Assembly (NCBI RefSeq): GCF_023015765.1
Contig: NZ_JALKAL010000002.1
Location: 62,001-126,000, forward strand
Source of the DNA: Ornithinimicrobium sp. F0845
GTDB lineage: Bacteria; Actinomycetota; Actinomycetes; Actinomycetales; Dermatophilaceae
Reading direction: 5' to 3'
Length of the DNA: 64,000 nt
How positions within the stretch are numbered: position 1 is the first letter of the stretch; each line of letters begins with the position of its first letter. Position numbers and translations under genes: made by a program. The notes under the pieces are model-generated. The model ran no database searches, had not been told where the DNA came from, and worked only from the letters and a program-made list of their open reading frames with translations. This document shows, in pieces, positions 1-64,000 of this stretch.

Positions 1-42
1 TCCGAGAAGCGTGATCACGTGGCCGAATCTAGGCTCAAGGCC

Positions 43-666
43 ATGGCTTCCATCGAATTCCTGACTATCGAGGCGGACGACCCGACGGCCGCCCAGCCCC
101 TCTACACCGCCCTCGGCCTCGATCAGCACGTGCAGCTACGTGCGACAACCGAGCCGACCAGCGGCTTCCGGGGCTGGACCCTCTCGCTCGTCGCGGCCCA
201 GCCGGCGAACGTCAACGCCCTGATGGTCTCCGCGACCGACGCCGGAGCCACCGTCCTCAAGCCGGCGACGAAGTCGCTGTGGGGTTATGGCGGCGCGCTC
301 CGGGCCGCTGACGGGACCATCGTGACGCTGGCGTCCTCGTCCAAGAAGGACACCGGCCCCGCGACCCTGGAGTTCGACGAGGTCGTGCTGCAGCTGGGCG
401 TCACGGACGTGGCGGCGACGAAGGCGTTCTACGTCGAGCATGGGCTGGAGGTGGGCAAGAGCTTCGGGCGCAAGTATGTCGAGTTCGCGATGTCCGGCCC
501 CATCGCGTTGTCCCTCACCAAGCGTGGCGCCCTCGCCAAGGTCGCCGGCGTCGACCCGGACGGCACAGGCTCGCACCGGCTGGCCGTCGCCAGCGACGTG
601 GGGCCGTTCACCGACCCCGACGGCATCGTCTGGGGGAGGCCTGACCGAGCCTCCGACGCAGGCTGA
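43..666 (+). CDS. VOC (glyoxalase/bleomycin-resistance) family protein
   Basis: Two tandem vicinal-oxygen-chelate modules are visible, roughly residues 1-95 and 105-205. Each begins with the hydrophobic opening strand of the fold (SIEFLTIEADD; EFDEVVLQLGVTDV) and has a PLYTAL / KAFYVEHGL helix. This is the usual layout of glyoxalase-like proteins of about 210 residues. The C-terminal VGPFTDPDGIVW segment is the typical last strand. The start chosen is the ATG at 43, immediately before the first strand; a GTG at 19 is also in frame. Substrate cannot be told from sequence, and family members range from metal enzymes to binding proteins. The gene is monocistronic and convergent with the tRNA-Ala gene and the phosphatase operon. 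Confidence 0.75.
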   Translation: MASIEFLTIEADDPTAAQPLYTALGLDQHVQLRATTEPTSGFRGWTLSLVAAQPANVNALMVSATDAGATVLKPATKSLWGYGGALRAADGTIVTLASSSKKDTGPATLEFDEVVLQLGVTDVAATKAFYVEHGLEVGKSFGRKYVEFAMSGPIALSLTKRGALAKVAGVDPDGTGSHRLAVASDVGPFTDPDGIVWGRPDRASDAG

Positions 667-729
667 CGCGGCGCGAGGTGTGGCCGGGCGGAGGGTAACC
701 CGGCGCAGGTTGTGGCCGGGCACGACGAA

Positions 730-753
730 GGCCCGGGTCGTCTGACCCGGGCC
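730..753 (-). terminator. Hairpin terminator downstream of tRNA-Ala
   Basis: A perfect 10-bp inverted repeat (GGCCCGGGTC / GACCCGGGCC, loop GTCT) lies 16 nt beyond the tRNA 3' end. On the minus strand it is followed by TTCGTCGT rather than a clean U tract. It could also stop plus-strand transcription from the VOC gene. Confidence 0.7.
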
Positions 754-768
754 CTCGGTCCTGCTCGG

Positions 769-841
769 TGGAGCTGAGGGGACTCGAACCCCTGACCCCC
801 TCCATGCCATGGAGGTGCGCTACCAGCTGCGCCACAGCCCC
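769..841 (-). tRNA. tRNA-Ala (anticodon GGC)
   Basis: On the minus strand the 73-nt gene folds as a cloverleaf. The acceptor stem is GGGGCTG / CAGCTCC with one G-T pair and discriminator A. The D-arm has AGCTGGTAGCGC and the T-loop has GGTTCGAGTCC. The anticodon arm is CCTCC-ATGGCAT-GGAGG, giving anticodon GGC (alanine). CCA is not encoded. A strong hairpin follows. Confidence 0.97.
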
Positions 842-924
842 TTGCGGAACCCCAGAAGTTTACCCATATCGCCCCCCGTTCCACCAAATCCGTCGGGCCG
901 TTGCCGGTGCTCCCTGGACCGGGC

Positions 925-1560
925 TCAGCGGTCGCTGGTCGAGACCACCGAGTCGGTCACGCCGACGTTCCAGGTGAGCATCCGCCAGCCGGTCCGGTGC
1001 TCGGCCAGCTCCGCCCAGTGGCAGTTGCGCAGCCCGCCCATCGACAGCCAGGCCTGGTGCTGCGGCAGACCGATCAGGGCCGCGACCAGGGCCCGACCAG
1101 CCACGCCGTGGGTGGTCACCACGAGGGCGCCGTCGTCCGGCAGTGCCTCCAGCGCGTCCTGGGCACCAGCCATCACTCGCTCGGCCACGTGGGCCACGGA
1201 CTCGCCGTGGTCGCCGCGCACGATGTCCTCGCCCCGGGACAGGGCGTCCACGGCCTCGGGGTACCGCTCGGCGACGTCGCCCTGGCTCATCCCCTGCCAG
1301 GTGCCGACGTGGATCTCCCGGAAGCGCACGTCATACTCCACGGGCAGTCCGGTCACCCCACCCAGCGCCGCCGCGGTGTGCGAGGCCCGGCGCAGGTCGC
1401 TGGAGACGATGCGGGTCGGGCCGAGGGCGGCGAGCGCGGTGGCCGCCGCCCTGGCCTGCTCGACCCCTCGGGACGACAGGTCGGTGTCGAGCTGGCCCTG
1501 CCAGATCCCGCTGGCGTTGTGCTCGGTCTCCCCGTGCCGCCAGACGACCAGGCGCCGCAC
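925..1560 (-). CDS. Histidine phosphatase family protein (phosphoglycerate mutase-like)
   Basis: The N-terminus has the family signature RHGETEHN (catalytic His in RHG), followed by QGQLDTDLSSRG, the second Arg in SSDLRRASHTA, and the C-terminal VVTTHGVAGRAL containing the second catalytic His. These are the four key elements of the 2H-phosphatase fold in a 211-residue protein. The GTG at 1560 puts the protein start just before the first strand (MRRLVVWRHGE) and lies 4 nt after the rsfS stop, so translation is probably coupled to rsfS. In actinobacteria a phosphatase in this rsfS-nadD position is common (compare glucosyl-3-phosphoglycerate phosphatase, GpgP). Exact substrate is not determinable. 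Confidence 0.88.
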   Translation of the reverse strand: MRRLVVWRHGETEHNASGIWQGQLDTDLSSRGVEQARAAATALAALGPTRIVSSDLRRASHTAAALGGVTGLPVEYDVRFREIHVGTWQGMSQGDVAERYPEAVDALSRGEDIVRGDHGESVAHVAERVMAGAQDALEALPDDGALVVTTHGVAGRALVAALIGLPQHQAWLSMGGLRNCHWAELAEHRTGWRMLTWNVGVTDSVVSTSDR

Positions 1561-1564
1561 CGGA

Positions 1565-1924
1565 TCAGGCCTCGGGCAGGGTGACGACCGGGCAGTCCTT
1601 CCACAACCGCTCGAGGTCGTAGAACTCGCGCTCCTCGGTGTGCATGACGTGGACGACGATGTCACCGAAGTCCATCAGCACCCACCGGCCCTCGCGCTGC
1701 CCCTCCCTGCGCACCGTCTTGGCGCCCAGCTCCAGGAGGCGTTCCTCGATCGCGTCCACGATCGCGGCGACCTGGCGCTCGCCCGGGGCGGAGGCGATCA
1801 CGAAGATGTCCGTGAGGGCCAACTGATCGCTGACGTCGAGGCCGATCACCTCCTCGGCCAGCTTGTCCTGCGCGGCGTGGGCCGCGGCACGTGCGAGATC
1901 CAGGGCGCGTTGTGTCGCGGCCAC
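1565..1924 (-). CDS. rsfS: Ribosome silencing factor RsfS
   Basis: The 119-residue protein has the RsfS/YbeB/Iojap fold. Recognisable segments are the N-terminal helix RALDLARAAAHAAQDK, DVSDQLALTDIFVIASA, the GAKTVRREGQREGRWVLMDFGD core, and the ending EEREFYDLERLW. The family binds uL14 and blocks 30S/50S joining in starvation. The start is a GTG at 1924, adjacent to the nadD stop, and the phosphatase gene follows at 4 nt. The three form one minus-strand operon with the small membrane protein upstream. Confidence 0.96.
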   Translation of the reverse strand: MAATQRALDLARAAAHAAQDKLAEEVIGLDVSDQLALTDIFVIASAPGERQVAAIVDAIEERLLELGAKTVRREGQREGRWVLMDFGDIVVHVMHTEEREFYDLERLWKDCPVVTLPEA

Positions 1925-2506
1925 TCACTGCTCCTTGTAGAGGTGGTACTTGCCGATGTACTGCACGACGCCGTCGGGCACCAGGTACCAGACCGGCTCA
2001 CCCTGCTCGGTGCGCTGGCGGCAGTCGGTCGAGCTGATCGCCATCGCGGGCACGTTGAGCAAGGTCACCCGGTCCACCGGCAGCCCGTCGTCGCTGAGCT
2101 CGTGCCCGGGCCGGGTGACGCCCACGAAGTGCGCCAACTCGAACATCTTGTCCGCGTCCTTCCAGGACAGGATCTCGGCCAGGGCGTCAGCGCCGGTGAT
2201 GAAGAAGAGGTCGTCCTCGGGCCGTAGTGCCCGCAGGTCCCGGAGGGTGTCGTAGGTGTAGGTCGGACCCTGCCGGTCGATGTCGACGCGGGAGACGGTG
2301 AAGCGCGGGTTGGAGGCGGTCGCGATGACCGTCATGAGGTAGCGGTGCTCGGCCGGGCTGACCCTGCGGTCGTCCTTGCGATAGGGCTGCCCGGTCGGCA
2401 CGAAGACGACCTCGTCGAGGTCGAGGAGGGCGGCCGCCTCGCTGGCGGCGACCAGGTGGCCGTGGTGGATGGGGTCGAACGTGCCACCCATCACGCCCAG
2501 ACGCAT
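1925..2506 (-). CDS. nadD: Nicotinate-nucleotide adenylyltransferase
   Basis: The enzyme joins ATP and nicotinate mononucleotide to deamido-NAD in NAD synthesis. The nucleotidyltransferase signature [11 protein letters not shown] sits at residues 8-18, with [10 protein letters not shown] following, and the second conserved motif appears as ISSTDCR (the ISST-R motif). Length (193 aa) is normal for bacterial NadD. Its ATG overlaps the stop codon of the upstream small membrane protein by one base (TGATG), which implies translational coupling. Confidence 0.97.
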
Positions 2507-2724
2507 CAGTGGTGGCTGCCGGGGCGCCCGTCAGGGGCGCCGGTGTCGAGGTCGTTGTGGTGGTGCTCGACCGGGTCGAGCGCGAGGCTGTTGCGGAAGG
2601 ACCACAGGATCCCGAGGAGAGCCAGCGCGATCCCCAACGTGATCACGCCGTACCAGAACGGGTCGAACGGCAGTTCCTTACCGTGGTGACCGGACTCGAC
2701 GGCCTGGAGCAGCACATGCGTCAT
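2506..2724 (-). CDS. Small membrane protein upstream of nadD
   Basis: This 72-residue protein has one clear membrane span (about residues 29-46, [18 protein letters not shown]), a short N-terminal tail and a hydrophilic, His/Asp-rich tail ([17 protein letters not shown]). No enzymatic motif is visible. Small proteins of this type commonly precede nadD in actinobacteria. The gene is read as real because it overlaps nadD by one base and has a well-placed leaderless -10 (TAGTCT) exactly 6 nt before its ATG. Function unknown. Confidence 0.75.
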
Positions 2725-2758
2725 GGGGTCAGACTACCGTGCCGCCTAGAGTTACCCC
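2725..2758. promoter_or_regulatory. Divergent pair of leaderless promoters
   Basis: Two -10 elements face away from each other in 34 bp: TAGTCT on the minus strand (2731-2736), 6 nt before the ATG at 2724, and TAGAGT on the plus strand (2747-2752), 6 nt before the ATG at 2759. The spacing places both transcription starts at the start codons. No ribosome-binding site is visible for either gene, consistent with leaderless mRNAs. Confidence 0.65.
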
Positions 2759-3733
2759 ATGCACCCGGAGCTGACCGTTGTCATCCCCATGTATGACGAG
2801 GAGCAGGTCCTCCCCCTCCTCGTGTCCCGCCTGCGGCCGGTGCTCGAAGGTCTCCACACGTCATACGAGGTCATCGCCGTCGACGACGGCTCCCGGGACC
2901 AGACCCCCGTGCTGCTCCAGCGCTATCGCCGGGACTGGGACGAGCTGCGGGTGGTGCGGCTGCGGGCGAACGCCGGGCACCAGGCAGCCATCTCCGCCGG
3001 GCTCATGGCGGCCCGCGGGAGCTGGGTGGTCACCCTCGACGCCGACCTGCAGGACCCGCCGGAGGTGATCGCCGAGATGATGTCGGTGGCCCGGGAGGGC
3101 GACGTCGACGTCGTCTACGGGGTGCGCACCGACCGGCGCAGCGACTCGGTCTTCAAGCGTCTGACAGCCCGGCTGTTCTACTCCGGCATGCGTGCGGCGG
3201 GGGCCAAGGACCTGCCGGACAACGCCGGCGACTACCGCCTGATGTCGCGCGCCACCGTGGATGCCGTCAACGCCCTCCCCGAGCACCACCGGGTGCTGCG
3301 CCTCGTGATCCCCTCCCTCGGGTTCCCTTCCGCCAGCTTGGGATACACCCGCGAGGTGCGGGCCGCGGGTCGCTCGAAGTACCCCATCGCCAAGATGCTG
3401 AGGTTGTCCGTCGACAGCCTCACGGGCTTCTCCCTCACCCCCCTGCGGCTGGCCACCTGGTTCGGCCTCGGGGGCTTCCTGGCGGCCGTCGGGTTGCTGC
3501 TCTACGCACTGGTGGCCAAGATCACCGGCCTGACCGTCGCCGGTTGGACCTCCACCGTGGTCATCGTCGCCGCGGTGGGGGCGGTGCAGCTGCTCTGCCT
3601 GGGGATCATGGGCGAGTATGTCGGGCGGATCTACACGACGCTGCAGCGGCGCCCCACCTACTACGTGGCCTACGACTCCCTCACCGGCGCCGACGCGCCG
3701 TCACGAACAGGGACACACCCGGGGCGCGACTGA
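2759..3733 (+). CDS. Membrane-anchored family 2 glycosyltransferase
   Basis: The protein opens directly with the GT2 domain (ELTVVIPMYDEEQVL, VIAVDDGSRDQT). The metal-binding motif is LDADLQDPPE at about residues 98-107, with NAGDYRLMSR downstream. Two hydrophobic C-terminal segments (about 232-255 and 268-290) match the topology of GtrB/DPM1-like polyprenyl-phosphate glycosyltransferases, which transfer a sugar from a nucleotide donor to undecaprenyl/decaprenyl phosphate. Donor sugar is unknown. The last 53 bp overlap the 3' end of the convergent methyltransferase gene. The ATG has a leaderless -10 upstream. Confidence 0.88.
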   Translation: MHPELTVVIPMYDEEQVLPLLVSRLRPVLEGLHTSYEVIAVDDGSRDQTPVLLQRYRRDWDELRVVRLRANAGHQAAISAGLMAARGSWVVTLDADLQDPPEVIAEMMSVAREGDVDVVYGVRTDRRSDSVFKRLTARLFYSGMRAAGAKDLPDNAGDYRLMSRATVDAVNALPEHHRVLRLVIPSLGFPSASLGYTREVRAAGRSKYPIAKMLRLSVDSLTGFSLTPLRLATWFGLGGFLAAVGLLLYALVAKITGLTVAGWTSTVVIVAAVGAVQLLCLGIMGEYVGRIYTTLQRRPTYYVAYDSLTGADAPSRTGTHPGRD

Positions 3734-4376
3734 CCGGCAGGTGCCGCTCCAGCCGGACGACCGAGGTCAGGGCGGCGTTGGTCAGCGGGTGCGGCCTGGT
3801 CAGGTCGCTGCCCTGGGAGCGCCGGCGGTGCCAGGCCACGGCTGGCCGCAGCAGCACCATCCACGAGCGTGCCTCCAGGACCTCCAGTCCCGCACCCTGC
3901 AGCAGCGCCATGAAGTCAGCGGCCGCGTAGCGGCGCTGGTGGCCCACCGCGACGTCGTGCTCTGACCACAGACGCTGGTCGACCGGGACCGCGGCGACCA
4001 GGATGCCTCCCGGACGCAGCACCCGGTGGATCTCGGCGGCAGCACCCTCGTCGTCGGGCAGGTGCTCCAGGACGTCGAGGGCCGTGATCAGGTCAAGGCT
4101 CTGGTCGTGCACGGGGAGACTCTGGGCATCGGCGCGGACCACCTGCAGGCCACGCTCCCGGGCGACCTCGGCACCCTCCGCCGTGAACTCCAGCGCCAGC
4201 ACGTCCCAGCCGAGGGACTGCAGGACCCGGGTGTTCCCGCCGCCCGCGGCACCGATGTCCAGCGCCTGCCCCGGCGCCAGGTCGCGGACCCGCTGGCGCA
4301 GCAGGTGCCGACGCTCGCGATACCACCAGTGGTCGTCCTCGAGCGTCACCAGCTTGCGGATCTCGGTTCCCTCCAT
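3681..4376 (-). CDS. Class I SAM-dependent methyltransferase
   Basis: A 231-residue protein starting at the ATG at 4376, before the HWWYRERRHLL motif typical of this subfamily. SAM-binding motif I is LDIGAAGGGNTRVL, the acidic end of strand 2 is LALEF, motif II-like is ADAQSLPVHDQSLDLITALDVLEHLPDD, and RVLRPGGILVAAVP follows. Similar methyltransferases often sit next to GT2 glycosyltransferases in polyprenol-linked glycan loci; here the two genes converge and overlap by 53 bp. An ORF extension to 4532 is possible but would run into the DUF3626 gene. Acceptor unknown. Confidence 0.85.
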   Translation of the reverse strand: MEGTEIRKLVTLEDDHWWYRERRHLLRQRVRDLAPGQALDIGAAGGGNTRVLQSLGWDVLALEFTAEGAEVARERGLQVVRADAQSLPVHDQSLDLITALDVLEHLPDDEGAAAEIHRVLRPGGILVAAVPVDQRLWSEHDVAVGHQRRYAAADFMALLQGAGLEVLEARSWMVLLRPAVAWHRRRSQGSDLTRPHPLTNAALTSVVRLERHLPVSRAPGVSLFVTARRRR

Positions 4377-4434
4377 GCGCGCATCCTGCCAGGACGGGCG
4401 CACCCCGAACGAAGCCGACCCCTCGATCGTGAGC

Positions 4435-5301
4435 TCACGTGGTGCGCGACCAGTCCGTGCCGAACCGCGCCACGTAGTGCCACACCAGCTTGAGCAGCTG
4501 AGGAGGATGACGCCCCTGCCTGCGCGCCGCACCCAGCACCGCGGGGTCGAGCCAGCCGTCCGACGCGAGCCGGGCGGCCAGGCTCACGACCTGCGCGTCA
4601 CGGAAGTCGGGGTGGTCGGCGATGGTGTCGACGTGGACCCGGAAACCCGGATGCCACTCCACGGGCACCCCGAGACGATGGGCCGCCCCCTCGGTGGCAC
4701 TCCCCCGGTAGGCCGGGTCGAGGACCAGCGCCTCGACGTCGGAGTCGAGGTCGAGACCGCCGTGGACGTGCGCCTCGACATAGTCGTCGAGCAACCCGCC
4801 CTCGGCGCGCTCCGCAGCGTCGTCCCGCTCGACCGCCTCGAAGGCAGCCACCAGGGGCCAGAGCCCGAAACGCCGGGCCGTGGCGACCGCCGTCGGCTCG
4901 AAGACCGAGTCCGGGAAGCAGAACGTCGCGCGGTCGAGCACCGCCTCCGTCAGCCGCAGGTGCGCCGAGCCGAACCGCGGTGCCCCGCCCACGACCCGCC
5001 GTCGGTGGTTCAGCGCGCCGTACCGCGGCCGTGCGCTGACCGACGCCTCGTCATACTGCCCACGAAAGAGCCGGTGCTCCCACCGCCACCGATCGCCACC
5101 AGGTTGCGCGGTGAGCCCGCCGTTGCTGGTGCCGGTCTCGAACTGCGTGCGGTAGGTACGGTCCTGCGCCAGGTGCTCCAGGACCGTCCGTCCAGCAGCG
5201 ATCGAGTCCGGGTGGAAGTGGACGTCGATGCGCAACGTCCGGTCGAGCGGTGGCCCCGAGACCCCTTCCTCGACCAGGTCGACGGCGCGCGGACGGTTCA
5301 C
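4435..5301 (-). CDS. DUF3626 family protein
   Basis: The 288-residue protein matches my memory of the DUF3626 family: HFHPDS near the N-terminus, TYRTQFETGTSNGGLT, the LFRGQYDE segment, ARPRYGALN, APRFGSAHLRL, then YVEAHVHGGLDLDSDVEALVLDPAYRG. There are many conserved His, Arg and Glu residues but no textbook catalytic motif and no signal peptide or membrane segment. It lies 58 nt upstream of the methyltransferase on the same strand. Biochemical function is not established to my knowledge. A polar, possibly nucleotide-interacting enzyme is conceivable from the invariant polar blocks, but that is speculation. Confidence 0.75.
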   Translation of the reverse strand: MNRPRAVDLVEEGVSGPPLDRTLRIDVHFHPDSIAAGRTVLEHLAQDRTYRTQFETGTSNGGLTAQPGGDRWRWEHRLFRGQYDEASVSARPRYGALNHRRRVVGGAPRFGSAHLRLTEAVLDRATFCFPDSVFEPTAVATARRFGLWPLVAAFEAVERDDAAERAEGGLLDDYVEAHVHGGLDLDSDVEALVLDPAYRGSATEGAAHRLGVPVEWHPGFRVHVDTIADHPDFRDAQVVSLAARLASDGWLDPAVLGAARRQGRHPPQLLKLVWHYVARFGTDWSRTT

Positions 5302-5325
5302 CCGCCCACCGTAGAGCCCGCCGGG

Positions 5326-6414
5326 TCAGCCGCGGCGGGACCCGTGCTTGGCCTCGTGCTGCCGGTCCAGCTCGGAGAGCTCCTCCAGCGCGGCGGTCAC
5401 CGTCGTGACATCACCGGACTCCAGCCGGTCGACGAGCTGGGAGATCCGCTGCGGGGAGATGCCCGCCCGCGCCGCGGCCCGCAGGTTGGCTCGGCTGTCC
5501 AGGTCCATGGCCAGCACGGCGTCGGCCTCGGCCTGCACCCGGGCGGTGAGGCTGGGGCGAGCCCCAGTCGGCACGGCCGCGGTGGACGCGGTGCCACTGC
5601 CCGGCCAGAACACCTCGGCATAGCCGATGTTCCCGGCCCGGTTCGGGTGGAAGGACTCCACGATCGGCCAGCTGAGCCCGTTGACCCACTCCACGTCATC
5701 GCAGACGGCATGGTTATCGAAGGCGGCCCGCGGGTCCACGAAGGTGTGTCCGGCACCAGTCGTCTTCTGCTGCACCAGCCTGTCCAACTCGTGCGTGGCC
5801 GCGTTGAGCCGGGACATCTCCGAGCCGCTGAAGAAGGTGAGGAGGTTGCAGTCCTCCCCGTTGAACAGCAGCGGGTAGCCGCCGATGCGCACGTCCGCAT
5901 TGGGCGCGCCCGCGTCGATGGCCCCCAGCACCGCGTCATACCGCGCCGGCAGCTGGTTGCGCAGCACGGACAGCCCGCCGTTGATGGCCCCGGTGCAGTT
6001 GGACAGCCACCCCGGCAGGGCGCACTCGGTGATGACGTCGGCGAACCCGAGGTCGTTGCCGCCGATCGTCATGGTGACGAGGTCGGTCTCCGGGCTGAGG
6101 GTGCCCACCTGGTGGTTGAGCACGTCGGCGGTCGTGGCCCCGCTGCACGCCTGGTAGTCCAGGTCCAGCCCCTGTGCCCCCGCGATGAGTGCCGGGTAGC
6201 CGTAGGGCGAGCGGTAGCAGTCGTCGGTCGAGGCACGCGTGCCGGTGCCGGCCGAGAAGGAGTCCCCCAGCGCGACGTATGTCGTGTCGTCGGCCTGGGC
6301 GGACAGCCCGCCGGCCTGCGCGGGGAGGGTGGTCAGGGCCAGGGCGAGACCCCCGGAGGCGGCGACGAGAGCGGTGCGGGAGGTGCGGCGTGGTGTGTTC
6401 ACCCTCGTGAGCAT
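5326..6414 (-). CDS. Secreted SGNH/GDSL-family hydrolase
   Basis: The start at 6414 gives a 362-residue precursor with a signal peptide (MLTRVNTPRRTSR, hydrophobic core to about residue 35, APAQA-like cleavage TLPAQAGG). Catalytic blocks of the SGNH fold are all present: GDSFSAG (nucleophile Ser), CSGATT, TIGGNDLGF (block III, GGND), and SFHPN with the catalytic His. Pairs of Cys (DDCY, QACSG, CALPG, NCTG, DCN, CDD) suggest disulfides, as in Streptomyces secreted SGNH lipases. A charged helical C-terminal extension of about 80 residues follows the enzyme domain. Likely a lipase or esterase. Confidence 0.88.
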   Translation of the reverse strand: MLTRVNTPRRTSRTALVAASGGLALALTTLPAQAGGLSAQADDTTYVALGDSFSAGTGTRASTDDCYRSPYGYPALIAGAQGLDLDYQACSGATTADVLNHQVGTLSPETDLVTMTIGGNDLGFADVITECALPGWLSNCTGAINGGLSVLRNQLPARYDAVLGAIDAGAPNADVRIGGYPLLFNGEDCNLLTFFSGSEMSRLNAATHELDRLVQQKTTGAGHTFVDPRAAFDNHAVCDDVEWVNGLSWPIVESFHPNRAGNIGYAEVFWPGSGTASTAAVPTGARPSLTARVQAEADAVLAMDLDSRANLRAAARAGISPQRISQLVDRLESGDVTTVTAALEELSELDRQHEAKHGSRRG

Positions 6415-6446
6415 GGCGGGGCCGTGGCGCAGATCACAACCGGTGG

Positions 6447-6474
6447 GTAACAAAGTTGGGCCGTCCCCGATCAA
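6447..6474 (-). promoter_or_regulatory. Candidate promoter of the SGNH hydrolase gene
   Basis: On the minus strand TTGATC (6469-6474) and TGTTAC (6447-6452) are separated by 16 nt and would start transcription about 25 nt before the ATG. The stretch is noticeably more A+T-rich than its surroundings. No ribosome-binding site is evident ahead of the start. Confidence 0.4.
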
Positions 6475-6557
6475 CTCTTTACCCGGAGCAGACTTTGGCC
6501 GGGCGACGCGATGCAGGACGGTGGCCCCCGAGGCGGACATGCGGTTTCGGGCACGAC

Positions 6558-6609
6558 GGAGCCGCCCACGAGGTGCTCACCAACAGTGCTCACCAACAAC
6601 TGCGGCTCC
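6558..6609. repeat. Hairpin enclosing a 13-bp tandem duplication
   Basis: GGAGCCGC (6558-6565) and GCGGCTCC (6602-6609) are an 8-bp inverted repeat. The loop contains GTGCTCACCAACA twice in direct tandem (6573-6585 and 6586-6598). The element lies between the DoxX-like gene and the SGNH gene, and could end upstream transcripts. Confidence 0.6.
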
Positions 6610-6640
6610 CTGCGCCCTCGAATGGGTGCGCCGGACCTCC

Positions 6641-7141
6641 TCAGCCGGTGAAGGGCACCGCCTGGCGCGCGCTCTCGCCCACGCTGCTGGCGGCCTCACG
6701 GACGCTGCGGCCGGCGTTCTTGGCGACGGCCTTCGTGCCCGACAGGAACGACTGGGTCGCCAGTGTGAGACCGGCGCCGACCAGCCAGACGTCCTTGGCG
6801 AGCGAGGTGCCGTCCTGCGTGGGGCGGATCCCGTCCTCACGCGTCATGCCCGGCGTCCGCAGATACATCCCGACGAGGCCGGCGCCGAAGCCGGCCAGGG
6901 CCGTCCCGGCAACGGCCGACGGCACCATCGGGGCGAGCAGTGCGCCACCGAGCGCGATCTCGCCGTAGGCCAGCAGCGCGGTGAAGCTCTTGGGGTCCAG
7001 GTCGCTGAGGAAGGGATACGCACCCGATGCCATCCCGTGCAGACCCTCGGCGGTCTGCTCGTCGGCGCCGAGCTTGCTCAGGCCGGAGTTGAGGATGTAG
7101 GCACCGGTCACGGCGCGGAGGGGCAGATGTGTGGGGTGCAT
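6641..7141 (-). CDS. DoxX-like integral membrane protein
   Basis: The 166-residue protein starts at the ATG at 7141 (MHPTHLPLRAVTGAYILNSG). It has three to four hydrophobic segments, with FTALLAYGEIALGGALLAPM and SAVAGTALAGFGAGLVGMYL the clearest, and the KDVWLVGAGLTLA motif seen in DoxX-related actinobacterial proteins. The C-terminus is a charged amphipathic tail. Role unknown; DoxX-like proteins are linked to redox-related membrane complexes, but nothing here shows a partner. An upstream in-frame start at 7219 would add residues with no membrane character and was not used. Confidence 0.65.
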   Translation of the reverse strand: MHPTHLPLRAVTGAYILNSGLSKLGADEQTAEGLHGMASGAYPFLSDLDPKSFTALLAYGEIALGGALLAPMVPSAVAGTALAGFGAGLVGMYLRTPGMTREDGIRPTQDGTSLAKDVWLVGAGLTLATQSFLSGTKAVAKNAGRSVREAASSVGESARQAVPFTG

Positions 7142-7199
7142 GCCTTGATCATGCGTCCGTGACTGCCGGACTGCCACCCGAGGACACCCCCGGGCGTGG

Positions 7200-8480
7200 T
7201 CAGCGGGTCTGACCGTCACCCTCCACGACCCACTTGGTGGTGGTCAGTTCCGGCAGGGCCATCGGGCCGCGGGCGTGCAGCTTCTGGGTGGAGATGCCGA
7301 TCTCGGCGCCGAAGCCGAACTCCCCGCCGTCGGTGAACCGGGTCGAGGCGTTGACCATGACCGCGGCCGCGTCGACCTCGTTGACCCAGCGCCGGGCCGC
7401 CGCCCGGTCCTCGGTGACGATGGCCTCGGTGTGACCGGAGGTGTACTGCTGGACGTGGGCCAGGGCACCGTCCAGGTCGTCGACCACGGCCACGCTCATC
7501 TCCAGGGCGAGGAACTCGGTGGCGAAGTGCTCCTGCGTGACCGTGTCGTGCGCGACCCCGGCCGCCTCGGCATACTGCCCCGCCCGCTCGTCGGTGTGCA
7601 GCACCACGCCGGCCCCGGCCAGCTCGGCCAGCGCCTTGGGCAGGAAGTCGGCGGCGACGTCCTGGTGGACCAGGAGCGACTCCGCGGCGTTGCACACGCT
7701 CGGCCGGTGGGTCTTGGAGTTGATGGTGATCGCCAGCGCCGTGCCCAGCTCGGCGCCCGCGTCGACATAGACGTGGCAGTTGCCGACCCCGGTCTCGATG
7801 ACGGGGACCGTCGACTCGGTGACCACGGTCTGGATGAGGCTCGCACCGCCCCGCGGGATGACGAGGTCGACCAGCCCGCGGGCGGTCATCAGGGCGCGCC
7901 CGGCGTCTCGTCCGCCCTCGCTGAGCAGGTTGATCGCGTCGGCCGGGAGCCCCTGTGCCACCAGGGCGTCACGCAGGATGCCGACCAGCGTCTCGTTGGT
8001 GCGACCTGCCGCGGAGCCTCCCCGCAGGATGACGGCGTTGCCGGACTTCAACCCGAGGCCAGCAGCGTCCACCGTGACATTGGGACGGGCCTCGTAGATC
8101 ATCCCGACCACGCCCATCGGCACCCGCACCTGCCGGATGGTGAGACCGTTGGCCAGCGTGGATCCGCGGACCACCTCGCCGACCGGGTCGGGCAGCGCGG
8201 CCACGTCCCGCAACGCCTGGGCCACGGCCCGGACCCGCTCGGGCGTGAGCGTCAGCCGGTCCAGGAGGCCCTCGGCCATCCCTCCGGCGCGCTCCCGGTC
8301 CAGGTCCTCCTGGTTGGCGGCCACCACCTGCGGCGCGGCCGCCTCCAGCGCCTCGGCCAGCGCGGTGAGAGCGGCGTCCTTCTGGGCGCGGGTCAGCAGC
8401 GCGAGCTCGCGCGAGGCGACCCGGGCGCGGCGGGCGATGTCGTGGACGTAGTCCACGACCTGGGTGTCGATGGCGGTCAT
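7200..8480 (-). CDS. proA: Glutamate-5-semialdehyde dehydrogenase (gamma-glutamyl phosphate reductase)
   Basis: Second step of proline synthesis: NADPH-dependent reduction of gamma-glutamyl phosphate. The 426-residue protein is collinear with ProA. It shows [35 protein letters not shown], the catalytic Cys in [12 protein letters not shown], and the C-terminal [17 protein letters not shown]. The ATG at 8480 has a GGAGAG ribosome-binding site. proB lies 71 bp upstream on the same strand, so the two pathway enzymes are probably co-transcribed. Confidence 0.98.
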
Positions 8481-8551
8481 GCTGCTCTCCTACCATTCCT
8501 GGGGAAGTTTTGTTCGGCCTGCGCTCAACGTTGGGGAGATTTGGTACGTCC

Positions 8552-9682
8552 CTACAGGACGACCAGATCGTCGCGACGGATCACGGTGCGGGGGGCCGGA
8601 GCCGACCCTCCTCGACTCCGGGCACTGGCCGTGGCGGCGTCGAGCCGACGGCCGACGACCCGGGCGAGCTCGGTCGAGTCGTAGCCCACGAGGCCACGGG
8701 CGACCACCTTGCCCTCGGGGTCGCACAGGTCGACCGTGTCCCCGGTGCGGAAGATCCCCTCCACGCTGGTGACGCCCACCGGCAGCAGCGACGTCTGTCG
8801 TTGGACGACGGCCTCGACCGCACCGGCGTCGAGCACCAGGCGACCGTTGACGTTGCTGGCGTGGGCCAGCCACCGGCTGCGCGCCCGGCGCTTGCGGCCC
8901 GTCGGGGTGAAGACCGTGCCGACGTCCTCCCCGGCGAGGGCCTGACCGACCTGCTCGGCCGAGGTGAGGAGCACCGTGATGCCCTCGGCCGTCGCCAGCT
9001 GGGCAGCGGCGACCTTCGTGACCATTCCTCCGGTGCCGACCGCCGAGCCGGTGGCCGAGATGTCCACCCCGGCGATCTGGTCCATCGAGGAGACCACCGG
9101 GATCCGGGACGTGCCCGGCTGACGGGGGTGCCCGTCATACAGCGCGTCGATGTCGGTGAGCAGGATCAGGGCGTCGGCGTCGACCAGGTGCGCCACCAGG
9201 GCTGCGAGCCGGTCGTTGTCGCCGAACCGGATCTCGTCGGTCGCGACCGTGTCGTTCTCGTTGATCAGCGGGACGATCTCGAGCTCGAGGAGCTTCTCCA
9301 GCGTGCGGCTGGCGTTGACGTAGTGCGAGCGCCGGTGCATGTCGTCGGCGGTCAGCAGGACCTGCCCGGTGTGCAGGCCGTGCAGCTGGAAGGCGTTGGT
9401 GTAGGCCGCGACGAGACCGCCCTGACCCGCGCTGGCAGCGGCCTGCTGGGTGGCCAGGTCCTTGGGCCGCCGGGTGAGCCCGAGCGGTGTCATGCCGGCG
9501 GCGATGGCGCCGGAGGAGACGAGGAGCACCTGGTCGCCCGCGAGCCAGCGCTTGGCGATGACTCCGGTCAGCGCCTGCAGGCGGTAGAAGTCGACGCCGC
9601 CCTGGGGCGCGGTGATGGACGACGAGCCGATCTTGACCACGATGCGCCGCGCACTCCTGATCGCGAGGCGGGACTCATCCAT
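8552..9682 (-). CDS. proB: Glutamate 5-kinase with C-terminal PUA domain
   Basis: First step of proline synthesis. The amino-acid kinase domain (residues about 10-265) has VVKIGSSSIT, LLVSSGAIAAGM, PLINENDTVATDEIRFGDND and GTGGMVTKVAAA. The PUA domain (about 285-370) contains GRLVLDAGAVEAV and VARGLVGYDS. In this family the N-terminal domain is feedback-inhibited by proline. The ATG at 9682 is preceded at 6 nt by a -10 element TAGTAT, suggesting a leaderless mRNA. Confidence 0.98.
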   Translation of the reverse strand: MDESRLAIRSARRIVVKIGSSSITAPQGGVDFYRLQALTGVIAKRWLAGDQVLLVSSGAIAAGMTPLGLTRRPKDLATQQAAASAGQGGLVAAYTNAFQLHGLHTGQVLLTADDMHRRSHYVNASRTLEKLLELEIVPLINENDTVATDEIRFGDNDRLAALVAHLVDADALILLTDIDALYDGHPRQPGTSRIPVVSSMDQIAGVDISATGSAVGTGGMVTKVAAAQLATAEGITVLLTSAEQVGQALAGEDVGTVFTPTGRKRRARSRWLAHASNVNGRLVLDAGAVEAVVQRQTSLLPVGVTSVEGIFRTGDTVDLCDPEGKVVARGLVGYDSTELARVVGRRLDAATASARSRGGSAPAPRTVIRRDDLVVL

Positions 9683-9720
9683 GACGGCATACTAATCCAT
9701 CACACTGCATGTTCATGCAA
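9683..9720 (-). promoter_or_regulatory. proB leaderless promoter with palindromic operator
   Basis: On the minus strand TAGTAT (9689-9694) sits exactly 6 nt before the proB ATG. About 11 bp further upstream is the perfect palindrome TGCATGttCATGCA (9706-9719), placed where a -35 would be. This suggests regulator control of proline synthesis; the protein is unknown. Confidence 0.55.
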
Positions 9721-9792
9721 TCCCCTGGTCAGCGGCCGCCTACCGGCCGGGTCGACCCTGGTCAGGCCCACCGACCGGCCGGGACGGACCAA

Positions 9793-11304
9793 CTATTCGT
9801 CGTCCGGGTCGGTCCAGACCCCGGCGCGCCGGTCGTCCTCGAGCTCTGCACGAGCTGCCGCGGCCGCGTCCATCTTGCCGTGGAAGGCCTCCCGCTTCTC
9901 GCTGCGCGTCGGGCGGGACCGGTCCTCCAGCCGGATGTCGGTGCCGCGCTGGCCGAGCAGCTCGGCACCGGCGGAGATGGTCGGCTGCCAGTCGAAGACG
10001 ACGGCGTCGTCCTCCGGACCGATGAGGACCGTGGACCCGGCGACGGCGCCGGCCTTGAGTAGCTCGTCCTCGACCCCGAGCCGGTTGAGCCGCTCGGCGA
10101 GGTAGCCGACCGCCTCATCATTGCTGAAGTCGGTCTGCCGCACCCAGCGCGTGGGGCGGTCCCCGATGACCCGGAAGACCTCACCCTCGGGGGTGTTCTC
10201 GCGACGCACGAGGAACTCGCTGTCGTCGATCGCCTTGGGGCGCACCACGACCCGGGTCGGCTCGATGACGATCTGCCCCGAGCGGGCCTTGCTGACAGCC
10301 GCGGCCAGGGCGTAGGTCAGCTCCTTGAGCCCGGTGTGCGCCACGGCGGAGATGATGTGCACGTCCAGGCCGCGGGCCTCCAGGTCGGGCTTAACCATCT
10401 CGGCGAGCTCACGCGCCTCGGGGACGTCCGCCTTGTTGAGCACGACGATCCGGACGCGGTCGGCCAACGGGATGCCACCGAGGGAGGCGTCGGGGACGTA
10501 CTCGGCCAGCTCGCGCTCGATGACGTCGAGGTCGGTCAGCGGGTCACGCCCCGGCTCGAGCGTCGCGCAGTCGATGACGTGCACCAGCACGTGGCAGCGC
10601 TCGACGTGCCGCAGGAAGCGTAGGCCCAGGCCCTTCCCCTCGGACGCGCCGGGGATCAGGCCCGGCACGTCAGCGACGGTGAACCGCTCTCCCCCGGCCG
10701 TCACCACGCCCAGGTTGGGGACCAGCGTCGTGAAGGGATAGTCGGCGATCTTGGGGCGCGCCGCGGACAGCACGGACACCAGGCTGGACTTGCCCGCCGA
10801 CGGGAAGCCGATGAGGGCGACGTCGGCCAGCGTCTTCAGCTCCAGGACGACCTCCCGGCTCCCACCCGGCTCGCCCAGCAGCGCGAAGCCCGGCGCCTTG
10901 CGCCGTTTGCTCGCCAGCGCCTTGTTGCCGAGGCCGCCGCGCCCGCCCCGCGCCGCGACATACTCGGCACCAGCGCCGACCAGGTCGGCCAGCACCTCAC
11001 CGTCGCGCGTGCTCACGACGGTCCCGTCGGGCACCGGGAGGATCAGGTCGGAGCCCTGGGCCCCGTTGCGCTCATCACCCTCGCCCGGCTTGCCGTTCGT
11101 CGCCTTCCGGTAGGGGCCGTGGTGGTACTCCAGCAACGTGGTGACCTGCGGGTCGACGCGCAGGATGATGTCGCCGCCGCGTCCCCCGTTGCCGCCGTCC
11201 GGCCCGCCCAACGGCTTGAACTTCTCGCGATGGACCGACGCCACGCCGTGCCCGCCGTTGCCGGCCTGCAGCTGCAGGACGACGCGATCGACGAAGGTAG
11301 CCAT
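9793..11304 (-). CDS. obg: GTPase Obg (CgtA)
   Basis: Ribosome-associated GTPase acting in 50S assembly and stress control. The 503-residue protein has the glycine-rich Obg fold (residues 1-158; [29 protein letters not shown]). The G domain has P-loop [12 protein letters not shown], switch [24 protein letters not shown] and NKADVP. A C-terminal OCT domain (about 350-430; [14 protein letters not shown]) follows, then a charged tail. The ATG at 11304 has a GAGAGGA site. It lies just after the rplU-rpmA pair, the conserved arrangement in bacteria. Confidence 0.98.
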
Positions 11305-11363
11305 GCTTGATCCTCTCAGGTCCGGATGATCGGCCCAGGTGGCCGGAGTCCGGATAAGACAGA

Positions 11364-11398
11364 ACGCCGGTGGTTGCCCTCAGGCAACGCACCGGCGT
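11364..11398 (-). terminator. Terminator after rpmA
   Basis: Inverted repeat ACGCCGGTG / CACCGGCGT (9 bp) continued by an inner TTGCC / GGCAA stem with loop CTCA. On the minus strand it is followed by TCTGTCTTATCC, moderately T-rich. It separates rpmA from obg, so obg may be read partly through it or from its own promoter. Confidence 0.75.
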
Positions 11399-11421
11399 CC
11401 GGAGTATGTCGTGTGCTCGCC

Positions 11422-11697
11422 TCAGGCGGGCAGGTCGGCGGTCTGCTCCGCGGCGACGATGTTGACCACGCGACGGCCACCCTTGGCGCCGAACTCGACG
11501 GTGCCGGGGGTCAGCGCGAACAGCGTGTCGTCCTTGCCGCGGCCGACGCCCACGCCCGGGTGGAAGTGGGTGCCGCGCTGGCGGACGATGATCTCGCCGG
11601 CGCCGACGACCTGGCCGCCGAAGCGCTTGACGCCGAGGAACTGTGCGTTGGAGTCACGACCGTTGCGGGTCGAGGACGCACCCTTCTTGTGTGCCAT
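11422..11697 (-). CDS. rpmA: 50S ribosomal protein bL27
   Basis: The 91-residue protein starts [16 protein letters not shown] and has the family core [23 protein letters not shown]. The N-terminus lacks the cleaved Firmicutes-type extension, so its flexible tail would reach directly towards the peptidyl transferase centre. It lies 38 bp after rplU on the same strand, followed by a hairpin terminator. Confidence 0.99.
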
Positions 11698-11735
11698 GGC
11701 TGCTGCCTACCTTCTGCTTCTGTCTCGGTCCGGGC

Positions 11736-12050
11736 TCAGGCGTCGATCGCGGTGATCTTGACCTGGGTCAGCGGCTGGCGGTGGCCCTGTCGCTTCTTGT
11801 AGCCGGTCTTGTTCTTGTACTTCTGGATGACGATCTTGGGACCCTTGGCGGCCTTGACCACCTCAGCGGTCACCTTGACCTTGGCCAGGGCGTCACCATC
11901 GGTGGTCACCGTGGTGCCGTCGACAACCATCAGCGGAGTGAGCTCGACGGCATCGCCGGCCTCGCCGCTCACCTTGTCGATGATGAGGACGTCGCCGACG
12001 GAGACCTTCTCCTGGCGGCCGCCAGCGCGGACGATCGCGTACACGTTCAA
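11736..12050 (-). CDS. rplU: 50S ribosomal protein bL21
   Basis: The protein matches bL21 ([18 protein letters not shown], then [27 protein letters not shown]). Two starts are possible: a TTG at 12050, 5-6 nt after an AGGAA site, or a GTG two codons later at 12044, which would leave about 12 nt. The TTG fits the spacing better, while the GTG gives the more usual family N-terminus. First gene of the rplU-rpmA unit, with its own promoter and leader. Confidence 0.96.
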
Positions 12051-12175
12051 CTCACTTCCTGCAGATCTTGGCTGGGTCGGACCATTCCGGACCCGGGAGC
12101 GGGGTGACGCACCCCGATGGCGCCGACGCGGCGCACCGAGGAGTTAGCGTACCTCGTTCCCGGCCCCGGAGACAA
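12051..12175 (-). promoter_or_regulatory. rplU promoter and 5' leader
   Basis: On the minus strand TTGTCT (12170-12175) and TACGCT (12146-12151) are separated by 18 nt, a good vegetative promoter. The transcript would have about a 90-nt leader containing a GGGGTG-ACG-CACCCC hairpin (12101-12115). A leader of this kind is where bL21 autoregulatory structures occur, but no specific motif was matched. Confidence 0.6.
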
Positions 12176-12189
12176 ACTCGCGGAGCCGG

Positions 12190-15100
12190 TCACCGGCTCT
12201 CGGGGCCGGACGGTGCGACCGCGGTCGGTTCGCTGCCCGTCGCGCCGCCGGGAGGACCTGCCGGGGCCACGACACGGCCGCGCCGACGACGCGGGCGGGC
12301 AGCCGGCAGCGGCTCCGCCACGACCGGCGGCGTCGAGGGCTCCGCCGCCCCGTCCTCGCCCGTCACAGCTTGGACCGGCTTCGTCACGGCTGGGTCCGGA
12401 GTCACAGCGACGTCCGGGGTCTCAGTGGCCTCCGTGGTGACAGGGGCGCCCGGGGTGGCAGCGACGTCTGTGGTCGCAGCGACGTCCGGGGTCGCACCGG
12501 ACTCGGCGGCGGGCGCCTCCGGTGTCGTCCCCGAGGTGTCTGGGACCTCGTCCGTCGACGCGGTCTGCGCGGCGCCGGCGATCGCCGCAGCGTGCGCCGC
12601 CGCCGCGATCTGCGCGGGCGTCGGCCCGCCGGGCGCCGGCGTCGGCCGGGTCTGCGTCGGGGTGTCGCCGCCGGAGCCACCAGAACGTCCCCGGCCCCGG
12701 CGTCCACCCGAGCCGGAGCGGCCGTGGTCGTGCCCGTTGCCGTCGGACTTCTCGATCGGCTCGGCGTGGACCACGATGCCGCGACCGCTGCAGTGGACGC
12801 AGGGCTCGGAGAAGACCTCGATGAGGCCGGCCCCGACCCGCTTGCGCGTCATCTGCACCAGCCCGAGCGAGGTGACCTCGGCCACCTGGTGCTTGGTGCG
12901 GTCGCGACCCAGGCACTCCAGGAGTCGCCGGACCACCAGGTCACGGTTGCCCTCCAGCACCATGTCGATGAAGTCGATCACGATGATCCCGCCGATGTCG
13001 CGCAGGCGGAGCTGGCGGACGATCTCCTCGGCGGCCTCGATGTTGTTCTTGGTGACCGTCTCCTCCAGGTTGCCGCCGGAGCCGACGAACTTGCCGGTGT
13101 TGACGTCCACGACCGTCATGGCCTCGGTCCGGTCGATGACCAGGGACCCGCCGGAGGGGAGCCACACCTTGCGGTCCATCGCCTTGGCGAGCGCCTCGGT
13201 GACCCGGTAGTGGGTGAACACGTCCTGCGTCCCGGTCCACTTCTCGAGCCGGTCGGCCAGGTCCGGGGCGACCCCGTCGATGTAGTCGCTGACCTCGCTC
13301 CAGGCGCGCTCGCCGGAGACCACGACCTTGGCGAAGTCCTCGTTGAAGACGTCGCGGATCACCCGCACCGTCATGTCCGGCTCACCGTGCAGCAGGGCGG
13401 GGGCGTTGGCGCTCTTCTGCTTGCCCTCGATCCGCTGCCACATCCCCGTCAGCCGCTCGACATCGGCACGCAGCTCGGCCTCGCTGGCCCCCTCGGCGGC
13501 GGTGCGCACGATGACGCCGGCCCCCTCGGGGACGACCTCCTTGAGGATCTTCTTCAGCCGGGTGCGCTCGGTGTCGGGGAGCTTGCGGGAGATGCCGGTC
13601 ATCGAGTTGCCCGGCACGAGCACCAGGTAGCGCCCGGGCAGGGAGACCTGGGACGTCAACCGGGCACCCTTGTGCCCGATGGGGTCCTTGGTGACCTGCA
13701 CCAGGACGGAGTCGCCGGACTTCAGCGCGTTCTCGATGCGCTTGGGGGAGTTGCCGTCCAGCCCCGCCGCGTCCCAGTTGACCTCACCGGCGTACAGGAC
13801 CGCGTTGCGGCCCTTGCCGATGTCGACGAACGCCGCCTCCATGCTGGGCAGCACGTTCTGGACACGGCCGAGATAGACATTGCCGACCATGGTCGTCTGG
13901 GTCTCGCGGGAGACGTAGTGCTCGACCAGGACGCCGTCCTCCAGGACGCCGATCTGGGTGCGGTCCTCCAGCCCGCGCACGACCATGGTGCGCTCGACGC
14001 TCTCCCGGCGGGCCAGGAACTCGGCCTCGGTGATGATCGTGCGCCGGCGCCCGGCCTCCCGGCCCTCGCGGCGCCGCTGGCGCTTGGCCTCGAGCCGGGT
14101 CGACCCGCGCACGCCGGTGACCTCCTCGCGGGCGCGCCGGGACTCACGTGCCTCGCCGTCCTCGCCCCGACGGTTGCTGCGGCGGCGCCGACGCACCGTG
14201 CCTCCCGTGCCGTCGCCGTCGCCGTCGTCCCCGGAGGTGCCGGGCTCGCCGGCGTCGTCCGGGCCGCGCTCGGCCGGGCTGCTCTCGTCGCTGGTGTCGC
14301 CGGCGTCTGCCCCGCGACCGCGGCGGCCCTTCCCCCCGCGCCGACGGCGGCGACGGCCCTGCCCGTCACCGTCATCCTCACCCGAGGCATCCTCACCCGA
14401 GGCGTCGGGGCCACCCTGGCGGGCGTCGTCCTTGACCCGGTCCTCCGAGCCCTCCCCCTGCCGGGCCCGCGCCGGTCCTCCGTCAGGACCCGACCCGCTG
14501 CGACCGGACCGCCGTCCACGCTGGCCACGCCCCGACTGGTCGGTGCTGTCCTGCTCGCCGGTCTCCTGATCGCCGGCCCCGTGTGCCGCGTTCTCCCCCT
14601 CGGCGTCGCCGGTCCGACCGGCACCCCTCTGCGACCCGCCGGCCCGCTCCGCGCCTGCCTCGTCGGACCCGGTCCTGCCGCGCCGGGCCGGGCGGGCCGG
14701 CACCGCGCTGAGGTCGGGCGCCTGGAAGATGAGACCGAACGGCGATGCCGCCTGGGGCGCAGCCTCCTCGGTCTCTTCCGCGTCATCCGTGGGGGCGTTG
14801 CTCTCGCTGGTGGGGTCCTGGGCACCGGTCGTCGTGTCAGCCGTGGCGGTCGCCGCGTCCTCCTGCGCAGCGGTCTGCTCGGTCTCGGTGCTGTCGGGGT
14901 CCACGTCGCCGGTGGACGACGAGGTGCTCCTGGCGGACTTGGCGGGCACGGACTTCTTGGTCGCGGACTTCTTGGCGGTCGTCTTCTTCGCGGTCGCCTT
15001 CTTGGCCGTGGTCTTCTTGGCGGTCGTCTTCCTGGCCGCCGGCTTCACGGGAGCCTCATCACCCTCCCCCGCGGTCGGAGAGGTCTCGTCGGCCTGCTCG

Positions 15101-15306
15101 TCGACCTGCTCGGCGGACTTCTTCGGCGTGCGCTTGGTGGGGGTCCTCTTCGCGGCCTTCGGCGGCGGCCCGGCGGGCACGCTCTCCTCGGCGTGGGAGA
15201 ACAGCATCCCGTAGGCGGTCGCGCCGCCGGCGTTGTCGCCTGTTCCTGTGTTGTCGCCTGTTGCGGTCTCCGAGGGTGCGTCGGAGTTCGGGTCCATGGT
15301 GGCCAT
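12190..15306 (-). CDS. rne: Ribonuclease E/G family endoribonuclease
   Basis: A 1038-residue single-strand-specific endoribonuclease. Residues 1 to about 400 are disordered: Lys/Ala/Thr repeats of the type AKKTTAKK, then acidic and Arg/Gly-rich blocks. The S1 domain is near 475 (VGNVYLGRVQNVLPSMEAAF). The DNase I-like catalytic region is near 777 (GGIIVIDFIDM), and the Zn-link is near 835 (CVHCSGRG, a CxxC). An Ala/Pro/Thr-rich C-terminal tail follows. The flanking disordered arms match the actinobacterial RNase E arrangement, where they recruit degradosome partners. The ATG at 15306 has a GAGAGGA site; the longer reading frame to 15339 lacks one. Confidence 0.95.
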   Translation of the reverse strand: MATMDPNSDAPSETATGDNTGTGDNAGGATAYGMLFSHAEESVPAGPPPKAAKRTPTKRTPKKSAEQVDEQADETSPTAGEGDEAPVKPAARKTTAKKTTAKKATAKKTTAKKSATKKSVPAKSARSTSSSTGDVDPDSTETEQTAAQEDAATATADTTTGAQDPTSESNAPTDDAEETEEAAPQAASPFGLIFQAPDLSAVPARPARRGRTGSDEAGAERAGGSQRGAGRTGDAEGENAAHGAGDQETGEQDSTDQSGRGQRGRRSGRSGSGPDGGPARARQGEGSEDRVKDDARQGGPDASGEDASGEDDGDGQGRRRRRRGGKGRRGRGADAGDTSDESSPAERGPDDAGEPGTSGDDGDGDGTGGTVRRRRRSNRRGEDGEARESRRAREEVTGVRGSTRLEAKRQRRREGREAGRRRTIITEAEFLARRESVERTMVVRGLEDRTQIGVLEDGVLVEHYVSRETQTTMVGNVYLGRVQNVLPSMEAAFVDIGKGRNAVLYAGEVNWDAAGLDGNSPKRIENALKSGDSVLVQVTKDPIGHKGARLTSQVSLPGRYLVLVPGNSMTGISRKLPDTERTRLKKILKEVVPEGAGVIVRTAAEGASEAELRADVERLTGMWQRIEGKQKSANAPALLHGEPDMTVRVIRDVFNEDFAKVVVSGERAWSEVSDYIDGVAPDLADRLEKWTGTQDVFTHYRVTEALAKAMDRKVWLPSGGSLVIDRTEAMTVVDVNTGKFVGSGGNLEETVTKNNIEAAEEIVRQLRLRDIGGIIVIDFIDMVLEGNRDLVVRRLLECLGRDRTKHQVAEVTSLGLVQMTRKRVGAGLIEVFSEPCVHCSGRGIVVHAEPIEKSDGNGHDHGRSGSGGRRGRGRSGGSGGDTPTQTRPTPAPGGPTPAQIAAAAHAAAIAGAAQTASTDEVPDTSGTTPEAPAAESGATPDVAATTDVAATPGAPVTTEATETPDVAVTPDPAVTKPVQAVTGEDGAAEPSTPPVVAEPLPAARPRRRRGRVVAPAGPPGGATGSEPTAVAPSGPESR

Positions 15307-15633
15307 GGTGTCCTCTCGTGGCTCGCGAGGAGTCCACACCGAACCCTGAGGTCCACTCCCGCGAGGCGCGGGTTGCGTCGTCGGGCCGGCAGGCTGCCGG
15401 CCGGACGGAAGTCGTCCTGGTTACGCCGGGCGGCTCGCGCACTTCGCGCGTCACCGTGGCGGCGCCGTCCAGACCCGTGCACGGCCCTGGTCTCTTGCCC
15501 TGGTCGTGCACTCGCGTGCCGGCTCCGTGAGCCGCACAGCGGAAGTCTGTCGGGTTGGGCGGCTGGTGTGGCCGGTCGCACAACCACGGCCACTATCTCA
15601 CAGGTGGGGCCCAACTCGGCCCATCCGGCTCGC
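15307..15633. other. Intergenic region upstream of rne
   Basis: 327 bp with no gene. It holds a 19-bp palindrome GGCCGGCAG-g-CTGCCGGCC (15384-15402). There is also an inverted repeat GTGCACG / CGTGCAC (15477-15483, 15505-15511) whose 21-nt loop carries CCCTGG twice. On the minus strand these would lie in or before the rne 5' leader. RNase E leaders are autoregulatory in other bacteria; that function here is only a guess. No convincing -35/-10 pair was identified. Confidence 0.6.
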
Positions 15634-16374
15634 CTACAGCAGCGGGTCGAGCACCGTGTGGCCCTCACCCAGCAGTCCCTGGGCCAGCCGGGCACTGGCG
15701 GGGCGGGGCAGGTCCTCGCCGCTGACCTCGCGCAGGGCCTCCCACAGCTCGGCCGGGCGCACCGTGGGGGTCGTATGCCGGACGGTCAGCAGGAGGACGG
15801 CCGCCGGTGCCGCGGTCGCTGTGCCGGCGAGGGGGCGGTCAGTCACCTCGGCCGCCAGGACCGGCTCGCGGACGTCGATGGCGCGGGGACCCTGCTTCAT
15901 CATCCGGGTGACTTCGACGGTCGTCGTCCCGAGGAACGCGCTCACTGCGCGCTGCAGGTCGTTGACGGCCACGCCAGCGAAGACCAGCTGCCAGCGGCTG
16001 GCCACGAGCCGGTCGGCCAGTGCGCCCCCCGCCGCCTCGACAACGCGGACGATCTCCAGTCCGTCCGGCAGCGCCGCGCCCAGCGAGGAGGCGAGCTGCG
16101 GGGGGTCCACGCGGCGGGTCACCGACAGCTCGACATACTCCGCCTCCGAGGCGACACCCGTCGGGGCAGCGTTGGCATAGCTGATCTTCGGGTGCGGGTG
16201 GAACCCCGCGGAGTAGGCCATCGGGACCTGCGCCAGCCGGAGTGCCCGCTCGAGCGCGCGCTGGAAGTCGCGGCTGGAGGTGAACCGCATCCGGCCACGC
16301 TTGGCGTACTGGACGCGCAGCTTCTGCACTGGTGGGTCGGGAGTCGGTCCCTCCGGGACGCGCCGTGCTGACAT
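15634..16374 (-). CDS. DUF2344 / TIGR03936 radical SAM-associated protein
   Basis: The 246-residue protein begins after the ATG at 16374 with the diagnostic VQKLRVQYAKRGRMRFTSSRDFQRALERALR, followed by MAYSAGFHPHPKISYANAAPTGVAS. These proteins normally accompany, or are fused to, a TIGR03960 radical SAM protein and are thought to act with it. Here that partner (20204-22195) is separated by three plus-strand genes. A -10 TAGTCT lies 7 nt before the ATG, so the mRNA is probably leaderless. The upstream extension to 16542 was rejected for lack of family similarity. Confidence 0.9.
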   Translation of the reverse strand: MSARRVPEGPTPDPPVQKLRVQYAKRGRMRFTSSRDFQRALERALRLAQVPMAYSAGFHPHPKISYANAAPTGVASEAEYVELSVTRRVDPPQLASSLGAALPDGLEIVRVVEAAGGALADRLVASRWQLVFAGVAVNDLQRAVSAFLGTTTVEVTRMMKQGPRAIDVREPVLAAEVTDRPLAGTATAAPAAVLLLTVRHTTPTVRPAELWEALREVSGEDLPRPASARLAQGLLGEGHTVLDPLL

Positions 16375-16387
16375 GGCAGGCAGACTA
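16375..16387 (-). promoter_or_regulatory. Leaderless promoter of the DUF2344 gene
   Basis: TAGTCT on the minus strand (16382-16387) is 7 nt before the ATG at 16374. No ribosome-binding site is visible. Confidence 0.5.
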
Positions 16388-16436
16388 ACCAGAGTCCCCG
16401 CGCGGCCAGGTGTGGCGAACTCCATAGGGGAACATC

Positions 16437-16486
16437 TTGGGCACCTGGGGCGCATAGTCGTACAGTCGGCCGCAACACTATGTTGC
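16437..16486 (+). promoter_or_regulatory. serC promoter with operator-like dyad
   Basis: TTGGGC (16437-16442) and TACAGT (16461-16466) are 18 nt apart. The predicted transcription start falls in the perfect dyad GCAACA-cta-TGTTGC (16472-16486). A regulator bound there would block initiation. The 16-codon reading frame that starts at 16480 inside the dyad is described separately. Confidence 0.5.
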
Positions 16487-16554
16487 TGCAGGCCGCACTC
16501 AACGAGGCGTTGCGACCGTTCCGCGACTGACCCCACCCACACGGAGGCCCCTCA

Positions 16555-17631
16555 GTGCGTGTCCACAACTTCGCCGCCGGTCCCGCCGCGCTGCCGCTCG
16601 AGGTGCTAGAGCGCGCGCAGGCCGAGCTCACCGACTTCAACGGTCTCGGAATGTCCGTCATGGAGATCAGCCACCGCAGCAAGGACTTCGTGCGTGTGGC
16701 GTCCGAGTCCGAGGCACTGCTGCGGGACCTCCTGGGTGTGCCGGACGGCTACACCGTGCTCTTCCTGCAGGGCGGGGCGACGGGCCAGTTCGCTGCCATC
16801 CCGCTCAACCTCACCGCCCCCGGCGCGCGGGTCGACTACGTCAACACCGGCTCCTGGTCCAAGAAGGCACTCACCGAGGCACGAAAGTATGCCGAGGTGA
16901 CCGTCATCGCCGACGAGGCTGACTCCAACTACTCGACGGTGCCGGCGGAGGGGACGCTGCAGGTCAGTGACGGGGCGGCCTACCTGCACTACACCGCCAA
17001 CGAGACCATCGGTGGTGTCGAGTTCGGCTACGTGCCGGAGGTCGACGTGCCCTTGGTCGCGGACTTCTCCTCCACGATCATGTCGCGCCCGATCGACGTC
17101 TCCCGGTTCGGCCTCATCTACGCCGGTGCCCAGAAGAACCTGGGACCCTCCGGCCTCACCGTGGTCATCGTCCGCGACGACCTGGTCGGCCACGCCCGGC
17201 CGGAGACCCCCTCGGTGCTCGACTACGCCGCCATGGCCGGTGCGGACTCGATGCTCAACACGCCGCCGACCTTCGGGTGGTATCTCCTGGGCCTGAACCT
17301 CGAGTGGATCCGCGACAACGGCGGGCTGCCCGGGATGGCCGAGCGCAACGAGCGCAAGGCCAGCACCCTCTACGGCGCGATCGACGGCTCGGACTTCTAC
17401 TCCAACCCGGTCGACCCCGCCGCGCGTTCCTGGATGAACGTGCCGTTCCTGCTGGCCGACCCTGCCCTGGAGCAGGAGTTCCTGACCCAGGCAGAGGCCG
17501 CCCACCTGACCAACCTGACCGGACACCGCTCGGTCGGCGGCATGCGGGCCAGCATCTACAACGCCACCTCCCAGGAGTCGGTCCAGGCCCTGGTTGACTT
17601 CCTCAAGGAGTTCGAGCGCACCCATGGCTGA
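16555..17631 (+). CDS. serC: Phosphoserine aminotransferase
   Basis: PLP-dependent conversion of 3-phosphohydroxypyruvate to phosphoserine. The 358-residue protein is of the E. coli SerC type: NFAAGPAALPLEVLE, GMSVMEISHRSKDF, LFLQGGATGQFAAIPLN, ADFSSTIMSRPIDVSRFGLIYAGAQKNLGPSG (Lys of AGAQKN forms the Schiff base), and the C-terminal GHRSVGGMRASIYNA. The GTG start at 16555 follows a GGAGG site at 7 nt. serA overlaps its end by 8 bp. M. tuberculosis-type SerC differs from this form. Confidence 0.97.
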   Translation: MRVHNFAAGPAALPLEVLERAQAELTDFNGLGMSVMEISHRSKDFVRVASESEALLRDLLGVPDGYTVLFLQGGATGQFAAIPLNLTAPGARVDYVNTGSWSKKALTEARKYAEVTVIADEADSNYSTVPAEGTLQVSDGAAYLHYTANETIGGVEFGYVPEVDVPLVADFSSTIMSRPIDVSRFGLIYAGAQKNLGPSGLTVVIVRDDLVGHARPETPSVLDYAAMAGADSMLNTPPTFGWYLLGLNLEWIRDNGGLPGMAERNERKASTLYGAIDGSDFYSNPVDPAARSWMNVPFLLADPALEQEFLTQAEAAHLTNLTGHRSVGGMRASIYNATSQESVQALVDFLKEFERTHG

Positions 17632-18817
17632 GACCTTCCGCATCCAGACCCTCAACGCGATCTCGCCGCTGGGGCTGCAGCGCCTGGACCGCGAGCGGTT
17701 CGACATCGGCACCGAGTTCACCGACCCGCGCGCGATCCTGCTGCGCTCGGCCGACCTGCACTCCTACGAGGTTCCTCCGAGCCTCTACGCGGTGGCGCGC
17801 GCGGGCGCTGGCACGAACAACATCCCGGTCGACGCGCTGGCGGCCCGGGGCATCCCGGTCTTCAACACCCCCGGCGCCAACGCCAACGCCGTCAAGGAGC
17901 TGGTGATCGCCGGGCTCCTGCTGGCCGCCCGCAACCTCTATCACGCGGCCGACTACACCAAGGACCTCGTGGCTGAGCACCAGCTCTCCGGCAAGGAGCT
18001 GGACAAGCAGGTTGAGGCGGGCAAGAAGCAGTTTGCCGGCTTCGAGCTGCCCGGTCGCACCCTGGGTGTGATCGGGCTCGGCGCCATCGGCGTCCTGGTC
18101 GCCAACGCCGCGCAGGCCATGGGCATGAGGGTCCTGGGCTACGACCCGGCTATCACGATCGAGCGGGCCTGGCAGCTCTCGCCCTCGGTCGAGCAGGTCA
18201 CCAGCGTCGAGGAGCTGTTCGCCCGGTCCGACTTCATCACCCTCCACGTGCCGCTGATCGACGGCACCCGCGGCCTGGTCAACGCGGCGCGCATCGCCTC
18301 CATGCCGCAGGGTTCGGTCGTCCTGAACTTCGCGCGCGGCGGTGTCGTGGACGAGGACGCCGTGATCGCGGCGCTGGACTCGGGCCACCTGCACGCCTAC
18401 GTCAACGACTTCCCGACTGAGGCGGGTGCGGTGCACCCGAAGGTGATCACCCTGCCCCACCTGGGCGCCTCCACCTCCGAGGCCGAGGACAACTGCGCCG
18501 TCATGGCGGTCGACCAGCTCTCCGACTTCCTGCTCCACGGCAACATCCGCAACTCGGTCAACTTCCCCGAGGTCGTGATGGCACGCTCCCCCGGCACCAC
18601 CCGGCTCGGCATCTTCAACGAGAACAAGCCGAACATGATCGGACAGATCACCGGCGTCCTCGGCGACGCCGGCCTCAACGTCACCGAGTTCACCAACAAG
18701 GCCCGCGGCGACTACGCCTACACCCTGGTGGACGTCGAGGGCGACGTGGCTCCAGAGCTCAAGGAGCAGATCCTGGCGATCGACGGCATTGTCCGAGCTC
18801 GCAGGATCGAAGGCTGA
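17624..18817 (+). CDS. serA: D-3-phosphoglycerate dehydrogenase, short form with ACT domain
   Basis: First step of serine synthesis. The 397-residue protein has the 2-hydroxyacid dehydrogenase fold. RAGAGTNNIPVDAL is in the substrate domain, NAD-binding LGVIGLGAIGVLVA follows, and catalytic residues lie in NFARGGVVDE (Arg) and LPHLGAST (His). An ACT domain occupies the last 75 residues or so (NMIGQITGVLGDAGLNVTEFTN), the usual serine sensor. It lacks the extra intervening domain of the long actinobacterial SerA (over 520 aa). The ATG at 17624 overlaps the serC stop by 8 bp, so translation is coupled. Confidence 0.92.
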   Translation: MAETFRIQTLNAISPLGLQRLDRERFDIGTEFTDPRAILLRSADLHSYEVPPSLYAVARAGAGTNNIPVDALAARGIPVFNTPGANANAVKELVIAGLLLAARNLYHAADYTKDLVAEHQLSGKELDKQVEAGKKQFAGFELPGRTLGVIGLGAIGVLVANAAQAMGMRVLGYDPAITIERAWQLSPSVEQVTSVEELFARSDFITLHVPLIDGTRGLVNAARIASMPQGSVVLNFARGGVVDEDAVIAALDSGHLHAYVNDFPTEAGAVHPKVITLPHLGASTSEAEDNCAVMAVDQLSDFLLHGNIRNSVNFPEVVMARSPGTTRLGIFNENKPNMIGQITGVLGDAGLNVTEFTNKARGDYAYTLVDVEGDVAPELKEQILAIDGIVRARRIEG

Positions 18818-18894
18818 CAACCGGGCCCCGTCATGGCCCGGAGCGCCAATGGACGAGGACATTGAGCTCACCCCGTGGGTGACTGTCGGCGCGA

Positions 18895-18998
18895 TAGCCT
18901 TGCCCCCATGACATTCCCCAGCGGCGAGGGTTGAGTCCCGCCTGAGCACAGCAGCATCCCGAGGCGCCACCGTGCCTTCGAGCGTCGGGTGCTGTTGT
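18895..18998 (+). promoter_or_regulatory. Attenuator-like leader of the MFS gene
   Basis: -10 TAGCCT (18895-18900) lies 7 nt before an ATG that opens an 8-codon ORF. After its stop, ACAGCAGCATCCCGA (18948-18962) pairs with TCGGGTGCTGTTGT (18985-18998): 14 pairs, one of them G-T, with one bulged T. The 3' arm contains the GTG start of the MFS gene (18989-18991) and the arm closes just after the weak GAG (18980-18982). Such a fold would hide the start codon until opened. A second small fold (GGC/GCC plus GGG/CCC, 18923-18942) covers the end of the short ORF and may compete. Confidence 0.6.
18908..18934 (+). CDS. Leader peptide MTFPSGEG upstream of MFS exporter
   Basis: ATG-ACA-TTC-CCC-AGC-GGC-GAG-GGT-TGA, eight codons. 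The ATG is 7 nt after the -10 TAGCCT, the leaderless arrangement seen at several real genes in this window, which argues that it is translated. It ends 13 nt before the hairpin that covers the downstream start codon. By analogy with ermC, cat-86 and cmlA leaders, a ribosome stalled on it could expose the transporter start. Peptide existence is not proven by sequence alone. Confidence 0.5.
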   Translation: MTFPSGEG

Positions 18999-20158
18999 AT
19001 CGCGCGTCGCGCGAGGCGATCCCGCTCTTCGCGCTCTACGCGCTGCTGTTCGCCGACCACGGCCTGACCACCTCCCAGATCGGCACGCTCCTGGCGGCCT
19101 GGTCGGTCAGCGCCTTCCTCCTGGAGGTTCCCTCCGGGGCGTGGGCGGACCTCATCGACCGGCGGCTGCTGCTGATCGCCTCCGGGCTGGTGTATGTCGT
19201 GGCGTTCGCCACGTGGTTGCTGTGGCCGTCGTACTGGGGATTTCTCGCCGGCTTTGTCCTGTGGTCACTCTCCGAGGCACTGCGGTCCGGGACCTACGAG
19301 GCCTACCTGTTCGACGAGCTGACGGCTGCCGGGCGGGCGGACCGGTACGGCCCGGTGAAGGCCCGTGCCGAGAGCCTCACGGTGATCGTGATGGCTGCAG
19401 CCATCGGGGTGGCCGGACCGCTGCACTCCCTGGGCGGCTACCCCCTGGTGGGCTGGGTGTCCGTCGGCGTCGCGCTGCTGCACACCCTCCTGGCGGTCGC
19501 CCTGCCGCGGGTCACACCGGTCGCCGACATCGAGGAGACGCCGGACCCCGAACCGGCCTCGATCGGTGCCTGGGCCACCACTGTCCGGGCCGGCGTGCGT
19601 GAGGCGGCCCGCAGCGGGGCCATCCGCAAGGTGCTGATGGCTTACGGCACCGTCGTCGCGCTCGTCGGGCTCGACGAGTTCTTCTCGCTGATCCTGGTCG
19701 AGGGTGGGACGTCCGTGGGCCTGATCGCCTGGATCCTGGCCGGCGTCACGCTGCTCGAGGCCGCGGCGACCTGGGCCGGCGCCGCTGTGGCACGGCTGGC
19801 CGGCATCCCCCACGCAGCGATCGTGGCCGGCGGGGGGCTGCTCCTGGCGGTCGGCGCATGGCTCACCGGGCCATGGTCCTACCTCGCGATCGCCGTGGGC
19901 TACGCCCTGGCCACGGCGTCCTACGTCAGCGGCGACATCCGGCTGCAGCACACCATCGCCGGCACCGCACGAGCCACCATCACCTCGGTCGCCGGGGTGG
20001 TCGCCGAGGTCGGCTTCCTGGTCACCCTCGGCCTCATCAGCCTGGCCACACTGCGCTTCGACCTGGCTCCGGTGGCGGCCGCCGTCGCGCTCATCCTCAC
20101 CGTCCCTGCCACGGTGGCGGCCCACCGGGCACCTGCCGCCCGCAGCGTCCCTCGATGA
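18989..20158 (+). CDS. Major facilitator superfamily transporter
   Basis: A 389-residue integral membrane protein with about 12 hydrophobic spans. The MFS loop 2-3 motif appears as EVPSGAWADLIDRRLLL near residue 55, and the arrangement LLYRASREAIPLFALYALLFAD at the N-terminus is typical of actinobacterial drug or metabolite exporters. GTG at 18989 is the first start after an in-frame stop at 18932. The ribosome-binding site is weak (GAG at 18980-18982), in keeping with translational control by the upstream hairpin. Substrate unknown; an antibiotic exporter would fit the leader structure. Separated by 171 bp from serA, with its own promoter. Confidence 0.85.
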   Translation: MLLYRASREAIPLFALYALLFADHGLTTSQIGTLLAAWSVSAFLLEVPSGAWADLIDRRLLLIASGLVYVVAFATWLLWPSYWGFLAGFVLWSLSEALRSGTYEAYLFDELTAAGRADRYGPVKARAESLTVIVMAAAIGVAGPLHSLGGYPLVGWVSVGVALLHTLLAVALPRVTPVADIEETPDPEPASIGAWATTVRAGVREAARSGAIRKVLMAYGTVVALVGLDEFFSLILVEGGTSVGLIAWILAGVTLLEAAATWAGAAVARLAGIPHAAIVAGGGLLLAVGAWLTGPWSYLAIAVGYALATASYVSGDIRLQHTIAGTARATITSVAGVVAEVGFLVTLGLISLATLRFDLAPVAAAVALILTVPATVAAHRAPAARSVPR

Positions 20159-20203
20159 GCGGCACCGGCTGGTCATCCAGACGCGGGAGAGTCCGCTGAC
20201 CGG

Positions 20204-22195
<1,992 letters not shown>

Positions 22196-22207
22196 GACCC
22201 CAGAGTA
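22196..22207 (-). promoter_or_regulatory. Leaderless promoter of the radical SAM gene
   Basis: TACTCT on the minus strand (22202-22207) is 6 nt before the ATG at 22195 and is part of the frequent octamer CGGCATAC. Confidence 0.5.
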
Positions 22208-22238
22208 TGCCGGGTGGCCCGGTCAACCGGTCGGCTCG

Positions 22239-22883
22239 TCAGGGCGTGGGTCGCCAGCCGGCCGCGGCGGCCGACTGCTGCGCGGCCCGGAACCGGTGCC
22301 CGCCCGTGGCGTGGTCGTGCAGCTGCATCGCCGCGGCCGCCACCTCCTGGAAGGACGGGATGTCCGACGGGCGGGCGTAGGTCAGGTCGTTGGTGGCCCA
22401 GCTGAACATCCGGTCCATCAGCGGCGCCTTGCCCTGCGGGAGCCTGGCGCTCGCCTCCGGGCGCAGGTCGAAGCGCAGGATCTCCGAGCGACCCAGGCCG
22501 GCCCCGCGGGTGAGCACGCTGAGGTCCTGCACGTCCGTCCACGGCACCCACAGGTGCTGGCCCTTGTGCAGCACGCGGAACTGCTGCCGCTGCAGCACCA
22601 GCGCAGGCTCGGCCTGCAGGTAGGTGCCGCGCTGCCACACGATGCTGAGCCCACCGAGGACGACGACCAGCACCGCGCCGATCGCCGCACCGATGCGGTA
22701 GCCCGGGTCCTCGGCCGCCACCGCGACCACGAGGCAGACGACGGCCACCAGACCGAGCGCCACCCCCGTGAACAGGAACCGGCGCTGATAGCGGGCGGTG
22801 TCCGGCCGGGTGACGATCTCGTCGGGCAGGGCGAGGGCAGGGTGCGGCGCAGCAGGCGGTGAAGGATTCCCCATGCCGCCCAT
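22239..22883 (-). CDS. Two-span membrane protein with PH-like cytoplasmic domain
   Basis: A 214-residue protein. Residues about 35-56 and 65-82 are hydrophobic (FLFTGVALGLVAVVCLVVAV; IGAAIGAVLVVVLGGLSIVW). The remaining half is soluble, with a beta-rich start (LVLQRQQFRVLHKGQHLWVPWTDVQDLSV) resembling bacterial PH-domain membrane proteins. No catalytic motif. Starts at 22883 or 22874 are both possible; neither has a clear ribosome-binding site. Only 40 bp separate it from the divergent Pr6Pr-like gene. Function unknown. Confidence 0.7.
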   Translation of the reverse strand: MGGMGNPSPPAAPHPALALPDEIVTRPDTARYQRRFLFTGVALGLVAVVCLVVAVAAEDPGYRIGAAIGAVLVVVLGGLSIVWQRGTYLQAEPALVLQRQQFRVLHKGQHLWVPWTDVQDLSVLTRGAGLGRSEILRFDLRPEASARLPQGKAPLMDRMFSWATNDLTYARPSDIPSFQEVAAAAMQLHDHATGGHRFRAAQQSAAAAGWRPTP

Positions 22884-22911
22884 TATCCACGGTTTCGGCC
22901 CCGGCAGGTCC

Positions 22912-22923
22912 TACGCTGCGTCC
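22912..22923 (+). promoter_or_regulatory. Leaderless promoter of the Pr6Pr-like gene
   Basis: TACGCT (22912-22917) ends 6 nt before the ATG at 22924. Confidence 0.5.
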
Positions 22924-23580
22924 ATGACCCTCGCCCGGGCGTGGCACCTGCTGACCCTGCTCACCGTGTCCGCTGCCCTCATCCTGCAGACCGTCCTGGT
23001 GATCAACGGGTCAGCGGTCCTCGACGAGACGGCCGTGGCTCCCCTCGGCACCCGCCTGTTCCAGATGTTCTGCTACTTCACCATCCAGTCCAACCTGCTG
23101 GTCCTGGTGATGGCGGCAGGACTGGTGGCCGATCCGCACCGCGACGGGCCGGTATGGCGGGTGGTCCAGACCGATGCCGTGCTCGGCATCACCCTCACCG
23201 GTGTGGTCCACTTCGTGCTGCTCCGGCCGCTGCTGGAGCTCACCGGGTGGTCGGCCGTCGCCGACACCCTGCTGCACCTCGTCGTGCCGGCGCTGGTCGT
23301 CCTCGGGTGGGTGCTGTTCGGGCCCCGCCGGCGGGTCGACGGGCGCACGGCCCGGTGGTCGCTGGCCTGGCCGATCGCCTGGCTGGTGGTCACGCTCGCG
23401 CTGGGCGAGCTCCGGGACTGGTATCCGTATCCCTTCCTGGACGTGGCCGAGCACGGCTACGCCCAGGTGCTGCTGACCAGCCTCGGCGTGACCGTGCTCT
23501 TCCTGGTGCTGGTCACCGCCCTGCGGCTGGCCGAACGGACCCTGCCCACCGCGCCCAGATCGAGGGAGCGGTCGGCCTAG
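22924..23580 (+). CDS. Pr6Pr family integral membrane protein
   Basis: A 218-residue protein with six hydrophobic segments. The family-typical block MFCYFTIQSNLLVLVMAAGL is at residues 41-60, with GVVHFVLLRPLL and LHLVVPALVVLGWVLFGPR after it, and a C-terminal YPYPFLDVAEHGYAQV loop. Members are also named FAR-17a/AIG1-like; function is not established in bacteria. The start at 22924 is preferred because the reading frame upstream to 22798 lacks membrane character and overlaps the divergent gene. Confidence 0.8.
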   Translation: MTLARAWHLLTLLTVSAALILQTVLVINGSAVLDETAVAPLGTRLFQMFCYFTIQSNLLVLVMAAGLVADPHRDGPVWRVVQTDAVLGITLTGVVHFVLLRPLLELTGWSAVADTLLHLVVPALVVLGWVLFGPRRRVDGRTARWSLAWPIAWLVVTLALGELRDWYPYPFLDVAEHGYAQVLLTSLGVTVLFLVLVTALRLAERTLPTAPRSRERSA

Positions 23581-23601
23581 AGCGCGTCGGGGCAGACCGG
23601 G

Positions 23602-25446
23602 TCAGTCGGTGTAGAGCGCGTCCAGCTGGTCGGAGTACTTCTTGGTGACGACCCGCCGCTTGAGCTTCATGCTGGGCGTGAGGTCTCCCTCCTCGATGGT
23701 CAGGTCGTGGTCGAGGATCACGAACTGCTTGACCTGCTCCCACCGGTTGAGCTGCACATTGAGCTCGTCGATGTAGCCCTGGACCATCTCCCGGCAGGCC
23801 GGGGAGCTGACGATCTCGGCATACTCCTTGCCGCCCAGGCCGTTCTGCTCGGCCCAGCCCGCGATGGCGTCGGGGTCGAGGGTGACCAGGGCGGAGACGA
23901 ACTTGCGCCCGTCTCCCTCGATGACCAGCTGGCTGGCGTAGGGACAGATGCCCTTGAACATCGACTCGATCGCCGAGGGGGCGACATACTTGCCACCTGA
24001 GGTCTTGAAGAGGTCCTTCTTGCGGTCGGTGATGCTCAGGAAGCCGCGGTCGTCGATCTCGCCGATGTCTCCGGTGTGGAACCACCCGTCGGCCCCGAGG
24101 GCCTCCGCGGTGGCCTCCTCGTTCTGGTGGTAGCCGCTGGTCACACCCGGTCCGCGCACGAGGATCTCGCCGTCCTCGGCGATCCTGGCCTCGGTGCCGG
24201 GCAGCGCCCAGCCGACGCTGCCGAACTTGTAGCCGCCCGCGTGCGGGCGGTTGACGAAGGACGCCGCACTGGTCTCGGTCAGGCCGTAGCCCTCGATGAT
24301 CCGCAGCCCGACCGCGTCGAACCACTCGGCGACGTCGCGGTTGAGCGCTGCGGAGCCGGAGATGAAGAAGCGCACCCGCCCCCCGAAGCGGGCCTGCACC
24401 TTCTTGAGCACCAGCTTGTCCGCCAGTCCGTGCTGCACCGCCAGGAGACCGGTGGGCTCCTTGCCCTGCTGGCGCAGCTCGCTGACCTTGCGGCCGACCC
24501 CGGTGGCCCAGTGGAAGAGCTTCTCCTTGATGCCGCCCTCCTCGGCCATCATCATGGTGATCCGGCCGTAGGCCTTCTCGAAGATGCGCGGCGCTGCTCC
24601 CATGAAGGTCGGCTGGACGATGGCGACGTTCTCGACGATCTTGTCGACGCGGCCGTCGACGGCCGTGGGGAAGCCGATCTGCAGGGGCAGCACCAGCAGC
24701 ACCTTGCCGAAGACGTGTGCCAGCGGGAGCCAGAGGTACTGCAGGTCTGCCCCGGACAGGATGTTGACCGAGTCCACCGCCGCGGCCTCGTAGGTCCAGG
24801 CCGAGTGCGGCAGCCGGACCCCCTTGGGCCGGCCGGTGGTGCCGGAGGTGTAGATGATCGTGGCGAGGTGCTCGGGGGTGAGCTGGTCGATGCGCTCATC
24901 GACCACGCCGGGCTCGTTGGCCAGTCGCGCCTGGCCGCGCTCCTCCAGGTCGGACAGCGTGATCACCCAGTCGCCGTCGCCCTCCCCGTCGATCACCACG
25001 ACGTGGCTGACCTCGGGGATCTCCGAACGGTGCGCCGCGAGCTTGGCGACCTGGGAGGCATCCTCGGCGATGACGACCTTGCTGCCCGAGTCGGCGACGA
25101 TGTAGGCGACGTCACCGGAGAGCGTCGTCGGGTAGATCGTCGTCGTCGCGGCGCCCGCCGACATCACGGCGAGGTCGGACAGGACCCACTCCAGCCGCGT
25201 GGACGCACACAGCGCGACCCGCTCCTCGGGCCCCACCCCGAGGTCGACCAGACCGGCCGCCAGGGCGTTGGCGCGGGCGGCCGTCTCTGCCCAGGTGAGC
25301 GACTCCCAGGACTCGCCGACCGGGTAGCGGAAGGCCTCATCGGTCGGGGACGTGGCCACCCGTTCGCGGAACATGTGGCCGACACTCGTGGCCGGGTTGT
25401 CGATGGTGGCCTGGTCGAATTGTTCTTCACGGGCAGACAGCGCCAT
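23602..25446 (-). CDS. Long-chain fatty acid-CoA ligase (AMP-forming)
   Basis: A 614-residue adenylate-forming enzyme that activates fatty acids as acyl-CoA. Motifs in order: P-loop-like YTSGTTGRPKGV (near residue 200), GYGLTETSAASF, DGWFHTGDIGEID, and DRKKDLFKTSGGKYVAP with the C-terminal domain lysine region (MKLKRRVVTKKY). Length and the FKGICPYASQLVIEGDGRK segment match the FadD15-like long-chain ligases of actinobacteria. It is 89 bp downstream of the rodA-like gene on the same strand, but no functional link is evident. Confidence 0.95.
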   Translation of the reverse strand: MALSAREEQFDQATIDNPATSVGHMFRERVATSPTDEAFRYPVGESWESLTWAETAARANALAAGLVDLGVGPEERVALCASTRLEWVLSDLAVMSAGAATTTIYPTTLSGDVAYIVADSGSKVVIAEDASQVAKLAAHRSEIPEVSHVVVIDGEGDGDWVITLSDLEERGQARLANEPGVVDERIDQLTPEHLATIIYTSGTTGRPKGVRLPHSAWTYEAAAVDSVNILSGADLQYLWLPLAHVFGKVLLVLPLQIGFPTAVDGRVDKIVENVAIVQPTFMGAAPRIFEKAYGRITMMMAEEGGIKEKLFHWATGVGRKVSELRQQGKEPTGLLAVQHGLADKLVLKKVQARFGGRVRFFISGSAALNRDVAEWFDAVGLRIIEGYGLTETSAASFVNRPHAGGYKFGSVGWALPGTEARIAEDGEILVRGPGVTSGYHQNEEATAEALGADGWFHTGDIGEIDDRGFLSITDRKKDLFKTSGGKYVAPSAIESMFKGICPYASQLVIEGDGRKFVSALVTLDPDAIAGWAEQNGLGGKEYAEIVSSPACREMVQGYIDELNVQLNRWEQVKQFVILDHDLTIEEGDLTPSMKLKRRVVTKKYSDQLDALYTD

Positions 25447-25535
25447 TACTCGTCCTTCGTTGGGCGGGTGTTGGGCCTGATCTTCTCAGGTCGGGGGGCG
25501 CTTTGGTAGTGCGACCCCGCAGATTCCCCAGAATG

Positions 25536-26660
25536 TTACCTGCCGGTACTCCAGGATGTTCCGGGCGTGGGTGCGCGGTCCGGCCGTTGGCAGGCCGCGA
25601 CGAGTCCGATGGCCAGCCAGCAGGCAAACATCGAGGACCCGCCGTAGGACACGAAGGGCAGCGGCAGACCGGTCACCGGCATCAGACCGAGGTTCATGCC
25701 GACGTTCTCGAAGGTCTGGAAGAGCAGCCACCCGGCGACCCCCACCGCGACGAGCCGCGCGAACGGGTCGTCCGTGCGGACCGCCACCCAGAGCGCGCGG
25801 ACGACCAGGAAGACCAGCAGTCCCACGATGCCCAGGGCACCGATGAGCCCGAGCTCCTCCCCCGCGATCGAGAAGACGAAGTCGGTGTGCTGGAAGGGGA
25901 TGAACCCGCCCTGCGTCTGCGGCCCCTGCCCGAGCCCGGCACCGTCCCACCCCCCGGAGCCGATGGCCAGTCGGGCCTGCCGGGTCTGGTAGCCGATGCC
26001 CTGCGGGTCCCGGGACGGATCGACGAACGCGAGCAACCGGTCGAGCTGGTAGTCGTCCAGGAGCGGCACCCGGATGGCGGCGACGATCGCTGCGGCCGCG
26101 GCGACCACGGCCGCGACGGTCCACCGCACGGCGGCACCGGAGGCGGCGACCACACCCACCGTCATCGCCCCGAGCACCAGTGCGGTCCCCAGATCCGGCT
26201 GGAGCAGGATCAACCCGATCGGTATGCCGGCCAGCACCCAGGCGGTGAGCACCTCTCGCCAGGTGGGTGGACGGGTGGTCTCACGCCCCTCAGCGAGGAT
26301 CATCGCCAGACCGATGCACAGGGCGATCTTGGACAGCTCGGCCGGCTGCAGGGAGAACCCTCCGGGCAGGTGGATCCACGACCGGGATCCGTTGACGGTG
26401 ACCCCGAGCGGGCTGAGCACCAGCAGCAGACCCACCAGTCCGGCCAGGTAGACCCAGGGGGCGGCCGCCCGGACCCACCGCACGTCCAGTCGCAGCAGGA
26501 GCACCGCCATCGTCACGCCGATCCCGGTGTTGATGAGGTGGCGCACGGCCAGGGCCGGCCCCACCTGGTCGTGGGTGCCCGACCAGATGAGCAGCGCGCC
26601 GATCAGGCTCAGCCCGAGCGCCGCGACATACAGCCCCCAGTCGATGCGCAGCCAGGCCAC
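25536..26660 (-). CDS. rodA: FtsW/RodA/SpoVE family peptidoglycan polymerase
   Basis: A 374-residue SEDS protein with about ten membrane spans. Diagnostic blocks are GSRSWIHLPGGFSLQPAELSK, LILLQPDLGTALV, the long loop ending in IGSGGWDGAGLGQGPQTQGGFIPFQHTDFVFSIAGEELG, and VTGLPLPFVSYGGSSM. It polymerises lipid II glycan strands, usually with a class B PBP, but no pbp gene is near. The GTG at 26660 lies 3 nt after the ribF stop, so it is translated with ribF. This location, away from mreBCD/pbpA, is unusual, so it may be an additional SEDS paralogue. Confidence 0.88.
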   Translation of the reverse strand: MAWLRIDWGLYVAALGLSLIGALLIWSGTHDQVGPALAVRHLINTGIGVTMAVLLLRLDVRWVRAAAPWVYLAGLVGLLLVLSPLGVTVNGSRSWIHLPGGFSLQPAELSKIALCIGLAMILAEGRETTRPPTWREVLTAWVLAGIPIGLILLQPDLGTALVLGAMTVGVVAASGAAVRWTVAAVVAAAAAIVAAIRVPLLDDYQLDRLLAFVDPSRDPQGIGYQTRQARLAIGSGGWDGAGLGQGPQTQGGFIPFQHTDFVFSIAGEELGLIGALGIVGLLVFLVVRALWVAVRTDDPFARLVAVGVAGWLLFQTFENVGMNLGLMPVTGLPLPFVSYGGSSMFACWLAIGLVAACQRPDRAPTPGTSWSTGR

Positions 26661-26663
26661 CGG

Positions 26664-27626
26664 TCAGCCGAACAGGAGGGACCGGCTGACGTCGACGTCC
26701 TGACCGATCTGGGTGAGCATCTCCTCGATGGAGTCGAAGCGGACGTTGCCGCGCAGGTGCTGCACGAAGTCGACGCCGACCTGCTCGTGGTAGAGGTCGA
26801 GGTCCAGGCGGTCGAGCACGTGCGCCTCGACGACCCGGACCGGGACGTCGTCGAAGGTCGGGTTGGTCCCCACCGAGATCGCGGCGGGCAACCTGCGCTC
26901 CGGGTCCCCGTCCGGCAGATCCAGTCGCTCCAGCCAGCCGGCATAGACGCCGTCCGCGGGCACGAGGCCGGTCATGTCCGGCCCCAGGTTGGCGGTCGGG
27001 AAGCCGAGCTCGCGGCCGCGGTGGTGCCCGTGCACGACTTCGCCGCTGACCCGGTGGGGCCGTCCCAGGATGTCTGCCGCCTCCGCGACCCTCCCCTCCG
27101 CCAGGAGGAGACGCAGGTGGGTCGAGGACCACGTGCGGGCGCCCGCGGCCGTCTCCCCCACGGGAGCGAGCTCGACCACCGCGAAACCGTGACGCTGGCC
27201 CAGCTCGCGCATGGTGTCGATGTTGCCGGAGTTGTTGACGCCGAAGCGCGAGTCCGAGCCGAGCACGACCCCGCAGGCACCCAGCGACTCGACGAACACC
27301 TCCCGCACGAACTCCTCCGGCGTCATCGCCGCCAGCTCGCGGGTGAACTCCAGGACCAGGACCCCGTCCAGCCCGGTGCCGGCCATCAGCTCGATCCGGT
27401 GCCCCAGGCCGGCCAGCTGCACCGGGGCGCGCTCCGGGTGCAGCACCGCCAGCGGCGGGGGGTCGAAGGTGACGGCGATCGCCGACGCCCGGCGGTCCCG
27501 TGCTGTGCGGACCACGGCGTCCAGCAGGGCGCGGTGCCCGCGGTGCACCCCGTCGAAGTTGCCGAGGGTCACCACGCTGGGACCGAATCCGGACGGGATC
27601 TCCTCCAGGGCGTTCCAGCGCAGCAC
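26664..27626 (-). CDS. ribF: Bifunctional riboflavin kinase / FAD synthetase
   Basis: Makes FMN and FAD. The N-terminal adenylyltransferase domain has TLGNFDGVHRGHRALL (residues about 17-32), VTFDPPP and LGSDSRFG. The C-terminal flavokinase domain has GEVVHGHHRGRELGFPTANLG and the GTNPTFDD strand, ending VRFDSIEEMLTQIGQDV. The GTG at 27626 (MLRWNALEEIPSG) fits the family N-terminus. A GTG at 27635, next to the truB stop, is an alternative. It is between truB and rodA in one run of minus-strand genes. Confidence 0.96.
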   Translation of the reverse strand: MLRWNALEEIPSGFGPSVVTLGNFDGVHRGHRALLDAVVRTARDRRASAIAVTFDPPPLAVLHPERAPVQLAGLGHRIELMAGTGLDGVLVLEFTRELAAMTPEEFVREVFVESLGACGVVLGSDSRFGVNNSGNIDTMRELGQRHGFAVVELAPVGETAAGARTWSSTHLRLLLAEGRVAEAADILGRPHRVSGEVVHGHHRGRELGFPTANLGPDMTGLVPADGVYAGWLERLDLPDGDPERRLPAAISVGTNPTFDDVPVRVVEAHVLDRLDLDLYHEQVGVDFVQHLRGNVRFDSIEEMLTQIGQDVDVSRSLLFG

Positions 27627-27636
27627 GGGGACCACT

Positions 27637-28635
27637 CTAGGGTGCCGGGAAGACGACATGGCTGCGCGCCACCTCCCCGGTCTCGTCGAGCATCGCCACC
27701 AACCGGCCGTCCGGTCCGATCGCCGCCACGGGGTCCGGTCGTCCGGACACCGCGGCGGGAAGGCGCTTACCGTGGCCGAGGTCCGTGGCCTCCTGCGCGC
27801 TGAGGTGTCGCACCGGGAAGGTGGCGGCGGCCGCCTCGGCGAGCGGGACAAGGTGCGCGGCCGCGCCGTCGGCCTCCAACTGCTCCAGCGTGGTGGCCGA
27901 CGCCAGGTCCACGTCGCCCACCCGGGTGCGGCGCAGCGCCGTCAGGTGCCCGCCCACCCCCAGCTCGGCGCCCAGGTCCCGGGCGAGCGCGCGCACATAC
28001 GTGCCGGAGCTGACCTCCACGACGACGTCCAGGTCGACGTGGGGCAGGACGCCGTTCCCGCCCGCGGGGCCGGACCCACCGGTCGCAGCGTCACCGCCGG
28101 CGGACCAGCGGGCCTCCAGCACGTCGAAGCGCCTCACGGTGACGGGGCGGGCGGCGAGCTCGACATCTTCGCCCGCCCGGACCCTGGCGTAGGAGCGCTT
28201 GCCGCCGACCTTGATCGCACTGACCGCGCTGGGCACCTGCTGGATGACTCCGGTCAGCCCGGAGACCGCCTCCGCGATCTGCTCCCGGGTCAGCGTCGAG
28301 ACGTCGCGGGTGTCGGTGACCTCGCCCTCGGCGTCGTCGGTGACGGTGCTGACCCCGAGCCGGATCGTGGCGGAGTAGGCCTTGTCGGCCCCGACGAGGA
28401 AGGTCAGCAGCTTGGTGGCCCGGTTCACGCCGAGCACCAGCACGCCGGTGGCCATCGGGTCCAGCGTGCCGGCGTGCCCGACGCGTCGGGTCGCGCACAG
28501 CCGGCGGCAACGGCCGACCACGTCATGGCTGGTCCATCCGGCGGGCTTGTCGATCACGAGCAACCCGTCGCCCACCGGCTCGAGGCCGGTCTGCTGCGGC
28601 CGCGGTGGCTGCGGCTCAGTCCCGCCCGTCGGCAT
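27637..28635 (-). CDS. truB: tRNA pseudouridine(55) synthase
   Basis: Forms pseudouridine 55 in the tRNA T-loop. The catalytic segment is GHAGTLDPMATGVLV (Asp nucleophile in TLDP), preceded by LLVIDKPAGWTSHDVV and followed by KAYSATIRLG. Later motifs are SAVSAIKVGGKRSYARVR and VEVSSGTYVRALARDLG. The 332-residue protein has a Gly/Ala-rich insert near residue 190 (SAGGDAATGGSG) and a PUA-like C-terminus. The ATG at 28635 overlaps the rbfA 3' end by 20 bp. Confidence 0.97.
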   Translation of the reverse strand: MPTGGTEPQPPRPQQTGLEPVGDGLLVIDKPAGWTSHDVVGRCRRLCATRRVGHAGTLDPMATGVLVLGVNRATKLLTFLVGADKAYSATIRLGVSTVTDDAEGEVTDTRDVSTLTREQIAEAVSGLTGVIQQVPSAVSAIKVGGKRSYARVRAGEDVELAARPVTVRRFDVLEARWSAGGDAATGGSGPAGGNGVLPHVDLDVVVEVSSGTYVRALARDLGAELGVGGHLTALRRTRVGDVDLASATTLEQLEADGAAAHLVPLAEAAAATFPVRHLSAQEATDLGHGKRLPAAVSGRPDPVAAIGPDGRLVAMLDETGEVARSHVVFPAP

Positions 28636-29104
28636 ACTCACCCGTCGGGTCGTCGTCGTCCGGCTCGTCACCCAACGGAGCCGCCTCCCGCGGCTTGCGG
28701 TAGGGGTCCGCCTCGCCGGCGTAGCCCCCCGCAGCCCGGCCGGCCGCGAGCTCCGCGTCCCGTTCGTGGACCTGTCGGAAGATGTCCTCGAGGTGGGCGG
28801 CGTCCTCCGGGAGGGCATCCGGGACGAACTCCAGGGTCGGTGTGAGCCGGATACCCAGTCCCCTGCCCATGTGCGAGCGCAGGCGCCCGCGGTAGGTCTG
28901 CAGCACCTCGGCGGCGTCGGCGCGCTCCTGGTCACCGCCCAGGACCGTGTAGAAGACCGTGGCCTGCTGCAGGTCGCCGGTGACCCGGACGTCGGTGATC
29001 GTGACGAACCCCAGCCTGGGGTCCTTGACCAGCGTGTCGAGCCCCTGCGCCATCAGGACCTTGATGCGCTCGGCGACCTTGCGCGCGCGTGCGGGATCAG
29101 CCAT
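28616..29104 (-). CDS. rbfA: 30S ribosome-binding factor RbfA
   Basis: The KH-fold assembly factor starts at the ATG at 29104 (MADPARARKVAERIKVL), which follows a strong AGGAGGAG site. The core LGFVTITDVRVTGDLQQATVFYTVLG and RLRSHMGRGLGIRLTPTLEFVPD are family hallmarks. A 45-residue acidic tail (DEPDDDDPTGEYADG) extends beyond the usual length of about 120 residues and overlaps the truB start. It is downstream of infB but separated by a strong hairpin. Confidence 0.97.
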   Translation of the reverse strand: MADPARARKVAERIKVLMAQGLDTLVKDPRLGFVTITDVRVTGDLQQATVFYTVLGGDQERADAAEVLQTYRGRLRSHMGRGLGIRLTPTLEFVPDALPEDAAHLEDIFRQVHERDAELAAGRAAGGYAGEADPYRKPREAAPLGDEPDDDDPTGEYADGRD

Positions 29105-29226
29105 GTCTCCTCCTCGGTCGGTGCGACACGCCAGTCTAGGTCGCCCGCGGCGGCCCCGATGACAGCGCGCTCGTCCAGCACCGGGTCGAGCACAGACCGC
29201 ACCCCCCGAAACCTTCCCGACAGGCC

Positions 29227-29264
29227 GAGGGGCCGGCCCCACCCGCAGGTGGAGCCGGCCCCTC
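29227..29264 (-). terminator. Large hairpin between infB and rbfA
   Basis: GAGGGGCCGGC (29227-29237) and GCCGGCCCCTC (29254-29264) pair fully, and continue as CCACC / GGTGG around a CGCA loop after one mismatch. There is no T-run on the minus strand. It sits 13 nt after the infB stop and probably lowers or ends read-through into rbfA. Confidence 0.75.
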
Positions 29265-29277
29265 GACATACTGCCGG

Positions 29278-32151
29278 TCAGCTGCGCGGGATCTCGCGCA
29301 TCTCGTAGGTGGTGATGAGGTCGTCCACCTGGACGTCGTTGAACGAGCCCAGGCTGATGCCGCACTCGAAGCCCTCACGGACCTCGGTGACGTCATCCTT
29401 GAAGCGCCGCAGGCCGGCGATCTCCAGACCCTCGGTGATGACCACGCCGTCGCGGGTGATCCGCGCCTTGGCGCCGCGGCGGATCTCTCCGCTGCGGACC
29501 AGGGAACCTGCCACGTTGCCGAACTTGGAGGAGCGGAAGATCTCGCGGATCTCCGCGGTACCGGTCTCGATCTCCTCGTACTCCGGCTTGAGCATGCCCT
29601 TCAGGGCGTTCTCAATGTCCTCGATGGCCTGGTAGATCACGCCGTAGTAGCGGATCTCCACGCCCTCGCGCTCGGCGACCTCGGCGTTCTGACCCTCGGC
29701 CCGGACGTTGTAGCCCAGGATGATGGCATCCGAGGCAGCCGCCAGGTTGATGTTGTTGAGAGTGATCGCGCCGACGCCCCGGTCGATGATCCGCAGGTCG
29801 ACCTCGTCGCCGACATCGATCTGCAGGAGGGCGTCCTCCAGCGCCTCGACGGAACCGGACACGTCGCCCTTGAGGATCAGGTTGAGCGTGTCGACCTTGC
29901 CCGCCGCGAGGGCCTCGTTGAGGTCCTCCAGGCTGATCCGCTTGCGCGCCTTGGCCAGCGAAGCCTGCCGGTCGGCCGCCTCGCGCTTCTCGGCGATCTG
30001 CCGGGCGGTGCGGTCGTCGGGGGCCACCACGAAGGTGTCACCCGCCCGCGGGACCGACGCCAGGCCGAGCACCTGCACCGGACGCGACGGCGTCGCCGCC
30101 TCCACGTTGTTGCCGTGCTCGTCGAGCATGGCCCGCACGCGGCCGTGCGAGGACCCTGCGACGATCGCGTCACCGACCTTCAGCGTGCCCTGCTGCACCA
30201 GCACGGTGGCCACCGGGCCGCGGCCACGGTCGAGGTTGGCCTCGATCGCCACGCCGCGGGCGTCCTTGTCGGGGTTGGCCCGCAGGTCGAGGGCGGCGTC
30301 CGCCGTGAGCAGCACCGCCTCGAGCAGCGCGTCGATGTTCTGGTTGTTGCGTGCCGACACGTCGACGAACATCGTCTCGCCGCCGTACTCCTCGGCGATC
30401 AGGTTGTACTCGGTCAGCTGCTGCCGCACCTTGGCCGGGTTGGCACCGTCGACGTCGATCTTGTTGACCGCGACCACCACCGGCACGTCCGCCGCCTGGG
30501 CGTGGTTGAGCGCCTCGATGGTCTGGGGCATCACGCCGTCGTCGGCCGCGACCACGAGGATCGCGATGTCCGTCGACTTGGCACCACGGGCACGCATGGC
30601 GGTGAACGCCTCGTGACCCGGGGTGTCGATAAAGGTGATCGGACGGTCATCGCCCTCGTGGTCGGTGTGCACCTGGTAGGCACCGATGTGCTGGGTGATG
30701 CCACCGGTCTCGCTGGCGCCGACGTCGGCCTGACGGATGGCGTCGAGCAGCCGCGTCTTGCCGTGGTCGACGTGTCCCATGACGGTCACGACCGGCGGGC
30801 GGGGCAGCAGGTCCTCGTCGCTCTCGGCCTCGGCCTCGGCCTCCAGGTCGAGCCCGAAGGACTCGAACAGGGCCTTCTCCTCCTCCTCGGGGGAGACGAC
30901 ACGGATGTCGTAGCCCAGCTCGGACCCGAGCACCCCGAAGGTGTCCTCGTCCAGGGACTGGGTCGCCGTGGCCATCTCACCGAGGTGGAACAGCACGGTC
31001 ACCAGCGATGCCGGGTCGACGTTGATCTTGTCGGCGAAGTCGGTGAGGGAGGCCCCCCGACGCACGGTGATGGTCTGGCCGTTGCCGCGCGGGATGCTGA
31101 CGCCACCGATGGTGGGTGCCTGCATCTGCTCGAACTCGGCGCGCTTGGCCCTCTTGGACTTGCGTCCGCGAACCTTTCCACCGCCACGACCGAAGGCACC
31201 CTGGGTGCCGCCGCGGCCACGGGGACCGCCGCCGGGGCGACCGCCGGGACCACCGCGGAAACCTCCCGGACCGCCGCCGGGACCGCCACCGGGGCCACCA
31301 CCGGGAGCGCCGGGACGACCACGGCCACCGGGGCCGCGCGCGGGGCGCTCACCCGGACGGGGCACGGCGGCCCGGTCCGGCATCATGCCCGGGTTGGGGC
31401 GGGGACCGCCGGGACGGGGACCACCCGGGCGCGGTCCACCGGCGCCGGCCTGGCCGCCGCGGGTCCCACCGGGACGCGGCATGCCCTGCGACGACGCGAA
31501 CGGGTTGTTGCCCGGACGGGGCGTGCCCGTCCGCTCACCGCCACGGTCAGGCCGGGGGCGTTCCCGGCCCATGCCCTGGGACGGCGCGAACGGGTTGTTG
31601 CCGGGTCGCGGCCCGGGCTTGCCGCCCGGACGCGGGCCGGCGCCACCCTCGCGACCGCCGGTCGCCGGACGCTCCGGACCCGGACGCGGGCCGGGGCGGG
31701 CAGCGGGGCTCGCCTTCGCCGCCGGGGCGGCGGGGTCCGCGGTGCCGGGGGTCGGCTTCTCGGCCGGGGTAGCCGCCTGGTCGGCGGTCGTCTCAGCCGT
31801 CTCGGCGGCCGCCGCGGGGGCCGCCTCAGCAGCGGGCTCCTCGGTCGGCTTCGCCGGGCCGGGCTTCGCACCGGGCTTGGCGGCCGGCTTGGGAGCCGCG
31901 GTCTTGGCCGCCGCAGTCTTGCTGGCGGTCTTCTTGGCCGCAGCCGTCTTAGTGCCCTTGGGGGCGTCGTCGGTGGCCGCAGCGGTCTTCGCCGCGGCCG
32001 GGGGGTTCTCTCGAATCTTGCGGACCACGGGAGGCTCGATGGTCGACGATGCCGACCGGACGAACTCTCCCTGCTCCTTCAGGTGGGCGAGAAGCTCCTT
32101 GCTCTCGACCCCGAGCTCCTTTGCGAGCTCATAGACCCGAACCTTAGCCAC
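29278..32151 (-). CDS. infB: Translation initiation factor IF-2
   Basis: A 957-residue GTPase that recruits initiator tRNA. IF2_N is at residues 1-55 ([18 protein letters not shown]). A long Ala/Lys/Pro then Gly/Pro/Arg-rich linker runs to about 390, containing two near copies of [13 protein letters not shown]. The G domain has [12 protein letters not shown] near 460, DTPGHEAF and NKIDVDG, followed by the C-domains (GFECGISL near the end). The GTG start at 32151 has an AGGAGA site. The Gly-rich linker is usual in actinobacteria. Part of the rimP-nusA-ylxR-infB cluster. Confidence 0.98.
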
Positions 32152-32379
32152 AGTTCTCCTTCGTTGGGCGTCTCGGTCCGAGCCTTGTGCGGCGCGCGAC
32201 CGGGACTATTGCTGGTGGGTGCTCATTGCTGAGTACTCATCGGGTGCTCATCAGCGTCAAACCCGCTTCCGGTTCCTCGATGACAGGGCCTCGCGGCCCC
32301 GCCTGGTGGCGGACGGACCCGGTGGTCCGCCCGTCTGGCGCCCGACCCGTCGTGGATCGGACGGTCCCGTTGTGCCGGG

Positions 32380-32691
32380 TCAGTCGTCCTGGCCCAGCAA
32401 CGCCTCCAACGCCGTCGTGTCCGGTCGGCCGGCCCTCCTCAGGGCCCGCCCGAACGCGCCGCGCGTCGTGGCAGCCGTCACGCACTCCGGTGCGGGGTGC
32501 ACGTAGGCACCTCGTCCCGGTCGGCGTCGCCGTGGGTCCGGGACCACGCTCCATCCCGGCACGGGATCGGTGTGGTCGCTGGCGACGACGCGCAACAGTG
32601 CAGTCTGCTCCGCCCTGCGCCGACAGCCCAGGCAGGTGCGCACCGGAGTGCGTCCCGACTGACCGCCGGACGGCGGAACAACCTGCACCAC
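32380..32691 (-). CDS. ylxR: YlxR (DUF448) family RNA-binding protein
   Basis: The 103-residue protein has the YlxR signature RTCLGCRRRAEQTALLRVV, then GRGAYVHPAPECVTAATTRGAFGRALRR. The CLGCR Cys pair and the GRGA-Y motif are conserved in the family, which occupies this place between nusA and infB widely. In Bacillus the homologue modulates RNase P (RnpM). It is 9 bp after nusA. The 228 bp before infB hold only GC-rich hairpins (for example GGCGGAC / GTCCGCC, 32308-32331). Confidence 0.93.
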   Translation of the reverse strand: MVQVVPPSGGQSGRTPVRTCLGCRRRAEQTALLRVVASDHTDPVPGWSVVPDPRRRRPGRGAYVHPAPECVTAATTRGAFGRALRRAGRPDTTALEALLGQDD

Positions 32692-32700
32692 TCTACAGGG

Positions 32701-33735
32701 TCAGGCGCTGGGGGCCGCGCCCGACGGGGCCGCACCAGGGGCCTGACCGTCCGCGGTGTCGGGGCGGATGTCGATGCGCCAGCCGGTCAGCTTGTGAGCG
32801 AGCCGGGCGTTCTGGCCCTCGCGGCCGATGGCGAGGGACAGCTGGTAGTCCGGCACGACCACGCGCGCCTGACGAGCCCGGTCGTCGACGATCGTGACGG
32901 ACTGCACCCGGGAGGGCGACAGCGCCGAGGCCACGAACTCCGCCGGGTCGTCGCTGTAGTCGACGATGTCGATCTTCTCGCCCTGCAGCTCGGTCATCAC
33001 GGCGCGCACCCGCTGCCCCATCGGACCGATGCAGGCGCCCTTGGCATTGACGCCCGGCACCGTGGCGTGCACGGCGATCTTGGTGCGGTGACCGGCCTCC
33101 CGGGCCAGCGCCTCGATCCGGACCGTGCCGTCGGCGATCTCGGGCACCTCGAGGGCGAAGAGCCGACGCACCAGGTTGGGGTGGGTCCGCGACAGGGTGA
33201 TCTGCGGGCCCCGCGGACCGCGCCTGACGCTGACCACGAAGCAGCGCAGCCGCTGCCCGTGCTCGTAGGTCTCGCCGGGGACCTGCTCGGACGTCGGCAG
33301 CTCGCCCTCGACCGTGCCGAAGTCGACCAGCACGTGCCGGGGGTCGTTGGACTGCTGGATGACCCCCGAGACGATGTCGCCCTCGCGCGCCCGGAAGTCA
33401 CCCAGGATCGCGTCGTCCTCCAGCTCGCGCATCCGCTGCACGATCACCTGGCGGGCGGTGGCCGCCGCCACCCGCCCGAAGCCCTCCGGAGTGTCGACGA
33501 ACTCTGGGCCTGGCTCGCCGCGCAGCCCGGTCTCCTCGTCCACCGGGCCGGCCTCGCGCGCCCAGACCGTCACGTGACCGGTCTTGCGGTCCAGCTCGAC
33601 CCGGGCGTTGGGAAAGTGTCCCTCGACCCTCTCGTAAGCCATCAGCAGCGCCTGCTCGATGGCCTGCACGATGGTCTCGAACGGGATCTCGCGCTCCCGC
33701 TCCAGCTGCCGCAGCACGGCGATGTCGATGTCCAT
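32701..33735 (-). CDS. nusA: Transcription termination/antitermination factor NusA
   Basis: The 344-residue protein has the N-terminal RNA-polymerase-binding domain ([15 protein letters not shown]), the S1 domain ([29 protein letters not shown]), KH1 ([32 protein letters not shown]) and KH2 ([27 protein letters not shown]). It lacks the acidic repeats of proteobacterial NusA, as is normal in actinobacteria. The ATG overlaps the rimP stop by one base (TGATG). Confidence 0.98.
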
Positions 33736-34283
33736 CAGTCGTCCTTCCCACCCGGTCGGGTGAACTCCACCTGCACCGTGGCCGCGGCGACGCGGTCGTA
33801 GGGCAGCAGATCGTCGGGAGCATCGGCCAGCCGTATGCCGTCCGGACCGGCCTCCAGGAGGCGCGCCTCGGTCTGCGCCCCGACCGACGGCTCGCCCTCC
33901 CGCGGTCCAGCGTCCCCGGGGGCCGTGTCTCTCAGTCGCAGGCGCAGCAGCCGCCCGACGTTGCGCCGGAACTGGGCGGGCGTGGTCAGCGGGTGGTCGA
34001 CCCCGAGCGAGCTGACCTCCAGGGTGTAGGGGGCGTTGCCCATCGGCTCGGTGTCGTCCATCGCCGCACCCACGGCGCGACTGGCCTCCGCCACCTCGTC
34101 CAGGCTGAGCGGCTCCACCGGGCTGGTCAGGTCATCGGTGAGCAGGTCCGAGACGTCGCGCGCGACGCCGACACGGACCAGCCGCCGTTTGCCCGCCGGG
34201 TGAACGGCGACGTCCTCCACCACGACACCAGTGCCCACGAGTGCGGCGGCAGCCACCTCGCGGACCTGCTCGGCCTGTCCCAT
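33735..34283 (-). CDS. rimP: Ribosome maturation factor RimP
   Basis: A 182-residue protein (start ATG 34283, [16 protein letters not shown]). The N-terminal domain has [21 protein letters not shown], and the family motif [26 protein letters not shown] marks the domain junction. The C-terminal Sm-like domain ends at [13 protein letters not shown] 15-residue Gly/Glu insert ([12 protein letters not shown]) is seen after RLRLRD. First gene of the nusA operon; the longer reading frame to 35207 is spurious because it crosses the divergent lipoprotein gene. Confidence 0.95.
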
Positions 34284-34340
34284 CCCGGGCGCCTCCCTCT
34301 TCTGATGTCGCGATCCTGCTCTGATCGTGCCGGTTTCGAG

Positions 34341-34367
34341 CCGGAACGACCACTCTAGCCGTTCCGG
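34341..34367. promoter_or_regulatory. Inverted repeat between divergent rimP and DUF4439 genes
   Basis: CCGGAACG (34341-34348) and CGTTCCGG (34360-34367) form an 8-bp dyad in the 102-bp divergent spacer. Its centre holds TAGAGT on the minus strand (34352-34357), which could be the -10 of the rimP operon, so the dyad may be a regulator site. Confidence 0.45.
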
Positions 34368-34385
34368 TGTGTCAGGATCGCCGTC

Positions 34386-35534
34386 ATGGCCGCTGCGATC
34401 TCCCGTCGTTCCGCGCTGGCCGTCATGGGGGTGGGGCTCGGCGCCGTGCTCGTCGCCTGCGACGGGGCACCGGCGCCTGAGGACAACAGCACCGCGACAC
34501 CCGGGCCCAACCTGCCCCCAGAGGCCACGCCGACCCCCTCGCAGGCGGCCGACTCGGGCGTGCTCCTGCTGGCACTGGCCCGGGCCCAGCACCTCGCGGC
34601 CAGCAGCAGGGCCATCACGGGAGCCGACGGGTGGCGGCGCAGTGCCCACCAGCAGATTCAGACCTCCCTCGACGAGCAGGTCCGGGTCCTGGAGGAGGTG
34701 CTGCGCGCAGGTGGCGTGCCGGTGCCCACCCTGAGCCCGACGACCGAGCCCGGGGGCACCACCACGACAGGCCCCACGGACGGCGACCTCACGACCGCCT
34801 CCCCGGCTCCGTCCGGCGACTCGGTCGGCGCGACAGGCTCGGACACCGCCGGCGACGGTGCCGCCACGAGCTCGGCGCCGGGCGATGCTGTCCAGAGCAC
34901 GGGGGACGCGGCCGAGAACACGGCCGATGCGGCTGCGGCCCGGGCCGTCGCCCAGCTGCGTGACCTGGCCCAGGACTGCCTCCAGGACGTCAGCACAGAG
35001 GCGCTGACGGGACTGACCGAGGTCTCTGCCGCGAACCTGCCGATGCTCATCGCCATCGCAGGTCAGCGCGGCGCCACAGCCCGGATTCTCGGCGCGGACC
35101 TGGTGTGGGAGCCGCTGACGGGCCCCAGCGATGCCGCGGCCGCCGAGCTGCTGGACGCGTACCGCCCCGCGGTCTACGGCTTCGAGGTGCTGGCCGCACG
35201 GTCCCACGGGGACGAGCGGACGGCATACGAGCGGGTCCTGTCCCCGCTCCGACAGGTGACCCGGCAGCTCACCCAGCTCGCAGGGGAGGCCGCACCGCCG
35301 GCTCCGCTGGGCTACGGGCTGCCCGAGGCGCTCGACGGGCAGGCCTCGCGGGAGCGTCTGGCCGGCTCACTCATGGCGGCCCTGCCCCCGACGATCATGG
35401 CCCCGACGAAGGGCTTCGTCGGCGATGTGGCCGCCGTGACCGGGTCGGTGCACCTGCTGGCGGAGGCTGTGCGTCTCGGTCGTCCGTGGAACCCGATGAC
35501 CGGCTTCCCCGGCATGCAGGTCCCCGGTGACTGA
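34386..35534 (+). CDS. DUF4439 domain lipoprotein with twin-arginine-like signal
   Basis: The N-terminus SRRSALAVMGVGLGAVLVAC carries a double Arg followed by a hydrophobic stretch and lipobox LVAC (Cys about residue 24). The first half is a Thr/Pro/Ala-rich exported linker with a helical part (QLRDLAQDCLQDVSTEALTG). The C-terminal 130 residues have the DUF4439 ferritin-like pattern (DAYRPAVYGFEVLAARS, YERVLSPLRQVTRQLTQL, PLGYGLPEAL). The family sits beside rimP in many actinobacteria. Function unknown. The next gene overlaps by 8 bp. Confidence 0.8.
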   Translation: MAAAISRRSALAVMGVGLGAVLVACDGAPAPEDNSTATPGPNLPPEATPTPSQAADSGVLLLALARAQHLAASSRAITGADGWRRSAHQQIQTSLDEQVRVLEEVLRAGGVPVPTLSPTTEPGGTTTTGPTDGDLTTASPAPSGDSVGATGSDTAGDGAATSSAPGDAVQSTGDAAENTADAAAARAVAQLRDLAQDCLQDVSTEALTGLTEVSAANLPMLIAIAGQRGATARILGADLVWEPLTGPSDAAAAELLDAYRPAVYGFEVLAARSHGDERTAYERVLSPLRQVTRQLTQLAGEAAPPAPLGYGLPEALDGQASRERLAGSLMAALPPTIMAPTKGFVGDVAAVTGSVHLLAEAVRLGRPWNPMTGFPGMQVPGD

Positions 35535-36504
35535 GGCCGGCGCAGCAGCCCTGCCCCGGGCCGTCACCGACCTGGTCCCGCAGGGTCTGCTCGACCACCT
35601 GTTCCGACACGTCCCGGCCCCGGGGCACGTCACCGGCCCGGAGTGGGTGACGACGGTCCCCCGGCTGGTGCGCGAGCTGTGCGACGCCTGGGCGTTGGTG
35701 GTGACAGGACCGGCCAGCCACGGCTATGCCGCTCTCGTCCTGCCGGTCGACGGGCCGGAGGGGCCGGCGGTGCTCAAGGTCGCCTGGCCGCACCCCGAGG
35801 CTCGGGACGAGCACCGGACGCTCGGGGTCTGGGGTGGGCACGGAGCGGTCCGGTTGCTGGCCGCGGACCCGGCCCGCTGGGCCGTGCTACTGGAACGGCT
35901 CGACCCGCGGGACCTGAACGGGCCCCCGGTCGGGGTCCTGGAGTCGTGCGAGGAGATCGGGCGGTTGGCCAGGCTCCTGGACCGCCCGGCGCCGCCGTGG
36001 ACGAGCCTGCGTGCCAGCGACCACCTGGCCACGCTGGTCGCGGACGTCGACGCCGTGCGCGCGGGTGAGCACGCCGGTGCCCTCCCGCGACGGCTGCTGG
36101 AACGTGGCCGGGCGCTGGCCCAGGACCTGGCGGCCGAGCCCGGGGTCGACGCCCGACTGGTGCACGGCGACCTGCACCAGGAGAACGTCCTGTGGCGGCC
36201 CGACCCGGGCGAGTGGGTGGCTATCGATCCGCAGGCCATTGCGGCCGACCTGGCCTGGGTGGTCGCCCCGGCCCTGTGGAACCGGTGGCCCGAGGCCGTC
36301 GCGGCGCACGACACGAGGCTGCACCTGAACCTGCGCCTGGAGGTCCTCTGTGAGGCGGCGGGGCTCGATCCCGACCGTGCCCGGGCGTTCGCCGAGGTGC
36401 GGATGCTCCGCAACGCGATCTGGGACGTCCAGGAGCAGCCGGCCGACCTGGAGACCTCCCTGACCCGGCTCGTGACGATCATCAAGGCCCTGCAGCCGGC
36501 GTGA
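35527..36504 (+). CDS. Aminoglycoside phosphotransferase-like kinase (APH(6)/hydroxyurea kinase type)
   Basis: The 325-residue protein has the protein-kinase-like fold of APHs: GPEGPAVLKVAWP (nucleotide-binding Lys), the catalytic loop LVHGDLHQENVLW with Asp and Asn, and the metal-binding Asp in AIDPQAIAADLAW. The spacing and the IDPQ signature match streptomycin 6-kinase/hydroxyurea phosphotransferase-like proteins. The GTG start overlaps the upstream stop (GTGACTGA). Whether it gives resistance or is a metabolic kinase cannot be judged; its conserved neighbours favour a housekeeping role. Confidence 0.82.
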   Translation: MTEAGAAALPRAVTDLVPQGLLDHLFRHVPAPGHVTGPEWVTTVPRLVRELCDAWALVVTGPASHGYAALVLPVDGPEGPAVLKVAWPHPEARDEHRTLGVWGGHGAVRLLAADPARWAVLLERLDPRDLNGPPVGVLESCEEIGRLARLLDRPAPPWTSLRASDHLATLVADVDAVRAGEHAGALPRRLLERGRALAQDLAAEPGVDARLVHGDLHQENVLWRPDPGEWVAIDPQAIAADLAWVVAPALWNRWPEAVAAHDTRLHLNLRLEVLCEAAGLDPDRARAFAEVRMLRNAIWDVQEQPADLETSLTRLVTIIKALQPA

Positions 36505-36540
36505 ACACACCACCACCCCCCGTTGTGGGCCCGGGTGGGG

Positions 36541-37359
36541 TTACCTCGTCTCTGCCATGGTCGAGTAGCGCGCCCGGGCGAAGGAGTACAGCCCGTAGGT
36601 GGCCAGCCCCGCGGCGACGAGCAGCAGGAGGACCACCCCGAACGGTTGGTCCCGCAGGGTCTTCAGCGCCGCGTCCATCCCGGTCTGCTGGTCCGGGTCG
36701 GCCTGCAGCGCGGCGAGCCCGATCAGGAGACCCACGATCCCCAGCGCCGCGCCCTTGGCGACGTAGCCGGTCGTCCCGAGGATGGTGACCGCCCGGGTGA
36801 CCTCACGGCCCCCGGTGCCCTGGAGGTCCTCGAGGAACTTCCGGGTGAGTCCCTTGTAGACGTGGTAGGCCCCCACGCCCAGCACGACCAGACCGAGCAC
36901 CCCGACCAGGACCCGACCGGCCGGTGCCGTCATCAGCGTCGAGGTGGCCTCGGTCGAGGACTCCCCGCTGTCGGCTCCCTGTCCGGTGACCACACGGAAG
37001 GCGGTCCAGCCCAGTGCCCCGTAGACCACGGCCTTGCCCACGGCCTTGCCGCGGCCGAGCAGCTGGTCTTTCGCTGACTCGTGTCGGGGCAGCAGGGCCT
37101 CGACGAGGTGCCACACGGCCAGCGCCGCGAAGGCCCCCGCGATCCCCCAGAGCAGCACCCCGCCCACGGGAGTTCCCTTGAGCTGCTGCAGCGCACCGGT
37201 CTCGTCGGCCTCCCCCGAGCCGCCCAGCGCCACCTGGCCCGCGATCCAGGCGATCAGCAGGTGCACCAGGCCACTTCCGGCATACCCGATGCGGGCGAGG
37301 AGCTCCAGGGAGTCGCTGCGTCGGGCCCGCGCGGCCACGTGCTGGACATCGTCGGTCAC
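36541..37359 (-). CDS. DUF1206 family membrane protein
   Basis: The 272-residue protein shows three internal repeats of a two-span unit, the hallmark of DUF1206: LARIGYAGSGLVHLLIAWIA, KAVVYGALGWTAFRVV, and TTGYVAKGAALGIVGLLIG, with matching second spans. The GTG at 37359 starts ahead of the first unit; the longer frame to 37449 has no homology. It is convergent with the APH-like gene and divergent from the XRE gene. Function unknown. Confidence 0.85.
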   Translation of the reverse strand: MTDDVQHVAARARRSDSLELLARIGYAGSGLVHLLIAWIAGQVALGGSGEADETGALQQLKGTPVGGVLLWGIAGAFAALAVWHLVEALLPRHESAKDQLLGRGKAVGKAVVYGALGWTAFRVVTGQGADSGESSTEATSTLMTAPAGRVLVGVLGLVVLGVGAYHVYKGLTRKFLEDLQGTGGREVTRAVTILGTTGYVAKGAALGIVGLLIGLAALQADPDQQTGMDAALKTLRDQPFGVVLLLLVAAGLATYGLYSFARARYSTMAETR

Positions 37360-37442
37360 CCCTCGATCCCACCAGATACGGGACCTCCCGGCGAACCGGG
37401 AGCCCCCCGCGTCAGTGAGATGGCGGAGACATCGACTGCCGC

Positions 37443-37477
37443 GTTGCATATTTGCAACATTCCCTTAAATTGGTCGC
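37443..37477 (+). promoter_or_regulatory. Leaderless promoter and operator of the XRE-AbiEi-like gene
   Basis: TTGCAT (37444-37449) and TAAATT (37466-37471) are 16 nt apart, and the -10 ends 6 nt before the ATG. The dyad GTTGCA-tatt-TGCAAC (37443-37458) overlaps the -35, a natural site for autorepression by the encoded helix-turn-helix protein. The segment is clearly A+T-richer than its surroundings. Confidence 0.65.
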
Positions 37478-38239
37478 ATGGACCTCGCAGAGCGCGTCTC
37501 GACCCTGCGTCGGGTGAATGCGCTGAGTGCCCGTCAACTCGCGGCGCTGGTCGACGTCGCCCCGACGACCGTCACTCGGATCGAGGGCGGCCAGGTCAGC
37601 CCGTCCTTTGATCTGGCACAGGAGATCCTGGCCGTCCTGGGTGAACCGATCGGGTTCACCGGGGCAGCGGATGTCAGCGCGATTGCCGCTGCGCGACTGG
37701 CAGTCCACCCTGCGCTCGACATTGCGATGACGCCTGGCGCGGAGGTCTGGCAGCAGCGGTGGGCGCGCATCGGACTGATCGACGCGCGGAGTCAGGTGGT
37801 GGCAGGTAAGGACGCCGACCTGCTGTTCCGGGCCGGCAGGGTTGCCCGTCTCACCCGACGTCCGGGTGCCGTCGAGTTCAAGGCAGGTCCGACGGCGTAT
37901 GACGTCGCAGACGCACTCAGCAAGGCAAGCATCGACTACGCGGTGACCGGTGACACCGGCGTCAACCTCTACCGATCCAGCGCAGGTGAGGCATGGCCAG
38001 TCCTCTATGTCGAAGATGCCGAGCGAGCGGCTCAGGTCGCGGGCCTCATCCGCAAGGAACCCGGCTCGTTCGGAATGCGGGTCACGCTGATCCCGTTTGA
38101 CGGCGTCAGCGAGGTAGGGCGGACGAGCATCAAAGGTGTTGCTGTGGCTGCCCGGGATCAGGTCGTCATCGATGCCTACGGCGGCATCGACCGCATGGCC
38201 GAGCAAGCCGACATCCTGGTGGGGCGGCGAGTCACATGA
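37478..38239 (+). CDS. XRE-family regulator fused to an AbiEi-like antitoxin domain
   Basis: Residues 1-60 are a helix-turn-helix of the XRE type (LAERVSTLRRVNALSARQLAALV, then TTVTRIEGG). The C-terminal part (about 125-250) resembles AbiEi-type antitoxins: YDVADALSKASIDYAVTGDTGVNLY, PVLYVED, and DQVVIDAYGGIDRMAEQADILV. In AbiE systems the AbiEi protein represses the operon and neutralises the AbiEii nucleotidyltransferase. The following gene, overlapping by 4 bp, encodes such a transferase but is frameshifted. The 253-residue frame looks intact. Codon use is less G+C-biased than its neighbours, suggesting acquisition. Confidence 0.75.
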   Translation: MDLAERVSTLRRVNALSARQLAALVDVAPTTVTRIEGGQVSPSFDLAQEILAVLGEPIGFTGAADVSAIAAARLAVHPALDIAMTPGAEVWQQRWARIGLIDARSQVVAGKDADLLFRAGRVARLTRRPGAVEFKAGPTAYDVADALSKASIDYAVTGDTGVNLYRSSAGEAWPVLYVEDAERAAQVAGLIRKEPGSFGMRVTLIPFDGVSEVGRTSIKGVAVAARDQVVIDAYGGIDRMAEQADILVGRRVT

Positions 38240-38995
38240 CGGAGTTCGCCCCACCACGCACCGAGATCGAGCGGAGCCGCCGGGCCATCGTCAACGTGGT
38301 CGATGTGTTGGCGGCCCACGCCGAGTCGCTGACGTTGGTCGGCGCTCACGCCGTCTTGTTGCGGACGATGGATCTCGACGTGCCGAGGATGCCGACTGGC
38401 GACGGCGACCTCGGTGTCACGCCCGGCTTGGTCGGCGATCTGCCGAGCATCGAGACACTGCTCGCCGATGCCGGCTACGAGCACCGCACCACGGCACGAC
38501 CGGGGTTGTGGGGGCGCGAGCCATTCGACGAGGTCGACGGCACGCGGTCGTACCGGGAGAAGATCGACCTCCTGGCACCACACGGGCTCTCGGGAACGGA
38601 GAGTCGCACCAAGCGGAGTGTTCCCGCGTTGCAGGCAGCGCACGGCAAGCTCGCTGTCGGCAACGCCCTTGGTCTAGAGCTCGCTGCCTTCAACCGATCA
38701 GTGCTGACAGTCACCGACTTCGCCGACCCACGCCTATCGACGGAGGTCTTCGTAGCCGAGATCCCCGCGTTGATCCTTGCGAAGGGGTCTAAGGTCGGGG
38801 AGCGGTCCCGACGTTCGCCAGAGTGCCGAGTGGACGGCTGGCGTCCTTCGGGATCCGGTGAGCGTGGAACGCGCCAGGGTGGCCTTCGACACCTTCGTCG
38901 ACCCCGCCGAGATCGACCGCGTCTTCGACCTCTGGCGTGACGTGCTGTCCTGGGCTTCCGGTGAGTTTTCGAGGTGGCACCCGAGTCCCTCCTAG
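38236..38995 (+). pseudogene. Frameshifted AbiEii-like nucleotidyltransferase
   Basis: The first frame reads an N-terminal nucleotidyltransferase-like region (LTLVGAHAVLLR, then PTGDGDLGVT with a DxD-like motif, YREKIDLLAPHGLSG) up to VAEIPALILAKGSKVGER near 38805. After that it becomes Arg-rich nonsense to 38940. The +1 frame supplies a natural ending, SAEWTAGVLRDPVSVERARVAFDTFV, then DPAEIDRVFDLWRDVL, to a stop at 38995. The break lies between about 38800 and 38835 and needs one extra base, or two missing. It may be a real inactivation, leaving an antitoxin without its toxin, or a sequencing error. Its ATG overlaps the upstream stop by 4 bp. Confidence 0.7.
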
Positions 38996-39091
38996 GGTGG
39001 ACGAGTGGGGAGTCGCCGCCTGACCCCCCGAAACATGCCTCGTGGATTACTTGGGTCCCAACGACGCACGTGCTTGTGAGGAGTCAGAGAA

Positions 39092-41134
39092 ATGGCCAAC
39101 GGTCTCACCAATGCGACAAGCCCGTACCTGCTCCAACACGCGGAGAACCCGGTCGACTGGTGGGAGTGGGGCGACGAGGCGTTCGCGGAGGCACGCGCGA
39201 CGAACCGGCCGGTGTTCCTGTCGGTCGGCTATGCGGCCTGCCACTGGTGCCACGTCATGGCGCACGAGTCGTTCGAGGACCGGGGTGTGGCCGACGTGCT
39301 CAACGCGGGATTCGTCCCGGTGAAGGTGGACCGTGAGGAGCGGCCCGACGTCGACGCCGTCTACATGGACGCCACGGTGGCGATGACGGGTCAGGGCGGG
39401 TGGCCGATGACCTGCCTGCTGACGCCCGAGGGAGACCCGTTCTGGTGCGGGACCTACCTCCCGCGGCCACAGCTGCTCCAGCTGCTGCAGGCCATCAGCA
39501 CCGCCTGGGGCGATCGGGAGGCCGAGGTGCGGGCGAGCGGCGCGGCGGTCGTGGATGCGCTGACCCGGGCCCAGTCCGCGCCCGGAGGGTCGCTCCCGCT
39601 CGACACCGACCTACTCGGTGACGCCGTCGCCTCCCTGACCCGGTCCTTCGACCAGGAGCACGGCGGTTTCGGCACGGCGCCGAAGTTCCCACCGAGCATG
39701 GTCCTGGAGTTCCTGCTGCGACACCACGCACGCACGGGCAGCACGTCCGCCTGGCGCATGTTGAAGGAGACCGCGGTGGCCATGGCCAGAGGCGGCCTCT
39801 ACGACCAGCTCGGGGGCGGGTTCGCACGGTATGCCGTGGATCGCGCCTGGGTGGTCCCCCACTTCGAGAAGATGCTCTACGACAACGCCCAGCTCCTGCG
39901 GGTCTATGCCCACGTATGGCAGGCGGCGGGCCAGCGCGCGTCCGCCGGCCACGACGGGGACACCGGCGAGGCCACGGCTCTGCGCGCCCTCGCCGAGCGC
40001 GTCGTGCGCGAGACCGCGCAGTTCCTGCTGACGGACCTGCGGACGACCGAGGGCGGCTTCGCCTCCTCCCTCGACGCCGACACCGACGGCGTCGAGGGCG
40101 CGACCTATGTCTGGACGCCCGAGCAACTGGTCGAGGTGCTGGGCCCGGATGACGGCGCACGGGCGGCCGACCTGCTCGCGGTGACGCCCGGGGGCACCTT
40201 CGAGCACGGCACGTCCACCCTGCAGCTGCTGAGCGACCCGGACGATCCGCAGTGGTGGGCCGGTGCCCGCAGCCACCTGCGGGCGGCACGGGCCGCGCGA
40301 CCGCAACCGGACCTGGACGACAAGGTGGTCACGGCGTGGAACGGGCTGGCGATCGCGGCCCTGGCCGAGGCGGGCTGGCTGCTGGAGGAGCCGGACTGGG
40401 TCCGGGCGGCGACGCACGCCGCGACCCTCGTCGTCGGTACCCACCTCGTCGACGGGCGGCTGAGGCGCAGCTCGCGGGCCGGACGGGTCGGCTCCGCCGA
40501 GGCGGTCGCCGAGGACCACGGCGACCTCATCGAGGGGCTCGTCGTGCTGCACGCCGTCACCGCGGACCCCCAGTGGCTGCACGTCGCCGGCACCCTGCTC
40601 GACGACGCGGTCGCCCGGTTCGGCGACGACGCGACCCCGGCACCGGGTGAGGCCCTCGTCATCCACGACACGGCCTCCAACGCCGAGCGGCTGGTGCTGC
40701 GACCGCGGGCCCGCGGGGACAACGCCGAGCCGTGCGGCCAGTCGGCCATCGCGAGTGCGCTCCTGTCCTACGGCGCCGCGGCCGGCTCGGGCCGGCATCT
40801 GGAGCTCGGACGCCAGGCACTGGCTCCGATGGGCACCATCGCCGCCCGGGACCCGCGCTTCGCCGGGTGGGCGCTCGCTGCGGCCGAGGCCGCGACGGCC
40901 GGTCCGCTCCAGGTCGCGATCAGCGACGGCACGGGCCAGGAGGAGCTGCAGGCGGTCGCCCGCGAGGCAGCCCCCGCGGGCTCCCTCGTCGTCGCCGGTC
41001 GCGCCGGTCAGGTGCCGCTGCTGGAGGACCGGCCGGACGTGGACGGCCTCGCCGCCGCCTACGTCTGTCGAGGCACGGTCTGCGACCTTCCCGTGACGAC
41101 CGCGGCGGCCCTGCGCGAGGCGCTGCGCCCCTGA
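39092..41134 (+). CDS. DUF255 thioredoxin-fold protein (YyaL/spermatogenesis-associated 20 type)
   Basis: A 680-residue cytosolic protein. Residues 1-165 are a thioredoxin-like domain with redox motif CHWCH ([18 protein letters not shown]) and [30 protein letters not shown]. The rest is an (alpha/alpha)6 barrel as in cellobiose 2-epimerase-like enzymes ([73 protein letters not shown]). The full length is typical. The reaction is unknown. The ATG has a GAGGAG site. Confidence 0.9.
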
Positions 41135-41215
41135 GCCTGGACCGAGCCGCCGGTCGCGGCCGGGCCGGTGCGCCCAGACCGGCCGCGCTGGCACGGTAGA
41201 CGCGACCACTCGCCA

Positions 41216-41227
41216 TACAGTGAACCC
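41216..41227 (+). promoter_or_regulatory. Leaderless promoter of the CapA-like gene
   Basis: TACAGT (41216-41221) ends 6 nt before the ATG at 41228. No ribosome-binding site is visible. Confidence 0.5.
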
Positions 41228-42520
41228 ATGCGTTCCCGTGCCCGCACCCCGCTTACCCGTGCCGTGGCGGCCTCCGCGGTCGTCCCGCTCCTGCTACTCA
41301 CCGCGTGCGGCGGCGACGAGCCGGGGCTGACCCCGCCACCGGCCACCACCGCGAAGGCGACCCCCGACGCTGGCCAGGACGACGCCGCCGCCGGGACCAG
41401 CACCGGCGGCAACCCGGTGCAGGACGGGTTCAACTCAGCGGGCGGCGGCACGGATGCTGCCAGCGAAACCACGACCGAGCCGGAGGGGCCCAAGGAGATC
41501 ACCATCGGCGCGGCCGGCGACCTCCTCCTGCACGCGCCGGTGATCCGCAACGCCGAGGCCAACGCGGGCGGTGAGGGCTACGACTTCACGCCGATGTTCA
41601 GCGACGTCACCGAGCTGCTCAGCGACAACGATCTCACCATCTGCCACATGGAGACCCCGGTGTCGGCGGACAACACCAACCTGACGGTGCCGCGGGTGCT
41701 CATCTTCAACAGCCCCCACGAGATCGTCGACGCCGTCGTGGACGCGGGCTTCGACGGGTGCGACTTCGCCTCCAACCACACCTGGGACCAGGGCCTCGAC
41801 GGCCTGGCCGAGACCCGGCAGGTGATCGAGGACGCCGGGCTGCAGTATGCCGGGCCGGTCGCCGAGGAGGGCGAGGCGGGGCACTACGCGACCTACGAGG
41901 TCGACGACGTCACGGTCGCGCAGCTCGGCTACACCTACACGATCTACAACTCCGGCCAGCCGACCACGGACATACCGCCGGAGGCCCCGTGGCTAGGTGA
42001 CTACCTGTGGCCGGTGATCGGCGCCGAGGGCATCATCGCCGACGCCGAGGCGGCCAGGGCCGAGGGCGCCGACTTCGTGGTGGTGAGCATGCACTGGGGC
42101 AACGAGTACTGGACCGACCCCACCGACCAGCAGCGCGAGCTCGCCGCCGAGCTGCTGGAGTCCGACGCGGTCGACCTGATCCTCGGCACACACGTCCACG
42201 TCATCCAGCCCTGCGAGAAGATCAACGACAAGTACGTCATCTACGGGCTCGGCAACTTCCTGTCCAACCAGTCACCGGACACCACCCGGGGCGGACTGCG
42301 CAAGGAGACCCAGGAGGGCATGATCGCCCGCTTCCACCTCGTGAAGGACCCGGACGGCACGGTGACCTCGCAGATGGAGTTCCAGCCCACCCGGGTGCAG
42401 ATCGACAACCACGTGATCCGCCTGGCGACGCCCGAACAGAACGCCGAGACCTATGACCGGGTCGTCGAGACCATGGACCGGCTCGGGGAGAACGCCTGCG
42501 ACGCCGAGCCGATGAGCTGA
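41228..42520 (+). CDS. CapA family lipoprotein (PGA_cap metallophosphoesterase)
   Basis: The signal peptide ends in a lipobox LLTAC (Cys about residue 24), followed by a Thr/Ala/Gly-rich linker. The CapA domain (about 95-420) has TIGAAGDLLLHAPV, DLTICHMETPVSAD, the Asn-His motif FASNHTWDQGLDG, VVVSMHWGNEY and LILGTHVHVIQP, then VIYGLGNFLSNQ. These are the metal-ligand motifs of calcineurin-like phosphoesterases used by the CapA/PgsA family, some of which take part in poly-gamma-glutamate synthesis or export. No capB/capC neighbours are present, so a polymer role is doubtful. The start at 41228 puts the signal peptide at the N-terminus. Confidence 0.88.
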   Translation: MRSRARTPLTRAVAASAVVPLLLLTACGGDEPGLTPPPATTAKATPDAGQDDAAAGTSTGGNPVQDGFNSAGGGTDAASETTTEPEGPKEITIGAAGDLLLHAPVIRNAEANAGGEGYDFTPMFSDVTELLSDNDLTICHMETPVSADNTNLTVPRVLIFNSPHEIVDAVVDAGFDGCDFASNHTWDQGLDGLAETRQVIEDAGLQYAGPVAEEGEAGHYATYEVDDVTVAQLGYTYTIYNSGQPTTDIPPEAPWLGDYLWPVIGAEGIIADAEAARAEGADFVVVSMHWGNEYWTDPTDQQRELAAELLESDAVDLILGTHVHVIQPCEKINDKYVIYGLGNFLSNQSPDTTRGGLRKETQEGMIARFHLVKDPDGTVTSQMEFQPTRVQIDNHVIRLATPEQNAETYDRVVETMDRLGENACDAEPMS

Positions 42521-42560
42521 CGGCCGAGGGTGCTGGCTCAGCCCTCCCTCAGCGCGTGGA

Positions 42561-43346
42561 TCAGCCGGCGAACTGTGCCCAGGTGTCGTAACCGATCTTC
42601 ACGATGAAGACCACCAACAGGATGACGAACACGGTCCGGACGAAGCCACTCCCCCGCGCCACTGCCGTGCGCGCGCCGAGGTAACCGCCCAGCATGTTGC
42701 ACACCCCCATCAGCAGCCCGACCTTCCACATCACGGCGCCCATCGGGATGAAGACGCACAGCGCCGCCAGGTTGGTGGCCCAGTTGGCGATCTTGGCCTT
42801 GGCGCTGGCCTGCAGGAAGCCGTAGCCGAGCAGACCGACCATCGCGAAGACGAAGAAGGAGCCGGTCCCCGGGCCCAGCGCCCCGTCATACGTCCCGATG
42901 CCCAGACCGATGAGGGCGGCGACCACGTGGTGGGTGCGGCCGGAGAAGCGCAGCTGGGACAACTGCCCCATGCTCGGCTTGGCCAGGGTGTAGGCACCGA
43001 CGGCGACCAGCACCACCAGGATGATCGGGTTGAACGCCTCCTTGGGGATCCGGCTGCCGATGAACGCCCCGCCGAGGGATCCCAGGAACGCGAAGCCAGC
43101 CAGCGGCAGGGCGGTGGACAGGTCGGGGCGCACCCGGCGCAGGTAGGTCAACGAGCTGGTCGTGGTGCCACAGATGGAGCCGAGCTTGTTGGTGGCCAGG
43201 ATCTGCACGGGGCTGGCGCCAGGGAAGCCGAGCAGCAGCGCCGGCAGCTGGATCAGACCGCCGCCCCCGACCACCGCGTCGATCCAGCCGGCGGTGAGTC
43301 CGGCGAGGGCCATGAGCACCAGGACCCAGACGCTGGGGTCATCCAC
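42561..43346 (-). CDS. TauE/SafE family sulfite/organosulfonate exporter-like permease
   Basis: A 261-residue protein with about eight membrane spans. The family signature in repeat 1 is AGWIDAVVGGGGLIQLPALLL, and the second half repeat is YDGALGPGTGSFFVFAMV. LATNKLGSICGTTTSSLTYLRR is also characteristic. Members export or import sulfur anions; substrate here is unknown. Its start overlaps the HAD gene by 8 bp (43339-43346), making a two-gene coupled unit. Confidence 0.92.
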   Translation of the reverse strand: MDDPSVWVLVLMALAGLTAGWIDAVVGGGGLIQLPALLLGFPGASPVQILATNKLGSICGTTTSSLTYLRRVRPDLSTALPLAGFAFLGSLGGAFIGSRIPKEAFNPIILVVLVAVGAYTLAKPSMGQLSQLRFSGRTHHVVAALIGLGIGTYDGALGPGTGSFFVFAMVGLLGYGFLQASAKAKIANWATNLAALCVFIPMGAVMWKVGLLMGVCNMLGGYLGARTAVARGSGFVRTVFVILLVVFIVKIGYDTWAQFAG

Positions 43347-44064
43347 CGCCGTGCCGGTTCCACCCGTGGACGATCCCGGCGACCTCGGCCAGGGAGTGCG
43401 CGACCGCGTCCGGCTGTGCGTCGACCTCGACCCGTTGCGCGAGCGGGATGTCGCTGTGCGGCACCAGCACGGCCCGCATCCCGACCTGCTGGGGCCCGTG
43501 CACGTCCTCGAAGAGCCGGTCCCCGACGTAGACGCAGTCGGCCGGGTCGGTGTCGACGGCCACCGCCGCGGCCCGGAACGCCTCGGGGTGCGGCTTGGTC
43601 CACGGGATCTCGCTGCTGTAGACGTCGCCGTCGATCAGCGGGAGCACCCCGTCGCGGTCGAAGATCGCCCGGTGGTGCTCCCTCGACCAGATCGTGTTGG
43701 AGAGCACACCGACCCGGATCCCCTGCTGGCGCAGCGACTCCCACAACGGTCGCACGTGCGGGTCGGTGAGCGTGTGCGGCTCCCAGAACCGGTCATAGGC
43801 GCTGCGCGCCCGGGAGTATGCCGGGTGCCCGGCCCCGTAGCCCAGTTCCTCGAGCAGGTCCTCGACGCGGGCGCTGAGGTGGTCGGCGCGGGCCCGCTGC
43901 CAGGCCCGCTCCTCAGCGTCCAGGATGCGCTCGGACAACTCGGCCGCCTCCTGCTCCGAGGCGGTCACCTCGGCCGCGAAGGCGAGCCACTGGGCGGCGT
44001 AGTCGAACTGGTGCCAGGGCGTCAGGGTCCCGCCCCAGTCGAAGATGACCGCACGGACGGGCAT
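43339..44064 (-). CDS. HAD family hydrolase
   Basis: A 241-residue haloacid dehalogenase-fold protein. Motif I is IFDWGGTLTP, where the second Asp of the usual DxD is a Gly, as in many WGGT-type HADs. A helical cap follows (residues about 20-110). Motif II is VGVLSNTIW, the motif III Lys is TKPHPEAF, and motif IV is CVYVGDRLFEDVHGPQQVGM. The ATG at 44064 is the last of a chain of TGATG overlaps that begins at the proS stop, so translation is tied to proS. Substrate unknown. Confidence 0.88.
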   Translation of the reverse strand: MPVRAVIFDWGGTLTPWHQFDYAAQWLAFAAEVTASEQEAAELSERILDAEERAWQRARADHLSARVEDLLEELGYGAGHPAYSRARSAYDRFWEPHTLTDPHVRPLWESLRQQGIRVGVLSNTIWSREHHRAIFDRDGVLPLIDGDVYSSEIPWTKPHPEAFRAAAVAVDTDPADCVYVGDRLFEDVHGPQQVGMRAVLVPHSDIPLAQRVEVDAQPDAVAHSLAEVAGIVHGWNRHGGG

Positions 44065-44108
44065 CAGCACGGCTCCATCAGCACTGCTCCATCAGCACGG
44101 CTCCATCA
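44062..44108 (-). repeat. Three 14-bp repeats forming TGATG mini-cistrons between proS and HAD
   Basis: On the minus strand the unit TGATGGAGCCGTGC (second copy has A for one C) repeats three times and ends in TGATG. Each unit makes a four-codon ORF (MEPC, MEQC, MEPC) whose TGA overlaps the next ATG. Each GGAG sits 8 nt before the next ATG. The proS stop is the first TGA and the HAD start is the last ATG, so ribosomes could terminate and reinitiate four times. Confidence 0.75.
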
Positions 44109-45884
44109 GCCCGCGGCGCCCGGACGCACCTCGGCGACGATCTCGCGGGCCGCGTCGGCGACGGCGACGTCGCGACGCTCGCCGGTGCGCCGGTCCTTGA
44201 CCTCGACGGTGCCCTGCTCCAGGCCCTTGCCGACCACCACGATCGTCGGCACGCCGATCAGCTCGGCGTCCTTGAACTTCACGCCCGGGGACACCTTGAC
44301 CCGGTCGTCGTAGAGCACGGTCAGGCCCTGGGCCTCGAGCTCGGCGACCAGACCCTCGGCGTGGTCGAACACCGCCTGGTCCTTGCCGGTGGCGACCAGG
44401 TGGACGTCGGCCGGGCTGAGCTCGCGGGGCCAGCACAGGCCGATCTCATCCAGCGTGCCCTCGGCCACCGCCGCCACGGCGCGGCTGACGCCGATGCCGT
44501 AGGAGCCCATCGTCACCGTGGCGAGCTTGCCGGACTCGTCGAGGACCTGCAGACCCAGCGCCTCGGCATACAGGCGTCCCAGCTGGAAGATGTGCCCCAT
44601 CTCGATGCCGCGGGCCAGGGTCAGCGTGCCGTTGCCGTCCGGGCTGGGGTCGCCCTCGCGGATGTCGGCCGCGTGGATCACGCCGTCGGCGGTGAAGTCG
44701 CGCCCGTGCACCAGGTTGAACACGTGCTTGCCGTGCTCGTCGGCACCGGTCACCCAGGCCGTGCCCTCCCCGATGGAGGCGTCGAGCAGGTAGCGAATGC
44801 CGGAGGGCTTGTCCGTGCCCAGGACGCCGGGGCCGATGTAGCCCTTGGCCAGCGCCGGGAACGCGGCGAAGTCCTTGTCCTCGAACGGGCCGGGCTCGGC
44901 GGGCGAGACCTGCGCCTCGAGCCGCTTGGCGTCGACCTCGCGGTCTCCGGGCACACCGACGGCCAGCGGCTCGCGGGTGCCGTCGGGGTGGGTGAGCATG
45001 ACCAGCACGTTCTTGAGGGTGTCGGCGGCGGTCCACTCCCGGCCGTCCTCGCGCGGGTGGTTGGCGTTGGCCGAGGCGACCAGCGTCTCGATGGTGGGCG
45101 TGTCCGGGGTGTCGTGGACCCGGGCCGCGGGCACCCCGGACGCGTCCACGGGGGCCGGGGTGGGCACCTGCACCGCCTCGACGTTCGCGGCATACTCCCC
45201 CGTCGTGCTGCGCACGAACGTGTCCTCGCCGTGCGGGCTGACCGCGAGGAACTCCTCGCTGGCCGACCCACCCATCGCGCCGGAGTCGGCGTAGACGATG
45301 ACGTAGTCGAAGCCGAGCCGGTCGAAGATCCTGACATAGGCCTCGCGGTGCCGCTGGTAGGCCGCCTCCAGCCCCTCGTCGTGCACGTCGAAGGAGTAGG
45401 AGTCCTTCATGATGAACTCGCGGCCGCGCAGCAGCCCCGCGCGCGGACGCGCCTCGTCGCGGTACTTGGTCTGGATCTGGTAGAGGCTGACCGGCAGATC
45501 CTTGTAGGAGGAGAACAGGTCCTTGACCGTGAGGGTGAACATCTCCTCGTGGGTCGGCCCGAGCAGCATGTCGTTGCCCTTGCGGTCCTGCAGCCGGAAG
45601 ATGTTGGGACCGTACTCCTCCCACCGGTTGGTGGCCTGGTAGGGCTCCTTGGGCAGCAGCGCGGGGAAGCTCAGCTCCTGGGCGCCCATGGCGTCCATCT
45701 CCTCGCGGATGACCGCCTCGACCTTGCGCAGCACGCGCAGCCCCAGCGGCAGCCAGGAGTAGATCCCCGGGGCCGCACGACGGATGTAGCCCGCGCGGAC
45801 CAGCAGCTTGTGGCCCGGCAGCTCAGCGTCCGCCGGGTCCTCGCGCAGGGTCCGCAGGAACAGGGTCGACATCCGCAGTGCCAC
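44106..45884 (-). CDS. proS: Prolyl-tRNA synthetase (bacterial type)
   Basis: A 592-residue class II synthetase charging tRNA-Pro. Motif 2 region is [27 protein letters not shown]; before it is [11 protein letters not shown]. The editing (INS) domain lies at about 220-400 and is intact. The motif 3 region is [16 protein letters not shown], followed by the anticodon-binding domain ([20 protein letters not shown]). GTG at 45884 has an AGGAG site at 5 nt; the downstream ATG at 45872 is an alternative. The HAD and TauE genes follow on the same strand. Confidence 0.98.
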
Positions 45885-46045
45885 GTGGGCTCCTTCATCT
45901 CGGGGAGGCCGACCGCCGGCTCGGGCGGTCGGGGTCACCGACCGAGGATATCTCCACCGGGCGCGTGGTCCTGCGCCCCCAGACCGACAGGGGCCGCCGG
46001 ATCCTGCGTCCCGCAGGCTGACCGAGCCCAGCGCGCGGCGGCGGG

Positions 46046-46057
46046 TAGCCTCCGAGC
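46046..46057 (+). promoter_or_regulatory. Leaderless promoter of the esterase gene
   Basis: TAGCCT (46046-46051) ends 6 nt before the GTG start at 46058. Confidence 0.5.
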
Positions 46058-46936
46058 GTGACCGTGACTCGACCTTCCCGGCCCGGACGGCTGCGCCGCT
46101 ATCCCCGGCGCCGCCACGTCGTCGGCGACCTGCGCTACTGGCGCAACGTGCGCCTGCCCGGGCTCGACCGCCGCAGCGACATCTACGTGTGGCTCCCGCC
46201 CGGTTACCGGCGTGGCAGGGAGCGCTACCCGGTCGTCTACCTGCACGACGGTGGCAACCTCTTCGATGCCCGCACCTCCTTCGCGGGAGCGACCTGGCGG
46301 GCGGACGAGGCGTTCACCTGGCTGCACTCCCAGGGTGTCGACGCCATCGCCGTGGGGGTGCCGTGCTCGCCGGACCGCCGCATCGAGGAGTACACGCCCT
46401 ACCTCGGTCAGGAGGTCCTCGCCGCACAGCCCGATCTCGGTGCGGCGGACGCTGACTCCTACGTCACCTTCCTCACCGACCACCTCAAACCGTGGGTCGA
46501 CGCCACCGTGCGCACCCGCCCGGAGCGCGAGCACACGTTGACCGCTGGCTCCTCGATGGGCGGCGTCGTCAGCATGCACGCCTGGGTCCGCCGCCCCGAC
46601 GTCTTCGGCGGGATCGGTGCCTTCTCGACCGCATTCTGGGTGCCTGGCGAGCAGCACCTGCTCGAGGTCGAGCAGGCGATCGCCGCGCCGCACCCGCCCA
46701 CCAGGTTCTATCTGGACGTCGGCGGGCGGGAGACCCCGGACGACCCGACGCGGCAGCTCGCCTACCGCCACGACACAGAACGTGTCGTGGCGGCGCTGCA
46801 GGCCGCCGACGTCCCGGTGCGCTACACCTACGACTCGGCGGCCTACCACTTCGAGACCGCCTGGGCCGCACGACTGCCGGGCGCCCTGCGGTGGCTCCTG
46901 CAGGAGTATGCCGTGCGCCCGCCGGGGGCGGGATAG
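46058..46936 (+). CDS. Alpha/beta-hydrolase, esterase D/Fes-like
   Basis: A 292-residue cytosolic protein. [32 protein letters not shown] is the early strand-loop region with the oxyanion-forming DGG. The nucleophile elbow is [10 protein letters not shown] (GSSMG, near residue 167). The acid lies in [12 protein letters not shown], and the catalytic His probably in [12 protein letters not shown]. The architecture matches COG2819-type esterases (enterobactin esterase-like), but substrate specificity is not visible. A Pro/Arg-rich N-terminal stretch of 25 residues precedes the domain. Convergent with the liv operon. Confidence 0.86.
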
Positions 46937-46963
46937 GTCCGGTCCGCGCAGGTCCGGCAGGGA

Positions 46964-47698
46964 TCAGACGCCCAGGTAGGCCTGCACCACGCGCTCGTCG
47001 GCGAGCAGGTCGGCGGCGGGACCCTCGTGGGCGATCTCGCCGCTGGCCAGCACGTATCCGTGGTCTGCGGCCCGTAGGGCGCGGCGCGCGTTCTGCTCGA
47101 TCAGGACGACCGTGGTGCCCGACGCGCGGATCTCCTCGATGACGCCGAAGACCTCGTCGACGATCTTGGGCGCCAGCCCCATGGACGGCTCGTCCAGCAG
47201 GATCAGCCGCGGACGCGCCACGAGGGCGCGACCGATGGCCAGCATCTGCTGCTCACCGCCGGACAGCGCCCCCGCCGGCAGGTCACGTCGCTCGGCGAGC
47301 ACCGGGAACCGCTCGTAGACCTCCGTGATGGCCGCCGAGTCGTTGGTGTGCCAGCCGCCCAGCTGGAGGTTCTCGTGGATGGTCAGTGTGCCCAGGACCT
47401 GACGCCCCTCCGGGACCTGCACCAGGCCCTCACCGACCAGGCTGTGCGCCGGGGTCCTGGTGATGTCGCGACCCTCGAAGGTGATCGTGCCGGACCTGGG
47501 CCGCACGATGCCGGAGATGGCGTTGATGATGGAGGACTTGCCCGCGCCGTTGGCCCCGACCAGGGTGACCAGCGAGCCCTGGAGCACCTCGAAGGACACA
47601 CCGCGCACCGCCTCGACCCGACCGTAGGTGACGACCAGGTCCTCGACCCGCAGGATCGGCTCCGCCGCAGGAGCGGTTGTCGCGTGGGTCTCGGTCAT
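46964..47698 (-). CDS. livF: Branched-chain amino-acid-type ABC transporter ATPase LivF
   Basis: A 244-residue ATPase: Walker A GANGAGKSS, signature LSGGEQQM, Walker B LILLDEPSMGLAP, and the switch His region VVLIEQNARRAL. LEDLVVTYGRVEAVRGVSFEV opens the domain as in LivF. Its ATG overlaps the stop of the LivM-LivG fusion by 4 bp. Last gene of the transporter operon. Confidence 0.93.
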   Translation of the reverse strand: MTETHATTAPAAEPILRVEDLVVTYGRVEAVRGVSFEVLQGSLVTLVGANGAGKSSIINAISGIVRPRSGTITFEGRDITRTPAHSLVGEGLVQVPEGRQVLGTLTIHENLQLGGWHTNDSAAITEVYERFPVLAERRDLPAGALSGGEQQMLAIGRALVARPRLILLDEPSMGLAPKIVDEVFGVIEEIRASGTTVVLIEQNARRALRAADHGYVLASGEIAHEGPAADLLADERVVQAYLGV

Positions 47699-49383
47699 GA
47701 TGCGTCCTCCGACTCGGAGCTGCCGAGATAGGCCTCGACCACAGCGGGGTTGTTGGCGATCTCCTCGGGCGTGCCGGTGGCGATGACCTCACCGAAGTTG
47801 AGCACCACGATGCGGCTGCAGGTCTTCATGACCATGCCGACGTTGTGCTCGATCAGCAGGATGGTCAGACCGTCCTGCGCCAGCGACCCGATGAGGTCGG
47901 AGAGGGCGTCGGCCTCGACGTGGTTCATGCCCGCCGCCGGCTCGTCCAGGATCAGCAGTGAGGGGTCCGAGGCCAGGGCCCGGGCGATCTCCAGGCGGCG
48001 CTGATCGCCGTAGGACAGCGCGGATGCCTTCACGCCCTCCTTGTCCGCGAGGCCGACCCGGTTGAGGCAGTGAGCGGCGTGGACCGCCAGCCGCCGCTCG
48101 TCGCGCCGTGCTGACGGCAGCCACAGCATCCGGCGCAGGAAGGTCGGCTTGCTCACCAGGTGCCCGCCGACCATGACGTTCTCCAGCGCCGAGAGCCGGG
48201 CAAAGAGCTTGGAGTGCTGGAAGGTGCGGCTCACGCCCGCAGCGGCGACCTTGTGCACCGCGACCCCGCCGGGGTCAAGACCCAGCACCTCGGCGGTGCC
48301 GGAGGTGGGCTTCGTCATGCCGCTGATCATGTTGACCAGGGTGGTCTTGCCCGCCCCGTTCGGTCCGATGAGACCGATGATCTCGCCGCCGGTGATATGC
48401 AGGTCGATGTCCCGGTTGGCGTGGACGCCGCCGTAGTCCTTGCCCAGGCCCTGCAGCTTGACCACGGTCTGTCCGTCGGTGGGATGGACCCGCTGGGAGA
48501 GTCTGCTCTCGACCTCGGCCCGCTCGTCGGCGCTGCCGGTGACCAGCCGGGCCGCACGGCGAGGCAGGAGACTGGCCAGGCCACCGGGCAGGAACAGGAT
48601 CACCAGGAGCAGCAGCAGGCTGGCCAGGAACGGCCGGATCCAGCCGGCCTCGATCCCGATCGCGCGCTGCACCTCGGGCACCATCGTCAGGAAGACACTG
48701 CCCAGCAGCGGGCCGACGAAGGCGGTGGAGCCGCCGACCACGGCGGTGACCAGTCCGTCGATCGCCTGCGCGAAGCCGAAGTCCTCCGGGGCGATCAGCC
48801 GGACGTAGAAGGCCCACAGCACGCCGTAGAGACCGGCGATGGCGCCGGCCGCGATGAAGGCGGAGAGGCGGTGGTTGCCCACGTCGATGCCCATCGCCCG
48901 GGCGGCCAGCTCGTCCTCGCGGATGGCCTCGAGCGCGCGGCCGTAGCGCGTGGGGCCCTGCCGCCAGAACCAGTAGGCGACCAGCGCCAAGACGACCCAG
49001 GCCATCCACGGCTCCAGGATCTTGGGCACCGACATGCCCTGGGCACCACCGGTCCACTCCATGTTGATGATCAGGATGCGGACCGCCTCGGCGAAGGCCA
49101 GCGTGGCGATCGCCAGGAAGACGCCACGCAGCCGCATCGTCGGCAGCCCCAGGATGAGCGCGGCGGCGGCGCCCACCGCCATGCCGATGACGATGGCGAT
49201 CAGCAGGGCGGGGAGGTCACCGACATCGCCCGGGTCGGGCGCCAGGCTGGCCGCGGTGAAGGCCGCCAGGGAGGCGAAGCCGGCCTGGCCCAGACTCAGC
49301 TGGCCCGCGACGAGGACGGCGTAGAAGGAGTAGGCGAAGATCGCGGTCAGCGCGATGAAGACGAAGGTCGACTCGGTGAACAC
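47695..49383 (-). CDS. LivM-LivG fusion: ABC transporter permease and ATPase
   Basis: One 562-residue chain joins a LivM permease (residues 1 to about 290; eight or so spans, with the EAIREDELAARAMGID loop that contacts the ATPase) to a LivG ATPase. Walker A GPNGAGKTTL is near 341, the signature ALSYGDQRRLEIARAL follows, and Walker B LLILDEPAAGMN is near 480. The linker is charged and Ser/Arg-rich (RLVTGSADERAEVESRL). LivM-LivG fusions are known in actinobacteria. The GTG at 49383 directly abuts the livH stop. Confidence 0.92.
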   Translation of the reverse strand: MFTESTFVFIALTAIFAYSFYAVLVAGQLSLGQAGFASLAAFTAASLAPDPGDVGDLPALLIAIVIGMAVGAAAALILGLPTMRLRGVFLAIATLAFAEAVRILIINMEWTGGAQGMSVPKILEPWMAWVVLALVAYWFWRQGPTRYGRALEAIREDELAARAMGIDVGNHRLSAFIAAGAIAGLYGVLWAFYVRLIAPEDFGFAQAIDGLVTAVVGGSTAFVGPLLGSVFLTMVPEVQRAIGIEAGWIRPFLASLLLLLVILFLPGGLASLLPRRAARLVTGSADERAEVESRLSQRVHPTDGQTVVKLQGLGKDYGGVHANRDIDLHITGGEIIGLIGPNGAGKTTLVNMISGMTKPTSGTAEVLGLDPGGVAVHKVAAAGVSRTFQHSKLFARLSALENVMVGGHLVSKPTFLRRMLWLPSARRDERRLAVHAAHCLNRVGLADKEGVKASALSYGDQRRLEIARALASDPSLLILDEPAAGMNHVEADALSDLIGSLAQDGLTILLIEHNVGMVMKTCSRIVVLNFGEVIATGTPEEIANNPAVVEAYLGSSESEDAS

Positions 49384-50259
49384 TCAGACCTCACGCACCT
49401 TGCGAGCACCGAACAGACCCTGCGGACGCACCAGCAGGATCAGGAACAACAAGCCGAAGGCGACCATGTCGCGCCAGCTCGACCCGACATACTGCACCGC
49501 GAAGACCTCGGCGAGCCCGAGCAGGAGGCCACCCACGAGGGCACCGGGCAGCGAGCCCATGCCCCCCACGATGATGACCGCCAGGCCCTTGAGCTCGATC
49601 GCCGTGCCCATCCCGAGCTGGGCGCTGTTGACGTTCATCGCGAACAACGCTCCGGCGACCGCACCCAGGGCGGAGGAGATCGCGAAGGTCGTCATGGTCA
49701 CCCGGTCGACGTTGATGCCGAGCACCCGCGCCGCCGTCGGGTTCTCGGCGATGGCACGCATCCCGCGTCCGAGCCTGGACCGTGCGACGAGCAGGCTGAG
49801 CCCGACCATGAGCAGCACTGAGATCACCAGGATGGCGACCTGCAGGAGCGTCACATGGGCGCCGAACACCGTGAACGTCGTGCTCGGGAAGGAGTCCACC
49901 GGGAAGCGCCGGGTGTTCGGCCCGTAGCGCCACTGCAGCAGCGCGATGAACATCCCGGCCAGCGCTATCGATGAGATCAACCCCGCGAAGTGGGCGTCGG
50001 GTCTGTCCTTCAGTGGTCGGAACGCGACGCGTTCGATGATCACACCGAGGAGACTGCCGACCACGAACACGATCGGCAGGGTGAGCCAGATCGACAGACC
50101 GGCGACCTCCACGAGCTCGATCCCGACGAAGGCGGACACGGCGAAGACCGCCGGGTGGGCCAGGTTCAGCCGGTCCAGCACTCCGAAGACCAGCGTGAAG
50201 CCGATCGCGAAGAGTGCGTAGATGGACCCGGTGAACAGTCCGTTGAGCAGTTGTTGCAT
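49384..50259 (-). CDS. livH: Branched-chain amino-acid-type ABC transporter permease LivH
   Basis: A 291-residue permease with about eight spans. It starts MQQLLNGLFTGSIYALFAIGFTLVFGVLDRLNLAHPAV, the typical LivH N-terminus. The coupling loop RSRLGRGMRAIAENPTAARVLGINVDRV (EAA-like) is near residue 180. A GGAGG site precedes the ATG. Follows the binding-protein gene by 58 bp. Confidence 0.94.
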   Translation of the reverse strand: MQQLLNGLFTGSIYALFAIGFTLVFGVLDRLNLAHPAVFAVSAFVGIELVEVAGLSIWLTLPIVFVVGSLLGVIIERVAFRPLKDRPDAHFAGLISSIALAGMFIALLQWRYGPNTRRFPVDSFPSTTFTVFGAHVTLLQVAILVISVLLMVGLSLLVARSRLGRGMRAIAENPTAARVLGINVDRVTMTTFAISSALGAVAGALFAMNVNSAQLGMGTAIELKGLAVIIVGGMGSLPGALVGGLLLGLAEVFAVQYVGSSWRDMVAFGLLFLILLVRPQGLFGARKVREV

Positions 50260-50317
50260 GTCCGCCTCCGTCAGGGGTCAGGGCGTGGGAGCGCGATCAG
50301 TCGTCAGCGGCAACGCC

Positions 50318-51490
50318 TCAGGGCAGGACGGTGAAGCTGCCGCCCTCGACGACCTGGACGACCGCGTCGTGCTCGGCGTCCCGGTCCGCGTTGATGCTGA
50401 TCGAGCCCAGCACGGTCGGCATGTCGGAGATGCCACCCAGGCCCTCCTTGATCGCGTCGCGCTCCGCGGAGCAGCCGCTGCGCACCGCCGCGTCGATGAT
50501 GTGCAGGGCGGCGTAGGCCTGTGCGGCGAACTGGTCGGGCTGGCTGCCGAACTTCTCCTCGTAGTCCGCCAGGAACGCGGTGTTCTCGGCGTTGTCGGAG
50601 GCGGAGTTCCAGGCGGCACCGACCACGACGCCCTCGGCGGCCTCGCCCGCGTCGGCCATCAGCTGCGGGTTGTTGAAGCCGTTGCCGCCGATGATCGGCA
50701 CCTCGATGCCGAGCTCGCGGGCCTGGGTGACCAGCGGGATGGCCGCCTCGATGAGACCGGAGACGAAGATGGCGTCCGGGTTGGCGTTCTTGGCCTCGGT
50801 CAGCAGCGCCCGGAAGTCCGTGTCGGACTTGGAGAAGGTCAGCGTGTCCGCGACGGTCACGTCGGACTCCTCGAGCGAGGAGGCCATGACCTCATAGCCC
50901 GACTCGGTGAAGGCGTCGTCGTTGGAGTACATGACGATGACACTCTGCAGGTCGTAGGTCTCGATGGCCTTGGCCACGGTCTGCGGGATGACCTGTGCCT
51001 CGGTCAGGCTGTTGCGGAAGATGTAGTCACCCTGCTCGGTGATGCCGGCGGCGGTGTTGGAGATCGCCAGCACCGGCACGCTCCCCTCCTGGGCGATGGG
51101 CTGGGCCTGGAACGCGGTGTTGGACAGCGTGGGGCCGATGATGATGCTGGTGCCGTCGTCGACGAAGCCCTCGAACACGCTGATCGCCTGACGGGGGTCG
51201 GTCTGGTCGTCCTCGATGGTCAGGGTGTAGGTGACGCCCTCCTTCTCGTTCAGGTCCTCGGCCGCGAGCTCCAGACCGTTCTTCTGCGACTCCCCGTAGG
51301 ACGCCGCGGCGCCGGTGAGGGACAGCGCGGCACCGACGGCCACCTCGCCGTCGATGACGCAGTCGTCGCCGGTGCCCTCGCCGGCCAGGGCGCCGTCGGT
51401 CTCGCCGCCGCCGTCGTCGGATCCGCACGCGGTGAGCGCGAGGGCCAGCACGCCGGCCGCCGCGGTGAGCTTGAACAGGTTGGTGCGCAT
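50318..51490 (-). CDS. ABC transporter substrate-binding lipoprotein (Peripla_BP_6, LivJ-type)
   Basis: A 390-residue precursor starting at the ATG at 51490. The signal peptide MRTNLFKLTAAAGVLALAL ends in lipobox LTAC, then an acidic Gly linker. The type I periplasmic fold has VAVGAALSLTGAAASYGESQKNGLELAAEDLN, IGPTLSNTAFQAQPI, ISNTAAGITEQGDYIFR and GGNGFNNPQL. A GGAGGAAG site lies 3 nt or so before the ATG. The upstream oxidase ends 29 bp away on the same strand, so the ligand may be a 2-hydroxy or keto acid rather than a branched-chain amino acid. Confidence 0.9.
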   Translation of the reverse strand: MRTNLFKLTAAAGVLALALTACGSDDGGGETDGALAGEGTGDDCVIDGEVAVGAALSLTGAAASYGESQKNGLELAAEDLNEKEGVTYTLTIEDDQTDPRQAISVFEGFVDDGTSIIIGPTLSNTAFQAQPIAQEGSVPVLAISNTAAGITEQGDYIFRNSLTEAQVIPQTVAKAIETYDLQSVIVMYSNDDAFTESGYEVMASSLEESDVTVADTLTFSKSDTDFRALLTEAKNANPDAIFVSGLIEAAIPLVTQARELGIEVPIIGGNGFNNPQLMADAGEAAEGVVVGAAWNSASDNAENTAFLADYEEKFGSQPDQFAAQAYAALHIIDAAVRSGCSAERDAIKEGLGGISDMPTVLGSISINADRDAEHDAVVQVVEGGSFTVLP

Positions 51491-51519
51491 AGAACTTCCT
51501 CCAGGTTGAACGTCAGGGA

Positions 51520-52770
51520 CTAGGGGTGGTGCGGGGACGTGGCGGCGCCGGCCGGGTGCAGCACGGCGTGGCCGGGGGTGAGTTGGTCGAGTGAGGTGAC
51601 GCCGAGCAGCCGCATGGTTCGGTGGACCTGGGAGATGAGTATGTCGAGCGCCCGGGTGACGCCTGCCTCTCCCCCGGCCATCAGGCCGTAGAGGTAGGCG
51701 CGGCCGACCATCACGGCATCGGCACCGTTGGCGACGGCGGCCACGATGTCGCCGCCGTGCATGACGCCGGTGTCCAGGAGCACCGGGACCCGGCCCGCTG
51801 CCGCCCTGACGACCTCCGGCAGGACCTCCAGGGGCGTGACCGAGCGGTCCAGCTGACGGCCACCGTGGTTGGAGACCACCAGCCCGTCGGCTCCCAGGTC
51901 GATGAACTCCCGGGCGTCCTCGACGTTCTGGATGCCCTTGAGCACGATGGCCCCGGACCAGTTCTCCCGCAGCCACACCAGGTCGTTGGTGTTGAGGGTC
52001 GGGTCGAACATCCGGTTGACCAGCTGCTCGACGGTGCCGCCGGACTCACGCAGCGAGGCGAACTCCAGCGGCTCGGTGGTCAGCAGGTTCGCCCACCAGC
52101 GTGGGTGCAGTGCCATGTCGGCCAGCGTCCTGGGCGTCAGCTGCGGTGGGATGGTCATTCCGTTGCGGACGTCGCGGAGCCGCTGCCCCGCGATGGCGGT
52201 GTCCACCGTCAGCACGAGCGTGCCGAAGCCGGCCGCCTGAGCCCGGGCCATGAGCTCCAGCGAGGCGTCCCGGTCCTGCCAGAGATAGAGCTGGAACCAG
52301 CGCTGCAGGTCCGGCACCTCGGCCGCGAGGTCCTCGACCGAGACCGTGCCCATCGTGGACAGGGTGTAGGGCACCCCTGCGCGCGCGGCGGCCCGACCCA
52401 CCGCACGCTCCCCCTCGTGCTGCATCATCCGGGTGAAGCCGGTGGGGGCCAGGACCAGCGGGATCGGGCTGGTCACGTCGAGGATCCGGACCGCACTCTC
52501 CACACGCGAGACGTCGCGCAGCACCCGGGGCCGGAACTCGACCCGGCCGAAGGCCGCGCGTGCCCGGGTCAGGCTCAGCTCGCTCTCGGCAGCTCCGTCG
52601 ACGTAGTCGAAGGCCGAGCGCGGGGTCCGACGTCGACCGATCTGACGCAGGTCCTCGATCGTGGTGGCCCGTTCCACCGCGCGGCGGGTGCGATGCAGCG
52701 TGGGTCGCTCGACCTTGACGAGCGGACGCAACTCCTCGACCCTGGGGAGTCGACGGTGAACCCGTGCCAT
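51520..52770 (-). CDS. FMN-dependent alpha-hydroxy-acid oxidizing protein (LldD/lactate oxidase family)
   Basis: A 416-residue protein with an Arg-rich N-terminal extension. FMN fold landmarks are RTPRSAFDYVDGAAESE, PLVLAPTGFTRMMQHEGERA, TLSTMGTVSVEDL and WFQLYLWQDRDAS. The catalytic segment is VSNHGGRQLDR, whose His is the general base, then VLLDTGVMHGGDIVAAVANGADAVMVGRAYLYG. The family oxidises lactate, glycolate or related L-2-hydroxyacids. The exact substrate and electron acceptor are not deducible. Probably first gene of a unit with the downstream Liv-type importer. Confidence 0.88.
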   Translation of the reverse strand: MARVHRRLPRVEELRPLVKVERPTLHRTRRAVERATTIEDLRQIGRRRTPRSAFDYVDGAAESELSLTRARAAFGRVEFRPRVLRDVSRVESAVRILDVTSPIPLVLAPTGFTRMMQHEGERAVGRAAARAGVPYTLSTMGTVSVEDLAAEVPDLQRWFQLYLWQDRDASLELMARAQAAGFGTLVLTVDTAIAGQRLRDVRNGMTIPPQLTPRTLADMALHPRWWANLLTTEPLEFASLRESGGTVEQLVNRMFDPTLNTNDLVWLRENWSGAIVLKGIQNVEDAREFIDLGADGLVVSNHGGRQLDRSVTPLEVLPEVVRAAAGRVPVLLDTGVMHGGDIVAAVANGADAVMVGRAYLYGLMAGGEAGVTRALDILISQVHRTMRLLGVTSLDQLTPGHAVLHPAGAATSPHHP

Positions 52771-52799
52771 CGTGGGGCGGCCCTGCGCTTCCTGTGTGG

Positions 52800-52826
52800 C
52801 TGCATATCCATGCAGGCCTCTGAATA
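52800..52826 (-). promoter_or_regulatory. Operator-like dyad and -10 of the hydroxyacid oxidase gene
   Basis: CTGCAT-atcc-ATGCAG (52800-52815) is a perfect dyad. On the minus strand a -10 TATTCA (52821-52826) would start transcription inside it. A closely similar dyad precedes proB. The rest of the spacer to 52995 shows no further feature. Confidence 0.5.
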
Positions 52827-52995
52827 AGTCTTTGGGATCTTAGCCCTCGACGTCGGGCGATCCGAAGCGACCTGGCGGACTGTGGCCAGATCGTGACACG
52901 CACCGGCCCTGCGGCGCCTCACAGCCTCACCCACACCGCCAAGCGGCAGTTCGGCACCCGGGCACCGACGACGGCGTCGAGGGCGACCGAGGCGC

Positions 52996-53838
52996 TCAGA
53001 GCAGGACGGTCGCGAAGGTCCCCGTCTGCACGAAGCCCACGTGACGGTAGGTGGCGAGGGCCGGGGCGTTGAAGTCGTTGACGTAGAGCGTGGCCGTGGG
53101 CGCGATGTGTGCCAGGACATGCTCGACGACCGCGGCCATCGCGGGCACCGCCAACCCCCGTCCGCGCCACCGCGGGCTGACCCACACCCCCTGGATCTGC
53201 GCGACGTCGAGGGCAACGCTGCCCACATCGGCCTTGAAGATGACCTCCCCGCCCTCGATCCGCACCAGTGAGCGCCCGGAACGGACGAGAGACCCGACGG
53301 ACAACCGGTAGGCACGATCCGATCCGCGGTACGGCGGGTAGCCGATCTCCTCGGTGAACATCGCCGCCGCCGCGGGGACGACCAGGTCGAGCTCCTCGAC
53401 GGTGGCCGGCCGGACGGTGGGGTCACAGGGGATCCCTAGCTGGCTGGGCGGGGTGCGGGTCGTCATCACCGGCTGGTTGCGGCGGACCTCCCGAGCCGGC
53501 CCCCACGGCGAGGCCAGCAGGTCCCAGAGCGGGAGCACCTGGTCGACGGGCCCGAACAGGGAGGAGGCCCAGGCACGTCGCTTGACCACCTTGGCGGCGA
53601 GCGGCTCCACCATGTCGTCGTCCACCTCGACCGGCACGACGTTGGCCGAGGTCCAGCACAGGCCGGCCCGACCCCCGCGCTCGAACCCCAGGACCGAGTT
53701 GCGGCCGCCAGCCATGCCGCCCTCGAGGATCCGCGCCGCGACGAAGACGTTGGAGACCGGGTCGCGTCCGCAGATCTCCAGGGCCCGGGGCGCGTCGGAG
53801 AGCCCCAGCCCCCGAACCGGTGCCGGCATGCGCAGCAT
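52996..53838 (-). CDS. GNAT N-acetyltransferase with DUF4081 N-terminal domain
   Basis: A 280-residue protein. The N-terminal part (residues 5-110, DAPRALEICGRDPVSNVFVAARI) is the DUF4081 domain. The C-terminal GNAT domain has the acetyl-CoA motif QIQGVWVSPRWRGRGLAVPAMAAVVEHVL and ends LYVNDFNAPALATYRHVGFVQTGTFATV. In mycobacteria a homologue (Rv2867c) sits right after gcpE (ispG); here it is about 6 kb away, beyond the glp and uridine kinase genes. A -10 TAGGCT lies 6 nt before the ATG at 53838. Substrate unknown. Confidence 0.87.
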   Translation of the reverse strand: MLRMPAPVRGLGLSDAPRALEICGRDPVSNVFVAARILEGGMAGGRNSVLGFERGGRAGLCWTSANVVPVEVDDDMVEPLAAKVVKRRAWASSLFGPVDQVLPLWDLLASPWGPAREVRRNQPVMTTRTPPSQLGIPCDPTVRPATVEELDLVVPAAAAMFTEEIGYPPYRGSDRAYRLSVGSLVRSGRSLVRIEGGEVIFKADVGSVALDVAQIQGVWVSPRWRGRGLAVPAMAAVVEHVLAHIAPTATLYVNDFNAPALATYRHVGFVQTGTFATVLL

Positions 53839-53850
53839 CCACCCAGCCTA
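53839..53850 (-). promoter_or_regulatory. Leaderless promoter of the GNAT gene
   Basis: TAGGCT on the minus strand (53845-53850) is 6 nt before the ATG at 53838. Confidence 0.5.
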
Positions 53851-53951
53851 CCGACTCCTCGTGCGGCACCGTCGTGGCTGCCCGGTTGCGGAGCTCCGTC
53901 TGGGGGCGCGAAGATCAGAGCACGACCGTCACCGCTACGTCAGGAGACCCC

Positions 53952-55709
53952 GTGCAGCCACGCCCGTTGACCCCGCAGACCAGGCAGGCCGCGCTGGACG
54001 CGCTCGCCGACAGTGGCCGCGACGGCGGCGCCGAGATCGACGTCCTGGTGATCGGCGGTGGCGTGACGGGGGCAGGCACGGCCCTGGATGCCGCCACCCG
54101 CGGGTTGTCCACCGTGGTCGTGGAGGCCCAGGACTGGGCCTCGGGGACCTCCTCCCGGTCGACCAAGCTGGTCCACGGCGGGCTGCGCTACCTGCAGATG
54201 CTGGACTTCAAACTGGTCCACGAGGCCCTGACCGAACGGGGCCTGCTGCTGAGCAAGATCGCCCCGCACCTGGTCAAACCGATGTCCTTCCTGATCCCGC
54301 TGGAGCACCGGGTCTGGCAGCGTGCCTACTACGGCGCCGGGGTCACCCTGTATGACGTGCTGGCCAACCTGATGCCGGGGCGCCGGGCCCTGCCGATCCA
54401 CCAGCACACCACGCGCAAGGGTCTGCACCAGCAGTTCCCGGACCTCAAGCACGAGACCGCGATCGGCGCGGTCAAGTACTGGGACGCCACGGTGGACGAT
54501 GCCCGCCTGGTGGCCACCCTGATCCGCACCGCCACGACCTACGGTGCCCACGCGGCCAGTCGCACGCAGGTCGTCAAGCTCACCAAGGACGACCGGGGAC
54601 GGGTGAACGGGGCCGTGCTGCGCGACCTGGAGACCGGCACCGAGATCACCGCCCGGGCCACGCACGTCATCAACGCCACCGGGGTGTGGACCGAGGACAC
54701 CGAAATGCTCGCCGACACCAGCGGGGGTCTGCGGGTGCTGGCGTCCAAGGGCATCCACCTGACCATCCCCCGGGAGCGGATCAAGGGCACCTCCGGCCTG
54801 TTCCTGCAGACCGAGAAGTCCGTGCTGTTCTTCATCCCCTGGTCGCGCTACTGGATCCTCGGCACGACCGACACGCCGTGGCAGCTGGACCCCCAGCACC
54901 CGGTCCCCACCAGCCAGGACATCGACTACGTGCTGGACCACGCCAACGAGGTGCTCACCACCAAGCTCACCCGGGAGGACGTGATCGGGGCCTACGCCGG
55001 ACTGCGCCCCCTGCTGCAGCCGGGCACCAAGGAGGGCACCGACTCGGCGAAGGTCAGCCGGGAGCACACCGTGGCCAGCCCCGTGCCGGGCCTGACGATC
55101 GTCGCCGGAGGCAAGCTCACGACATACCGGGTGATGGCCAAGGACGCAGTGGACTTCGCCCTCGGCGGCCAGGCCGTCGAGACCCCGAGCATCACCCACG
55201 AGATACCTCTGGTCGGTGCGGTCGGCGAGCAGGCGGTGCGCCGGCAGGCGGCGCACTGGCGGCAGGAGTTCGGGTGGACCGAGCAGATGGTCGACCACCT
55301 GCTGCACCGCTACGGCTCCTTGCTGACCGAGCTGGTCGAGATGATCCGCGAGGACGAGTCGCTCGGTCGTCCGCTGGAGGGTGCGCCGGCCTACCTGCGC
55401 GCCGAGATCGCCTATGCCGCCAGCCACGAGGGGGCGCTGCACCTGGAGGACATCATGTACCTCCGCACCCGGCTCAACTACGAGGTCGCCGACCGTGGCC
55501 TGGCAGCTGCCGAGGAGATCGCCGAGGTGGCTGGTGGGGTGCTCGGCTGGGACGACCAGCGACGCGAGCGGGAGCTGGCCTCCTACCGCGCCCAGGCCGC
55601 GGCCGAGGAGGCGGCGGCGCTGGCCCCGGACGACGAGTCGGCCGAGGCTGCCCGGGACCGCGCGCCCGACATCACCCCGATGATCCCGTTGGGGACGGCC
55701 GAGAACTGA
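53952..55709 (+). CDS. glpD: Glycerol-3-phosphate dehydrogenase (FAD-dependent)
   Basis: A 585-residue membrane-associated flavoenzyme oxidising glycerol-3-phosphate to dihydroxyacetone phosphate. The FAD-binding motif is VLVIGGGVTGAGTALDAATRG at about residue 25, followed by TSSRSTKLVHGGLRYLQ. Later come GTTDTPWQ and YAGLRPLLQPG, then the C-terminal DAO_C domain (residues about 415-530), which contains LHRYGSLLTELVEMIREDE. The GTG at 53952 has an AGGAG site at 5 nt; the longer frame to 53820 overlaps the GNAT gene and was rejected. First gene of the glpD-glpF-glpK set. Confidence 0.96.
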   Translation: MQPRPLTPQTRQAALDALADSGRDGGAEIDVLVIGGGVTGAGTALDAATRGLSTVVVEAQDWASGTSSRSTKLVHGGLRYLQMLDFKLVHEALTERGLLLSKIAPHLVKPMSFLIPLEHRVWQRAYYGAGVTLYDVLANLMPGRRALPIHQHTTRKGLHQQFPDLKHETAIGAVKYWDATVDDARLVATLIRTATTYGAHAASRTQVVKLTKDDRGRVNGAVLRDLETGTEITARATHVINATGVWTEDTEMLADTSGGLRVLASKGIHLTIPRERIKGTSGLFLQTEKSVLFFIPWSRYWILGTTDTPWQLDPQHPVPTSQDIDYVLDHANEVLTTKLTREDVIGAYAGLRPLLQPGTKEGTDSAKVSREHTVASPVPGLTIVAGGKLTTYRVMAKDAVDFALGGQAVETPSITHEIPLVGAVGEQAVRRQAAHWRQEFGWTEQMVDHLLHRYGSLLTELVEMIREDESLGRPLEGAPAYLRAEIAYAASHEGALHLEDIMYLRTRLNYEVADRGLAAAEEIAEVAGGVLGWDDQRRERELASYRAQAAAEEAAALAPDDESAEAARDRAPDITPMIPLGTAEN

Positions 55710-55796
55710 ATCGACCAGTGTGCCTGCACCGCGACGTGACCGAGGTCTGGCACTCTTTGCACGCATAGTTCCTACACACAGAATGGAGAGCCCCGA

Positions 55797-56531
55797 ATGG
55801 GTGACATCTTCCTGTACGAGATCATGGGCACCGGCCTGCTCACCCTGCTTGGTTGCGGTGTGGTCGCCAACGTCGTGCTGCCCAAGACCAAGGGCAACAA
55901 CGGCGGCTGGCTGCTCATCAACTTCGGCTGGGGCCTGGCGGTCTTCGCCGGTGTCTACGCCGCCTACAAGACCGGCGCCCACCTCAACCCCGCCGTCACC
56001 TTCGGCATCATGGCCAGTGGTGCGGAGTTCTACGACGGCGCCAACGCCGCCATCCCGGTGAACTTCGCCAACACGGTCGGATACCTGGCGGCCGAGATGA
56101 TCGGTGCCTTCCTCGGTGCGGTCATCATGTGGGTCGCCTACAAGCAGCACTTCGACCAGGACGCCGAGCCGGCCACCAAGCTGGCGGTCTTCTCGACCGG
56201 GGCCGAGATCCGCAACCCGATGTGGAACACCCTGACCGAGATCGTCGGCACCTTCGTGCTGGTCTTCGTCATCCTCATGTTCGGCGCCACCCCGTCAGGC
56301 CTGGGCCCGTTGGCAGTGGCCCTCCTGGTGGTTGGTATCGGTAACAGCCTCGGTGGCCCCACCGGGTATGCCATCAACCCGGCCCGTGACCTCGGCCCCC
56401 GCATCGCGCACGCCGTCCTGCCCATCAGGGGCAAGGGCGGCAGCGACTGGGGTTACTCCTGGATCCCGGTCGTCGGCCCGATCATCGGAGGCGTGATCGC
56501 CGGCCTGGTCTACATGGGCCTCTACGCCTGA
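55797..56531 (+). CDS. glpF: Glycerol uptake facilitator (aquaglyceroporin)
   Basis: A 244-residue MIP channel with six spans and two half-helices. The first NPA box is AHLNPAVTFG. The second is INPARDLGPR, where the Asp after NPAR marks glycerol facilitators rather than water channels. EIMGTGLLTLLGCGVVANVVL opens span 1. Between glpD and glpK, so it supplies glycerol for the kinase. Confidence 0.96.
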   Translation: MGDIFLYEIMGTGLLTLLGCGVVANVVLPKTKGNNGGWLLINFGWGLAVFAGVYAAYKTGAHLNPAVTFGIMASGAEFYDGANAAIPVNFANTVGYLAAEMIGAFLGAVIMWVAYKQHFDQDAEPATKLAVFSTGAEIRNPMWNTLTEIVGTFVLVFVILMFGATPSGLGPLAVALLVVGIGNSLGGPTGYAINPARDLGPRIAHAVLPIRGKGGSDWGYSWIPVVGPIIGGVIAGLVYMGLYA

Positions 56532-56539
56532 CCCCTCCC

Positions 56540-56587
56540 GCAGTATGCCGGGTGCCCGCCACCCACGGCGCGCACCCGGCATACTGC
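56540..56587. repeat. Perfect inverted repeat between glpF and glpK
   Basis: GCAGTATGCCGGGTGC (56540-56555) and GCACCCGGCATACTGC (56572-56587) pair over 16 bp, with a 16-nt loop. No T-run follows on the plus strand. It may stabilise the glpF mRNA end or partly terminate before glpK. Both arms carry the frequent GTATGCCG octamer. Confidence 0.7.
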
Positions 56588-56638
56588 CCCGCCACCTCAC
56601 AACCCATCCCGTCCACAACGAAGTGAAGGAGTTCAGCA

Positions 56639-58174
<1,536 letters not shown>

Positions 58175-58176
58175 CC

Positions 58177-58262
58177 CATTTTCCGAGTGGTCTTGCACGT
58201 CCCTCCCGCATTTTCCGAGTGGTCTTGCACGTCCCCAACCATCCGAGTGGTCTTGCAGGCCC
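58177..58262 (+). repeat. Three near-identical intergenic direct repeats after glpK
   Basis: Copies begin at 58177, 58209 and 58240. The first two are identical over 27 bp (58177-58203 and 58209-58235), with core CCGAGTGGTCTTGCACGTCC. The third lacks TTT at its 5' side and differs near its 3' end (58240-58262). They are separated by only 4-5 bp. Not a CRISPR (no spacers). Confidence 0.85.
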
Positions 58263-58298
58263 TCCACCAGTAGTAGGGAGGACCCGCCAGACCTAAGC

Positions 58299-58350
58299 CG
58301 ACGAGAGGGAGATTCGGTCCGCACCGAGCGGCCGGGTCTCCCTCTCGTCG
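58299..58350. terminator. Bidirectional terminator between glpK and uridine kinase gene
   Basis: CGACGAGAGGGAGA (58299-58312) pairs perfectly with TCTCCCTCTCGTCG (58337-58350), 14 bp. The loop contains its own TCGGT / ACCGA stem. The genes converge here, and the stem can serve both directions. Confidence 0.8.
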
Positions 58351-58453
58351 TGAGGAGGGGCCCGCACCCTCCCGCACCAGCCAGCCACGCGCCGCCGGCC
58401 ACGTCCCCGCACGCCCGCCTCACGGCATACTGCCGGGGAGGGAGAACCTCAGG

Positions 58454-59155
58454 TCACGGCAGGTCGAGCCACTGGGGGTCCTCGGGATCGGGGTCGATGA
58501 GGACCGGGCGCTGCAGGTCAGCGTTGTCCAGGATCCACGTCGGTGGGTGCAGCCGCGCCTGCTGCAGATAGAGCCGCTGCCCACCGACGTACCGGGCATT
58601 CACCGGGTCGGCCGGGTCGTCGTGGCCCGCCAGGTGCGCCGAGCGCGCATTGCCCCGCGGCACGGAGACCGACAACGGGACCAACAGCATCAGCGTCGCA
58701 TCCCAGACCGCCGCCAGCTCCGGCCTGCGCAGGAAGATGCCGTCGACGAGCAGCACCGCGTCCTCGGCCAGCTCGACCGGGTCCGGATACACGGCCTCGT
58801 CCGCCTCCGCGTCGTGCACCGCCGGCACGATCTCGCGGCCCGCCCGGAACGGCCGGACCACCCCCGCGAGGAAGGCCTCGTAGTCGAAGGAGTCCCGATA
58901 GAACGTCTCGGGTCCACTCCCCCGCGCATGTCGGAGTGCCCGAGGGTGGTGGAACCCGTCGATCGATACGCGGTGCACCTCACGGCCAGCAACGTGCGGC
59001 GCGAGAGCCACCAGCTCGCTGGCCAGCCGGGTCTTGCCCGCCCCGTCCACCCCGTCGATCGCGATGAGTGCCCGCTCACCGGGCCGGATCGCGAGCATCA
59101 TCGCCAGCAGGTCGACCAGGACGAGCTGGCGCACGGGCAGGAATCCGGCAGTCAC
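58454..59155 (-). CDS. Uridine kinase-like P-loop NTPase
   Basis: A 233-residue protein: Walker A GVDGAGKTRLASELV (near residue 38) and the nucleoside-binding SIDGFHHPRALRHARG, then FYRDSFDYEAF, as in the uridine kinase/phosphoribulokinase group. VLLVDGIFLRRPEL provides the Walker B-like strand, and a lid-like Arg region follows (VSVPRGNARSAHLAG). The nucleoside substrate is not certain. GTG at 59155 is 6 nt after a CATACT element. Convergent with glpK. Confidence 0.82.
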   Translation of the reverse strand: MTAGFLPVRQLVLVDLLAMMLAIRPGERALIAIDGVDGAGKTRLASELVALAPHVAGREVHRVSIDGFHHPRALRHARGSGPETFYRDSFDYEAFLAGVVRPFRAGREIVPAVHDAEADEAVYPDPVELAEDAVLLVDGIFLRRPELAAVWDATLMLLVPLSVSVPRGNARSAHLAGHDDPADPVNARYVGGQRLYLQQARLHPPTWILDNADLQRPVLIDPDPEDPQWLDLP

Positions 59156-59221
59156 CCGAGCAGTATGCCGGGGCGCCGGCTCATCCTGGTCCCGTCACCA
59201 CGCGTTCGGTCCCCCAGAACA

Positions 59222-59346
59222 GCGCAACTCGACGCGTCCGGTCGGAGGTTTGGGCTCTGCTCCGCACGTCCGGTCGGGGGGTTGGGCGCAACTCCGCACG
59301 CTCGGTTGGGGGTTTGGGCGCAGCTCCGCGCGTCCGGTCGGTGGGG
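59222..59346 (+). repeat. 32-bp tandem repeat array upstream of ispG's stop
   Basis: Units begin at 59235, 59267, 59299 and 59331 (exact 32-bp period), with a degenerate part-unit before the first. Each unit starts CGTCCGGTCGG or a variant and contains TTGGGC and CTCCGC. The array fills most of the 197 bp between the ispG stop and the uridine kinase start. No spacers, so not CRISPR. Confidence 0.85.
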
Positions 59347-59352
59347 GGCTCG

Positions 59353-60522
59353 TCAGCCGACGGTCACCGACGGTGTGCCGCCGGCCTGTCCATCCACGGG
59401 CTCGCCCATCTCCTCGGCGATCCGCATGGCCTCCTCGATGAGGGTCTCGACGATCTGGCTCTCGGGGACGGTCTTGATGACCTCGCCCTTGACGAAGATC
59501 TGGCCCTTGCCGTTGCCGGAGGCGACGCCGAGGTCCGCCTCACGGGCCTCACCCGGTCCGTTGACGACGCAGCCCATGACGGCGACGCGGAGCGGGACCT
59601 CCAGGCCCTCCAGCCCGGCGGTCACCTCGTCGGCCAGGGTGTAGACGTCGACCTGCGCGCGGCCGCACGACGGGCAGGAGACGATCTCCAGCTTCCGGGG
59701 CCGCAGGTTGAGGCTCTGCAGGATCTGGTTGCCGACCTTGACCTCCTCCACCGGGGGCGCCGACAGGGAGACCCGGATGGTGTCCCCGATGCCCTGGGAG
59801 AGCAGCGCACCGAAGGCCGTGGCGGACTTGATGGTGCCCTGGAAGGCCGGGCCCGCCTCGGTCACGCCGAGGTGCAGCGGCCAGTCGCCCCGCTCGGAGA
59901 GCAGCTCGTAGGCACGCACCATCACGACCGGGTCGTTGTGCTTGACGGAGATCTTGAAGTCGTGGAAGTCGTGCTCCTCGAACAGCGAGGCCTCCCAGAC
60001 CGCGGACTCCACGAGCGCCTCGGGGGTGGCCTTGCCGTACTTCTCCATCACCCGCTTGTCCAGGGACCCCGCGTTGACACCGATCCGGATCGAGACGCCC
60101 GCGTCCTTGGCCGCCCTGGCGATCTCCTTGACCTGGTCGTCGAACTTGCGGATGTTGCCCGGGTTGACCCGCACGGCGGCGCACCCCGCGTCGATGGCGG
60201 CGAAGACGTACTTCGGCTGGAAGTGGATGTCGGCGATCACCGGGATCTGCGACTTGCGCGCGATGGCAGGTAGCGCCTCCGCGTCGTCCTGGCTCGGGCA
60301 GGCGACCCGCACGATGTCGCACCCGGTCGCGGTCAGCTCGGCGATCTGCTGCAGGGTCGAGTTGATGTCGGTCGTCGGTGTCGTCGTCATGGACTGCACC
60401 GAGATCGGCGCGTCACCGCCCACCTCGACCTTGCCGACCCGGATCTTGCGGGTCGGGCGTCGGGGGGCCAGGACCGGTGGGGGTGCGGCGGGCATGCCGA
60501 GGGCGATCGGGGTGCCTGTCAT
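59353..60522 (-). CDS. ispG: 4-hydroxy-3-methylbut-2-enyl diphosphate synthase (GcpE)
   Basis: A 389-residue [4Fe-4S] enzyme of the MEP isoprenoid pathway. [36 protein letters not shown] and [14 protein letters not shown] mark the TIM-barrel domain. Cluster ligands lie in [11 protein letters not shown] and [17 protein letters not shown]. Together with the M50 protease and dxr it forms the conserved actinobacterial dxr-rip-ispG cluster. Start ATG at 60522 has AGGAGA about 10 nt upstream. Confidence 0.98.
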
Positions 60523-60556
60523 GTGTTCAGTATCTCCTTGGTCAAGCCGGACAGCA

Positions 60557-61882
60557 TCATCCGGCGAGCCGGACGGGGTTGACGAGGTCGGCGTAGACGA
60601 GCAGCAGGGTCATGCCGATCAGGGCGACCGCGACGGTGTAGGCCACCGGCAGCGCCTTGGCGATGTCGACGGGGTGGGGCTCGGGCAGACCGCGCAGGCG
60701 CGCCCAGGTCTTCTTGACACCCTCCCACAGGGCCCCAGCGATGTGACCGCCGTCCAACGGCAGCAGCGGCACCATGTTGAAGACGAACAGGGCGATGTTC
60801 AGCGAGGCGAGCAGCGAGAGCAACATCACCGCCTTGCCCTCGACCGAGTCGGTCAGCACACCCAGCGACCCGTCGGTCACCTCACCGGCGACGCGGCCCA
60901 CCCCGACCACGGACATGGGGCTCTCCACGTCCCGCTCCTGGTCGCCGAAGGCGGCGTTGTAGACGCCGACCAGCTTCTCCGGGAGCTTGAGGAAGATCCG
61001 GGCGGTGTCGACGACGGCACCACCGACGAAGGCGGGGGCCTCGGTGATCGGCTGCGCGACATACTCGACGGAGCCGCTGGCCCCGAAGAACCGGCGTGGC
61101 TCCAGGACCGGCTCCCCGGCGGCGTCCAGCTGCACGCTGCCGTCCGCGTTGAACACCGGCCGGTCCCGCTCCACCAGCGTCGCGGACAGCGGGACCTCCT
61201 GCCCGTCGCGGACGACCGTGAACTGGGCCTGCTCGGGCGAGTTCTGGATCTGGTAGGTCGCTTCGCTCCAGGTGGCGACGGGCACCCCGTTGACCTCGGT
61301 GATGACGTCCCCGACCTGCAGGCCGGCTGCCACGGCAGGGGAGGCCGGCTCGCCCGTGCAGTCGGTGACCGTCACGTCGGTGGGCGCGCACTCGCTGACC
61401 GCGGAGATCTTGGCCGTGCCGGTGGGCAGGCCCGCGATGACGAGTATGCCGGTGAGCAGCACCGCGGCGATCACCAGGTTCATCAGGGGGCCGCCGAACA
61501 TGACGACGATGCGCTTCCACACCGGCAGCTTGTAGAAGACGCGGTTCTCGTCGCCGGGGCCGATCTCCTCCATCGACTCGGCACGCGCCTGGTCGGCCAT
61601 CTGGCTGAACCGGCCCGTCGAGGAGGCGCGGAGCTTGCCCTCGTCCTGGGGACGCGGGGGGAACATGCCGATCATCCGGACGTAGCCGCCCAGGGGGATT
61701 GCCTTCAGGCCGTACTCGGTCTCCCCGCGGCGCCGGGACCAGACGGTGGGTCCGAAGCCGACCATGTACTGGGTCACCTTGACGCCGAACTTCTTGGCGG
61801 GCACGAGGTGGCCGATCTCGTGCAGCGCGATGGACAGAGCGACGCCCAGAGCCATCAGCAGCACCCCGAGCAGGTACATCAT
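60557..61882 (-). CDS. M50 site-2 protease (RseP/Rip1 family)
   Basis: A 441-residue intramembrane metalloprotease. The zinc motif ALHEIGH is in the first membrane span (residues about 20-26). A PDZ domain ([25 protein letters not shown]) lies in the middle, and [11 protein letters not shown] near the C-terminus carries the third zinc ligand Asp. Two insertions, an acidic loop around residue 85 and a beta-rich segment around 250, are typical of the mycobacterial Rip1 type, which cleaves anti-sigma factors. Its ATG overlaps the dxr stop (ATGA). Confidence 0.95.
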
Positions 61883-63165
61883 GGCTGGCTCACTTCCTCA
61901 GGCAACTGGTCGATCATCTCGCGCGCACGCGCTCTGGCCCACTGGTCGGCGGCCAACACGTCATCAACCGACAACACCGGGGATTCGTTCCCCTGGGCTC
62001 CTGATTCTACCGCCGCTCGACCCCTGGAACTGTCTCCGGCGCCGGAGTCGGCACCGTGCTGCGGCCCCTCCCCCGCCTCGTGGGCGCGCACCACGCGTGC
62101 CACCGTGTCCACGATGTCGAGGAACCCGATGGTGCCGTCGTGGAAGGCATCGACGCAGATCTCATTGGCCGCGTTGTAGACGGCGGGGTGGGTGCCGCCG
62201 GCCTCACCGACCGCACGGGCCAGACGCACCGCCGGGAACGCCTCATCGTCCAGCGGGTGGAACTCCCAGGTGCTGGTCGTGCTCCAGTCGCAGGGGGCGT
62301 CCACGTCGGCCAACCGGTCCGGCCAGGAGAGCCCCAGCGCGATGGGGACCAGCATCCGAGGGGGCCCGGCCTGGGCGATCGTGGAGCCGTCGTGGAACTC
62401 CACCATCGAGTGGATCTGCTGCTGCGGGTGGACCACGACCTCGATGCCCTCGAAGGGTATGCCGAAGAGCAGGTGAGCCTCGATAACCTCCAGTCCCTTG
62501 TTGACCAGGGTGGCCGAGTTGGTGGTCACGACCCTGCCCATGGCGAAGTTGGGGTGCTTGAGCGCCTGGGCGGGAGTGACCTCAGCCAGTTCTGCCCGCT
62601 GGCGGCCGCGAAACGGACCGCCGCTGGCCGTGAGCACCAGGCGTCGGACCTCCTCGGACCTCCCGGAGCGCAGGCACTGGGCGATCGCGCTGTGCTCGGA
62701 GTCGACAGGGACGATCTGCCCGGGTGCGGCCGCCGCGGTGACCACCGGCCCTCCGACGATGAGCGACTCCTTGTTGGCCAGCGCGAGGGTGCTGCCCGCG
62801 GCCAGCGCGGCGAGCGTGGGGCGCAGGCCGATGCTCCCGGTGATGCCGTTGAGCACCACGTCGGCACCGTTCCCGGCGACCTCCACGGCGGCCCCGGGGC
62901 CGGTGAGGATCTCCGGGACGCGCCCGCCGGGACCGACCAGGTCGACGATCGTCGACCGGAGTGTGTCCGCCACCTCGTCGCGGGCGATCGCCACCTGCTC
63001 GACCCCCAGCGCCACGGCCTGCCGGGCCAGCTGGGTCGGGTCGGTCCCCCCGGCGCTGATCGCGCGGACCGTGAACGCCCCCGGGTTGGCCAGGACGACC
63101 TGCTCGGCCTGGGTGCCGATCGAGCCGGTGGATCCGAGCAGGGTCAGGGTGCGGGGCGGGCTCAC
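61879..63165 (-). CDS. dxr: 1-deoxy-D-xylulose 5-phosphate reductoisomerase
   Basis: A 428-residue NADPH enzyme of the MEP pathway. LTLLGSTGSIGTQAE is the dinucleotide motif; ALANKESLIVGGPVV and VPVDSEHSAIAQCL hold catalytic residues (Asp/Glu/Ser around the metal), then LTASGGPFRG and HPNFAMGRVVTTNSATLVNKGLE, then the C-terminal helical domain. There, about 30 residues of Gly/Ser/Ala-rich sequence (GEGPQHGADSGAGDSSRG) are inserted, probably a surface loop. GTG at 63165. Confidence 0.97.
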   Translation of the reverse strand: MSPPRTLTLLGSTGSIGTQAEQVVLANPGAFTVRAISAGGTDPTQLARQAVALGVEQVAIARDEVADTLRSTIVDLVGPGGRVPEILTGPGAAVEVAGNGADVVLNGITGSIGLRPTLAALAAGSTLALANKESLIVGGPVVTAAAAPGQIVPVDSEHSAIAQCLRSGRSEEVRRLVLTASGGPFRGRQRAELAEVTPAQALKHPNFAMGRVVTTNSATLVNKGLEVIEAHLLFGIPFEGIEVVVHPQQQIHSMVEFHDGSTIAQAGPPRMLVPIALGLSWPDRLADVDAPCDWSTTSTWEFHPLDDEAFPAVRLARAVGEAGGTHPAVYNAANEICVDAFHDGTIGFLDIVDTVARVVRAHEAGEGPQHGADSGAGDSSRGRAAVESGAQGNESPVLSVDDVLAADQWARARAREMIDQLPEEVSQP

Positions 63166-63182
63166 GCCCCCATTGTGGCCCG

Positions 63183-64000
63183 TCAGCCGCGGTCGATCTC
63201 ACCCTGCCCCGCGTGCCGCCGGCCGCTGTAGACGCCACGGAGCCGGAAGCGCATGCCCGGTTCCTGCAGCTCTTCGATCGCGTGCGCCGCCCACCCGGCG
63301 GTGCGGGCGCAGGCGAACAGCACCGGCCCGGCGTGGCGCGGCACCCGGTGGGCCCGGACCAGTAGCGCGAGGGCGAGGTCGACGTTGAGCACCCACCCAC
63401 GGCGCACGAGGAGCTCCTCCTCGACCAGTCGGAGCGCCGCCAGCTCCTGCGGTGGGACGTCCTCCCCGAGACGGTCCAGCAGCAACTGGGCCCGCGGGTC
63501 CTGGTCGGTGTAGACCAGGTGGCCGAAGCCCGGCGGGGGTTGCTCGCCCGCCAGGGCCACGTCGAGGGTCTCCTGCGGAGCGTGCACCGCCCGCTCCAGC
63601 CAGTCGACCGCACGCACCGGTGCCACCATGTGCTGCGGGCTGTCGGCGGCGGCCAGCCCGGCGAGCAGGGCGCTGTAGGCATCGGCCCCGGACGACACAG
63701 CCACCCGGACGGCGGTCGTCGACACCGCCAGGTCATGGTCGGCGAGCACCACGAGCACGGCATCCAGGAGTCCGGCCGGGCAGGGCTGCAGCGCCGTCGC
63801 GAGGGTGGCCGCCAGGGTAGGTGCGGCCTCCGGCGCGATCCGAGCACCGGGCAGCGTGAGCGCCATCAGCCAGGCCGAGCGGCGGCCGGCGTGCGCCACT
63901 GCGGACGGGCTCCGGTCGTGCCGGCCGACATCCGTCGCCGCACCGACCAGGACCGCGTGCTTGAACCTGTCGAGGGGGGCCGTCCCCACCGGGAGAGCGC
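63183..64000 (-). CDS. Citrate synthase-like protein, partial
   Basis: The frame is open to the window end, so the N-terminus is missing; at least 268 residues are seen. Landmarks of the citrate synthase fold are VLVVLADHDLAVSTTAVRVAVSSGADAY, SPQHMVAPVRAV (in place of LHGGA), GFGHLVYTDQDPRA, NVDLALALL, and LFACARTAGWAAHAIEELQ. All three catalytic positions (His in QHM, His in GFGH, Asp in NVD) are kept, although the glycines around the first His are lost. It may be a divergent citrate synthase-like protein, possibly with an upstream DNA-binding domain beyond the window. It is 17 bp upstream of dxr. Confidence 0.8.
   Translation of the reverse strand, partial: ALPVGTAPLDRFKHAVLVGAATDVGRHDRSPSAVAHAGRRSAWLMALTLPGARIAPEAAPTLAATLATALQPCPAGLLDAVLVVLADHDLAVSTTAVRVAVSSGADAYSALLAGLAAADSPQHMVAPVRAVDWLERAVHAPQETLDVALAGEQPPPGFGHLVYTDQDPRAQLLLDRLGEDVPPQELAALRLVEEELLVRRGWVLNVDLALALLVRAHRVPRHAGPVLFACARTAGWAAHAIEELQEPGMRFRLRGVYSGRRHAGQGEIDRG

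Follow-up and report, generated by a model that had tools for sequence, protein, structure and literature searches.

Why a gene for a putative exporter should be preceded, in its own reading frame, by a tiny ORF and a stop codon is the question raised by the locus described here. It lies in a stretch of 64,000 nucleotides (the window; C12:62001-126000 of a 4.2-Mb genome), downstream of an ORF that ends at 18817 and that we take to be serA. The first-pass annotation had described a probably leaderless and translated 8-codon ORF (MTFPSGEG) behind the hexamer TAGCCT, followed by a hairpin that hides the GTG start of an MFS gene with a poor ribosome-binding site, and it had proposed that a drug-stalled ribosome on the short ORF opens this hairpin. 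The ORF and promoter were found where placed (18895-18934, with the 7-nt spacing), as were both arms of the hairpin (18948-18962 and 18985-18998), with GTG 18989 in the 3' arm and no evident Shine-Dalgarno (SD) sequence before it. Reading onward from ATG 18908, leader and transporter form a single frame broken by one stop: MTFPSGEG, the stop, and then VPPEHSSIPRRHRAFERRVLLYRASREAIPLFALYALL. The features are collected in Table 1.

Table 1. Features of the leader-transporter locus, with positions numbered along the window
Feature	Positions	Strand	Remarks
-10 promoter hexamer TAGCCT	18895..18900	+	Ends 7 nt 5' of the leader ATG 18908
Leader mini-ORF MTFPSGEG with its stop	18908..18934	+	Probably leaderless; same frame as the MFS gene
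In-frame TGA dividing the mini-ORF from the MFS reading frame	18932..18934	+	Preceded by T (GGT TGA)
18 codons from the stop to GTG 18989	18935..18988	+	MFS frame open; without ATG, GTG, or TTG; probably N-terminal coding sequence
MFS transporter reading frame from the first GTG onward, 389 aa	18989..20158	+	Pfam MFS_1
Predicted hairpin of the first-pass annotation	18948..18998	+	Similar form in the closest relative, L004; absent from L005 and L006

The protein of the MFS frame belongs to Pfam MFS_1 (38.2 bits against a gathering score of 33.4), and an NCBIfam search of it returned no family above its cut-off. By this gene, the named relatives are Ornithinimicrobium murale and an Actinomycetales MAG. 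The gene itself ends in TGA, which argues that this codon is not generally reassigned. Rfam gave nothing up to an E value of 1 in positions 18300-19300 of the window. In an Rfam search of six loci, none of the leaders was matched, and the sole match above the gathering threshold was a TPP riboswitch (RF00059) at L065:3511-3611, 3' of the MFS gene.

Among 31 genomes of the window's genus, 17 matched the MFS protein, 15 of them strongly (the window counted). All 15 strong loci have a short ORF closed by TGA ahead of the MFS frame, and in 14 of them (13 of the 14 besides the window) the leader ends in (F/Y/H)P(S/A/T)GE(G/S/A); the exception, L005, has the leader MMFPSGSS and thus ends in FPSGSS, and in L007 and L008 the nearest start is a more distant GTG. 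Six codons separate the stop from residue 1 of the transporter in eleven loci and 15 to 18 codons in the other four, always in frame. Searched as DNA with one mismatch allowed, the leader pattern matched 15 of the 31 genomes, 14 at the MFS gene and one (G014) elsewhere, with one additional match in the window's genome, where the mismatch abolishes the stop. The recurrence of the peptide in the genus, its gene specificity, and the placement of TAnnnT before the leaders lift the mini-ORF above chance. MTFPSGEG is thus a real and probably leaderless ORF, a short, conserved, gene-specific leader ahead of the transporter; by its sequence it also seems translatable, as the first-pass annotation had supposed.

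Whereas the short ORF and its peptide recur in the genus, the hairpin stem was seen again in L004 only. The folding z score was -1.47 for positions 18900-19020; the hairpin segment alone gave -3.0 in the window, -2.2 at a similar place in L004, and -0.6 and -1.5 in L005 and L006, where the pairings differ. The 6-codon spacer of the eleven genus loci is too short to hold the hairpin of the window. In addition, the codon at the position of GTG 18989 is GTG in 2 of the 15 loci and GTC or GCG elsewhere, which suggests that GTG 18989 is probably an internal codon and not a start. The genus therefore has the short, seemingly translatable upstream ORF of a leader-peptide attenuator, and no conserved hairpin over a ribosome-binding site or start was found in it. 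A hairpin centered on the TGA was also considered, since four loci (L010 to L012 and L014) pair well there (z of about -2 to -2.5), and was dropped because the mean z was -0.78 over the 15 genus loci, with no conserved structure around the stop. It is the in-frame stop, not the hairpin, that is conserved at this locus.

The comparison comprised 109 loci: the 15 of the genus, 5 from other genera of the taxonomic family, 13 order-wide, 22 phylum-wide, 27 more Streptomyces-like ones, and 27 more of family f22. The order-wide and phylum-wide searches covered 396 sampled genomes each; the gene was present in 48 of 150 genomes of the Streptomyces-like sample (loci read from 32 of these 48) and in 43 of 151 of the f22 sample (loci read from 31 of these 43). 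Outside the 109 stand profile matches weaker than an E value of 1e-40, the weak matches L018, L019, L022, and L028 to L037, second pieces of genes already counted (L020 and L021), duplicates (L001 to L003, L046, and L047), and loci L170 to L172 of a plasmid collection. A fixed rule, which demanded an in-frame stop no more than 40 codons away and, ahead of this stop, a mini-ORF no longer than 17 codons, assigns the in-frame layout to 74 of the 109 loci (70 with TGA and 4 with TAA); their stop lies 2 to 16 codons after the start. L008, whose GTG is 27 codons off, and L073, with two TGAs, share this layout and bring it to 76 (72 TGA and 4 TAA). The remaining loci have a separate leader (26) or no recognizable leader (7).

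Leader peptides are kept inside clades and differ between them (FPSGEG-like, RYPAAQP, RRRC/RRRR, WRH/RRH, LVIYNC-like, MPG, ML, QFRFG, and others). On a protein tree of 108 rows (L106 was too short), the labels in-frame (76), separate (26), and no leader (6) changed 9 times against a shuffled mean of 29.4, which indicates that each leader form is long-lived; loci with the in-frame layout are distributed across this tree. L061 and L127 have an in-frame leader and then a later in-frame ATG, and are possibly intermediates between the two architectures. The two TGAs of L073 lie one codon apart (MQFPFG-stop-H-stop-LPPEARRLSRL); its sisters L065, L075, and L076 have one. Nearly identical RYPAAQP/RFPAAQP leaders occur in L114 and in L048 to L052, from two families, closed by TGA in L114 and L051 and by TAA in L048 to L050 and L052; the proteins of L114 and of L048 to L052 are not sisters on the tree, implying leader transfer or convergence. 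Inspection by eye of the longest ORFs on either side of ten loci revealed no evident common neighbor.

Promoter placement and frame both tie the leader to the transporter. TAnnnT lies 5 to 8 nt upstream of the leader start in 43 of the 74 rule-defined loci, compared with 0.5% at other upstream offsets. A mechanical search (ATG or GTG, TAnnnT 6 to 7 nt upstream, and an ORF of 2 to 20 codons) returned one mini-ORF in each of 71 of the 109 loci. Wherever the stop of this mini-ORF falls within 111 nt of residue 9, it shares the MFS frame (44 of 44 loci, in 14 genera), so that the same frame runs on either side of the stop. The 27 more distant mini-ORFs lie in frame 0 (5 loci), 1 (1 locus), or 2 (21 loci), and all 27 transporters behind them own an ATG; one of these mini-ORFs, in L063, is probably a chance ORF. 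Since readthrough needs a shared frame and reinitiation does not, the 44 of 44 counts for readthrough.

The codons before the stop are also unusual. The base preceding it is T in 64 of 74 loci, whereas only 1325 of 22200 MFS codons end in T, and it is this base that is conserved and not the residue, since T stays although the residue in last place may be Gly, Cys, His, Arg, Pro, Thr, Ser, Leu, or Asn. The penultimate leader codon, if it encodes Arg, is CGA in 21 of 21 cases, although CGA accounts for 84 of the 1201 Arg codons within the MFS bodies. With wobble-read codons occupying the P and E sites, termination may be weakened. Following the stop, the next base is C in 33 of the 74 loci, U in 23, G in 15, and A in 3; in E. 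coli and yeast, +4U reportedly lowers readthrough (PMC5289835).

In 39 of the 76 in-frame loci (37 by the rule, plus L008 and L073) there is no ATG, GTG, or TTG between the stop and residue 9. The first such codon in these 39 comes at residue 11 to 60 (median, 21). Eleven of them belong to the window's genus, with the first start-like codon at residue 33 in ten, which by our reading falls after the first membrane helix, and at residue 11 in L008. Unless they use an unusual start, these genes would have to be translated by ribosomes that enter upstream of the stop. Of the 39 loci, 5 also lack CTG, ATT, ATC, and ATA, and 2 have one of these preceded by an SD-like tetramer from a fixed list of five. 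In mycobacteria, leaderless initiation is established and needs a 5'-end ATG or GTG, and leadered initiation needs an SD site (PMC4633059). The other 37 of the 76 loci do have some ATG, GTG, or TTG before residue 9, and no start-like codon was found at a conserved position in the 15 genus loci.

The sequence beyond the stop bears the mark of selection on codons before any start. Up to the first ATG, GTG, or TTG, substitutions at the three codon positions number 191:116:460 in 33 of the 39 loci (within-clade pairs, which are not independent), and of the codon differences 339 are synonymous and 271 are not; L005, L023, L027, L066, L071, and L104 have no partner and were omitted. The comparison stretches 5' of the leader gave 559:558:575. 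All 18 of the MFS proteins aligned share residues R5, E9, and F14. The signal is weak in the spacer directly after the stop (387:318:420 across the compared clades as a whole, and 190:139:123 in the genus clade with the short spacer), where G+C by codon position is.69/.69/.80 across the gene family. Coding constraint is thus seen on both sides of the stop, as clade-kept peptides and nucleotide constraint before it and, the spacer apart, as the substitution pattern after it.

The Streptomyces-like genus offers a second architecture. Among 33 loci read there, 25 have a separate leader, 7 an in-frame one, and 1 (L106) neither. Of 121 genomes, 23 contain the exact MTWRH-type pattern, each a single time, and in all 23 it adjoins the MFS gene. 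According to the list of matches, the transporter is present in 31 of those 121 genomes, and 5 of the other 8 were read and have variant leaders. In the 23 of the 25 loci that were aligned, the leader peptide is MTWRH or a close variant. A predicted stem follows it, and the ribosome-binding site (C/T)GGGAAGGC that serves a normal ATG start forms the 3' arm of this stem. The z scores of five loci folded singly were -3.06, -2.74, -4.29, -2.01, and -0.97; the consensus stem has 18 pairs, mostly invariant, with a compensatory change at 1 of the 18. In the commonest form, the 5' arm starts 12 nt after the leader stop, and a ribosome held at that stop should therefore keep the stem open. The mechanism of the ermC, cat-86, and cmlA type that had been suggested for the locus in the window is not supported there but fits these 23 relatives. 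In our reading, the leader stop is the decision point common to both architectures.

Taken together, a tiny ORF, a stop, and a pump in the same frame, about half of the loci being without a usual start, suggest that the pump is made only if ribosomes pass the stop. Readthrough as the source of the exporter is strongly indicated. Counted against it are the weak signal of the spacer, the lack of a conserved structure at the stop in the 15 genus loci, the two TGAs of L073, the 37 of 76 loci with a start-like codon, the +4U in 23 of 74 loci, and seven loci without a recognizable leader; besides, the window copy, taken alone, could start at GTG 18989. Two explanations compete with readthrough and are still live, namely, reinitiation at unusual codons and a leaky, unregulated stop. 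Under the former, the mini-ORF is a separate peptide, and synthesis of the MFS protein, coupled to leader termination, begins farther on, in this locus at GTG 18989 and in others at different or nonstandard codons. The presence of GTG 18989, the start-like codons of the 37 loci (ATG in L061 and L127), and the 25 of 33 Streptomyces-like loci with a separate leader and a transporter ATG of its own are all in accord with this. It does not, however, require the shared frame found for all 44 close leaders, the position of the start-like codon is not conserved, and of the 39 strict loci 5 lack even CTG, ATT, ATC, and ATA, while 2 have one behind an SD-like tetramer; we consider it unlikely. A leaky stop that constitutively holds a potentially harmful transporter low would produce an identical layout and would tolerate leader peptides that vary between clades. 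Against such a damper, the last codons are kept against codon bias, each clade retains its peptides, and relatives carry the same leader ahead of a predicted attenuator hairpin, which looks like regulation, so we rate this explanation as quite improbable.

For the drug-stalled ribosome that opens the hairpin at 18948-18998 and exposes GTG 18989, the z scores of the window and L004 and the predicted attenuator of this type in Streptomyces-like relatives can be cited; the different pairing in L005 and L006, the limited room in eleven genus loci, the rarity of the GTG (2 of 15), and the lack of an evident SD sequence before it make this switch very improbable here. Selenocysteine was favored at first, because tRNA-Sec and selA occur in the genus. 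The window's genome has a tRNA-Sec gene at G000:C23:144284-144375 (minus strand) and selA at G000:C12:298962-300203 and thus probably makes selenoproteins elsewhere, and in the taxonomic family selA was above the cut-off in 19 of 20 strong carriers (the exception being a genome 73% complete), compared with 100 of 166 other genomes. If the TGA encoded selenocysteine inside an N-terminal extension, however, carriers should have the machinery and use UGA only, and neither holds. Among 60 carriers tested (3 in the taxonomic family; 59 read as in-frame), selA was above the cut-off in only 13; in two more genomes (G795 and G819), truncated or split matches fell short of it. Besides, four loci use TAA, one has two TGAs, and the genus loci show no conserved structure around the TGA. 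The selA counts and the TAA clade rule out selenocysteine as a general explanation, and we give it practically no weight.

We therefore return to readthrough, for which the following course of events can be drawn. The transporter gene would start at the leaderless ATG 18908, with its frame running through TGA 18932. By default, ribosomes would produce the 8-residue peptide and terminate; the exporter would be produced when a near-cognate tRNA decodes the stop and the ribosome continues. The leakiness of the stop would be set by the final leader codons, namely, the wobble-read NNU before the stop and, in some clades, the CGA before that. A compound that disturbs decoding or termination would raise readthrough and so turn on its own exporter, whereas relatives whose transporter starts separately would sense the same event by means of a ribosome that stays on the leader stop and thereby keeps the hairpin over the ribosome-binding site open. 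We hypothesize that the leader is tuned such that readthrough rises with disturbed decoding or termination, and the existence of two architectures makes this sensing hypothesis attractive; a link of translation stress to the leader-MFS locus, as the first-pass annotation had supposed, is plausible. On balance, it is fairly probable that the exporter gene begins at the leader ATG and is expressed by stop readthrough, likely as a sensor of disturbed decoding or termination. The stricter version, in which the stop is an antibiotic sensor and the exporter is produced if, and only if, a compound or stress causes stops to be misread, is possible, and we put it forward tentatively.

Several known systems resemble parts of this arrangement. 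The leaders of ermC, cat-86, and cmlA are drug-inducible leader-peptide attenuators, and with them we group the tet(L) leader (PMC9387203) and E. coli toiL (PMC12121999). As in these, a short ORF at the 5' end precedes a resistance or stress gene, and the Streptomyces-like relatives add a predicted hairpin over the ribosome-binding site; in contrast, 76 loci continue the transporter in the frame of the leader past the stop, 39 of them lacking any usual start ahead of residue 9, and the hairpin of the window is not conserved. The prfB gene for release factor 2 uses a programmed +1 frameshift, in which slow termination at an early in-frame UGA promotes expression. Our loci likewise have an early in-frame UGA to overcome and a codon ending in U before it, but they encode a transporter, use TAA in one clade, and keep the frame after the stop; a +1 downstream frame was found in none of the 44 close leaders, all of which are in frame 0. 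Selenoprotein genes also carry an in-frame UGA inside the reading frame, and differ from our loci by the points given above (47 of 60 carriers without selA above the cut-off, TAA variants, and no conserved TGA structure in the genus). Programmed readthrough in viruses, animals, and fungi mostly adds a C-terminal extension to a functional protein. A conserved stop with conserved coding sequence beyond it is common to both, whereas here the stop comes so early (in the 74 loci of the fixed rule, 2 to 16 codons past the start) that readthrough would be needed for almost all of the protein. The TnaC leader, whose stop codon is likewise a regulatory point, has tryptophan as its signal and acts on transcription termination in an operon; no common stall motif was seen in our leaders.

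Leader-controlled exporters and bacterial recoding are thus known kinds of regulation. In the open-licence PMC text, neither this leader nor a transporter gated by readthrough was found described, and the same holds for an obligatory stop that lies in the frame of the gene, precedes almost an entire transporter, and is retained from genus to genus. If our reading is true, stop-codon readthrough has long been used as a built-in transporter switch across Actinomycetota, a phylum whose members make many ribosome-targeting antibiotics. Misreading of the code itself would be the signal, and the damage that a compound does to translation would switch on the removal of that compound, with neither a regulator protein nor an RNA switch. 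Leader fusions could then report compounds that disturb termination or decoding. Such genes are also difficult to annotate, as the mini-ORF appears separate and the start assigned to the pump may be wrong. On a Rhodococcus ruber plasmid (L170), the record starts the MFS gene (1492-2670) at a GTG behind an in-frame MRHRC-stop leader, and this gene model is probably too short.
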